From an uncultured Hungatella sp. (GTDB lineage Bacteria; Bacillota; Clostridia; Lachnospirales; Lachnospiraceae): a stretch of 36,536 bases of DNA. The notes below the pieces were generated by a model. That model made no database searches and was not told the DNA's origin. It was given only the letters and a program-made list of their open reading frames with translations. The DNA is taken from positions 1 to 36,536 of the forward strand of contig CAMUJH010000040.1 of NCBI GenBank assembly GCA_947089145.1, written 5' to 3'. How positions within the stretch are numbered: position 1 is the stretch's first letter; every line of letters begins with the position of its first letter. A program made the translations under genes and the position numbers. Below are positions 1-36,536 of this stretch, one piece after another.

Positions 1-45
1 AGACTCTTAATCTATTTGTCCAGGGTTCGAGTCCCTGAAGGCGCA
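1..45 (+). tRNA. tRNA-Lys (CUU), 3' part, cut by window edge
   Basis: These 45 bases are identical to the last 45 bases of the complete tRNA-Lys at 2437-2509: the 3' side of the anticodon stem-loop with the CTT anticodon, the T arm and the 3' acceptor strand. The 5' part lies outside the window, so it is not possible to tell whether this is a full gene or a 3' fragment. A terminator hairpin follows directly, which favours a full transcribed gene. Confidence 0.85.
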
Positions 46-50
46 GGCAA

Positions 51-97
51 AGTACTGGTTTTGATGACAAGGAGCATTGGGGCCGGTGCTTTTTTTG
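51..97 (+). terminator. Rho-independent terminator of the first tRNA-Lys
   Basis: An 8-bp stem (agtactgg with ccggtgct, using G-U pairs) closes a loop of about 24 bases and is followed by seven T residues. It resembles the terminator after the second tRNA copy only at its first stem half (gtactggttt). Confidence 0.6.
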
Positions 98-140
98 ATT
101 ATTGAAAATTATATGATAAGTTTTCACTTGCAACAAAGGT

Positions 141-158
141 TTGACAGGACTATGTCAA
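141..158 (+). promoter_or_regulatory. inverted repeat overlapping the -35 box, possible operator
   Basis: TTGACA-ggacta-TGTCAA is a perfect 6-bp inverted repeat with a 6-base spacer whose left arm is the -35 box itself. Repressor sites are commonly placed like this, but no dedicated repressor gene is adjacent, so the role is inferred. Confidence 0.4.
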
Positions 159-169
159 GCCTGTACAAT
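141..169 (+). promoter_or_regulatory. sigma-70-type promoter for the ROK kinase gene
   Basis: TTGACA at 141-146 and TACAAT at 164-169 are separated by exactly 17 bases. The predicted start of transcription near 176 leaves a leader of about 40 bases before the ROK gene. Confidence 0.75.
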
Positions 170-216
170 GGAACCAGAAGTAAAAAATAAGGTGATTAAA
201 GGGGGAAATGCAATCA

Positions 217-1113
217 ATGGCCAAGAGATATTTATGCCTGGATACAGGGGGAACAAGCATTAAATATGCGGTGTGTGACGAAAGCGGAACTATGTTGGAG
301 AGCGGAAAGACGGCAGTGGGGAAGACTCTGGAGGGGTTTTTAGATCAGGTAGAGGCTATTTATAAAACCGTACAGCCGGTAGAGGGAATTGCCTGCAGCT
401 TCCCGGGGGAAGTTCACAGCCAGGAGGGGGTTATTTATGGCATCAGCGCAGTGGAACATCTTCATAAATGTCCGCTGAAAAAGATGATTTCCGAAAGATG
501 CGGTTCTATAAAGGTTTCCATGGTTAATGATGCCAACGCTGCAGCTTTAGGAGAGGCGTGGCTGGGAGTGGGGAAAAAGCATAAAAACATAGCATTTGTT
601 ATTGTGGGAAGCGGCGTAGGCGGAGCGGTAATAGAGAACGGGGAGCTGTATCCGGGAACTACCATGAATAAAGCGGAGATTGGCAATTTCCCTATGGGAG
701 GCATAAAAGACGGGGTTTTGCTGTGCTGGAGTTATTTTACCCTGGAGCAGGAGGCAAGAAGATACAGCAAGGCTTGCGGGAGAGAAGTGGACGGGAAAGA
801 ACTGGTGAAACTGGCCGGACAGGGTGTTAAGGAGGCGGACGCTGCAGTAAAAGAATTTCTCCACTACATGGCTGTAGGGTGCGTAAATGTTCAGTTCGCA
901 TATGATCCGGAGATTATTGCCATCGGCGGCGGAATCAGCGGGAACCCCCAGATTATGGAAGATATTAGAAGAACATATAAAGAACTGGTAAAAGGGCAGC
1001 AGATGGAGTATCTTCAGCCAGAGATTGTAGCATGCGAAAGGGGAAATGATGCCAATCTGCTGGGAGCCCTCCATTACTTTTTAAAAAAGGAGCTTATTGA
1101 CGAAAAGAGATAA
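217..1113 (+). CDS. ROK family sugar kinase
   Basis: The protein has the ROK (ASKHA fold) architecture. The N-terminal phosphate loop reads LDTGGTSIK (near residues 8-16), the catalytic aspartate lies in NDANAAALGE, and IGGGIS near the C-terminus fits the adenosine-binding end. Such enzymes phosphorylate glucose, N-acetylmannosamine, fructose or beta-glucosides with ATP in the cytosol. The usual ROK zinc cluster (CxCGxxGCxE) is missing; the equivalent stretch reads EIGNFPMGG and continues without the cysteines, as in some beta-glucoside kinase-like members, so substrate is open. I prefer ATG 217: the AGGGGG Shine-Dalgarno ends 11 bases before it but only 2 bases before the in-frame ATG at 208. 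About 299 residues, normal for the family. It stands alone behind its own promoter, with no sugar transporter next to it. Confidence 0.85.
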   Translation: MAKRYLCLDTGGTSIKYAVCDESGTMLESGKTAVGKTLEGFLDQVEAIYKTVQPVEGIACSFPGEVHSQEGVIYGISAVEHLHKCPLKKMISERCGSIKVSMVNDANAAALGEAWLGVGKKHKNIAFVIVGSGVGGAVIENGELYPGTTMNKAEIGNFPMGGIKDGVLLCWSYFTLEQEARRYSKACGREVDGKELVKLAGQGVKEADAAVKEFLHYMAVGCVNVQFAYDPEIIAIGGGISGNPQIMEDIRRTYKELVKGQQMEYLQPEIVACERGNDANLLGALHYFLKKELIDEKR

Positions 1114-1188
1114 AATATTTATAATAAGATGTGGACGGGCAATGCGCCCTGTCCCAAAATAAATACAGTATAGTATGGGGGGAAAATC

Positions 1189-2301
1189 ATGGTAGAAACA
1201 CTTAGGAAAAAAGCGAAGAAATCCAACATGTTAAGGGTCATATTTTCTGTTATCGCCATTGTTGTACTGCTGGCGGTCACAAAATTTGCAATATTTGATG
1301 TGATCACCGGACCCACAAGGCTGGATATTACAGCAGACCCGGATTCTTACAAAGGAAAGTATGTAACGATTGATGCGGAATATTTTCTGTATGACTACAT
1401 AGAACATACCACAACCACCACGAGGAAATATGGAGGAAGCAGCACCAGTGTAAACGGATACAGCTATCTGACATTCCAGTCAGTAGATGATTATGAGAAA
1501 GAGGCATCCATATGGTATTTCTACAGCATTTACCTGAACAAGAGCAGACAGCAGGAGATGGCTGCGAAAATAGATGAGGCATTTGCCTATTGGAATGATG
1601 AGACAGGCCAGGTGGCGCCTCCGGACCCGGTTACGATCAAAGGCGTTTGGACGCCCATGGATGCCCAGACAGAGATGTATTTCAGGCAGGCTTTGGGAAA
1701 ACTGGAGATTTCTGAGTCGGAATTTGACAAGATGTATTTCTATGAACTGGATACGAAGAATATCGGCGGATTAAATGCTCCTTTATTTTGGGTTCTGATG
1801 GCCGTGGCAGCCGGCCTTCTGGTGTTTGCCATTATCAGCACCATGGGATTTTTCGGCAATGCATACATGAAAAACATTCAGAAGTATCTGCAGAAAGACA
1901 GCTCGACCTCTATAGCAGCTATTGAGGAGGACTTTAACCAGGCGCACCTTATTGATAAAACCGTATGGGTGGGAAAAAGATGGACTGTATATATGCAGGG
2001 CAATGTTGCCCAGATCCTGTCCAATAAAGAACTGGTGTGGGGCTATTACTTCAGACGGACCGGACGAAACAGCGTAAGCGAGATGCGCCTGTATACGAAG
2101 GAAAAGAAGGTGTTCCATATCGGATTGTCTGAGAAAGACACTCAGGAGGCCTTAAAGATATACGTGGAAGAGCAGCCCCAGATGGTTGTGGGGTACAGCT
2201 CTGAACTGGAAAAGATGTATGGCAAAAACTTCAGCCAATTTTTAGATTTAAAATATAATCCGGCCATGAGAGAGGGCGCCGGAGAATTTACACGGCTGTA
2301 A
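1189..2301 (+). CDS. uncharacterised membrane protein with two transmembrane segments
   Basis: I do not recognise a family with certainty. The 370-residue protein starts with a basic cytoplasmic stub, then a hydrophobic segment at about residues 16-36, an extracytoplasmic-looking region of about 160 residues (with a Thr-rich stretch near 75-80), a second hydrophobic segment at about 198-218, and a C-terminal region of about 150 residues containing amphipathic helix and strand patterns (for example VWVGKRWTVY and LVWGYYFR), presumably cytoplasmic. A strong GGGGGG ribosome site precedes the ATG. It follows the ROK gene by 75 bases with no convincing terminator between them and may be cotranscribed. 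A hairpin lies after the stop. No catalytic motif was seen. Confidence 0.8.
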   Translation: MVETLRKKAKKSNMLRVIFSVIAIVVLLAVTKFAIFDVITGPTRLDITADPDSYKGKYVTIDAEYFLYDYIEHTTTTTRKYGGSSTSVNGYSYLTFQSVDDYEKEASIWYFYSIYLNKSRQQEMAAKIDEAFAYWNDETGQVAPPDPVTIKGVWTPMDAQTEMYFRQALGKLEISESEFDKMYFYELDTKNIGGLNAPLFWVLMAVAAGLLVFAIISTMGFFGNAYMKNIQKYLQKDSSTSIAAIEEDFNQAHLIDKTVWVGKRWTVYMQGNVAQILSNKELVWGYYFRRTGRNSVSEMRLYTKEKKVFHIGLSEKDTQEALKIYVEEQPQMVVGYSSELEKMYGKNFSQFLDLKYNPAMREGAGEFTRL

Positions 2302-2307
2302 ATAAAC

Positions 2308-2348
2308 TTCTGCCGGAAGAACAGGTTCTTTCATGTTTTTCCGGCGGA
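2308..2348 (+). terminator. hairpin after the membrane protein gene
   Basis: ttctgccggaa pairs with ttccggcgga around a loop of about 19 bases. Only an A/T-rich, interrupted T run follows, so termination would be weak. It sits just upstream of the tRNA promoter. Confidence 0.45.
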
Positions 2349-2376
2349 AATTATTTCGTCGGAGCAAATTAATTGC

Positions 2377-2405
2377 TTGACATTTGAATCTATTGGACGT
2401 ATAAT
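2377..2405 (+). promoter_or_regulatory. consensus sigma-70 promoter of tRNA-Lys
   Basis: TTGACA (2377-2382) and TATAAT (2400-2405) are both perfect consensus and are 17 bases apart. The tRNA begins 31 bases after the -10 box, as expected for a strong stable-RNA promoter. Confidence 0.9.
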
Positions 2406-2436
2406 ATTGAAAGTTCCGAAAGACAAGTTAATAAAA

Positions 2437-2509
2437 GCGCCTTTAGCTCAGTTGGTAGAGCAGTAGACTCTTAATCTATTTGTCCAGGGTTCGAGTCCCT
2501 GAAGGCGCA
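2437..2509 (+). tRNA. tRNA-Lys (CUU)
   Basis: A 73-base cloverleaf: acceptor stem gcgcctt with aaggcgc plus discriminator A, D arm gctc/gagc, anticodon stem gtaga/tctat with loop ctcttaa (anticodon CTT, reading AAG), and T arm with the ttcgagt loop. CCA is not encoded. It has its own promoter and terminator, so it is a monocistronic gene. Confidence 0.95.
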
Positions 2510-2514
2510 GTTAA

Positions 2515-2555
2515 CGTACTGGTTTAGACGCTGAAGTCTGAGCCAGTACTTTTTT
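2515..2555 (+). terminator. Rho-independent terminator of tRNA-Lys
   Basis: gtactgg pairs with ccagtac and the stem continues with ttagac/gtctga around a short loop, followed by six T residues. It starts only five bases after the tRNA end. Confidence 0.85.
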
Positions 2556-2660
2556 ATGATCTGGCAGCAGAAAGATTTTCATGATCCTTTCCATTGTCCA
2601 GTTGATTTTCCGGCCTTAAGGTTTTACAATTAGAAAAAGAGTCAAAAGGAGAAGGTTAGA

Positions 2661-2942
2661 ATGGAGCAGGAAACCAGAATTGCAGTAATTGGAATCATTG
2701 TGGAAGATAAACAGATGGCAGGGGAAGTAAATGAGCTGCTTCATGAATATGGGCAGTTCATTATTGGGCGTATGGGGCTGCCATATGAAAAAAAGGGAAT
2801 TAATATTATAAGCGTTGTAATTGATGCGCCTGTAAACAGCATCAGCGCGTTATCAGGAAAACTGGGCAGGCTTCCCGGAGTGGGGGTAAAAGCATTGTAC
2901 TCAAAATCGGGGACGGGAAAACAGGAAGGAAGAGAACCGTAA
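2661..2942 (+). CDS. TM1266-family putative iron-only hydrogenase system regulator
   Basis: A 93-residue protein matching the TM1266 family: a single ferredoxin-like (NikR C-terminal-like) domain with IAVIGIIVED at the N-terminus, VNELLHEYGQFIIGRMGLPY in the first half, and LSGKLGRLPGVGVKALYS near the end. The family is named for its frequent linkage with the HydE/F/G maturases of [FeFe]-hydrogenase, and its molecular function is not established. No hydrogenase or maturase gene lies in this window, so the link rests on the family only. The ATG is preceded by AAAGGAG with normal spacing. About ten C-terminal residues extend beyond the usual domain end. Confidence 0.8.
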   Translation: MEQETRIAVIGIIVEDKQMAGEVNELLHEYGQFIIGRMGLPYEKKGINIISVVIDAPVNSISALSGKLGRLPGVGVKALYSKSGTGKQEGREP

Positions 2943-2981
2943 AAGCCCAACCGCAGGAGAGAAAAGCAAGAGGAAATGGAG

Positions 2982-3023
2982 ACAGGCAGCTGCAGACGGA
3001 AGATATCTGCGGCTGCCTGTTTA
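2982..3023 (+). terminator. terminator between convergent genes
   Basis: A 15-bp stem with one imperfect pair (acaggcagctgcaga with tctgcggctgcctgt) and a 9-base loop. The T run is short (tttat). It lies between the TM1266-like gene and the convergent EIIB-ROK gene and could serve the plus strand. Confidence 0.55.
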
Positions 3024-3034
3024 TCTGCCATGTG

Positions 3035-4468
3035 TCAGGCAGGGGCCTGCTCCGACTCATGCGACTCCAGTTCCTCTGTACATAAAATCATCTGCCCAAG
3101 AAGCATATAGTTCTTTACTTCCCGAAGCTGAATAATATCAGGAATATATTTGGTAGGGATGTATTTTCCGATTTCCCGTATCAGTTCATCGGTCTGTACG
3201 ATGAGCCGGGAGGAAAGAAGAAGGACATCCGGTCCTAATATACAGATCAATGATGCAATGGACTGTGCTACCCAGGCCAAAGCGCCCTCTGGAGTCAGGC
3301 ATAAGGAGGTGTGGTTGATTTTATTGTTGGCAGGCAGGTACTGGATTTCGCCGGCCACATGTTTATAACCTTCAATAAGCCGCCCGTTGCAGATACTGCC
3401 CACCCCGCCGGCGGAACCGATAGAAGGCTGGAACAGGAGGGACGGCGAATGATACTGATCCTGGGAAGAGTAATAACCTACGGCAATACAATTGGCGTCA
3501 TTGCATAAAATAAACTTGCGGGAATACTTTTTAGACAGGCACTCCAGGATATTGCTTTCGTCAAATCCCTGCGCAAGAAGCGTAAGACGCCCCTCATCAA
3601 TAATTCCCGGCATGGACAGCCCGGTGAGCTGAATGTCAGGGTAAATAGCAAAAGCCATATCACAGAGATCGTATATATCTTCCAGGGAAATCCGCGATTT
3701 TATACTGACCTCGTCATAAATAATATCATTGTGTTCATTATAGATCCTGGAAGTAAACAGGTAGTGCTTATCCTCGCTTAAAAGCCCGATGGTCAGAATT
3801 TTAATGTGAGGTTTAATTTGCTGCTTTAAAGGAAGCTTGCCCGGATAGGCCCTGCTGCGGGATATGGCAGGCTGATGCAGCGGCTCAAGATCCGTGAACA
3901 CGGCCCGGACATCATAAGTGGCAAACGTCTTAGGCGGTATTTTACAGACTCTTTTGTCATGAAGAATTTTCCGGGCTGTATCATATATGTACGATATCTG
4001 AGGGGCCAGAAGGATGATATCATACTGGCTGGCTGACTGGTATAAATTTCCATAGGAAACAGCGGAAAACTCATAATTCAGAGAAAGGAGCTGTGCAGAT
4101 TCATTTAGCTTCTGCGCAAAAAAACCGGTGGTCAGGCCGCTGGTGCAGGATAAAAGAACGCGGACAGGCGGCTTGGCAGTCAGTTCCTGAACACATTCCA
4201 GCATCTCGCCAAACAGGTTTATGGCATGTTCCAGAGTGTGCATCTGGAAATGCAGGTAGAATACATGGCGGTTAGTAACCAGGTTCAGCACAGCCAGCTG
4301 AATAATGTTCATGGGAAAGAAGGTAACCTCGCCCCGGCAGTAACTGGTTTCAATAACAATCACATTTTCATCCTTCTCACTAACAAAAAGCTTGTAATTC
4401 GGGCTTGTCCGGGTCAGAACCCATTGTCTGAACTGATCGATCAAAGCATTGCCTGATGAATCTCCCAT
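3035..4468 (-). CDS. PTS EIIB(cellobiose-like)-ROK domain fusion protein, probable sugar-state sensor
   Basis: Three regions are visible in 477 residues. Residues 1-100 are an unassigned N-terminal module rich in hydrophobic strand patterns. Residues 102-190 match the PTS lactose/cellobiose EIIB domain: VLLSCTSGLTT carries the phosphorylatable cysteine position (C108), and YDIILLAPQISYI matches the EIIB DVVLLGPQIAYM segment. Residues 220-470 form a ROK domain. NDAN (D324) and GSAGGVGS are kept, but the ATP phosphate loop DxGGT is replaced by TIGLLSEDKH and there is no zinc-cysteine cluster, so kinase activity is doubtful. There is no helix-turn-helix, so it is not an ordinary NagC/XylR repressor. 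I infer a cytoplasmic sensor that combines PTS phosphorylation with sugar binding. An AGGGGG site 8 bases before the ATG supports this start. No PTS permease is adjacent. Confidence 0.75.
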   Translation of the reverse strand: MGDSSGNALIDQFRQWVLTRTSPNYKLFVSEKDENVIVIETSYCRGEVTFFPMNIIQLAVLNLVTNRHVFYLHFQMHTLEHAINLFGEMLECVQELTAKPPVRVLLSCTSGLTTGFFAQKLNESAQLLSLNYEFSAVSYGNLYQSASQYDIILLAPQISYIYDTARKILHDKRVCKIPPKTFATYDVRAVFTDLEPLHQPAISRSRAYPGKLPLKQQIKPHIKILTIGLLSEDKHYLFTSRIYNEHNDIIYDEVSIKSRISLEDIYDLCDMAFAIYPDIQLTGLSMPGIIDEGRLTLLAQGFDESNILECLSKKYSRKFILCNDANCIAVGYYSSQDQYHSPSLLFQPSIGSAGGVGSICNGRLIEGYKHVAGEIQYLPANNKINHTSLCLTPEGALAWVAQSIASLICILGPDVLLLSSRLIVQTDELIREIGKYIPTKYIPDIIQLREVKNYMLLGQMILCTEELESHESEQAPA

Positions 4469-4482
4469 TTAAAAATCCCCCT

Positions 4483-4497
4483 TATACCGAAAGTATA
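4483..4497 (-). promoter_or_regulatory. small palindrome in the leader of the EIIB-ROK gene
   Basis: TATAC-cgaaa-GTATA is a perfect 5-bp inverted repeat lying roughly 8-22 bases inside the predicted transcript, between promoter and ribosome site. It could be an operator or a small RNA stem. Function is not shown by the sequence. Confidence 0.3.
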
Positions 4498-4511
4498 GTG
4501 CTGCTAAAATT

Positions 4512-4540
4512 AGTATAATAGGTAGAGATTTTCGTGTCAA
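4512..4540 (-). promoter_or_regulatory. sigma-70-type promoter of the EIIB-ROK gene
   Basis: On the minus strand TTGACA (4540-4535) is followed after exactly 17 bases by TATACT (4517-4512). The predicted start near 4505 leaves a 36-base leader. Confidence 0.8.
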
Positions 4541-4654
4541 TCCATAGTTTTCTATAATACCCCCCAATGCATAAAGGCGTGGCATGATTTTGAAGGTCAG
4601 GAAAATGCCGCCATAATGCCCAGCGTTTCCCTATGGAATTCCCAGGTTCTGTGT

Positions 4655-4660
4655 GATAAT
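4655..4660 (+). promoter_or_regulatory. possible extended -10 promoter of the CAP protein gene
   Basis: TGTGATAAT gives a GATAAT -10 box; no convincing -35 box lies 17 bases upstream. If used, transcription would start near 4667, at the edge of the WalR-like boxes. Confidence 0.35.
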
Positions 4661-4667
4661 ATTGTTT

Positions 4668-4695
4668 TGTAACAGAAATGTAAAATATTTGTAAC
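4668..4695 (+). promoter_or_regulatory. triple WalR (YycF)-like direct repeat
   Basis: TGTAAC, TGTAAA and TGTAAC start at 4668, 4679 and 4690, an exact 11-base period with 5-base spacers. This fits the published WalR/YycF consensus of two TGTWAH hexamers separated by five bases, here in three copies. The gene downstream encodes a secreted protein, in keeping with the WalRK regulon of cell-wall genes. The boxes lie just before the ribosome site, which suggests repression if the -10 at 4655 is the right promoter. Confidence 0.6.
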
Positions 4696-4710
4696 AGATA
4701 GGAGGATACT

Positions 4711-5706
4711 ATGAAAAGATTGGCATTATATGCTGCAGTAGCAGCCACAGCGATGACGGGAATGACAGCCATGACATCTCAGGCGGCGGTGAGAGCCTAT
4801 GTTATGGGCGGAAACTGCGGCAATGGGGTATCTGCCGGGAATGGATACTCTCTGAACGATATATTGCAGATGGTAACGCCAACAGGAGGAAGCAATGGAT
4901 GCCTGGGAGATTGGAACGGATCTTTCGGAACAACGCTGCCGGGAACGCTGGAGAATCCCCTTGTTCCTAACTGCTCTGGAAATGAAAATACGCTGCTGAC
5001 GCCTAACGGCTTTATTCCATGGAACTGCCCGACAACCCCTGACGGTTTCGGTTCATGGAACTGCCCGACAGCCCCTGACGATTCCGGCTCATGGAACTGC
5101 CCGACAGCCCCTGACGGTTCCGGCTCATGGAACTGCCCGACAACCCCTGACTGCCCCGGAGGTACAGACTGCCCGGATATTCAGAATCCCGGTGTACAGA
5201 ATCCCGGTGTTCAGAACCCGGACATTCAGAATCCGGGGACCCAGAATCCAGGGACTCAGAATCCGGGAACCCAGAATCCAGACATTCAAAACCCAGGGAC
5301 TCAGAATCCAGGACAGACTGTGAATCCGGAAAGCTCTTACATGCAGCAGGTAATAAGCCTTGTGAATGAAGAGAGGGCAAAGATGGGATTATCACCAGTG
5401 ACAGAGGCTTCGGATCTGGCATCGGCAGCAGCAGTCCGTGCAAAGGAAATTTCCAGCAGCTTTTCCCATACGCGTCCTAATGGAAGCTACTACAACACGG
5501 CTTTGGATGAAAACGGAGTGAAGTACCGGGGAAGCGGAGAGAATATTGCATATGGTCAGAGAACGGCAGCAGAGGTAATGGACGGATGGATGAACAGCCA
5601 GGGCCACAGAGCAAACATTCTCAATGGGAACTATACAAAAATAGGCGTGGGATTTTATGAAGGCCCTGGCGGCGTGAAATACTGGGTTCAGCTATTTACA
5701 TATTAA
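4711..5706 (+). CDS. secreted CAP-domain (SCP/YkwD-like) protein with two peptide repeat arrays
   Basis: The 331-residue protein begins with a signal peptide (basic MKRLALY, hydrophobic core, AxA-type SQAAVRA near residue 27). A Gly/Asn-rich linker follows, then four 12-residue repeats of the WNCPTxPDxSGS type (about residues 103-150), then nine 5-residue QNPGx/QNPDx units (about 158-202), and a C-terminal CAP domain (about 210-331). The CAP cavity residues are visible: H in FSHTRPNG, E in GENIA and H in GHRANIL. CAP proteins of Firmicutes are secreted or wall-associated, and their biochemical role is largely unknown. The repeat region carries many cysteines, one per 12-residue unit, which is unusual for an exported Gram-positive protein. 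AGGAGG lies 5 bases before the ATG. Regulation by WalR is suggested by the upstream boxes. Confidence 0.9.
   Translation: MKRLALYAAVAATAMTGMTAMTSQAAVRAYVMGGNCGNGVSAGNGYSLNDILQMVTPTGGSNGCLGDWNGSFGTTLPGTLENPLVPNCSGNENTLLTPNGFIPWNCPTTPDGFGSWNCPTAPDDSGSWNCPTAPDGSGSWNCPTTPDCPGGTDCPDIQNPGVQNPGVQNPDIQNPGTQNPGTQNPGTQNPDIQNPGTQNPGQTVNPESSYMQQVISLVNEERAKMGLSPVTEASDLASAAAVRAKEISSSFSHTRPNGSYYNTALDENGVKYRGSGENIAYGQRTAAEVMDGWMNSQGHRANILNGNYTKIGVGFYEGPGGVKYWVQLFTY
5018..5159 (+). repeat. 36-bp tandem repeat, about four copies, coding WNCPTxPDxSGS
   Basis: Units start at 5018, 5054, 5090 and 5126. They are nearly identical in DNA as well as protein, which points to recent expansion or gene conversion. The last unit diverges after PTTPDCP. 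Confidence 0.9.
5182..5316 (+). repeat. 15-bp tandem repeat, nine copies, coding QNPGx
   Basis: Nine in-frame 15-base units encode QNP followed by GV, DI, GT or GQ. The DI unit recurs at copies 3 and 7, which suggests a higher-order four-unit duplication. Confidence 0.9.
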
Positions 5707-5770
5707 ACCTGCAGGCGCCCGGCAGCAGACACACCACAGCACATAAAACATGGTAGGCGCATTTGGCATA

Positions 5771-5848
5771 CCTGAATTTGCCGCCTTTTCGGGTCAGTGC
5801 ATTATGGCATTGGCTTAAGGAAAAGGCGGCGGATTCAGGTTTTATTTG
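5771..5848 (+). terminator. long-stem terminator of the CAP gene
   Basis: About 20 pairs join 5771-5790 with 5820-5839 (two G-T pairs), with a loop of about 29 bases and the T-rich tail ttttattt. The tail is on the plus strand only, so it serves the CAP gene; it ends directly at the aspartase stop codon. Confidence 0.85.
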
Positions 5849-7252
5849 TTACAGCTTTCGGTACTCCGCCATGTGCCCCGGAAGGGTCAGGGCTTTTAAA
5901 TTCATGCACTGCTCCAGCTGTTCAGGCGTCATAAGCTTCTGCTGCAGAACCAGATCGCGGACAGATACTCCGGTCTGCAGGGACTGCTTTGCAATATCCG
6001 CAGCTTTTTTATACCCGATGGAGGGACACAGCGCAGTTGCGATGGCCACGCTGGATTCTACCAGATGCTCACAGCGATCCCGATTGGCGGTAATGCCCAG
6101 GATACAGTTATCGATCAGAGTCTGGACAGCCCCGGTTAAGGTGTCTATGGACTCAAATATATTATAGAAAATAACAGGCTCAAAAGCATTTAATTCCAGC
6201 TGCCCTGCCTCAGCGGCAAGTGTGACAGTAACATCATTGCCGATCACATTGAAAGCTACCTGACTGACCACTTCCGGGATTACCGGGTTTATTTTGCCGG
6301 GCATAATGGAAGAGCCATTCTGCTTAGGCGGAAGGTTGATCTCCCCAAGCCCTGTTTTAGGCCCGCTGGATAAAAGGCGCAGGTCATTGCATATTTTAGA
6401 CAGGCTGACGGCACATGTTTTTAATGCGGAGGAGATATGTACAAAGCAATCCAGATTCTGGGTAGCGTCAAACAGGTTTTCTGCCTGGTAGCAGTTGGTC
6501 TGGCACACCAGATTCACGTTCTTTATAATATGGAACAGGTACACAGGATTGACATTAATAGCAGTCCCCACAGCCGTAGCACCTATATTCAGCCTCTGCA
6601 GATCTTCATCCAGCCCGTCCAGCCGCTCAATATCCCTTTTCACCACAGCAGCATAAGCCTCAAAAGACTGGCCCAGACGAATGGGAACCGCATCCTGAAG
6701 CTGAGTCCGGCCAATCTTCACCACATCGTCAAACTCCACGGCTTTCTGGTTCAATGCCTTGTGAAGCCGTTCCAGTTCTTTAACAAGAGGAGGCAGAAGT
6801 TCCAGAATCGTCAGTTTGCCGGCGGAAGGGATTACATCATTGGTGGACTGGGCCATATTTACATGATCATTGGGATGGACAATGGAGTAATCACCCTTCT
6901 CTCCGCCTAAAATCTCAATAGCTCTGTTGGCAATCACTTCGTTTGCGTTCATATTGGCAGAAGTTCCCGCTCCGCCCTGGATGGCGTCCACAATAAACTG
7001 GTTATGCAGCTTTCCGGCGATGATCTCGTCGCAGGCCTGAAGTATGGCCTTGCCGATACGCTCATCCAGAACATTGGCAGACATGTTGGTCATAGCCGCG
7101 GCTTTCTTTATTTTGGCCAGATTATTGATGAATACTGGATGCAGAGGCCGCCCGGTAATGTTAAAATTGTGCTTGGCCCTTAGTGTCTGAACTCCGTAAT
7201 AGGCCTTTTTAGGAACTTCCAGGGTTCCGATGGAGTCGGATTCCATTCTCAT
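5849..7252 (-). CDS. aspA: aspartate ammonia-lyase (aspartase)
   Basis: Aspartase converts L-aspartate to fumarate and ammonia in the cytosol, feeding amino-acid fermentation. The 467-residue length is typical of the fumarase C/aspartase superfamily. The signature loop GSSIMPGKINPV is at about 313-324 and is followed by IPEVVSQVAFNVIGND, the aspartase version rather than the fumarase NPTQCEAM version. STNDVIPSA (about 136-144) and GRTQLQDAVP (about 181-190) are the other active-site segments. AAAGGGG stands before the ATG. The gene is convergent with the CAP gene and diverges from xth. A possible TATAAT lies at 7287-7282 on the minus strand, without a clear -35. Confidence 0.9.
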   Translation of the reverse strand: MRMESDSIGTLEVPKKAYYGVQTLRAKHNFNITGRPLHPVFINNLAKIKKAAAMTNMSANVLDERIGKAILQACDEIIAGKLHNQFIVDAIQGGAGTSANMNANEVIANRAIEILGGEKGDYSIVHPNDHVNMAQSTNDVIPSAGKLTILELLPPLVKELERLHKALNQKAVEFDDVVKIGRTQLQDAVPIRLGQSFEAYAAVVKRDIERLDGLDEDLQRLNIGATAVGTAINVNPVYLFHIIKNVNLVCQTNCYQAENLFDATQNLDCFVHISSALKTCAVSLSKICNDLRLLSSGPKTGLGEINLPPKQNGSSIMPGKINPVIPEVVSQVAFNVIGNDVTVTLAAEAGQLELNAFEPVIFYNIFESIDTLTGAVQTLIDNCILGITANRDRCEHLVESSVAIATALCPSIGYKKAADIAKQSLQTGVSVRDLVLQQKLMTPEQLEQCMNLKALTLPGHMAEYRKL

Positions 7253-7591
7253 GTCTGTATACCCCTTTCTTAGGTTCAGATATTATATAGTATTGTCCGC
7301 AGCCATTTAGCATTGCCTGGAGCTGCCTGGCGGAAATAGCAGGTGCTGTATTTATTGGAATTTCTGCGAGGCAGTGCTAATTTGGGAGCTGATGCCAATG
7401 GCAGCGTACAGTTCAAAAACATATAGTGTTATTATATCAAATTCTATGACTCTTTCAAGTTATTTCATTATCTCTCCCCAATTTGTTAGTAATTTCTGAA
7501 AATTGGAAAATTTTTTTGAAATTAATTGCAGTTTTCATATTTCCTGTGCTATACTGAATTAATGGGAAATGAGAAGGGAGAAAACGAGAGT
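7253..7591. other. divergent intergenic region aspA / xth with a wide inverted repeat
   Basis: This 339-base region carries 12-base arms TTAGCATTGCCT (7307-7318) and AGGCAGTGCTAA (7369-7380), which are inverted with 11 of 12 positions matching and centres 62 bases apart, about six helical turns. The spacing suits either a large stem-loop or two operator half-sites. A tandem GCCTGG pair lies inside. The rest is A/T rich and holds the xth promoter. Confidence 0.45.
7526..7555 (+). promoter_or_regulatory. promoter of the xth operon
   Basis: TTGCAG (7526-7531) and an extended TGcTATACT -10 (TATACT 7550-7555) are 18 bases apart. Transcription would start near 7562, which rules out in-frame starts at 7526 and makes ATG 7592 the likely start of xth. 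Confidence 0.65.
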
Positions 7592-8347
7592 ATGAAAAAA
7601 CTGATTTCCTGGAATGTGAACGGATTGAGAGCCTGTGTCGGCAAAGGCTTTTTAGAATATTTTAAACAGGCGGATGCGGATATTTTTTGTATTCAGGAAA
7701 GCAAACTGCAGGAAGGGCAGATAGACCTTCCCCTGGAGGGATATTACCAGTATTGGAATTATGCCAAAAAGAAGGGATACTCGGGAACCGCCCTGTTTAC
7801 CAGGGAGAAACCGCTGTCTGTTGTCAACGGCATGGGAATCGAGGAACACGATCAGGAGGGGCGGGTTATTGCCGCCGAATATGAGGACTATTATGTTGTA
7901 ACATGCTATACCCCCAACTCCCAGGGCCAGCTGGCCCGGCTGCCATACCGCATGGAGTGGGAAGATTCATTTCTGGCATATCTGAAGAAGCTGGAAGAGA
8001 AAAAACCGGTGATTTTATGCGGCGACTTAAATGTGGCCCACAAAGAGATTGATTTAAAAAATCCAAAAACAAACCATGACAATGCCGGCTTTACAGACCA
8101 GGAGCGGGAAAAATTCACGAGGCTTCTGGAGGCAGGATTTATTGATACTTACCGCTATTTTAATCCGGATAAGGCGGAGGTTTATTCCTGGTGGTCTTAT
8201 CGGTTTAAGGCAAGGGAAAAAAATGCCGGGTGGCGTATCGACTATTTCTGCGTATCCCAGTGCCTGAGAGAGAGGCTGATCCGTGCGGAAATTCACACAG
8301 AGATTACCGGGTCGGATCACTGCCCGGTAGAATTGGTGATATCATGA
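7592..8347 (+). CDS. xth: exodeoxyribonuclease III (AP endonuclease)
   Basis: A DNA repair enzyme that cuts at abasic sites and has 3'-5' exonuclease activity. The 251-residue protein belongs to the exonuclease-endonuclease-phosphatase family: WNVNGLRA at 6-13, the metal-binding glutamate in IQESKL, GDLNVAH in the middle with the catalytic aspartate, and the C-terminal GSDHCPV with the catalytic Asp-His pair. The ATG is placed downstream of the mapped promoter. Its TGA overlaps the ATG of the next gene by four bases (ATGA), so translation is coupled and it is the first gene of a four-gene operon. Confidence 0.93.
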   Translation: MKKLISWNVNGLRACVGKGFLEYFKQADADIFCIQESKLQEGQIDLPLEGYYQYWNYAKKKGYSGTALFTREKPLSVVNGMGIEEHDQEGRVIAAEYEDYYVVTCYTPNSQGQLARLPYRMEWEDSFLAYLKKLEEKKPVILCGDLNVAHKEIDLKNPKTNHDNAGFTDQEREKFTRLLEAGFIDTYRYFNPDKAEVYSWWSYRFKAREKNAGWRIDYFCVSQCLRERLIRAEIHTEITGSDHCPVELVIS

Positions 8348-10155
8348 ATCTAATAACCATAGAACATTTAACAAAGTCGTACACAGAACGGCTGCTGTTT
8401 GACGATACAGACTTTAGCATCAACGAAGGAGAAAAAATAGGCATTATCGGCATCAACGGCACCGGCAAGTCCACGCTGCTGAAGATTGCGGCCGGGCTGG
8501 AAGAGCCGGATGGCGGAAATGTGGTGCGATGGCGGAATCTGGATATGCGCTATCTTCCCCAGAATCCGGGATTTGTGGAGGGAGATACCATATTGGAGAG
8601 CATTGTCCGGGATAATGAAGGGCATGCGCATATTTGGGATTTGGAAAGCCAGGCCAAAACCATGCTGACAAAAGTGGGCATTTTTGACTATGATGCCAAA
8701 GTAGAAACGCTTTCCGGCGGCCAGAGAAAACGGGTGGCATTAGTAAGTACGCTTATGTCAGATACAGATCTTCTCATTTTGGATGAGCCTACCAACCATC
8801 TTGACAGCCAGATGGCACAGTGGCTGGAAGAATATTTAAAAAAGTTTCGCGGTTCTGTTCTGATGATTACCCATGACAGGTATTTTCTGGACAGCGTAAC
8901 AAACCGTATTGTGGAATTGGACAAGGGGAAATTTTACAGTTATCAGGCTAACTACGAGGGATATCTGAAATTAAAGGCGGAACGCCTGGATATGGCGGCA
9001 GCCGCAGAGCGGAAACGGCAGTCCATATTAAAGGTGGAACTGGCATGGATTCAGCGGGGAGCTAGGGCGCGCTCTACCAAGCAGAAAGCCCATATCCAGA
9101 GATATGAGGCTCTCCGTGACCAGAAAGGGCCGGAGTCTGACAAAGAGGTAGAGATGGAGTCGGTTTCCAGCCGGTTAGGCAGGACTACTGTGGAGATCCA
9201 GGGACTGTGCAAAGCTTATGGAGATAAGGTGCTGGTGCGGGATTTCCAGTACATCTTCCTGAAAAATGACAGGATAGGCATCATAGGGCCTAACGGCAGC
9301 GGCAAATCGACTCTGATGAAAATGATTGCCGGATGGGAGAAACCGGATAAAGGCAGTATTGTCATTGGGCAGACCGTGAAGACAGGCTATTTTTCCCAGG
9401 AAAATGAGGACATGGATGAAAGCCTGAAAGTAATCGAATATATCAGAAACGCGGCGGAATATGTGCAGACCAGGGACGGAAGCATCAGCGCATCTCAGAT
9501 GCTGGAGCGGTTTCTCTTTCCGCCGGAGATCCAGTATACGGTGATCAGCCGCCTGTCAGGAGGGGAGAAGCGGAGATTATATCTTTTGCGGATTCTTATG
9601 GATGCTCCCAATGTGCTGCTTTTGGATGAGCCCACCAATGACTTGGATATCAGGACGCTTACTATATTAGAGGATTACCTGGACGGATTTGAGGGGATCG
9701 TTATTGCGGTATCCCATGACAGATACTTTCTGGACAGAATCGTGAACCGGATTTTTGCTTTTGAGGGTCAGGGACAAGTCGTCCAGTACGAAGGCGGATA
9801 TACGGATTACCAGGCTGCATATGAGAGAAAGTACCTGGAAGAGGGCGGGAAGGAAAGCGCAGAAAAAAGACCCGGCGAGAAAGCGCCAGGCCAGAAGGGC
9901 GGACGGGTCAGGGAGAAAAAACTTAAGTTTACTTACCAGGAACAAAAGGATTGGGAGATAATAGAGGATCAGATTCAGACATTGGAAGAAGATATAGCTG
10001 ATTTGGACAGAAAGATGGAGGCAGCAGCCAGGGATTTTGTAGAGTTAAAACGACTGATGGAAGAAAAGGAAGAAAAGGAAAAACAACTGGAAGAGAGAAT
10101 GGAGCGCTGGATGTACTTAAATGAACTGGCGGAAAGGATTGCTGCTGAGAGATAA
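8344..10155 (+). CDS. ABC-F family ATPase, Uup-like
   Basis: A 603-residue soluble protein with two ATP-binding cassettes and no membrane segment. The first has Walker A GINGTGKST (36-44), signature LSGGQRKR and Walker B LLILDEPTNHLD. The second has GPNGSGKST (about 316-324), LSGGEKRR and VLLLDEPTNDLD. Between them lies the basic inter-domain linker of ABC-F proteins. The last 60-70 residues form a charged coiled coil typical of Uup-type members. ABC-F proteins act on ribosomes or, for Uup, also in DNA transactions. Cotranscription with the repair gene xth fits a Uup-like role but does not prove it. The start is fixed by the four-base overlap with xth. Confidence 0.88.
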   Translation: MNLITIEHLTKSYTERLLFDDTDFSINEGEKIGIIGINGTGKSTLLKIAAGLEEPDGGNVVRWRNLDMRYLPQNPGFVEGDTILESIVRDNEGHAHIWDLESQAKTMLTKVGIFDYDAKVETLSGGQRKRVALVSTLMSDTDLLILDEPTNHLDSQMAQWLEEYLKKFRGSVLMITHDRYFLDSVTNRIVELDKGKFYSYQANYEGYLKLKAERLDMAAAAERKRQSILKVELAWIQRGARARSTKQKAHIQRYEALRDQKGPESDKEVEMESVSSRLGRTTVEIQGLCKAYGDKVLVRDFQYIFLKNDRIGIIGPNGSGKSTLMKMIAGWEKPDKGSIVIGQTVKTGYFSQENEDMDESLKVIEYIRNAAEYVQTRDGSISASQMLERFLFPPEIQYTVISRLSGGEKRRLYLLRILMDAPNVLLLDEPTNDLDIRTLTILEDYLDGFEGIVIAVSHDRYFLDRIVNRIFAFEGQGQVVQYEGGYTDYQAAYERKYLEEGGKESAEKRPGEKAPGQKGGRVREKKLKFTYQEQKDWEIIEDQIQTLEEDIADLDRKMEAAARDFVELKRLMEEKEEKEKQLEERMERWMYLNELAERIAAER

Positions 10156-10166
10156 GGGGGCTAACC

Positions 10167-12083
10167 GTGGAGACGTACAGAAGATTGACAGAAGAAGCGC
10201 AGAGATATCCGATAGGACTTACGATTATGGACAGAAAGCTGCACATATCGGTAATCGGAGCAAAGACAAGCTGCAGCCTGGTATTATTTCAACAAGAGGA
10301 AAGTGACGAACCAAGCCTTAAGATACCCATGGAGCCGGCCCAAAAAGAAGGCGATGTATGGAATCTGACAGTGGAAGGCAGATGGCCGAGAAAAACTATG
10401 TATTGCCTGGAGATGGACGGCGTCCTGAGGCCAGATCCCTGTGGACGGCAATTTACAGGCTGGGAACAGTGGGGAGATCCGGAGAATATCAACCATCTCA
10501 TGAAGAGCCCTTTATACGGAGAAGCTTTTGACTGGGAAGGGGACAGGACTCTGGAGACGCCGCTGCACGAGAGCGTAATCTACCGCTGCCATGTCCGCGG
10601 AATGACTTGCCACCGCTCCTCCGGTGTAAGGAATAAAGGGACCTTCAGGGCATTGATGGAAAAAATCCCTTATATAAAAGAACTGGGGGCAACGGCCGTG
10701 GAACTGATGCCGGTTAATGAGTTTCAGGAGATCCTGGTTCAGGAAAGCGAATGGAATCCTAAGGCGGCGCGGAGGCCGGAACCTACAGGGCGTCTGAATT
10801 ACTGGGGATATACCGGCGGATACTACTATGCTCCGAAAGCCTCCTACAGTAGCGGACAGAAAAAGCATCCGGTTTATGAACTGAAAAAACTGGTGAAGGA
10901 ACTTCACAGACAGGGGCTGGAACTGATTATTGAGCTTTATTTCAGCGGAAAAGAGAGCCCGGCCTTGGTTTTGGACATTATTCGGTTTTGGGTAAAAGAG
11001 TATCATATAGACGGAATTCATTTGGTGGGATATGCGCCTGTGGAGCTTATTGGGAAGGACCCGTATTTAAAGCGCACCAAGCTGTTTGCTACCAGCTGGG
11101 ACGGGGTGGGGGGAAGCAAAGATAAGCACCTTGCAGATTATAATGACGGCTTTCTGACAGACATGCGCCGCGTGCTGAAAGGCGACGAGGATCAGATACA
11201 TCCGCTGATCTTCCGCACAGGCAATAATCCCAAAGGCTATGGGGTTATTAACTATATGGCCCACACCAATGGATTTACCATGATGGATATGGTGTCTTAT
11301 GAGAGAAAGCACAATGAAGCAAACGGCGAGGACAACCGGGACGGCAGCGACTATAATTACAGCTGGAACTGCGGCCTGGAGGGAATGTCCAAGAAAAAGA
11401 AACTGGTGGAGATCCGCCTGCAGCAGATACGCAATGCCATGGCGCTTTTGTTTCTCAGCCAGGGGACGCCTCTTTTGCTGGCGGGGGATGAGGCAGGGAA
11501 CTCGAAATCGGGCAATAATAATGCGTACTGCCAGGATAATGAAATTTCCTGGATCAACTGGAATCAGCTGAGAACCAACAAAGATATTTATGAGTTTACA
11601 AAGTATATGATAGCATTCCGCAAAGCCCATCCTGTATTTCACATGGAAGAGGAAGCGCTGAACATGGATTATCTTGCCTGCGGCCATCCGGACATTTCAT
11701 TTCACGGGGAGAAGGCATGGCGGCCTGAATATGAAAATTTCCGCAGGCAGCTGGGAGTGCTTTACTGCGGCGAATACGGAAAAAAACAGGACGGAAGCCC
11801 GGATGATTATTTTTATGTGATGTATAATATGCATTGGGAGCCTCACGAGTTCGGCCCGCCCCATCTCCCGAAGAACCGGAGATGGCACCTGGCTGTGGAC
11901 ACAAGCCGCAGCGAGATCAACGGACACTATGAGCCGGGAAGGGAACCTCTTCTGGACGAGCAGAAAAAATATGTGGTAAATGGCAGATCCGTTGTGGTGC
12001 TTATAGGGAAAGTGTTTCAGACGGAAGGGGAGAACTGCAGCAGGAAAAAGAGAAAGGACAAAAGCAGATATGAAAAAATATGA
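10167..12083 (+). CDS. GlgX/isoamylase-like GH13 protein, catalytic residues lost (probable pseudoenzyme)
   Basis: The 638-residue protein keeps the fold of glycogen debranching enzymes (GH13 isoamylase/GlgX group): an N-terminal beta domain, a barrel with YWGYTGGYY, and the family segment KHNEANGEDNRDG (about 381-393). The active site is gone. The nucleophile strand, normally GFRFDLA, reads GIHLVGYA (V287 in the Asp slot). The acid/base strand, normally IAEPWD, reads FATSWD (T309 in the Glu slot). The third Asp, normally AHDGFT, reads HTNGFT (N368). The DVVxNH region is also missing (ELYFSG). It is therefore unlikely to hydrolyse alpha-1,6 links and may bind glycan or regulate. It starts at GTG 10167, six bases after GGGGG, 11 bases after the ABC-F gene, and overlaps glf by 14 bases. 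Confidence 0.85.
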   Translation: METYRRLTEEAQRYPIGLTIMDRKLHISVIGAKTSCSLVLFQQEESDEPSLKIPMEPAQKEGDVWNLTVEGRWPRKTMYCLEMDGVLRPDPCGRQFTGWEQWGDPENINHLMKSPLYGEAFDWEGDRTLETPLHESVIYRCHVRGMTCHRSSGVRNKGTFRALMEKIPYIKELGATAVELMPVNEFQEILVQESEWNPKAARRPEPTGRLNYWGYTGGYYYAPKASYSSGQKKHPVYELKKLVKELHRQGLELIIELYFSGKESPALVLDIIRFWVKEYHIDGIHLVGYAPVELIGKDPYLKRTKLFATSWDGVGGSKDKHLADYNDGFLTDMRRVLKGDEDQIHPLIFRTGNNPKGYGVINYMAHTNGFTMMDMVSYERKHNEANGEDNRDGSDYNYSWNCGLEGMSKKKKLVEIRLQQIRNAMALLFLSQGTPLLLAGDEAGNSKSGNNNAYCQDNEISWINWNQLRTNKDIYEFTKYMIAFRKAHPVFHMEEEALNMDYLACGHPDISFHGEKAWRPEYENFRRQLGVLYCGEYGKKQDGSPDDYFYVMYNMHWEPHEFGPPHLPKNRRWHLAVDTSRSEINGHYEPGREPLLDEQKKYVVNGRSVVVLIGKVFQTEGENCSRKKRKDKSRYEKI

Positions 12084-13179
12084 CTATATACTGGCAGGCA
12101 GCGGTTTGTTCGCAGGAGTGTGGGCATATCTTGCCAGGAAACAGGGAAAGCGCTGCCTGGCAGTGGAGAGACGGGAACATATTGGCGGAAACATTTACTG
12201 TGAGGAGACAGAGGGAATCCATGTGCACAAATATGGAGCACACATTTTCCACACCAGCAACCGGGAAGTTTGGGATTTTGTCAACAGCCTGGTGGAATTT
12301 AACCGGTATACCAACAGCCCGGTAGCCAATTATAAAGGCGAGATGTACAATATGCCTTTTAATATGAACACATTCAGCAAAATGTGGGGGATTTCCACTC
12401 CAGAGGAGGCCAAAGCCATTATTGCAAAGCAGAGATCCAGTATTGCCGGGGAACCGAAGAATCTGGAGGAACAGGCCATCAGCCTGGTGGGAACTGATCT
12501 GTACGAGAAATTAGTAAAAGGATATACGGAGAAACAGTGGGGACGGGACTGCCGGGATCTGCCTGCATTTATTATAAAGCGCCTGCCGGTGCGCTATACG
12601 TATGACAATAATTATTTCAATGATCTGTATCAAGGCATCCCTATAGGCGGCTATAATGCCGTTACGGAAAAACTGTTTGAAGGCTGTGACATTGAGTGCG
12701 GCGTTGATTATTTAGACAAAAAGGAGTACTATGACAGCCTGGGCGAAACCATTGTATACACAGGCACTTTGGATTCTTATTTTGGGTACTGCTTTGGAAA
12801 ACTGGAATACCGCAGCCTGAAATTTGAAACAGAGGTAATGGATACGGATAATTATCAGGGAGTTGCCGTGGTGAACTATACGGACAGGGAGACGCCTTAT
12901 ACCAGGATTATCGAGCATAAGCACTTTGAGTTCGGAACTCAGCCTAAGACTGTGATTACCAGGGAATATCCGGCGGACTGGCAGGAAGGAATGGAACCTT
13001 ACTATCCGGTGAATGATGAGAAGAATCAGAAACTGTATGAGAAATATGCCGCCAAAGCGGCAGAGGAAAGCCATGTGATCTTCGGAGGCAGGCTGGCGGA
13101 ATACAAATACTATGACATGGATAAAGTAATTGAGTCAGCCATGGAAAGAGCTTCACAGTATGGACTGTATCAAAGATAA
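12070..13179 (+). CDS. glf: UDP-galactopyranose mutase
   Basis: A flavoenzyme that interconverts UDP-galactopyranose and UDP-galactofuranose, supplying galactofuranose for surface glycans. The 369-residue length is standard. The N-terminal FAD-binding motif appears as ILAGSGLFAGVWA, then VERREHIGGNIY, and the GAHIFHT and family-typical EKQWGRD segments follow. The C-terminal GRLAEYKYYDMDKVI is typical of the family. The gene starts inside the 3' end of the GH13-like gene (14-base overlap) and ends at a strong terminator, closing the operon. No galactofuranosyltransferase is seen in the window. Confidence 0.93.
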   Translation: MKKYDYILAGSGLFAGVWAYLARKQGKRCLAVERREHIGGNIYCEETEGIHVHKYGAHIFHTSNREVWDFVNSLVEFNRYTNSPVANYKGEMYNMPFNMNTFSKMWGISTPEEAKAIIAKQRSSIAGEPKNLEEQAISLVGTDLYEKLVKGYTEKQWGRDCRDLPAFIIKRLPVRYTYDNNYFNDLYQGIPIGGYNAVTEKLFEGCDIECGVDYLDKKEYYDSLGETIVYTGTLDSYFGYCFGKLEYRSLKFETEVMDTDNYQGVAVVNYTDRETPYTRIIEHKHFEFGTQPKTVITREYPADWQEGMEPYYPVNDEKNQKLYEKYAAKAAEESHVIFGGRLAEYKYYDMDKVIESAMERASQYGLYQR

Positions 13180-13190
13180 ATTTTACCGAC

Positions 13191-13233
13191 AAAAGCCGGC
13201 GGGAGGCGGCAGATTAAGCCCCGCCGGCTTTTT
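13191..13233 (+). terminator. Rho-independent terminator of the xth-glf operon
   Basis: A perfect 12-bp stem (aaagccggcggg with cccgccggcttt), 17-base loop and a run of five T. Confidence 0.9.
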
Positions 13234-13251
13234 GAGTTGGGAAAATCCAGC

Positions 13252-14013
13252 TTATTGAATGGAGAAATCCACACAGATGCGGGCTTCAACGCTGACCTGC
13301 CCAGGTTCTACAGCCATATCCTCCTCCATGGCGGCGCCGTTGGACATGGCTGCCCTTTTGGTATAACCATCATATCTGGCTTCCTGCATATTAGAGTATT
13401 CTTCCACATGGACAATGGCGCCAAGAGTGCAGCCGCCTGCTTCAGCCATGGTCTGGGCTTTTTGGCGCGCAGAGTCAATGGCTTTGGCCAGGGCTTCCTG
13501 ATAACAGGAGTCATACTGGCTGGATAAATAGGAGATATGGTTAATATTGTTAATGCCTGCATCCACGCAGGCGGAAATTAAAGTTCCGGTCTGCTCAATG
13601 GTAACATCTGATACTGTAAGAGAGGTTTCCATCTCATAGCCTGTGATGGTCTGCCCTGCCGACCAGTCGTAAACAGGGTTCATGCCATATTTGGAAGTCT
13701 GGATAGATTCCTCGGCGATACCGAAGTCTTTTAAAAACTGGATCACCCGGGTCAGGTCTTCATTGTTTTTTTCCTGACAGGTTTTGGCGTCTTTTTCCTG
13801 AGTGAAAACAGCAAAACGGATCTCAGCCATGTCAGGTACAACCTTTACGGTTTCTGTGCTTTGGACCGTAATAACATTCTGCTCCAGGCTTTCTACCTGA
13901 AGGATATTGGGAAATGATACCGCCTGAGGAGCCTGTGCCTGGGTGCAGCCGGCCAGAGCAGCCATGCCTAACGATAATGCTGATACAGACAGAAGTTTTT
14001 GTATGGAATTCAT
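13252..14013 (-). CDS. SIMPL (DUF541) domain lipoprotein
   Basis: A 253-residue exported lipoprotein. The signal ends in lipobox LAGC (C23) after a hydrophobic core. The rest is a SIMPL domain (YggE/DUF541 family), recognisable by VQSTETVKVVPDMAEIRFAV and its conserved middle TGYEMETSLTV. The family folds into mixed beta layers and is linked to stress tolerance in Gram-negative bacteria, but its molecular function is uncertain. A GAAAGGA site precedes the ATG. It is transcribed alone, convergent with glf, and would sit on the outer face of the membrane. Confidence 0.85.
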   Translation of the reverse strand: MNSIQKLLSVSALSLGMAALAGCTQAQAPQAVSFPNILQVESLEQNVITVQSTETVKVVPDMAEIRFAVFTQEKDAKTCQEKNNEDLTRVIQFLKDFGIAEESIQTSKYGMNPVYDWSAGQTITGYEMETSLTVSDVTIEQTGTLISACVDAGINNINHISYLSSQYDSCYQEALAKAIDSARQKAQTMAEAGGCTLGAIVHVEEYSNMQEARYDGYTKRAAMSNGAAMEEDMAVEPGQVSVEARICVDFSIQ

Positions 14014-14254
14014 AAGGCTCAGTCCTTTCTTCTTTTTTCTCTATTTTACAGGAAAAGACAGGATAATGTATTGCTTTTCTCTTAATATATTAGGTCAAAT
14101 TATTGTTTATGTGGTATACTTAAGAAAGGCTTTGACAATTGCATGTCATAGAATTTTGAAGGCTGCATTGGGTGACGTCTGTTCGGCTATGAATGGGTCA
14201 CTACATGAATAAAAGGCTGCAGGCTGCAGGGCGCAAGGAGGGAAGAGGACGAAG

Positions 14255-14515
14255 ATGATTGAACTGTCTGGAATTATGGGGATTCCCCTGTTAAAAAAAA
14301 GCCGGTTTACCGGAAGCGATGGGGATTTAAAGTTTGTTCTTGAAAAACGGAGCGCTGATGGGGAAAAAGACCGGCTGGCAGCGGTCTGCTGGTTTGGGGA
14401 AACGTGCTCAGATGCGACTTTGGAAGAACAAAAGAAAGTCAGGTTGTTTCCTTTTACAGATGAAGGGCTGAGGGATGCCCAGAAATGGCTTAATGAACAA
14501 TTATCAGGAGGTTAA
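14255..14515 (+). CDS. small conserved-looking protein upstream of the sirtuin gene
   Basis: I do not recognise this 86-residue protein. It has no signal peptide or membrane segment. It is mixed alpha/beta by pattern, with a basic patch KKSRF near the start and a C-terminal helix DEGLRDAQKWLNEQL. Two cysteines occur in VCWFGETC. The gene ends six bases before the sirtuin ATG, so the two are cotranscribed and possibly coupled. Purine-rich AGAGGA sits 6 bases before the ATG. A role tied to the sirtuin is only a guess from position. Confidence 0.7.
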   Translation: MIELSGIMGIPLLKKSRFTGSDGDLKFVLEKRSADGEKDRLAAVCWFGETCSDATLEEQKKVRLFPFTDEGLRDAQKWLNEQLSGG

Positions 14516-14521
14516 GCAGAA

Positions 14522-15262
14522 ATGACAGAGAAAGAAATATTAAAACAGTGGATTGATCAGAGCAGCAATATTGTCTTTTTCGGAGGAGCAGGGGTTTCCA
14601 CGGAAAGCGGCATACCGGATTTCAGAAGCCAGGACGGGCTGTATCATCAGGAATACAAGTATCCGCCGGAGACGATTATCAGCCACAGCTTTTACAAAAA
14701 ATATCCTGAGGAATTTTACCGGTTTTATAAAAATAAAATGGTTATTACCAATGCCAAGCCCAATTCTGCCCATCTGGCTCTTGCCAGGCTGGAGCAGCAG
14801 GGGAAGCTAAAAGCCGTCATCACCCAGAATATTGACGGGCTGCACCAGATGGCAGGAAGCCGGGAGGTTCTGGAACTTCATGGTTCCATACACAGGAATT
14901 ACTGTGAAAGGTGCGGGAAATATTATGGGCTGGAGGCAGTGATCCAGGCGGATAAAGTACCGAAATGCTCATGCGGCGGAACCATCAAGCCGGATGTGGT
15001 GCTTTATGAAGAGGGACTGGATCAGAAGACGCTTCAGAAAGCAGTACAGTACATCCGCCAGGCAGATGTGCTGATTGTAGGCGGAACTTCCCTTGTGGTG
15101 TATCCGGCAGCAGGGCTTATTGATTATTATGAGGGAAAGAAACTGGTTTTGATCAACAAATCGGAAACCAGCCGCGATACCCAGGCGGATCTGGTGATCC
15201 ATGAGCCTATTGGACAGGTTTTTGAAAGCTATGCCAGACAGGATGGCATGGAGAATGATTAG
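14522..15262 (+). CDS. Sir2-family NAD-dependent protein deacetylase
   Basis: Sirtuins remove acetyl (or other acyl) groups from lysines using NAD+, releasing nicotinamide and O-acetyl-ADP-ribose. All motifs are present in 246 residues: GAGVSTESGIPDFRS (22-36), TQNIDGLH (101-108), the catalytic histidine in LHGS (H120), and a zinc ribbon with C128, C131, C149 and C151. The segment FYRFYK followed by AKPNSAHLAL resembles the Thermotoga-type class U sirtuins. It is the second gene of a four-gene operon with a small protein, an aldo/keto reductase and a DUF951 protein. Confidence 0.92.
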   Translation: MTEKEILKQWIDQSSNIVFFGGAGVSTESGIPDFRSQDGLYHQEYKYPPETIISHSFYKKYPEEFYRFYKNKMVITNAKPNSAHLALARLEQQGKLKAVITQNIDGLHQMAGSREVLELHGSIHRNYCERCGKYYGLEAVIQADKVPKCSCGGTIKPDVVLYEEGLDQKTLQKAVQYIRQADVLIVGGTSLVVYPAAGLIDYYEGKKLVLINKSETSRDTQADLVIHEPIGQVFESYARQDGMEND

Positions 15263-15278
15263 GGCAGGAGATAAAAAT

Positions 15279-16277
15279 ATGTATACAGCGAAAAATAACC
15301 GATATGAGCAGATCACTTATAAACGCTGCGGAAAGAGCGGGGTAAAGCTTCCGCAGATTTCTTTGGGGCTGTGGCAGAATTTTGGCCTGGAAAAAAGCAT
15401 TGAGGAACAGCAGGAAATTATTTTCTGCGCCTTTGATCACGGAATTACCCACTTTGATCTGGCTAACAATTACGGAAATCCGGCCAGAGGGCTGGCAGAA
15501 GAAAACTTCGGCAAAATACTTAACAGACACATGGCTGATTACCGGGATGAGATGATTATTTCCACAAAGGCAGGCTATTCCATGTGGCCGGGGCCTTATG
15601 GAGACTGGGGTTCCAGGAAGTACCTTATGGCAAGTCTGGATCAGAGCCTGTCCAGAATGAAGCTGGATTATGTGGATATATTTTACCATCACAGGCCAGA
15701 CCCAGAAACCCCTTTGGAGGAAACCATGGAAGCCCTCAGTGATATAGTACGTCAAGGCAAGGCGCTTTACGTGGGGATCTCCAATTATCAGGAGCCTGAA
15801 GCCAGAAAAGCGATTGAGATATTAAAATCCAACAAGACGCCCTGCCTGATTCATCAGCCCCGATATAATATGTTCGAACGGTGGGTGGAAGACGGGCTTT
15901 TGGACGCCCTGGAGGAAGCGGGAGTGGGCTGCATTGCCTACAGCCCGCTGGCTCAGGGAGCTTTGACAGACAAATATCTGAAAGGGATTCCAAAGGGCTC
16001 CAGAGCTTCCAGGGAGGGTACGACGGTTGGAGGAAGATATCTGACGAAAGAAAAACTGCAGTGTATCAGGCAGCTCAGTCAGATGGCAGCAGAAAGAGGG
16101 CAGACTATGGCTCAGATGGCGCTTACGTGGGTTTTGCGAAAACCCCAGGTGACATCTGTCCTGCTGGGAGCCAGCAGCGAAAGGCAGCTGCTGGACAACA
16201 TAGGATGTCTGAAAGGTGCAGCATTCAGCAGTGAGGAGCTGGGAAAGATTGACGAAATTCTGAAACAGAAAGGCTGA
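15279..16277 (+). CDS. aldo/keto reductase, YghZ/L-glyceraldehyde-3-phosphate reductase-like (AKR14)
   Basis: A 332-residue NADPH-dependent oxidoreductase of the AKR fold. The catalytic set is visible as D and Y in DLANNYGNP, K in ISTKAGY and H in FYHHRPD. The combination GYSMWPGPYGDWGSRKYL followed by SLDQSLSRMKLDYVD is diagnostic of the YghZ/GpsR group, which reduces L-glyceraldehyde 3-phosphate and methylglyoxal-like aldehydes, so detoxification is a likely role. The start ATG 15279 has AGGAG 8 bases upstream and lies 16 bases after the sirtuin stop. Confidence 0.9.
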   Translation: MYTAKNNRYEQITYKRCGKSGVKLPQISLGLWQNFGLEKSIEEQQEIIFCAFDHGITHFDLANNYGNPARGLAEENFGKILNRHMADYRDEMIISTKAGYSMWPGPYGDWGSRKYLMASLDQSLSRMKLDYVDIFYHHRPDPETPLEETMEALSDIVRQGKALYVGISNYQEPEARKAIEILKSNKTPCLIHQPRYNMFERWVEDGLLDALEEAGVGCIAYSPLAQGALTDKYLKGIPKGSRASREGTTVGGRYLTKEKLQCIRQLSQMAAERGQTMAQMALTWVLRKPQVTSVLLGASSERQLLDNIGCLKGAAFSSEELGKIDEILKQKG

Positions 16278-16281
16278 TAAG

Positions 16282-16461
16282 ATGGTTTTTGAAGTAGGCG
16301 ATATTGTAAAATTAAAAAAACCCCATCCCTGCGGAAGCCAGGAATGGGAGATCCTTCGGGTTGGTGCAGACTTCAGGCTGAAATGCCTTGGCTGCAGCCG
16401 CCAGATCATGACAGAGAGGAAACTGGTGGAGAAAAACTGCAGAGGAGTCCGCAAGCCGTGA
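16282..16461 (+). CDS. DUF951 family small protein
   Basis: A 59-residue protein: VFEVGDIVKLKKPHPCGSQ, then EWEILRVGADFRLKC, then LGCSR. This is the DUF951 pattern seen throughout Firmicutes, with four conserved positions (HPCG and CLGC) that look like a zinc-binding or nucleic-acid-binding beta-barrel. The function is not known. It starts four bases after the aldo/keto reductase stop with AAAGG at good spacing, and ends at a hairpin. In many Firmicutes DUF951 is found near ychF or parB; here it is the tail gene of the sirtuin operon. Confidence 0.88.
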   Translation: MVFEVGDIVKLKKPHPCGSQEWEILRVGADFRLKCLGCSRQIMTERKLVEKNCRGVRKP

Positions 16462-16464
16462 GAA

Positions 16465-16481
16465 CCTGCCGAAGCGGCAGG
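16465..16481. terminator. compact hairpin between convergent DUF951 and degV genes
   Basis: cctgccg-aag-cggcagg, a perfect 7-bp stem with tiny loop (CTTCGG type on the minus strand). No proper T run on either side, so it may act as a weak bidirectional terminator or transcript-end stabiliser. Confidence 0.45.
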
Positions 16482-17315
16482 CTAACGCCGGATGTACTGA
16501 ATCGCAACGCACCGAGGCCCGCCCTGGGCTACAAAAGCGGCGCTTAGTTCCAGAATCTGAACTTCCAGGCCGCTGAAAGCCTGCTGAAACATGGCCTTTA
16601 TCTTTTGGGCATCCTCCAAAGCATTGCCGTGGGATATGTAGAGAATATGGCTGCTGCCCAAATGTCTGTCTTTCAGGTATTCGATAATGCTTTGGGCTGC
16701 GGAGTTCATGGTTCGTTTGACCCCGAATTTATCCAGCCGTTTGCCGTCTTTTGTCAGCTTCATAACAGGCTTCAATTTCAGAACGGAGCCTGTGGCGGCG
16801 GCAAGAGGGGTCAGACGGCCTCCTCTTTTTAAGAAAGAAAAATCCTGAGGAATCAAAAAGGATTCCGTGTTATCGGCAGCGTCTTCCAGCCAGGCGAGAA
16901 TCTCCTGAGCTGTGGAGCCGGATTCTTTCATCCGCTGGGCCGTTTCCACCATATGCCGGTGAGGGCCGCACAGAGTCCGGCTGTTGAAAACATGAATCTG
17001 CTCTTTATGATCTGTCATCTCCCTGGCGCCGCAGGCAGTCTGGTAAGTGCCTGACAGGCCGTCGGCCATGGAGATGTTTATAATCTCAGAATCTCTGCAG
17101 GCTTCAAAAACCTCCATAACATCACCCAGGGGAGGCTGAGACGTAGAGGGCACCAGGCCCTGAGCTATTTTTTTATAGTATTCTTCCATATTCAGCAGCA
17201 GATCCCGCTGGTGGCTGTCTCCGATGCAGACGCACAAAGGGACCGCTTCGAATCCCGCAGCCCTGGCTTCCTCAGGCGTATAGAGAGAGGATGAGTCTGT
17301 AATAATCTGTACCAT
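16482..17315 (-). CDS. DegV family fatty-acid-binding protein
   Basis: DegV/FakB proteins bind a fatty acid and hand it to the FakA kinase. The 277-residue protein shows IITDSSSLYTPEEA at the N-terminus, the STSQP loop (near residue 60), INISMADGLSGTYQTA and the domain-closing SFLKRGGRLTPL, all typical. It uses ATG 17315: GGAGG lies 5 bases before it, and that ribosome site itself spans the in-frame TTG at 17327. No fakA gene is close. Convergent with the DUF951 gene, monocistronic. Confidence 0.9.
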   Translation of the reverse strand: MVQIITDSSSLYTPEEARAAGFEAVPLCVCIGDSHQRDLLLNMEEYYKKIAQGLVPSTSQPPLGDVMEVFEACRDSEIINISMADGLSGTYQTACGAREMTDHKEQIHVFNSRTLCGPHRHMVETAQRMKESGSTAQEILAWLEDAADNTESFLIPQDFSFLKRGGRLTPLAAATGSVLKLKPVMKLTKDGKRLDKFGVKRTMNSAAQSIIEYLKDRHLGSSHILYISHGNALEDAQKIKAMFQQAFSGLEVQILELSAAFVAQGGPRCVAIQYIRR

Positions 17316-17434
17316 AGATACCTCCAAAGGTGGTTTTGAAAACTATTTATCAAAGTTTAATTTACCCTATATTGATCAGAGAGTCAAGTATGTTATGACA
17401 TTTTTCGACAGTGTATGTGTTTTTATACAAATAC

Positions 17435-17462
17435 TTGTGAATTGGAGGCTTTGTGGTATAAT
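17435..17462 (+). promoter_or_regulatory. promoter of the CofE-like gene
   Basis: TTGTGA (17435-17440), 16 bases, then TATAAT (17457-17462). The leader of about 100 bases holds a GC-rich stem (tgccggc with gccggca at 17488-17517) before the ribosome site. Confidence 0.55.
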
Positions 17463-17571
17463 AAGAGATGCACTGCCGTATACTTTTTGCCGGCAGCCTG
17501 GCTGATTGGCAGCCGGCAGCCCCCGGCATATAAGATGGGCATAGACGATAGAGAGTGAAGGAGAAAAATCT

Positions 17572-18771
17572 ATGGACAGAATGGTTGGCACTGTATCACG
17601 GGGAGTCCGCGCACCGATCATCCGGCAGGGGGACGATTTGGCGCAGATTGTGGTAGACTCCGTATTGGCGGCAGCAGAAAGCGAGAGATTTGAGATTCAT
17701 GATAAAGACGTAATTGCTGTTACAGAGGCGGTTGTGGCACGTTCCCAGGGGAATTATGCCACCACGCAGCAGATTGCGGCGGATGTTAAGAGGAAATTCG
17801 GCGATGACACTGTGGGGATTTTATTTCCTATTTTAAGCAGAAACCGTTTTGCGGTCTGCCTTAAGGGAATTGCCATGGGCTGCAGAAAGATCGTATTGAT
17901 GTTAAGCTACCCTTCTGATGAAGTGGGAAATCATTTGATCGATCTGGATCTGCTGGATGAAAAGGGGGTTAATCCCTGGAGCGACGTGCTGACAGAGGCT
18001 ACATACCGTCAGCTTTTCGGATATCAAAAGCACTATTTTACCGGGGTTGATTATGTGGAGTATTATAAGCAGCTTATTACAGACGCAGGGGCAGAGGCAG
18101 AGGTTATATTTGCAAATAATGCGAAAGCTATTCTGCAGTACACGGATACCGTGCTGACCTGCGATATCCATACCCGGCAGAGGACAAAAAGGATATTAAA
18201 GGAGAACGGGGCTAAAAAGGTATATTCGCTGGATGAGATTTTAACAGAAAGCGTGGACGGCAGCGGATATAATGATAAATATGGCCTTCTGGGTTCCAAC
18301 AAAGCCACGGAAAATACCGTAAAGCTTTTCCCTATCCGCTGTCAGGAGATGGTTGACAAGATCCACAAACTGATGACGGAAAAGACAGGCAGAAATGTGG
18401 AAGTGATGATTTACGGCGACGGGGCGTTTAAAGATCCGGTAGGAAAAATATGGGAACTGGCTGATCCGGTGGTTTCACCAGCCTATACGGCTGGGCTGGA
18501 GGGGACGCCCAATGAAGTAAAGCTGAAATATCTGGCGGACAACGATTTTGCATCACTGTCAGGTGATCAATTGAAAAAAGCTATTAAGGACTACATTAAG
18601 GAAAAAGACGAGAAGGCCGTAAGCCTGAAGGGAACCATGGTGACCCAGGGGACGACGCCCAGAAGGCTGACAGACCTTATCGGGTCTTTAGCTGACCTGA
18701 CAAGCGGAAGCGGTGACAAGGGAACGCCGATTATTTACATTCAGGGGTATTTTGACAATTACACAAAATAA
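17572..18771 (+). CDS. CofE-like gamma-glutamyl ligase family protein (coenzyme F420-0:L-glutamate ligase domain)
   Basis: A 399-residue protein of the F420 ligase family seen widely in Clostridia that lack F420. The N-terminus (TVSRGVRAPIIRQGDDLAQIVVDSVL, then DKDVIAVTEAVVARSQGNY) matches the CofE fold, with conserved AVTEAVVARSQG and YGDGAFKDPVG segments. CofE itself adds glutamate to F420-0 with GTP. No other F420 genes are present here and Lachnospiraceae are not known F420 makers, so a different amide-bond ligation is likely. AAGGAG 8 bases before the ATG. Transcribed alone from its own promoter. Confidence 0.8.
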   Translation: MDRMVGTVSRGVRAPIIRQGDDLAQIVVDSVLAAAESERFEIHDKDVIAVTEAVVARSQGNYATTQQIAADVKRKFGDDTVGILFPILSRNRFAVCLKGIAMGCRKIVLMLSYPSDEVGNHLIDLDLLDEKGVNPWSDVLTEATYRQLFGYQKHYFTGVDYVEYYKQLITDAGAEAEVIFANNAKAILQYTDTVLTCDIHTRQRTKRILKENGAKKVYSLDEILTESVDGSGYNDKYGLLGSNKATENTVKLFPIRCQEMVDKIHKLMTEKTGRNVEVMIYGDGAFKDPVGKIWELADPVVSPAYTAGLEGTPNEVKLKYLADNDFASLSGDQLKKAIKDYIKEKDEKAVSLKGTMVTQGTTPRRLTDLIGSLADLTSGSGDKGTPIIYIQGYFDNYTK

Positions 18772-18854
18772 TCACCAGGCCCTGATTCCGGCACTTCTAT
18801 GGAGGAAGGGAGCTGCCTGTGCTTATATTATTGAAGAGATTCCCGTAAAAACCC

Positions 18855-18883
18855 TTGCATTTCCAGGAAAAATCTGATAAAAT
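18855..18883 (+). promoter_or_regulatory. promoter of the rpsF-ssb-rpsR operon
   Basis: TTGCAT (18855-18860), 17 bases, then TAAAAT (18878-18883). The leader to rpsF is about 70 bases. Confidence 0.7.
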
Positions 18884-18908
18884 ACTAATCCGTGACACAT
18901 AAATCCTT

Positions 18909-18932
18909 GCTCCCGAAGCTGAAAACGGGGGC
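18909..18932 (+). promoter_or_regulatory. leader hairpin before rpsF, candidate S6:S18 autoregulatory RNA
   Basis: gctcccg pairs with cgggggc around a 10-base A/G-rich loop. Firmicutes rpsF leaders contain a stem with a CCG motif bound by the S6:S18 complex for feedback control. Position and the CCCGA sequence fit, but I could not confirm the consensus bulge. Confidence 0.4.
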
Positions 18933-18958
18933 CAGAGACCAGAAGGAGGTAAGAAACT

Positions 18959-19246
18959 ATGAACAAATATGAATTAGCAGTTGTTCTTAGCGCAAAGCTG
19001 GAAGATGATGAGAGAGCCGCAGCCATTGAGAAAGTACAGGGTTATATTACCCGTTTCGGCGGCACCGTGACTAACGTTGATGAATGGGGTAAGAAGAGAC
19101 TTGCTTACGAGATTCAGAAAATGAAAGAAGGCTTCTATTATTTTATCCAGTTTGAGTCTGATACCGTTTGTCCAAACGAGGTGGAAGCCCACGTTCGCAT
19201 TATGGAGCCGGTTATCAGATATTTATGCGTAAGACAGGATGCATAA
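18959..19246 (+). CDS. rpsF: 30S ribosomal protein S6
   Basis: A 95-residue ribosomal protein that binds 16S rRNA as a pair with S18. MNKYELAVVLSAKLEDDE opens the typical ferredoxin-like fold, EWGKKRLAYEI is the family signature, and it ends without the acidic C-terminal tail of proteobacterial S6. Strong AGGAGGT site before the ATG. First gene of the rpsF-ssb-rpsR operon. Confidence 0.97.
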   Translation: MNKYELAVVLSAKLEDDERAAAIEKVQGYITRFGGTVTNVDEWGKKRLAYEIQKMKEGFYYFIQFESDTVCPNEVEAHVRIMEPVIRYLCVRQDA

Positions 19247-19267
19247 CTGATAGAGAAAGAGGATCGT

Positions 19268-19747
19268 ATGAATAAAGTAATCTTAATGGGCAGACTGACC
19301 AGGGACCCGGAAGTAAGATATTCTCAGGGAGAGCGTTCCATGGCGATTGCAAGGTATACCCTTGCAGTGGACAGAAGAGGCCGCAGAAGCCAGAGCCAGG
19401 ACGGCAGCGAGCAGACTGCGGATTTCATTCCCTGCGTAGCATTTGACAGAGCCGGAGAATTTGCAGAGAAATACTTCCGTCAAGGCATGAGGGTTCTGAT
19501 ATCAGGCCGTATCCAGACTGGCAGCTACACCAATCGAGATGGACAGAAAGTATATACGACAGAAGTGATTATAGAAGATCAGGAGTTTGCCGACAGCAAA
19601 AATGCATCAGGCGCCGGAACAGGCGGGTATGCAGGAGGCGGCTATCAGCCGCAGCCGACATCCAGACCGGAGCCCAGCAGCGCTATAGGTGACGGATTCA
19701 TGAATATTCCGGACGGAGTCGAAGACGAAGGACTTCCGTTTAATTAA
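19268..19747 (+). CDS. ssb: single-stranded DNA-binding protein
   Basis: A 159-residue SSB with the OB fold in residues 1-105 (MNKVILMGRLTRDPEVRYSQGE, then IPCVAFDRAGEFAEKYFRQGMRVLISGRIQTGSYTN), a Gly/Gln/Pro-rich linker, and the protein-interaction tip ending DEGLPFN, a Firmicutes form of the DDLPF tail. It protects single strands during replication and recruits partner proteins. Located between rpsF and rpsR as in most Firmicutes. Confidence 0.97.
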   Translation: MNKVILMGRLTRDPEVRYSQGERSMAIARYTLAVDRRGRRSQSQDGSEQTADFIPCVAFDRAGEFAEKYFRQGMRVLISGRIQTGSYTNRDGQKVYTTEVIIEDQEFADSKNASGAGTGGYAGGGYQPQPTSRPEPSSAIGDGFMNIPDGVEDEGLPFN

Positions 19748-19786
19748 GCAAAACAGCAGCATATTATAACAAGGAGGTACAAGCTC

Positions 19787-20056
19787 ATGGCATTCAATAA
19801 AAATGACAAAGCAGACGGCACAAAAGTAAGAAGACCCGGCGGAATGCGGAGAAGAAAAAAAGTCTGTGTATTCTGCGGCGAGAAGAACGGTGAGATCGAC
19901 TACAAGGATACCAACAAATTAAAGAGATACGTATCCGAGAGAGGAAAAATTCTTCCCCGAAGGATCACCGGCAACTGCGCAAAGCATCAGAGAGCCTTAA
20001 CGGTAGCCATCAAGAGAGCCCGCCACATCAGCCTGATGCCCTACACAATGGAATAA
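19787..20056 (+). CDS. rpsR: 30S ribosomal protein S18
   Basis: An 89-residue S18. The basic N-terminus carries [17 protein letters not shown] with a CxxC-type pair, and [25 protein letters not shown] and [21 protein letters not shown] are diagnostic. The retained cysteines suggest the C+ (zinc-binding) form of S18, not the C- paralogue. AAGGAGG precedes the ATG; a strong terminator follows. Confidence 0.97.
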
Positions 20057-20061
20057 TCCCC

Positions 20062-20089
20062 AATCCCCTGGTTTCGACCAGGGGATTTT
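20062..20089 (+). terminator. Rho-independent terminator of rpsR
   Basis: A perfect 10-bp stem (aatcccctgg with ccaggggatt), loop tttcga, followed by a short T run. Confidence 0.9.
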
Positions 20090-20102
20090 AAGGTTTAAGG
20101 GA

Positions 20103-20132
20103 TTGATTCATGTTTATGGGGTGTGGTATAAT
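20103..20132 (+). promoter_or_regulatory. promoter upstream of the hairpin unit and gdpP
   Basis: TTGATT (20103-20108), 18 bases, TATAAT (20127-20132, preceded by TGTGG). Transcription would start near 20139 and meet a perfect hairpin within 20 bases. Confidence 0.65.
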
Positions 20133-20138
20133 GTCCAG

Positions 20139-20221
20139 GTAAGCAATGAGCAGTGCGAAAAAAGGCGGAGAGAAATTTTCGTCATGCTTGCATGTAAGAA
20201 AATTTCTCTCCGCCTTTTTTC
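20139..20221 (+). ncRNA. candidate short structured RNA: promoter-proximal 24-bp perfect hairpin with T run
   Basis: Arms 20157-20180 and 20198-20221 are perfectly complementary over 24 bases. The loop of 17 bases itself holds ATGC-tt-GCAT. The right arm ends in six T residues, so the structure would terminate transcription. With the promoter at 20103-20132, this makes a unit of roughly 80 bases. It may be a small RNA, an attenuator of gdpP, or the end of a repeat element. A short reading frame opens at 20146 but has a poor ribosome site and runs through the repeats. Confidence 0.5.
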
Positions 20222-20280
20222 ATAGGGCGAAGCCCGTGAGCGAGATGGAGCGGAGCGGAATCGAGCGGCACTGCGGGGTC

Positions 20281-20545
20281 AAACAGCGAAAACCTTATAA
20301 CCCAAGCAAAGCGAAGCGAGCCGAAAAGGCGCGCCCCGCGCCCTCCCCCGTCCAATCAGCGACAAGGATCGAAACAGAACCAGCACCACCACACAGTTCC
20401 AAACAGCGAAAACCCCGCAACCCAAGCAAAGCGAAGCGAGCCAAAAAGGCGCGCCCCGCGCCCTCCCCCATCCCATAGCGAGAGAGAGCGAAGCGGAACC
20501 AAGCACCACCACAGATCCAGACAACGAAAACCCTATAACCCAAGC
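20281..20545 (+). repeat. 120-bp T-poor tandem repeat, about 2.2 copies
   Basis: Copy 1 starts at 20281 and copy 2 at 20401; a 77-base core is nearly identical between them (same bases aaacagcgaaaacc at the start and gcgccccgcgccctccccc at the end). A partial third copy starts at about 20519. The two full units contain only 13 T in 240 bases by direct count, with GAAGCGAG/GAGCGAAGCG runs. The whole 20057-20662 gap otherwise holds no gene I can support. Confidence 0.85.
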
Positions 20546-20662
20546 GATCTGTTCCAATCCGCCCCAACATCCTCCCAAAGGCCAAGCCCATAAAAGGAGC
20601 CAGAGCGAGAAAAATAAGCGTCTCTCAACCCTCCTGTCACCAGCCAAAAAGGAGAACCATCC

Positions 20663-22714
20663 ATGAAAACAAGAAAAAAAATCACAGGCCAGCTAGGCTT
20701 TTACCTCCAGTGGCCATTACTGCTGTCCATTATTATCATCATCATGAATGCAGTAATAGCTATCATAGATACCACAGCCGGCCTGGCCATGTTTGGCTTT
20801 ACCATAATCTACATTATAATATCTATTTTCCTATATGTTTATAAACGGAAAAGCATTATGGCCGGACTAGTAGAATTTTCGGCTGATTATGCATGGATAC
20901 AGAGAAAGCTGCTGATGGATCTTCATATCCCCTATGCCATTGTAGATGAGAACGGCCGCATCCTTTGGGCCAATACGCAGTTTTCCGCTGTCATAAAAGG
21001 AGAAAAGGGGAGCATAAAAACCATTACCGCCATGTTTCCCGACATTACCAAGGAATATCTTATGCAGCTGGAGGAAAGCACCAGTATTCACAGCACCTTT
21101 GCTGACAGTCTTTATCAGGTAGATTTAAGACCCATTGTAATAGAAACCGATGACATTAAGCCGGGGACAGATCCTACAGTACTGCCCAAAGATAAACCTC
21201 TTATAACGGTCTATCTGTTTGACGAAACACAAATCCTCCGTCTGAGCCAGGAGGTCAATGACCAGAAGATGGTTGCAGGACTGATTTACCTTGATAATTA
21301 TGAAGAAGCTTTAGCCAGTGTGGAAGAGGTGCGCCGATCCCTTCTCATGGCTCTTATAGATCGGAAAATCAGCAAATACATCAGCAGAATGAACGGCATT
21401 GTCAAGAAGCTGGAAAAAGATAAATACTTTTTTGCCATTAAGAACAAATATGTGGAAGAGCTGCGGGAACAGAGATTTTCAATCTTAGAGGAAGTAAAAG
21501 CCGTCAATATCGGCAATGAGATGTCCATAACCTTAAGCATTGGCCTTGGCCGCGGCGGCAGTACCTACAGCCAGAATTACGAACTGGCGCGGATGGCTAT
21601 GGATATGGCTCTTGGCCGCGGCGGAGATCAGGCTGTTCTCAAAGAGCAGGACAAGATCGAGTATTTCGGCGGAAAATCTCAGCAGCAGGAAAAAACTACC
21701 CGTGTAAAGGCCCGTGTAAAGGCCCATGCCCTTCGGGAGCTTATAGAGACAAAAGACCGTCTGATGATTATGGGCCACAAACTGGGAGACATTGATTCTT
21801 TTGGGGCATCTCTGGGAATTTACCGCATTGCAACATCACTGAATAAAAAGGCCCACATTGTTATCAACGATATCACCTCATCGGTCCGCCCTATGATGGA
21901 GCGTTTTTTAAACAATCCGGATTACCCCGACGATCTGTTCCTGACAGGTGACAAGGCATGCGATATGGTGGATGCCAACACGGCGCTGGTGGTAGTGGAC
22001 GTGAACCGTCCAAGCATTACCGATGCTCCGGAGCTGCTGACCCTGGCAAAGACCATTGTGGTGCTGGATCACCACCGCCAGAGCAGCGAGATTATTACCA
22101 ATGCCGTATTGTCCTATGTGGAACCCTATGCATCCTCTGCCTGCGAGATGGTGGCGGAGGTTCTCCAGTACATTGCGGACGGCATCAAAATAAAGCCTCA
22201 GGAAGCGGATGCCATGTATGCAGGCATTGTCATTGATACCACTAATTTTACAAACCAGGCAGGTGTCCGCACCTTTGAGGCGGCTGCATATCTGCGGCGC
22301 TGCGGGGCGGATATCACAAGAGTCCGGAAGATGTTCCGGGAGGAGATGTCAGATTATAAGGCCAAGGCAGAGGCGGTGCGCCAGGCGGATGTGTATCAGG
22401 GGGCATTTGCCATCAGCGTCTGCCCGTCAGAAGGCATAGAGAATCCGACCATTGTGGCTGCCCAGGCTGCCAATGAGCTTCTGGAGATTAAAGGGATTAA
22501 GGCATCCGTGGTCATGTCCAGATTCAACAACACGATTTATCTCAGCGCCCGCTCCATTGACGAGGTTAATGTCCAGGTAATGATGGAACGGCTTGGAGGC
22601 GGCGGCCATCGGACCGTTGCAGGCGCCCAGATGCCGGGAGCGACCATAGAAGATGCCAAAGAAAAGGTAAAACAGGTCATTAAAGAAATGATAGAGAAGG
22701 GAGAAGTAAGCTAA
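20663..22714 (+). CDS. gdpP: GdpP-type cyclic-di-AMP phosphodiesterase
   Basis: It hydrolyses c-di-AMP, the second messenger of potassium and cell-wall homeostasis, at the membrane. In 683 residues: two transmembrane helices (about 10-30 and 38-60), a PAS-like domain (about 80-180), a degenerate GGDEF domain (about 200-330), then the DHH domain with GHKLGDIDSFGAS, VVDVNRPS, LDHHRQS (about 467-473) and VIDTTNF, and a C-terminal DHHA1 domain ending in GGGGH. All DHH metal residues are kept, so it should be active. AGGAG precedes the ATG. It is one base from rplI, in the conserved gdpP-rplI-dnaB order. A 12-base tandem duplication near 21706-21729 gives RVKARVKA. Confidence 0.93.
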   Translation: MKTRKKITGQLGFYLQWPLLLSIIIIIMNAVIAIIDTTAGLAMFGFTIIYIIISIFLYVYKRKSIMAGLVEFSADYAWIQRKLLMDLHIPYAIVDENGRILWANTQFSAVIKGEKGSIKTITAMFPDITKEYLMQLEESTSIHSTFADSLYQVDLRPIVIETDDIKPGTDPTVLPKDKPLITVYLFDETQILRLSQEVNDQKMVAGLIYLDNYEEALASVEEVRRSLLMALIDRKISKYISRMNGIVKKLEKDKYFFAIKNKYVEELREQRFSILEEVKAVNIGNEMSITLSIGLGRGGSTYSQNYELARMAMDMALGRGGDQAVLKEQDKIEYFGGKSQQQEKTTRVKARVKAHALRELIETKDRLMIMGHKLGDIDSFGASLGIYRIATSLNKKAHIVINDITSSVRPMMERFLNNPDYPDDLFLTGDKACDMVDANTALVVVDVNRPSITDAPELLTLAKTIVVLDHHRQSSEIITNAVLSYVEPYASSACEMVAEVLQYIADGIKIKPQEADAMYAGIVIDTTNFTNQAGVRTFEAAAYLRRCGADITRVRKMFREEMSDYKAKAEAVRQADVYQGAFAISVCPSEGIENPTIVAAQAANELLEIKGIKASVVMSRFNNTIYLSARSIDEVNVQVMMERLGGGGHRTVAGAQMPGATIEDAKEKVKQVIKEMIEKGEVS

Positions 22715-22715
22715 C

Positions 22716-23162
22716 ATGGAAATCGTATTATTAGAGGATGTAAAATCATTAGGAAAAAAGGGAGAGATCGTTAAAGTCAATGAAGGCTATGCCAGGAACT
22801 TTATTCTCCCTAAAAAGCTGGGCGTGGAAGCTACGGCAAAAAATTTAAATGATTTAAAGCTTAAAAAGGCTAATCAGGAAAAGCTTGCTGCACAGCAGCT
22901 TGCAGCAGCAAAGGAACTGGGAAAAAAGCTGGAGAAAGCTTCTGTCACTTTGGCCATTAAGGCAGGGGACAACGGCAAAGCTTTTGGATCGGTTTCCAGC
23001 AAAGAGATCAGCAAAGCCATTCAGGAGCAGCTGAACTTGGAGATTGACAAAAAGAAACTGGTTCTTTCCGAGCCCTTAAAAACATTCGGAACTCATGAAG
23101 TTCCTGTTAAGCTTCACAAAGATGTGACAGCAAAATTGTCTGTAAAAGTTACGGAGGCCTGA
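22716..23162 (+). CDS. rplI: 50S ribosomal protein L9
   Basis: A 148-residue L9. The N-terminal domain MEIVLLEDVKSLGKKGEIVKV with GYARNFILPK is diagnostic, followed by the long connecting helix (about residues 42-75) and the C-terminal domain with GSVSSKEI. Its start lies one base after the gdpP stop, so it relies on a ribosome site (GAAGGGAG) inside gdpP. dnaB follows 44 bases on. Confidence 0.97.
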   Translation: MEIVLLEDVKSLGKKGEIVKVNEGYARNFILPKKLGVEATAKNLNDLKLKKANQEKLAAQQLAAAKELGKKLEKASVTLAIKAGDNGKAFGSVSSKEISKAIQEQLNLEIDKKKLVLSEPLKTFGTHEVPVKLHKDVTAKLSVKVTEA

Positions 23163-23206
23163 CACATATAGGGAAAAACAAAGGTTATCCCTGAGGGGAA
23201 TACAGG

Positions 23207-24562
23207 ATGGAGAGCAGGATGGATGAAGCCCTTATAAAAAGGATACTTCCACACAGCATAGAAGCTGAACAGTCGGTAATCGGTTCTATGCTTATGGACA
23301 GGGAAGCCATTATTACGGCGTCTGAGATAGTGACTGCGGAGGACTTTTATCAGCATCAGTACGGCGTGATGTTTGAATCTATGGTGGAATTGTTTAATGA
23401 GGGAAAACCGGTTGATCTGATAACCCTTCAAGACCGCTTAAAGGAGAAAGACGTGCCTCCTGAGGTCAGCAGCCTGGAATTTGTCAGGGATATTATCACT
23501 ACGGTTCCCACTTCTGCCAATGTGAAATCATATGCCAATATCGTCCGGGAGAAGGCCGTTTTAAGAAGGCTGATAAAAGTAAACGAAGAGATTGCCAATG
23601 ACTGCTATCTAGGCAGGGAACCTTTGGAGGTAATTCTGGCAGACACGGAGAAAAAGATATTTGATCTGCTTCAAAGCCGCAATTCCGGGGATTTTGTGCC
23701 TATCCGCCAGGTAGTTTTAAATGTGCTGGAAAACATTGAAAAGGCGTCAAAGACAAAGGAGACTGTTACAGGCGTTCCCACAGGATTTATTGATTTGGAC
23801 TATAAGACATCAGGATTTCAGCCGTCGGATTTTATATTGATAGCTGCCCGGCCGTCCATGGGAAAGACGGCCTTTGTGCTTAATGTGGTAGATTACGTAA
23901 CAGTAAGAAGAGGAACTCCTTGTATGGTGTTCAGCCTGGAGATGTCCAAGGAACAGTTGGTTAACCGTATGCTTTCCATGGAATCCAATGTGGATTCCCA
24001 GAAGTTAAGGACAGGCACGCTGACAGATTCCGACTGGGATGCAGTGGTGGAAGGCGTAGGCGTTATCGGAAGTTCAAAGCTTATTATTGACGATACGCCG
24101 GGAATTTCCATTACAGAGCTGCGCTCCAAGTGCAGAAAAGCCAAACTGGAACACGGAGTGGGGATTGTGATTATTGATTACCTTCAGCTGATGACTGGAA
24201 GCGGGAAAGGCAGCGACAACCGTCAGCAGGAAATATCAGAGATTTCCCGCTCTTTAAAAGCGCTGGCCAGGGAACTTAAGGCGCCTGTAGTGGCGCTGTC
24301 TCAGTTAAGCCGGGCCTGTGAAACCAGGACAGACCACCGTCCCATGCTGTCAGACTTAAGAGAATCAGGAGCCATAGAGCAGGATGCTGACGTGGTAATG
24401 TTTTTGTATCGCGATGATTACTATAATAAAGATTCTGAAATGAAGGATATGGCGGAAGTGATTATCGCCAAACAGCGCAATGGCCCAATCGGAACCGTGA
24501 ATCTGGTTTGGATGCCCCAATATACTAAATTTGCAAATGCCACAAGACAGCCGGGACAGTAG
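23207..24562 (+). CDS. dnaB: replicative DNA helicase DnaB
   Basis: The 451-residue hexameric helicase unwinds DNA at the replication fork. The N-terminal domain (PHSIEAEQSVIGSMLMD) and the RecA-like domain are complete: Walker A AARPSMGKTAF (about 215-225), Walker B IVIIDYLQLM (about 318-327), LSQLSR and the ESGAIEQDADVVMFL segment. No intein is present, although this gene is a frequent intein site. AGGGG lies 8 bases before ATG 23207. It is the last gene of the gdpP-rplI-dnaB block; a terminator overlaps its stop codon. Confidence 0.96.
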   Translation: MESRMDEALIKRILPHSIEAEQSVIGSMLMDREAIITASEIVTAEDFYQHQYGVMFESMVELFNEGKPVDLITLQDRLKEKDVPPEVSSLEFVRDIITTVPTSANVKSYANIVREKAVLRRLIKVNEEIANDCYLGREPLEVILADTEKKIFDLLQSRNSGDFVPIRQVVLNVLENIEKASKTKETVTGVPTGFIDLDYKTSGFQPSDFILIAARPSMGKTAFVLNVVDYVTVRRGTPCMVFSLEMSKEQLVNRMLSMESNVDSQKLRTGTLTDSDWDAVVEGVGVIGSSKLIIDDTPGISITELRSKCRKAKLEHGVGIVIIDYLQLMTGSGKGSDNRQQEISEISRSLKALARELKAPVVALSQLSRACETRTDHRPMLSDLRESGAIEQDADVVMFLYRDDYYNKDSEMKDMAEVIIAKQRNGPIGTVNLVWMPQYTKFANATRQPGQ

Positions 24563-24579
24563 ATGTTCCGGTTTTTTTT
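24551..24579 (+). terminator. Rho-independent terminator overlapping the dnaB stop codon
   Basis: ccgggac pairs with gttccgg (one G-T pair), the TAG stop codon lies in the 7-base loop region, and eight T residues follow. Confidence 0.8.
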
Positions 24580-24679
24580 ATTTTTTGGCATAATATTCCG
24601 AAAGCATTCATATGATATTAATAAGGTATGCCCCCAAAAGACAGGGTATGAAATCATGGAGACAAAAGGAGAGGATGTT

Positions 24680-25621
24680 ATGGCTGAGGTACATTATTTC
24701 ATATCGGATGCATCGAAGCAGGTGGATGTGGAATCCCATGTTCTCAGATACTGGGAAGATGAATTGGAACTGGAAATTCCGAGAAACGATATGGGACACC
24801 GGTATTATACGGAATACCACATCCGCTTATTTCGCCAGATAAAAGAACTGAAGGAAAAAGGATACCAGTTGAAGGCAATAAAAAATGCTTTGAATAAAAT
24901 GGCAGGTGCTATGGAAGAGATTACCATCACCGAAGATTATATGGAGGAAGACATGAAGGCAGCTTGGAATGAGGGGCCTGCAAGGGAGAGGGCATCAAAG
25001 GCGGGCGCCAGGGAAGAGAGGACGGCAGGCGGACAAGCCAGCGACGCCTTAAGGGAAAGGCTGAAAGAGGCAAGCGCAAAGAAGGCTTCAGAAATGGGAA
25101 AAGCGGAACAGCCCAAACCTAAAAAGGGAGAGAACACGGAGGGAAAAGCCGCTTTGGAAGAACAGACGGCAGAACAAAAGGAAAGGCCGCTAAAAGGCAA
25201 AGGGCAGACAGGAATGCCCCAACCGGAGCAGAAGTCCCTGCCTAATCCGCCTCAGGTAAATCCAGGCCCCAAAGAGGTGGCAGCCCGCAAGGCGGAAAAC
25301 ATGGAACTGAATGCGGAAAAAATGGCGCGTTTCCAGAGCGTCATGAACCACATTATCGGACGGGCCATGGATGCCAATATGGACAGGCTTGCGCGGGAAG
25401 TCAGCGATACTGTCAGCGAGGATGTAACGGATAAAGTGATGAAAGAAGTCGAATACCTGATGCGGGTCAGCGATGAGAAAGAGGAAGAACGGTTTAAACA
25501 GTTAGATGAAACGATCCGCGCCTACCAAAGGCAGGGAAAAGGCCGCGCCGAAGCCGCCGCGACCAAAGTCCCCTTTTTTAAAAAGAAAAAATTCGGAAAA
25601 AGCGGAAAGAAAATGTTCTAA
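24680..25621 (+). CDS. MerR-family DNA-binding protein with long disordered linker
   Basis: A 313-residue protein. Residues 1-75 form a MerR-type winged helix-turn-helix (YFISDASKQVDVESHVLRYWEDEL, then GHRYYTEYHIRLFRQIKELKEKGYQLKAIKNAL). Residues about 90-210 are a low-complexity Ala/Lys/Glu/Gln/Pro-rich stretch, very likely disordered. Residues about 215-300 form a conserved-looking helical region (MARFQSVMNHIIGRAMDANMDRLAREV) and the tail is strongly basic with FFKKKKFGK. There is no MerR ligand-binding domain, so it is not a classical metal or drug sensor; the layout recalls chromosome-organising RacA-like proteins, but that is a guess. ATG 24680 is preceded by AAAGGAGAGG. Its stop overlaps the convergent gene. 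Confidence 0.8.
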   Translation: MAEVHYFISDASKQVDVESHVLRYWEDELELEIPRNDMGHRYYTEYHIRLFRQIKELKEKGYQLKAIKNALNKMAGAMEEITITEDYMEEDMKAAWNEGPARERASKAGAREERTAGGQASDALRERLKEASAKKASEMGKAEQPKPKKGENTEGKAALEEQTAEQKERPLKGKGQTGMPQPEQKSLPNPPQVNPGPKEVAARKAENMELNAEKMARFQSVMNHIIGRAMDANMDRLAREVSDTVSEDVTDKVMKEVEYLMRVSDEKEEERFKQLDETIRAYQRQGKGRAEAAATKVPFFKKKKFGKSGKKMF

Positions 25622-26355
25622 TGTCTCACAAGGCAGGCGTTTACAAAATTCTTAAACAGAAGTGAGGCAGCCTTATCATGTTTCCAGAGATATTCAGGAT
25701 GCCATTGGACTGCTAAGAGCCATGGATACCCCGGCATTTCTAATGCTTCTATGAGGCCGTCTAAAGCATTTGCGCATGCAGTTAATCCGGGCGCAAGGTC
25801 TTTGACGGCCTGATGGTGCATGCTGTTAACTTTAAGCGAGGAGCAGCCGCAGACAGCGGCAAGGCGGCTTTGGGCGTCAAGAATTACCGTGTGGGAAGGG
25901 ATCTCATAATCATAGGGCTGCGTGTGCGCTAAGGGAAAATCCGGTTTCTTTTCAGCGCACCCGTAGTACTGGCTGGATATATCCTGATATATGGTTCCGC
26001 CCAGGCCGATATTGATCAGCTGTATCCCCCGGCAGATGCCGAAAACCGGCTTTTTAGCCGCCATAACCTGGGAGAGCAGGGCCAGTTCCATGGCGTCGCG
26101 TTTGGAAGATGCATTGCCGCAGCGCTCATGGGTTTCTTCTCCGAAGAGAAGAGGCTGAACATCAGGTCCACCGGTAAACAGAAAGCCGTCAAAAGCTTCA
26201 GCCATTTGCCCATAGTCGTCAGAATCAGGCTCCAGGGGCAGCATTACAGGAATGGCTCCGGCGGCAGTCAGCGCCTGCAGATAGGTGGGGCGCAGAAATG
26301 CATCCTGGGTATCAGTATTATGCCCGGGAGTCAGGCCGATAACAGGTTTGTACAT
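25618..26355 (-). CDS. gamma-glutamyl-gamma-aminobutyrate hydrolase family protein (PuuD-like class I glutamine amidotransferase)
   Basis: The 245-residue protein has the class I GATase fold of the PuuD/peptidase C26 group: GLTPG at the N-terminus, FTGGPDVQP, the nucleophile loop FGICRGIQLINIGLGG (Cys near residue 108) and the catalytic histidine-glutamate in VQWHPEYL. Members cleave gamma-glutamyl amide bonds in polyamine or related catabolism; the substrate here is not known. Start ATG 26355 has GAAAGGAG six bases upstream. The gene overlaps the stop codon of the MerR-like gene (shared bases 25618-25621), so convergent transcripts collide without a terminator between them. Confidence 0.87.
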   Translation of the reverse strand: MYKPVIGLTPGHNTDTQDAFLRPTYLQALTAAGAIPVMLPLEPDSDDYGQMAEAFDGFLFTGGPDVQPLLFGEETHERCGNASSKRDAMELALLSQVMAAKKPVFGICRGIQLINIGLGGTIYQDISSQYYGCAEKKPDFPLAHTQPYDYEIPSHTVILDAQSRLAAVCGCSSLKVNSMHHQAVKDLAPGLTACANALDGLIEALEMPGYPWLLAVQWHPEYLWKHDKAASLLFKNFVNACLVRH

Positions 26356-26420
26356 ATAAACTCCTTTCACAGGCTGTTTGATCAGCAATTGAATTCTATT
26401 TATAATAGTTTCGGTAAAAG

Positions 26421-26453
26421 AAATGCCTCCTCCGCAGACGGAAGAGGCATTTT
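26421..26453 (-). terminator. terminator of the ferredoxin gene
   Basis: A 14-bp stem (aaatgcctcctccg with cggaagaggcattt, one G-T pair) with a tetra-base loop; on the minus strand it is followed by ctttt and on the plus strand by tttt, so it may work both ways. Confidence 0.75.
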
Positions 26454-26481
26454 TAAGGTTTTAAGTATCTATGGATACAAC

Positions 26482-26652
26482 TTAAGCTTCGCTGATAGCG
26501 CCAGTTGGGCAAGCGCCTTCGCAAGCGCCGCAGTCGATGCAGGAATCAGCATCAATCACATACTGTCCATCTCCCATAGAGATAGCGCCTACCGGGCACT
26601 CGCCCTCGCAGGTACCGCAAGCTACACAAGCATCACTGATAACACGTGCCAT
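26482..26652 (-). CDS. 2[4Fe-4S] ferredoxin
   Basis: A 56-residue clostridial ferredoxin, a small soluble electron carrier for pyruvate:ferredoxin oxidoreductase, hydrogenase and similar enzymes. Two cluster motifs are complete: CVACGTCEGECP near residues 9-20 and CIDCGACEGACP near residues 38-49. AGGAGG precedes the ATG, and on the minus strand TTGAAT-17-TAAAAT lies upstream, so it is a monocistronic gene with its own terminator. Confidence 0.95.
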   Translation of the reverse strand: MARVISDACVACGTCEGECPVGAISMGDGQYVIDADSCIDCGACEGACPTGAISEA

Positions 26653-26688
26653 AATTATTACCTCCTTATATTCTATACATGTGTAATC

Positions 26689-26717
26689 ATTTTATACCAT
26701 AATTGGCGAATATTCAA
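26689..26717 (-). promoter_or_regulatory. promoter of the ferredoxin gene
   Basis: On the minus strand TTGAAT (26717-26712), 17 bases, TAAAAT (26694-26689). Confidence 0.6.
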
Positions 26718-26850
26718 GAGGAAATTCCAGGCGCAATTGTTTAAAATTGAAAGCAATATCTTTTTGAGGCTTTTGTGTCTGTTTTGCAGCAAAAATGTCA
26801 ATATTATATTGGGGCGGCTGCCGTTATAGTATGGCATAAGGATTCTCTGC

Positions 26851-26879
26851 TTGCCAAGATTTAGGAAAAGTATTATAGT
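26851..26879 (+). promoter_or_regulatory. promoter of the DUF1858 gene
   Basis: TTGCCA (26851-26856), 17 bases, TATAGT (26874-26879). This places transcription near 26886 and excludes an in-frame start at 26851. Confidence 0.6.
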
Positions 26880-26910
26880 AGAGATAGTACATGGAAAGGA
26901 GGAGTTACCC

Positions 26911-27111
26911 ATGCAGATTAATAAAGAAATGCTTATAGGTCAGCTGGTGCAGATGGACGAGCTGATTCCTCAGATGCTGATGGGTGCCGGAATGCACTGT
27001 TTAGGATGCCCGTCTGCTCAGGGTGAGAGCTTGGAAGAAGCTTGTTATGTTCATGGAATTGACTGTGATGATCTGGTATCCAAGATGAATGAGATACTGG
27101 CTGACCGCTGA
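26911..27111 (+). CDS. DUF1858 domain protein
   Basis: A 66-residue protein that is a single DUF1858 domain: INKEMLIGQLVQMDELIPQMLMGAGMHCLGCPSAQGESLEEAC, then VHGIDCDDLVSKMNEIL. The CLGC motif is the conserved cysteine pair of the family. The domain also occurs at the N-terminus of ScdA/Ric iron-sulfur repair proteins and next to hybrid-cluster proteins, which hints at redox or metal-cluster biology, but the function is not established. ATG 26911 follows AAAGGAGGAG. It diverges from the ferredoxin gene. Confidence 0.9.
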   Translation: MQINKEMLIGQLVQMDELIPQMLMGAGMHCLGCPSAQGESLEEACYVHGIDCDDLVSKMNEILADR

Positions 27112-27139
27112 TTCCTGTTAGGCATAGAACAGCAAAAGG

Positions 27140-27168
27140 GCCGTCTGCAGTCTCTGCAGACGGCTTTT
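27140..27168. terminator. Rho-independent terminator, first of two
   Basis: A perfect 11-bp stem (gccgtctgcag with ctgcagacggc), three-base loop and four T. A-rich sequence on the other side lets it act for the minus strand as well (mecA). Confidence 0.85.
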
Positions 27169-27170
27169 CC

Positions 27171-27195
27171 CGTGCGCCCGGCGGCGCACGTTTTT
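27171..27195. terminator. second tandem terminator
   Basis: cgtgcgcc-cggc-ggcgcacg, a perfect 8-bp stem followed by five T on the plus strand. Together with the previous hairpin it separates the DUF1858 gene from convergent mecA. Confidence 0.75.
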
Positions 27196-27221
27196 CTTCA
27201 GAGATTTGCCGACAGACATGT

Positions 27222-27953
27222 TTAAATAGAAGAGAATACCTGAAGCGCCTTATCCTGGCAGATAACCTCATAATGTTCCACATAATAAGCTTCGCTGGCA
27301 TATTCGTGGTGAATCTTGGTTCCGTATTCGGCCAGAACGTTACATACACGGCTGAATGCCAGGGAATCGCTGCCATCGTTTTTAATGACCAGATAATATT
27401 GGGAGGTGTCCGGTTTTTTGTAAAGCGTGTTAACACCGTCAAAAAGATCCTTTACTGCCCGGGCGGCTTCCGATATCATGTCCAAGCTGTTAAAAGAATA
27501 AATCCGCAGGGAGGGGGCATCTGACGGAGACGCTGATTCATCCCCGGATAGGGTGCTGTCCGTGAGGAGGGAGGAAAGATGCTCGCCAAGCAGCTTGGAT
27601 AATCCGTCTGCGCCTTCCAGCAGTTCGTTTGCCAGATTGGACAGCATATCCGAGGGAACTTCTGAGGACGGCGAAAACTTGGAGAAACGGGTATCCAGTT
27701 CCTCCGGATCTTCGATCTTGGTAATCACCAGCATAATGCTTTCATTGGAAAGAGGAATGGCTTCCACCATCAGAGGAATATCCTCAGCTTCAAACCCCAC
27801 TTCATTAGAAGCCTTCTGAATCATTTCCCGAAACAGTCCCCGGGCCTTTTCACTTCCATAAGCCAATTCTCCCAGATTCAGGTTGCGTACGCTTAAGTCA
27901 AAGCTGGTAAGGGTGCAGCGAATCTGGTTGTCATTAATCCGTTCTATTTTCAT
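27222..27953 (-). CDS. mecA: adaptor protein MecA
   Basis: MecA delivers substrates to the ClpC unfoldase for ClpCP degradation, for example ComK in bacilli. The 243-residue protein opens with MKIERINDNQIRCTLTSFDLSVRNLNLGELAYG, the MecA N-terminal substrate-binding domain, then has an acidic/serine-rich linker (about 95-150) and the C-terminal ClpC-binding domain (YSFNSLDMISEAARAV, then LFDGVNTLYKKPDTSQYYLVI). Length is as in other MecA proteins. AAAGGAAGTG precedes the ATG. Monocistronic. Confidence 0.9.
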   Translation of the reverse strand: MKIERINDNQIRCTLTSFDLSVRNLNLGELAYGSEKARGLFREMIQKASNEVGFEAEDIPLMVEAIPLSNESIMLVITKIEDPEELDTRFSKFSPSSEVPSDMLSNLANELLEGADGLSKLLGEHLSSLLTDSTLSGDESASPSDAPSLRIYSFNSLDMISEAARAVKDLFDGVNTLYKKPDTSQYYLVIKNDGSDSLAFSRVCNVLAEYGTKIHHEYASEAYYVEHYEVICQDKALQVFSSI

Positions 27954-28133
27954 TTAGGATCACTTCCTTTTCAATGCCATTTTGCGAAACACATACATAG
28001 AGTAAAAAACTTAATTTCAAGTATATCCAAACAGGAATAGAATAACTCAATAATAATATACTATAGAATACGGTCAAATATCAATTGCTATGTAAAAATT
28101 TTTTAAAAAATTTATAGAAATATCAATTAGCCA

Positions 28134-28162
28134 TTGCCAAAAAGCGTAAAATGTATTAAGAT
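28134..28162 (+). promoter_or_regulatory. promoter of the kinase/TadZ-like cluster
   Basis: TTGCCA (28134-28139), 17 bases, TAAGAT (28157-28162). Transcription would begin near 28169, leaving only about seven bases before ATG 28176 but 34 before ATA 28203. The intergenic region upstream (27954-28133) is very A/T rich and holds a repeated aaatatcaatt. Confidence 0.5.
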
Positions 28163-28175
28163 ACTACCATAAGAG

Positions 28176-29621
28176 ATGATATTGGACAAAGGAGGTGGGC
28201 GGATAGAGAACACCGTCTTGTTTGGAAAATATCAGTTAATACGTACATTAGGGCAGGGACAGAGAGGAACCGTATACCTGGCATTCCATCAGGAACTGAG
28301 AGAATACCGTGCCATTAAGCAGGTTCCTAAGTCTTCAGCCGGATATGGGCAGTTTAAAAAGGAAGCCCTTCTTCTGACTTCCTTACGTCATCCGGGGATA
28401 CCAACCGTGTACGATCTGGAAGAAGATTGCAATAACAGTTATCTCATTGAAGAATATCTTGAGGGAGATACTCTCTATGACCTGGTGAAAGACCAGGGAC
28501 ATCTGAACCGGGAAGCAGTGATCCGCATAGGAATTCAAGTCTGTGACCTGGTCCATTACCTGCATTCCGCAGAAAAAACCCCTATATTATATTTAGATTT
28601 GCAACCTAAGAATCTGTTAATTTGTCATGGATATGTGAAATTGCTGGATTTTGACCACGCAGGCCGTATTTGTGAGGCTAATGAGTCATTGTTTCGATAC
28701 GGAACCCCTGGTTTCTGTGCGCCTGAGCAAAAGGAAGGAGGCGTACTGGGAACCTATACTGATATCTATCAGATCGGAGCTCTTCTATACTATCTTTCAA
28801 CAGGGCATGTAAAGCATGGGACAGAAACCATGAGTGACAAAGCCCTTGGCAGAATCGTCGAAATCTGCGTGCGGGAAGACAAAGCCCGGCGCTATCCATC
28901 AATCCCGGAATTAAAACAGGAATTAGAAACACTGTATTCTCAAACAGGTGTTTTCAAAGAAAATCAATCATCATCTCTTATACTGGCTCTGGCAGGAAGC
29001 CGCCACGGCGTGGGAACGACACACATTGCCATAGGGCTGGCCCGATACTTAAACCGCTCTGGCTGCAAATCGCTTTACGAAGAAAGAAATTTATCAGGCG
29101 ATGTGCGTGCCATGGCGCTTCGGTGCAGAAGCGCTTTAGACTCCTATGGGATTTATCAGATAAACCAGGTGGCTGTGAAACCCTTCTACGGGGAATCTGT
29201 CTATCTGAAGCCGGTGGAATACCCGGTGGTTATCCGCGATTACGGATTGGAATGGAAAGCGGCCCAAGATGATCGGGAGGCAAAGGCATTATGGCTGATA
29301 CATGGCGGAAAATGGTGGGAGCAGGAGGCGGGCGATTTGGCAATTCATGAGCTGAGAGACTGCCGTGGATTTGCGGTGCTTTATAACCGTACTGTTCCCG
29401 GGATGAAGCCGGATTTCCCAGAAGGAGTGGATCAAACCAGGTGCCTGCAGGTGCCGGATTTCGGGAATCCATGGAAGGAGGGAAAAGACGATAAGGCTTT
29501 TTTTCAAGAAGTAATAAGGATAACAGGAGTGCTGGGCGGTGACATCGGAGCCAGGAAGAAAAGAGCCGGAAACTGGAAAAAGGCTAAACGAGGTAGAAAT
29601 GCAGGCATTTGGCATCCCTGA
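28176..29621 (+). CDS. Ser/Thr protein kinase fused to a CpaE/TadZ-like ATPase-fold domain
   Basis: Numbering runs from ATG 28176 (481 residues). Residues 15-255 are a Hanks-type kinase: glycine loop LGQGQRGTV (25-33), K48 in AIKQ, E63, catalytic D141 with K145 and N146 in LDLQPKN (HRD has become YLD), metal D158 in DFD (DFG glycine lost) and APE at 182-184. Residues 268-450 resemble MinD/ParA-fold CpaE/TadZ proteins with a deviant P-loop GSRHGVGTTH (274-283), where the usual lysines are R and T. No transmembrane segment or PASTA repeats. The Shine-Dalgarno AAAGGAGGTG lies inside the frame at 28188-28197, optimally placed for ATA 28203, so the real start may be AUA there. Followed by two related genes. 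Function unknown; regulation of a Tad-like surface or secretion system is inferred. Confidence 0.8.
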   Translation: MILDKGGGRIENTVLFGKYQLIRTLGQGQRGTVYLAFHQELREYRAIKQVPKSSAGYGQFKKEALLLTSLRHPGIPTVYDLEEDCNNSYLIEEYLEGDTLYDLVKDQGHLNREAVIRIGIQVCDLVHYLHSAEKTPILYLDLQPKNLLICHGYVKLLDFDHAGRICEANESLFRYGTPGFCAPEQKEGGVLGTYTDIYQIGALLYYLSTGHVKHGTETMSDKALGRIVEICVREDKARRYPSIPELKQELETLYSQTGVFKENQSSSLILALAGSRHGVGTTHIAIGLARYLNRSGCKSLYEERNLSGDVRAMALRCRSALDSYGIYQINQVAVKPFYGESVYLKPVEYPVVIRDYGLEWKAAQDDREAKALWLIHGGKWWEQEAGDLAIHELRDCRGFAVLYNRTVPGMKPDFPEGVDQTRCLQVPDFGNPWKEGKDDKAFFQEVIRITGVLGGDIGARKKRAGNWKKAKRGRNAGIWHP

Positions 29622-29667
29622 ATGCGTGCTGCCTAATGGGCGGCGGGACTTTTATAGTGATTAATTT

Positions 29668-30363
29668 TTGACTGTGAGAGGCGGAAGAAAGACGAAATTT
29701 TCATCAAAAGGCTTTGCCAGGAGGGGAGCAAAGCCGAGGATTACGGGGATTGCCGGAGTCGGCAGAGGGGTAGGAGCCACTCATCTTACATTGCTGGCGG
29801 CCAATTACCTGCAGAGCGTGGAGAGAAAAAGGACAGCAGTGCTGGAATGGAACAGCCATGGAGACTTCAGTCGTTTGGGAAAAATGTGTACCGGCCAGCT
29901 TCAGGATGCCTGCTGCTATCGGATTCTGAATGTGGATTATTATCCCAGGGCAGACAGCGGCAGGCTGATGGAATGCCTGGCAGGAGAATATGAAGAGATA
30001 CTTATTGACTTTGGCTCTATGAAGAAGCAAGTATGCGTAGAGCTGACAAGATGCAGTGCTGTCTGGATCGTCATGTCCTTCAGCGAGTGGCAGATGGATG
30101 CATTTTGGAAGATTGCCGAATCGGAAGGAGACGCAGAAAGAGGAAGCTGGAAATTTTTGACGGCCTTTGGCAGTGAAGAATCCAGAAAGGAGTGGAATAA
30201 AAGGCGGAAACCAGAAGTTTGGCGGATTCCATTTTCAGCAGATGCATTTACGGTTACCCGGGAGCTGATTGGGTGGATGGAGACAACACTCATGCAGGGT
30301 TCTTTTTCAGATGGTGTGTCACGGAAAAACCTTCTATGGAGAATGAAAAGGGACAGAGGTTAA
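29668..30363 (+). CDS. CpaE/TadZ-like P-loop-fold protein
   Basis: The 231-residue frame carries a MinD/CpaE-like motif GIAGVGRGVGATHLTLLAANYL near residues 28-49, in which the P-loop lysine is replaced (GVGATH), then AVLEWN in the strand that carries the second conserved residue, and EEILIDFGS (about 110-118), matching the Walker B-like strand of this fold. It is like the C-terminal domain of the upstream kinase, so the two may pair. The start is unclear: a TAA closes the frame at 29662, leaving TTG 29668 or GTG 29674 without a ribosome site, while AGGAGGGG occurs inside the frame at 29719-29726. It lies 46 bases after the kinase gene and 19 bases before the next gene. Confidence 0.7.
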   Translation: MTVRGGRKTKFSSKGFARRGAKPRITGIAGVGRGVGATHLTLLAANYLQSVERKRTAVLEWNSHGDFSRLGKMCTGQLQDACCYRILNVDYYPRADSGRLMECLAGEYEEILIDFGSMKKQVCVELTRCSAVWIVMSFSEWQMDAFWKIAESEGDAERGSWKFLTAFGSEESRKEWNKRRKPEVWRIPFSADAFTVTRELIGWMETTLMQGSFSDGVSRKNLLWRMKRDRG

Positions 30364-30382
30364 AAACGGAGGAGAAGATTGG

Positions 30383-30607
30383 ATGGAAGGGTACAGTGCA
30401 GAGGAGCAGAGGCAGTACGTAGATGGATTAAGGCGGTTTGAATCCAAAGGCATCCCGATATACATAGACGGGGTGATAGCAGAAGACAAGGACTGGGCTA
30501 AGATTTTCCAGGTAAGGGAAGACGGGGCTTTTTATATGTGCGACTACATAGGAGGTGAAGAGGGAACTTTAAAGGAAATCCATTTTGATCGGGTCTATAA
30601 CCGTTAA
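30383..30607 (+). CDS. small acidic protein, third gene of the kinase/TadZ-like cluster
   Basis: I do not recognise a named family. The 74-residue soluble protein begins with a helical YSAEEQRQYVDGLRRFESKG, continues with IPIYIDGVIAEDKDWAKIF, and ends in an acidic beta-rich segment (GAFYMCDYIGGEEGTLKEIHFDRV). GGAGGAG lies 8 bases before the ATG, a far better ribosome site than those of the two genes upstream. It is probably cotranscribed with them. No membrane segment or catalytic motif. Confidence 0.75.
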   Translation: MEGYSAEEQRQYVDGLRRFESKGIPIYIDGVIAEDKDWAKIFQVREDGAFYMCDYIGGEEGTLKEIHFDRVYNR

Positions 30608-30797
30608 ACAGCAACCCCCATGCGCCCCCAAGGGGATGCACACAAAGAGCTAAAAGCGGGCATTTTGGCGATATACGGTCAGCGCAGCATATGCGCAGAC
30701 CTGTCACAAGAATGCGATAAAAGATACCAGGTTCCGGGAGAATACCAGATTCAGCCTGCAGCCAAAAGGATGCGGAACCTGGCTGCACACTTTATGC

Positions 30798-30834
30798 GGT
30801 GCCAGGCGGTTTGCTGCCTGGCGCCATGTTTTTT
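30798..30834 (+). terminator. Rho-independent terminator downstream of the kinase cluster
   Basis: ggtgccaggc pairs with gcctggcgcc (one G-T pair), 8-base loop, then atg and six T. Confidence 0.7.
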
Positions 30835-30893
30835 ACAGGGAAGCCCGTGTCGGGATTAAAAAAAAATTAAGATGCAGGACCATGAAAATATGC

Positions 30894-30899
30894 TATACT
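30894..30899 (+). promoter_or_regulatory. extended -10 promoter of the GH18 gene
   Basis: TGcTATACT with TATACT at 30894-30899; no good -35 box 17 bases upstream. The TTG start of the GH18 gene lies 38 bases on. Confidence 0.5.
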
Positions 30900-30937
30900 A
30901 AAGACATTATTGTGCAGACACATAAGGAGGAGGAACC

Positions 30938-32599
30938 TTGAAAGAAAAACGGATTCCAATTTTTATGGCCATAGCGCTGATTATCCTGGTGGCAGTAGCC
31001 ATTGCAGGCTGGTGGGCGGTTAGCCGGCTTATGCCTACGAAGGAACCTGCAGACTTAGGGCAGGTGCTGGGGGTCAGCGGTGAGGAGACAGCAGTTTTTT
31101 TTAATGAAGAACCGCAGAAGATAAGGGGGATCACCAGGGACGGCCAGACATATTTGCCCCTTCAGTGGGTCAACAGCTCGGTCAATGAGAAATTTTACTG
31201 GGATGATACGGAAAAACTCCTGGTGTATGCACTTCCTGATACCATCGTTTATGCAGACAAGCGGACTGCAGGCAGCACAGGTGCCCCGCTTCTGCTTTTA
31301 GAGGGAGATGAAGTTTACTTATCCATGGGCCTGATCAACAACTATACGGCAGTGGATACGGACAGTTACACGGACGGAGAATATAAACGGATCTATCTGG
31401 ACAACCGGTGGGAACCTTTCCGCACGGGCACTGCGGATAAGCGGTCAGCAGTCAGGGTGGAACCCAGTATTAAGAGCCCGGTGCTGACTTATGTGGACAA
31501 AGGCGGGAATATAGTTATTCTGGAGGAACTGGAGGAATGGACGAAGGTTCGGACAGATGACGGACATACAGGATATCTGAAAAATAAGATTATTAAAGAT
31601 ATAAAAAACCAGGAGCATCCGTGCACTGCAGAACTTCCGGAGTACACCAATATTTCCATGGACGAGAAGGTGTGCCTTGTGTGGCATCAGGTAACTGGCG
31701 ATAACGCCAATGACGCTATGGAGCAGCTGATTGCCAACACTTCAGGGGTTAATGTCATTGCTCCCACCTGGTTTGCCCTGACAGATAATAACGGTACATA
31801 CCACTCCTATGCCAGCCGCAGCTATGTAGATAAGGCTCACAGCATGGGTATGCAGGTGTGGGCGGCGCTGGATAATTTTAACATGGGGGAAAATGTAAAT
31901 TCCGAGATCCTTTTTGCAAAGACATCGGTCCGCAAGAAACTGATCAGTTCTCTTATGGAAGATGTAAAGACTTATGATCTGGATGGAATCAACTTGGATA
32001 TTGAAGGAATAAGGCCGGAGGCAGGCCCCCATTACGTCGAGTTCATTCGGGAACTGTCAGTATCCTGCCGCAGGGAGGGAATTATCCTCTCAGTAGATAA
32101 CTATGTTCCGGCCGGATACAATGCCTTTTACAACCGGGCGGAGCAGGGACGGGTGGCAGACTATGTGATCATTATGGGGTATGATGAGCATCATGCCGGA
32201 GGAGAAGCCGGATCGGTGGCATCCTACAATTTTGTGAAGGAAGGAATCAGAAATACTCTGGAGCAGGTTCCCAAGGAAAAGGTAATCAATGCGGTGCCGT
32301 TCTATACCAGAATCTGGACAGAAAAGAACGGTGAAACCACAGCATCCGCCATGGGGATTAAAGATGCCTTGGAATGGGTTGAAGAAAACGATGTGGAATT
32401 GTACTGGCAGGAAGAATTGGGACAGTACTATGGAGAACTTGACTCAGAAGAGGGGCTGAAACAGGTTTGGATGGAGGAAGCCACTTCTTTGGGCCTGAAA
32501 ATGGATCTTATCAGGGAACATGATTTGGCCGGAGTAGGGTGCTGGAAGCTGGGATTCGAGCCGGCATCGATCTGGGACGTGGTAAAAGTAAACGAATAG
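30938..32599 (+). CDS. membrane-anchored SH3-GH18 glycoside hydrolase
   Basis: The 553-residue protein has one N-terminal membrane anchor (about 8-30), a domain resembling copper-amine-oxidase-like N-terminal modules (TAVFFNEEPQKIRGITRDGQTYLPLQWV, about 50-155), a bacterial SH3 domain (about 165-222) and a GH18 barrel (about 245-550). The chitinase-family motif DGINLDIE (349-356) has the catalytic E356, and IIMGYDEHH and GVGCWKLGFE fit later strands. Such enzymes (YaaH/YdhD-like) cut peptidoglycan or related amino-sugar polymers. It starts at TTG 30938 with an overlong AAGGAGGAGG site. A lipoprotein metallophosphoesterase gene follows 16 bases on. Confidence 0.88.
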   Translation: MKEKRIPIFMAIALIILVAVAIAGWWAVSRLMPTKEPADLGQVLGVSGEETAVFFNEEPQKIRGITRDGQTYLPLQWVNSSVNEKFYWDDTEKLLVYALPDTIVYADKRTAGSTGAPLLLLEGDEVYLSMGLINNYTAVDTDSYTDGEYKRIYLDNRWEPFRTGTADKRSAVRVEPSIKSPVLTYVDKGGNIVILEELEEWTKVRTDDGHTGYLKNKIIKDIKNQEHPCTAELPEYTNISMDEKVCLVWHQVTGDNANDAMEQLIANTSGVNVIAPTWFALTDNNGTYHSYASRSYVDKAHSMGMQVWAALDNFNMGENVNSEILFAKTSVRKKLISSLMEDVKTYDLDGINLDIEGIRPEAGPHYVEFIRELSVSCRREGIILSVDNYVPAGYNAFYNRAEQGRVADYVIIMGYDEHHAGGEAGSVASYNFVKEGIRNTLEQVPKEKVINAVPFYTRIWTEKNGETTASAMGIKDALEWVEENDVELYWQEELGQYYGELDSEEGLKQVWMEEATSLGLKMDLIREHDLAGVGCWKLGFEPASIWDVVKVNE

Positions 32600-32615
32600 A
32601 TAACAGAGGGGTTAC

Positions 32616-34043
32616 ATGAGAAGGATAGGAATACTATGTCTGTGTACAGGGGCGCTGATGCTTGGGGGATGTTCTTTGGTTCAGCAAAATCAGGGCGAAC
32701 CGGCGGCGGGTTCAGACATTATTATAGAGAAAAATACGGAGGAAGATGTAGAGGAGGGGCCTACGGCTCCCAATCTTTCTCCGGAAGAGACTACCATTGA
32801 GGCTCTTCAGCTGCCGGATCTGGGTACGGAGACAGGCACGGTGAATCCAGAGATCGTGATTGCATCGGATATTCATTATCTGGCTAAAGAGCTGACTGAT
32901 TTTGGCATCGCTTTTCAGGAGATGGCAAAAAAGGCAGACGGAAAAATGGCGGCTTATGTGTGGGAGATTACCGATGCATTTTTGGAGCAGGTTATTGAGC
33001 GGAGGCCGCAGGTACTGATTTTGACCGGGGATTTGACCCTCAATGGGGAGCGTATCAGCCAGGAGGCGCTGGCCCAGCAGCTGCAGAGAGTGGAGGACGC
33101 AGGCATTCCTGTAGCGGTGATTCCCGGAAACCATGATATCAACAACCATAAGGCGTGTTCTTATAAAGGTGATGAAAGGGTGCCTGCAGAGATTACCACT
33201 CCGGAGCAGTTTGCCAGGATCTATGAAAACTTCGGCTATGGGGAGGCCATAAGCAGAGATCCGGCTTCTCTCAGCTATACCTACGAACTGGCAGACGGAA
33301 CATGGCTGCTGATGCTGGACAGCTGTCAGTATGAAGACGGCGCACTGGTAGGCGGAATGATCAGGGGAGAGACATATCAGTGGATTGACGAGGTGATGGA
33401 TGAAGCTTGGGTTCAGGAACGGCGGGTTATTGCTGTCAGCCATCATAACCTGCTGGATGAAAGCCGGATTTATGAGGAAGACTGTACGATTGAACATGCG
33501 GAGGAGCTGGAGCGGAAATTGGATGAGTGGAATATAGGGCTGTTTCTAAGCGGTCATCTGCACGTACAGCATTACAAATCTTCCCGGAAATATGACATTG
33601 ACGAGATTGTCACTTCGGCGTTGTCAATATCGCCGTGCCAGTACGGAGTTCTGCAGTTTTTTAACGCCCAAGATTATTTCTATCATACGGAAGTAACAGA
33701 TGTGACAGAGTGGGCAGAAAGAAAGGGAAATCCGGACAGAAATCTTCAGGATTTTAGCCAATATGCAGATGAATTTCTCCAGGATATTTTTTACAGTAAG
33801 GCCAGGGATGAGCTTGAGGGGAAAGAGGTAAGCCCGGATGAGATAAGAGGGATGGCGGAGGTTTATGCCATGCTGAATGTGCGGGCAGTTGGCGGAAGAG
33901 CTTATGAGATTAAAGACTATATTATGGCGATGCCATATTATGAGCTGTGGCAAAGGTACAACCGCACCAGCATTTTAGCGATGTATATGGATGAAATACT
34001 GGAGGATGCGGTTGTGGACTATAATAAGAGATCCAGGCCATAG
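32616..34043 (+). CDS. lipoprotein metallophosphoesterase (calcineurin-like)
   Basis: A 475-residue exported lipoprotein with lipobox LGGC (C19). All metal-binding blocks are present: ASDIH (about 88-92), LTGDLTLNGE, PGNHDINNH, VSHHNLL and SGHLHVQHY, so a two-metal centre should form. An acidic linker (about 35-60) precedes the catalytic domain, and about 130 residues follow it as a helical C-terminal region. Substrates of these surface enzymes include phosphoesters, nucleotides or cell-wall phosphodiesters; which one is not decidable here. GAGGGG five bases before the ATG. Cotranscribed with the GH18 gene and likely acting in the same wall compartment. Confidence 0.88.
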   Translation: MRRIGILCLCTGALMLGGCSLVQQNQGEPAAGSDIIIEKNTEEDVEEGPTAPNLSPEETTIEALQLPDLGTETGTVNPEIVIASDIHYLAKELTDFGIAFQEMAKKADGKMAAYVWEITDAFLEQVIERRPQVLILTGDLTLNGERISQEALAQQLQRVEDAGIPVAVIPGNHDINNHKACSYKGDERVPAEITTPEQFARIYENFGYGEAISRDPASLSYTYELADGTWLLMLDSCQYEDGALVGGMIRGETYQWIDEVMDEAWVQERRVIAVSHHNLLDESRIYEEDCTIEHAEELERKLDEWNIGLFLSGHLHVQHYKSSRKYDIDEIVTSALSISPCQYGVLQFFNAQDYFYHTEVTDVTEWAERKGNPDRNLQDFSQYADEFLQDIFYSKARDELEGKEVSPDEIRGMAEVYAMLNVRAVGGRAYEIKDYIMAMPYYELWQRYNRTSILAMYMDEILEDAVVDYNKRSRP

Positions 34044-34075
34044 ACACCGAATGAAATTAAGATACAGAGATGGGA

Positions 34076-34109
34076 AAAACGGTACGGCTAGTAAAGGCAG
34101 TACCGTTTT
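34076..34109. terminator. bidirectional terminator
   Basis: aaaacggtac pairs perfectly with gtaccgtttt around a 14-base loop; A and T runs flank the GC core on both sides, so it serves the phosphoesterase operon and the convergent amidase gene. Confidence 0.8.
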
Positions 34110-34130
34110 CGCCTTTTCGGTCTGTAAGAG

Positions 34131-34748
34131 CTACTGTGTATTTAAATATTCCATGATGCCCATATGAATGGTCCATGCCAGACGGTCTTGGTATTCCTCT
34201 GTATTCAACAGGGCGGCTTCGTTTTTGTTGCTTAAAAATCCGCACTCCACAATCACAATAGGGGAACGGACATGGAGAAGGAGATAATAGTTGTCATTGG
34301 CTTTTGCAGTGCGCCGGTTATTCTCTCCTAGGACGAAGTCAAATCGCTTCTGCAGGATTTCCGCAAGGAGTTTTCCCTGCTGGGAATCTTTATAGTAGAA
34401 TACCTGACCGCCGCTTATAGGCTCCTGATGGTAACTGTTTTGGTGAATGCTGACTGTAAGAACAGGCGAAGCCTGGTTAATAAGGCTGCATCGCCCTTTC
34501 ATGTCAGCCATTTTCTTGTTGCCGTCACCGCTGTCGTACAAACCTGCGTCGCCGTCCCTGGTCATAATCACTGTCACATCGGACTTTTCCAGGTAGTCCT
34601 TTAGCTTTCGTGCAATCTGCAGATTTATGTCCTTTTCCAGACTGCCGTCAATGCCGATTTTTCCGGGGTCCCTTCCTCCATGTCCGGGGGGCGGGAACAG
34701 ACCAAAATAGTATTCGCTTAGTTTCCTCCCTTTTCCAGGGACTCCCAT
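34131..34748 (-). CDS. N-acetylmuramoyl-L-alanine amidase (Amidase_3, CwlD-like), 5'-truncated
   Basis: Amidase_3 enzymes cut the bond between muramic acid and the stem peptide. The zinc residues H23 (PGHGG), E38 (LEKDINL) and H102 (SIHQN) and the catalytic E168 (IVECGFLSN) are present, and the C-terminus is complete. The N-terminus is not: the usual signal peptide and VxLDPGHGG lead-in are replaced by the 18-20 residues before PPPGHGG, which are encoded in the 3' end and stop region of the PIN gene (34718-34748) in another frame. The first ATG lies inside the PIN gene with no ribosome site of its own. I read this as a gene that lost its 5' part to insertion of the element on the right. If translated it would stay in the cytosol. 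Confidence 0.75.
   Translation of the reverse strand: MGVPGKGRKLSEYYFGLFPPPGHGGRDPGKIGIDGSLEKDINLQIARKLKDYLEKSDVTVIMTRDGDAGLYDSGDGNKKMADMKGRCSLINQASPVLTVSIHQNSYHQEPISGGQVFYYKDSQQGKLLAEILQKRFDFVLGENNRRTAKANDNYYLLLHVRSPIVIVECGFLSNKNEAALLNTEEYQDRLAWTIHMGIMEYLNTQ
34686..34720. other. probable left junction (attachment site) of the inserted element
   Basis: Amidase homology starts at PGHGG (34685 on the minus strand) and the PIN gene stops at 34718, so the break between core gene and accessory DNA must lie in about 35 bases. The interval contains a C-rich run (gcgggaacag beside ccggggggcg). The crossover bases cannot be identified without the right-hand junction. Confidence 0.45.
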
Positions 34749-35152
34749 TCCTTCAAAAAATCTTCCGGGGTTACTGCAGGTACAGAAGAACTTGAAAAAT
34801 CCTTTACATTTCTGGTAATAATTCTGTCAACATCATAGCTGATCGCACATTCCATCTGTAAACAATCTTCAAAATCATCAAAATTTCTATTCTGAATTGC
34901 GGACAAAATCTTTTCTCTGTTAATCGGATCAATATCGAAAATAGCACACAGAGCTAAAATTACCTGCCTTCGCATGTTAATATCCATAGTCTTTCTTAAA
35001 ATATAAAAAAGGTTAGGAATGGTATGTGCTGCCAAAACACCTTCTATTTTTTTATCTGCACAAAGCTTGATAATTTTATCGGCATTATGAAAATATTCTT
35101 TCCTCCCCATCAAGTCATCTAAAATAACGTTTGTATCAACTAATACCTTCAT
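34718..35152 (-). CDS. PIN domain toxin (VapC-like)
   Basis: PIN toxins are Mg-dependent ribonucleases that cut tRNA, rRNA or mRNA when free of antitoxin. The 144-residue protein has D6 in LVDTNVILDD, a central acidic pair in FDDFEDCLQ (D93, D96) and D118 in RNVKDF, so the acidic site appears intact. It starts at ATG 35152, 17 bases inside the end of the upstream small gene, the usual overlap of a toxin-antitoxin pair. Part of the inserted block. Confidence 0.85.
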   Translation of the reverse strand: MKVLVDTNVILDDLMGRKEYFHNADKIIKLCADKKIEGVLAAHTIPNLFYILRKTMDINMRRQVILALCAIFDIDPINREKILSAIQNRNFDDFEDCLQMECAISYDVDRIITRNVKDFSSSSVPAVTPEDFLKEWESLEKGGN

Positions 35153-35378
35153 ACTTTTCCTCCAATGCCTGCTCCAGTTCTGCTTTATAATCAACCTCCT
35201 GCAGCCCTTCTTTTCTATATTTTTGTAAATTCTGGTATGCACGTTGAGACACAGACTTCTCATCTTCCTGGCTTATGCACAGCCCCTCTAATCCTTCTAA
35301 AATACGAACGACAAATACCACTTTATCATCAGGAAGCTTTTGAATAATATCGAATGCACGTTTTTTTATTTGAGTCAT
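35136..35378 (-). CDS. putative antitoxin of the PIN pair
   Basis: An 80-residue protein starting MTQIKKRAFDIIQKLPDDKVVFVVRILEGLEGL, a pattern shared by antitoxin-like proteins of the DUF2281/VapB-like type in Firmicutes, followed by an acidic helical tail that likely wraps the toxin. ATG 35378 follows AAGGAGAG; an in-frame TTG at 35399 precedes that ribosome site and is rejected. Antitoxin first, toxin second, overlapping, is the standard order. Confidence 0.75.
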   Translation of the reverse strand: MTQIKKRAFDIIQKLPDDKVVFVVRILEGLEGLCISQEDEKSVSQRAYQNLQKYRKEGLQEVDYKAELEQALEEKYEGIS

Positions 35379-35408
35379 TTTAATAACTCTCCTTTTCAAA
35401 TTATAATT

Positions 35409-35705
35409 TTATATAAATAGCCACATAAACCACATCTTCTGCTGGCATCCAGAGCCATACAGCACTCTCAATCCCTCGTTTTTAAGTTCTGACAGAAATA
35501 CATCAGAATATAAGCGGTTATTATATTCTCTGCTTTTGGCGTAGCAGCGGACATAGATCCACTCATCATACCCATCGTCAATCAGCTCTTCTCGATCTAA
35601 AACCAGGCTGTCGCATAACTCATGTTCTAATACCCAGGACACTAATGTTGTTTTATAAGGTTTATCAAAATAAAAAATTCCATTCTTTTCTTGCGTTTTT
35701 GGCAT
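35409..35705 (-). CDS. uncharacterised protein of the inserted block
   Basis: I do not recognise this 98-residue protein. It contains FYFDKPYKTTLVSWVLEHELCDSLVLDREELIDDGYDEWIYVRCYAKS, an alpha/beta pattern, and ends WFMWLFI. Start is uncertain: ATG 35705 with GGAGAGGAG 12 bases upstream, or ATG 35741. It lies 30 bases upstream of the antitoxin gene on the same strand. Confidence 0.55.
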   Translation of the reverse strand: MPKTQEKNGIFYFDKPYKTTLVSWVLEHELCDSLVLDREELIDDGYDEWIYVRCYAKSREYNNRLYSDVFLSELKNEGLRVLYGSGCQQKMWFMWLFI

Positions 35706-35785
35706 AGCTGAATTACGCTCCTCTCCAAATAAGTATAACATTTTACCCAATATATTGCAAGTTGTCTAAAATTTCACGGATACTC

Positions 35786-36536
35786 TTAAACAGACTTCAC
35801 AAACAATCCGTCAAGCTCACCGCTGAACTTATAGACAATCTCAATATGCTTATCTTCAAACACATAAATCTTATCAATAAACTCCGCCACCGTAGCACGG
35901 TCAAGTTCTGTGATCGCTCCATTCTCCAAAAGCCTCTCTACCCACGGGTTAGAAAGTACATCGCTGACCTTGGAAATAGTCTTTTGCAGTATCTTGATTT
36001 CATTATCCAGGCTGTTGATATCTGCCTGGATTGCTGCCTTATCACTCTCATACTCCTCTTTACTGATTGTCCCGTCATACAGCAGTGTCCTGGCACGGGT
36101 TAAACGCTCTTTGTACTGAAAAATTCTTCTGTTTTTATTCTCAATCTCACGCATAACCTCAGGGAACTCCTGTTTTGACGTCTGCTGATGCTTCCCCGCC
36201 AGTTCCCGCAGGCTTTCCACTTGACGGATGATTTTATTCAAATCATCAATCACAATCCCGCGAAGCAGTTTATCTGATATGTAATGGCTTGTACACTTGG
36301 GCGCATTCTCTCCAAGCTGCCTTTTATGCTGACTATAGTCACGAAAGGTTGCACAATTATAATATAAGTACTTCACTGTGCCGCCGGTTTTTTGCTGCTT
36401 GTAGGAATCCCATCTTTTCCGCATGGCGTGGCGGCAATCCCCGCACTTTAGTATACCCTTAAAAACCGTCACCTCATCTTTTTTCGTAATATCCCGTTTA
36501 ACCTCTTTCATCATAGACTGGGCAGATATCCAGTCT
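35786..36536 (-). CDS. large serine recombinase, C-terminal part (5' end outside the window)
   Basis: Site-specific recombinases of this type integrate and excise phages and conjugative or mobilisable elements. About 250 C-terminal residues are visible. A recombinase zinc ribbon comes first (FKGILKCGDCRHAMRKRW, then LYYNCATFR and CTSHYISDKLL, with the four cysteines). A long coiled coil of the type that controls integration direction follows (about ENKNRRIFQYKERLTRARTLLYDGTISKEEYESDKAAIQADI). The frame is open to the window edge (DWISAQSMMKEV), so the catalytic domain lies beyond it. It ends about 1.1 kb from the broken amidase gene. Confidence 0.88.
   Translation of the reverse strand, partial: DWISAQSMMKEVKRDITKKDEVTVFKGILKCGDCRHAMRKRWDSYKQQKTGGTVKYLYYNCATFRDYSQHKRQLGENAPKCTSHYISDKLLRGIVIDDLNKIIRQVESLRELAGKHQQTSKQEFPEVMREIENKNRRIFQYKERLTRARTLLYDGTISKEEYESDKAAIQADINSLDNEIKILQKTISKVSDVLSNPWVERLLENGAITELDRATVAEFIDKIYVFEDKHIEIVYKFSGELDGLFVKSV

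Follow-up and report, generated by a model that had tools for sequence, protein, structure and literature searches.

A kinase-P-loop fusion and its ParA/MinD-fold neighbour TZ2: a conserved gene pair of Lachnospiraceae and a candidate control module for a cell-surface machine

A gene pair that many related bacteria share at one conserved chromosomal position, representing about a quarter of the family genera sampled (78 of 299 genomes), codes for a predicted Hanks-type kinase fused to a P-loop domain and for a second P-loop protein, here called TZ2, with a modelled ParA/MinD fold. The pair suggests an undescribed phosphorylation control of a cell-surface machine. The reading that we prefer is that the kinase is held by a TadZ-like scaffold belonging to an envelope machine, and we give it slightly less than an even chance of being right. 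The analysis started from the window, which is the whole stretch of 36,536 nucleotides from an uncultured Hungatella sp., and the following features were identified in it:

27222..27953, minus strand: MecA (ClpC adaptor family), divergent neighbour; Pfam MecA E 3e-63
28190..28197, plus strand: putative Shine-Dalgarno sequence AGGAGGTG, within the ATG-started kinase ORF and recurring in relatives
28203..29621, plus strand: kinase-P-loop fusion gene; probable start ATA 28203, the listed ORF (28176-29621) beginning with ATG
28230..28937, plus strand: Hanks-type kinase domain, ORF residues 19-254; Pfam Pkinase E 4.6e-36
28977..29520, plus strand: C-terminal P-loop domain of the fusion; deviant Walker A GSRHGVGTTH, without Walker lysine
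29517..29618, plus strand: basic C-terminal tail of the fusion, 34 aa, net charge +9
29692..30363, plus strand: TZ2, P-loop protein of modelled ParA/MinD fold; probable start ACG 29692, the listed ORF beginning with TTG 29668
30383..30607, plus strand: small protein of 74 aa, of no family, conserved with GH18 and not with the kinase
30798..30825, plus strand: terminator-like hairpin of 12 pairs, 9 of them G-C, followed by a T run
30938..32599, plus strand: SH3-GH18 protein with hydrophobic N-terminus; Pfam Glyco_hydro_18 E 1.2e-20

Kinase fusion and P-loop partner

The listed fusion ORF codes for 481 residues, and its kinase domain has the catalytic Lys, Glu and Asp and the Mg-binding Asp expected of a Hanks-type Ser/Thr kinase, which makes it a predicted kinase. 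In the window, K48, E63, D141, N146 and D158 are all there, and the Arg of the HRD motif is replaced by Leu. When 69 kinase rows were aligned (gaps set aside; two rows are pieces of one broken kinase, that of L066), K48 was kept in 66/66, E63 in 67/67, D141 and D158 in 68/68 each, and N146 in 56/68, the HRD Arg being Leu in 61/68 and the DFG Gly being Asp in 27/68, window included. The fusion gene of L066 is split into two ORFs (8028-9458).

A further domain, claimed by no Pfam model, lies C-terminal to the kinase, and TZ2 (listed ORF 29668-30363, 231 residues) has no Pfam match either. Their motifs, GVGTTH in the fusion and GVGATH in TZ2, are deviant just as the original prediction had read them. 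In an hhalign comparison of profiles (40 sequences each), the fusion domain and TZ2, the second P-loop protein, matched with 99.85% probability (E 1.2e-30). The predicted ParA/MinD fold is supported for TZ2 by a structural model and extends to the fusion domain solely through homology to TZ2. The AlphaFold2 model of the window TZ2 with seven relatives (pLDDT 70.5, pTM 0.70) matched ParA (Z 15.7), FleN (15.5), BcsQ (15.0), 3fkq, a two-domain E. rectale protein (14.9), and MinD (14.6); the modelled fold is of the ParA/MinD type, with its subfamily not discernible in the VIA-align list, where many rows lay within 1 Z. The TZ2 profile matched ParA-type chains in the PDB (3k9g, E 9.2e-4), the matches of the fusion-domain profile were weak (best E 0.22), and the AlphaFold2 model of the fusion (8 rows; pLDDT 38.6, pTM 0.29) was not used.

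The TadZ kinship of both P-loop domains rests on profile comparison and fold. A profile of five TadZ proteins from Tad loci matched 3fkq (E 1.1e-25) and TZ2 (96%, E 3.9e-9), and a profile of 14 TadZ rows matched TZ2 with 96% and the fusion domain with 83%. Neither P-loop domain of the window passed the Pfam and NCBIfam TadZ models, and the fusion, like the TZ2 proteins of L092 and L098, matched CpaE_hom_Actino weakly, with scores far under the cut-off. The receiver-like N-terminal domain TadZ-like_ARD had no match in TZ2, which has merely 23 residues ahead of its first strand, or in the fusion; the match of the window genome's own TadZ to it was weak (24.0 bits against 27.4). The predicted joining of a kinase to a TadZ-like domain thus stood as regards a kinase followed by a P-loop domain, but the TadZ likeness of the latter amounts to the 83% match, with no TadZ model passed.

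Members of the ParA/MinD superfamily have a deviant Walker A motif with a lysine, KGGxGKT/S. A lysine at the Walker position was absent from 40/40 TZ2 and 40/40 fusion domains, the motif being otherwise preserved (G in 80/80, T in 79/80), whereas it was kept in 12 of the 14 TadZ rows from Tad loci. Because no domain among the 80 has the lysine of the ParA/MinD-type motif, a simple reading of the pair as a positioning ATPase, as the original prediction might have implied, is unsupported and an ATP-driven positioning cycle is doubtful. Taken together, TZ2 is a ParA/MinD-fold, TadZ-like protein and the fusion domain is its homologue, and both may lack ATP hydrolysis.

Distribution and chromosomal neighbourhood

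A scan of genome contigs revealed seven loci, six titled as Hungatella or Clostridiaceae isolates and one as uncultured Hungatella. The fusion was matched at E <=1e-30 in 136 of 299 Lachnospiraceae genomes, many of these matches covering the kinase domain only, in longer frames. TZ2 profile matches were found in 84 of the 299 genomes; the module count of 78 is this number minus six genomes with hits seemingly elsewhere (G106, G148, G162, G178, G188 and G241), and the loci of the 78 were inspected in part, the rest being taken from the profile match. In a class-wide sample of Clostridia, TZ2 was matched in 33 of 245 genomes. With regard to a phage link, no relative was found in one scan of viral contigs (A5).

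Gene order was compared in 60 regions chosen by kinase match alone, together with the seven loci of the contig scan, and was found to be conserved, which answers a question put with the original prediction. Among loci with enough flank, the kinase gene is followed by TZ2 in 56 of 66, a count that is low because ORF picking missed some cases (TZ2 is matched in L044, L055, L057, L058 and L077). A separate TZ2 is absent from L082, L095, L097 and L100, where the kinase apparently bears a TZ2-type domain, as judged by tree for the last three and by a 172-bit score for L082. GH18 was found downstream in all 60 loci with at least 6 kb on that side, and MecA upstream in 58 of the 62 loci whose flank there reaches 2.5 kb or more. 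MecA is a conserved flank, outside the mechanism proposed below; the hydrophobic N-terminus of the SH3-GH18 protein may be a membrane anchor. In 38 of 59 loci a CwlD-like gene lies on the kinase strand. The window has an Amidase_3 (CwlD-like) gene on the minus strand (34131-35263), beside a PIN-domain gene (PIN_3).

The small protein had been considered a third member of the module, which is not supported. Its gene is present in 36 of 61 loci, and a Pfam scan gave a best E of 0.028 among 27 aligned members and no match for the window copy. Twenty regions around GH18 were examined, 19 of which are without kinase and TZ2; MecA was nearby in 17 of these 19, and the small gene was kept beside GH18 in nine. 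A fixed trio was therefore rejected. GH18 and the small gene thus make up a separate neighbourhood, which either accommodates the kinase-TZ2 pair or has lost it. Eleven of the 19 regions had been chosen because 12-35 kb of a single contig held both GH18 and DUF6382; in these 11, tad genes are found a few kb further along, so that the sample does not measure the frequency of tad adjacency. In L172-L181 and L183, Tad genes are only a few kb away from those for MecA, GH18 and the CwlD-like protein, and the pair is absent.

TZ2-like domains were also observed in proteins of 370-590 aa (L103 7993, L109 8807, L110 9275, L112 8712 and L114 8848) adjoining genes that resemble those of conjugative elements; the neighbours in L103-L115 are presumably VirB4-like and conjugative-element-like. 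In L135, a TZ2-like P-loop protein (5250-6644) lies behind several proteins of about 100 aa, as in type VII secretion variants, and we take these small proteins to be WXG100-like.

Start codons and transcription signals

Both genes appear to begin at near-cognate codons, AUA for the kinase and ACG for TZ2. The Shine-Dalgarno sequence lies inside the ATG-started ORF and is seen again in relatives, which makes ATA 28203 the probable start of the kinase; the start of TZ2 is probably ACG 29692. The putative start regions are 28190-28205 and 29679-29694 in the window, and those of relatives lie in L004-L010 and L043-L066. By script, a Shine-Dalgarno sequence of the AGGAGGTG kind was detected ahead of the conserved kinase-domain start in 27 of 69 kinase rows. 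Fourteen of the 27 have ATA, ATC or ATT alone within 14 nt, with no ATG, GTG or TTG; seven have a canonical codon, which in three is a GTG 1 nt past the Shine-Dalgarno core, with ATC, ATT or ATA 7 nt past it; and six have neither type, two of them (L060 and L066) with ACG at 5-6 nt. An in-frame stop separates the Shine-Dalgarno sequence from the codon in L005, L009, L044 and L066. In L004, L051 and L054 the codon is not AUH and an ATG stands one codon earlier. Counter-examples to a near-cognate kinase start are L049, L052, L053 and L056, and L047 has an ATA only at 11 nt.

Among 49 TZ2 rows with the GxTH motif, codon 27 before it is ATG in nine, ACG in six (window included) and another codon in 34, and the start is therefore elsewhere in these 34; in L005 and L006, the sole canonical start of TZ2 ahead of the P-loop end is a GTG within the P-loop. 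A control took long ORFs from 28 sources that have an exact AGGAGG close to their start; behind it, a near-cognate codon alone was found in 14 of 20 kinase fusions versus 3 of 33 other genes. With a laxer Shine-Dalgarno definition, near-cognate codons only were found for 4/64 GH18, 1/33 small genes and 9/55 TZ2. Near-cognate starts kept across several genera would be of a second, separate interest for translation control.

One promoter before the trio and one terminator closing it had been proposed. The promoter site at 28134 is at chance level (5 found versus 4.4 in shuffles, sd 2.2), and the strongest terminator-like site is the hairpin at 30798-30825, beyond the range 28134..30607 assigned to the trio. 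Five terminator-like sites were counted in the region versus 2.9 expected (sd 1.6), this hairpin having the longest stem.

Tad-like machines, possible mechanism and known systems

The absence of pilus genes from the window was corroborated: no T2SSE ATPase, DUF6382 or CpaB-like gene was found on the contig, and there was none among the 17 proteins scanned. As to whether tad genes occur nearby or elsewhere, no tad marker was found on the window contig, but T2SSE exceeded its cut-off on contigs 13 and 86 of the same genome. The Tad locus of contig 13 codes for DUF5702 and DUF6382-FHA proteins, so an FHA reader for the kinase is available, and the two might work together. Genes of L041 are presumed, from order and length, to be TadB, TadC, TadE and TadG. 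A second TadZ-TadA pair is present in the window genome (L042; G000 contig 86), the TadA ORF being cut short next to a 556-aa ORF that on reading looks recombinase-like. Co-occurrence of module and Tad was discarded as evidence, as the Tad marker DUF6382 is nearly universal in the family (288/299 genomes) and co-occurrence therefore says nothing.

The suspected link to a pilus machine receives indirect support from relatives, but not from the window locus, which has no tad genes. A CpaB-like gene follows in 14 of 61 loci, and the CpaB-like profile was found in 40/299 genomes, that of the window not among them. Two CpaB-like proteins of relatives matched the CpaB model at E 3.7e-4 and 1.3e-3, both below cut-off, and the family profile matched FlgA 3frn at 9.1e-4. 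The basic tail of the fusion may contact the membrane. As a stand-in for an absent CpaB, the tail was tried with a weak result only: tails of at least 20 residues with charge of at least +5 were found in 30/55 CpaB-less versus 3/14 CpaB-bearing rows (69 rows, two from the broken L066; Mann-Whitney p 0.035, a statistic that ignores relatedness).

Fourteen regions were fetched from the class-wide sample. Eight, all of a Clostridia family designated f9 (L136-L142 and L145), have a kinase-P-loop fusion; one (L144) is the module of the window's family, and the other five had no phmmer match to the window fusion beyond P-loop profiles. In f9 the fusion is the first gene of a Tad-like operon, for which no name was found; behind it come a CpaB-like gene, genes for 220 and 270 aa, one for a TadA-like ATPase, one for 675 aa and several small ones. 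The pilin-like names of genes in L136-L145 are presumptive. Family scans covered two of the eight operons. In L139, a SAF domain exceeded its cut-off (E 1.3e-5), and a 268-aa protein (AAA_31, E 2.9e-3) and the ATPase (TadA family, E 4.2e-12) remained below theirs; in L136, the CpaB-like protein had no CpaB match and the ATPase matched T2SSE at E 3.1e-3. The CpaB-like profiles of the window's family and f9 matched each other with 100% (E 3.7e-58). In a quick kinase tree (SH-aLRT only; 57 rows, about every second row of the family set), the Lachnospiraceae fusion kinases group in a clade that includes neither the f9 kinases nor the longer kinases coded in the same genomes (the 15 used in the tree being assumed PASTA kinases); it is thus not established that the two fusions arose once. 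In an equally quick P-loop tree (SH-aLRT only; 87 of 146 rows), deep support is weak and the f9 P-loop falls on the TZ2 side.

From the observed kinase residues, P-loop homology, gene order and association with CpaB-like genes and a Tad-like operon, together with the modelled TZ2 fold, we infer a dimer, a membrane site, a phosphorylation target and a function in the window's organism. A soluble Hanks-type kinase would be tethered via its ParA/MinD-fold domain to the homologous TZ2, the two probably forming a pseudo-heterodimer like the sandwich dimers of ParA/MinD. In some relatives, an adjacent CpaB/SAF-like membrane protein may anchor the pair to a Tad-type envelope machine, a component of which would be phosphorylated on site, switching assembly or activity, with FHA proteins coded in Tad loci as possible readers. 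As the window's lineage has no CpaB-like gene, the pair would there act in trans or be re-used at the envelope beside GH18. The phosphorylation control of positioning suggested originally may be conceivable in this setting. Points against the scaffold reading are that the Tad locus of the window genome is on another contig, that the fusion domain has a weaker TadZ match than TZ2 (83%), weak PDB matches and no usable model, and that the missing Walker lysine, the separate kinase clades and the weakly supported P-loop tree described above do not favour it. A bolder version, which we consider doubtful, is a new control module in which a Hanks kinase would reside in one half of a TadZ-like pseudo-ATPase pair and be delivered by the landmark protein of the envelope machine itself, near-cognate starts (AUA/AUC/AUU for the kinase, ACG for TZ2) would limit its dose, and the whole would have come out of a Tad-like operon and settled at a single chromosomal site in much of the Lachnospiraceae.

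The constant neighbours raise the alternative that the pair regulates wall enzymes (GH18 and the CwlD-like amidase), perhaps during sporulation or cell division, with no present link to a filament. GH18 downstream in 60/60 loci and the CwlD-like gene on the same strand in 38/59 (although on the other strand in the window) speak for it, as does the presence of SpoIVA in 63/78 module-bearing versus 131/221 other genomes (Fisher p 5e-4, ignoring relatedness). However, GH18 was found in 78 of 80 genomes tried, 10/10 module-bearing and 68/70 module-free, and so needs no pair; and 15 of the 78 module-bearing genomes have no SpoIVA match, including G185 (one contig, 100% complete), G110 and G197 (both 99%). 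A strict sporulation link was rejected on this count, and wall-enzyme control as a whole is rather unlikely.

It is also unlikely, in our view, that the P-loop domains are dimerisation or sensing switches of the kinase with no positioning role and a substrate elsewhere. The Walker lysine, missing in 80/80 domains versus kept in 12/14 TadZ of Tad loci, and the conserved kinase residues would fit such switches, but the association with CpaB-like genes and a Tad-like operon, and the TadZ-like fold and profile match of TZ2, would not. A decaying relic, left over from the first genes of a Tad-like operon that has lost its motor and pilins, is quite improbable: 47 of 61 loci have no CpaB-like gene, the kinase ORF of L066 is broken and distant P-loop domains have low sequence identity to one another, but almost every aligned kinase row has intact catalytic residues and the order is kept across many genera, which is not the picture of decay.

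The preferred scaffold reading may be compared with several known systems. BcsQ, FleN and FlhG are ParA/MinD-like partners of surface machines, and to our knowledge none of them comes with a kinase. Secretion and pilus loci are known to have kinases nearby; one that is part of a ParA/MinD-fold partner would couple phosphorylation to a particular location in the cell. Literature searches, mostly at the level of listings, returned no description of a kinase-TadZ-like module, and the word 'kinase' is absent from the accessible text of three pilus papers (PMC6668835, PMC3244431, PMC6916266). The fusion kinase resembles the PASTA kinases PknB/Stk1 in its kinase domain (NCBIfam E 3e-33), although with 115.7 bits it is far below the family cut-off of 450; unlike them, the fusion has no Pfam match to PASTA repeats and, by sequence, no obvious membrane segment, and its kinase falls in a separate clade. 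With TadZ/CpaE of Tad (type IVc) pili, the module shares the ParA/MinD fold of TZ2, the 96% profile match and, in its relatives, a genomic link to CpaB-like and TadA-like genes. It differs in that no receiver-like N-terminal domain was found, the Walker lysine is missing, one copy bears a kinase and pilus genes are absent from the module locus. Among the window proteins scanned, neither WXG100 nor EssC was matched. For variants of type VII secretion, the available portion of PMC11217815 proposes TadZ-like and DUF6382-FHA proteins (TsfV, TsfJ/TseJ) as parts of Gram-positive secretion machines, and several of these variants code kinases. The kinase of those variants is described there as a separate membrane protein (TscD) or is absent (T7SSf), whereas in the module reported here the kinase and the TadZ-like domain are joined in one chain.
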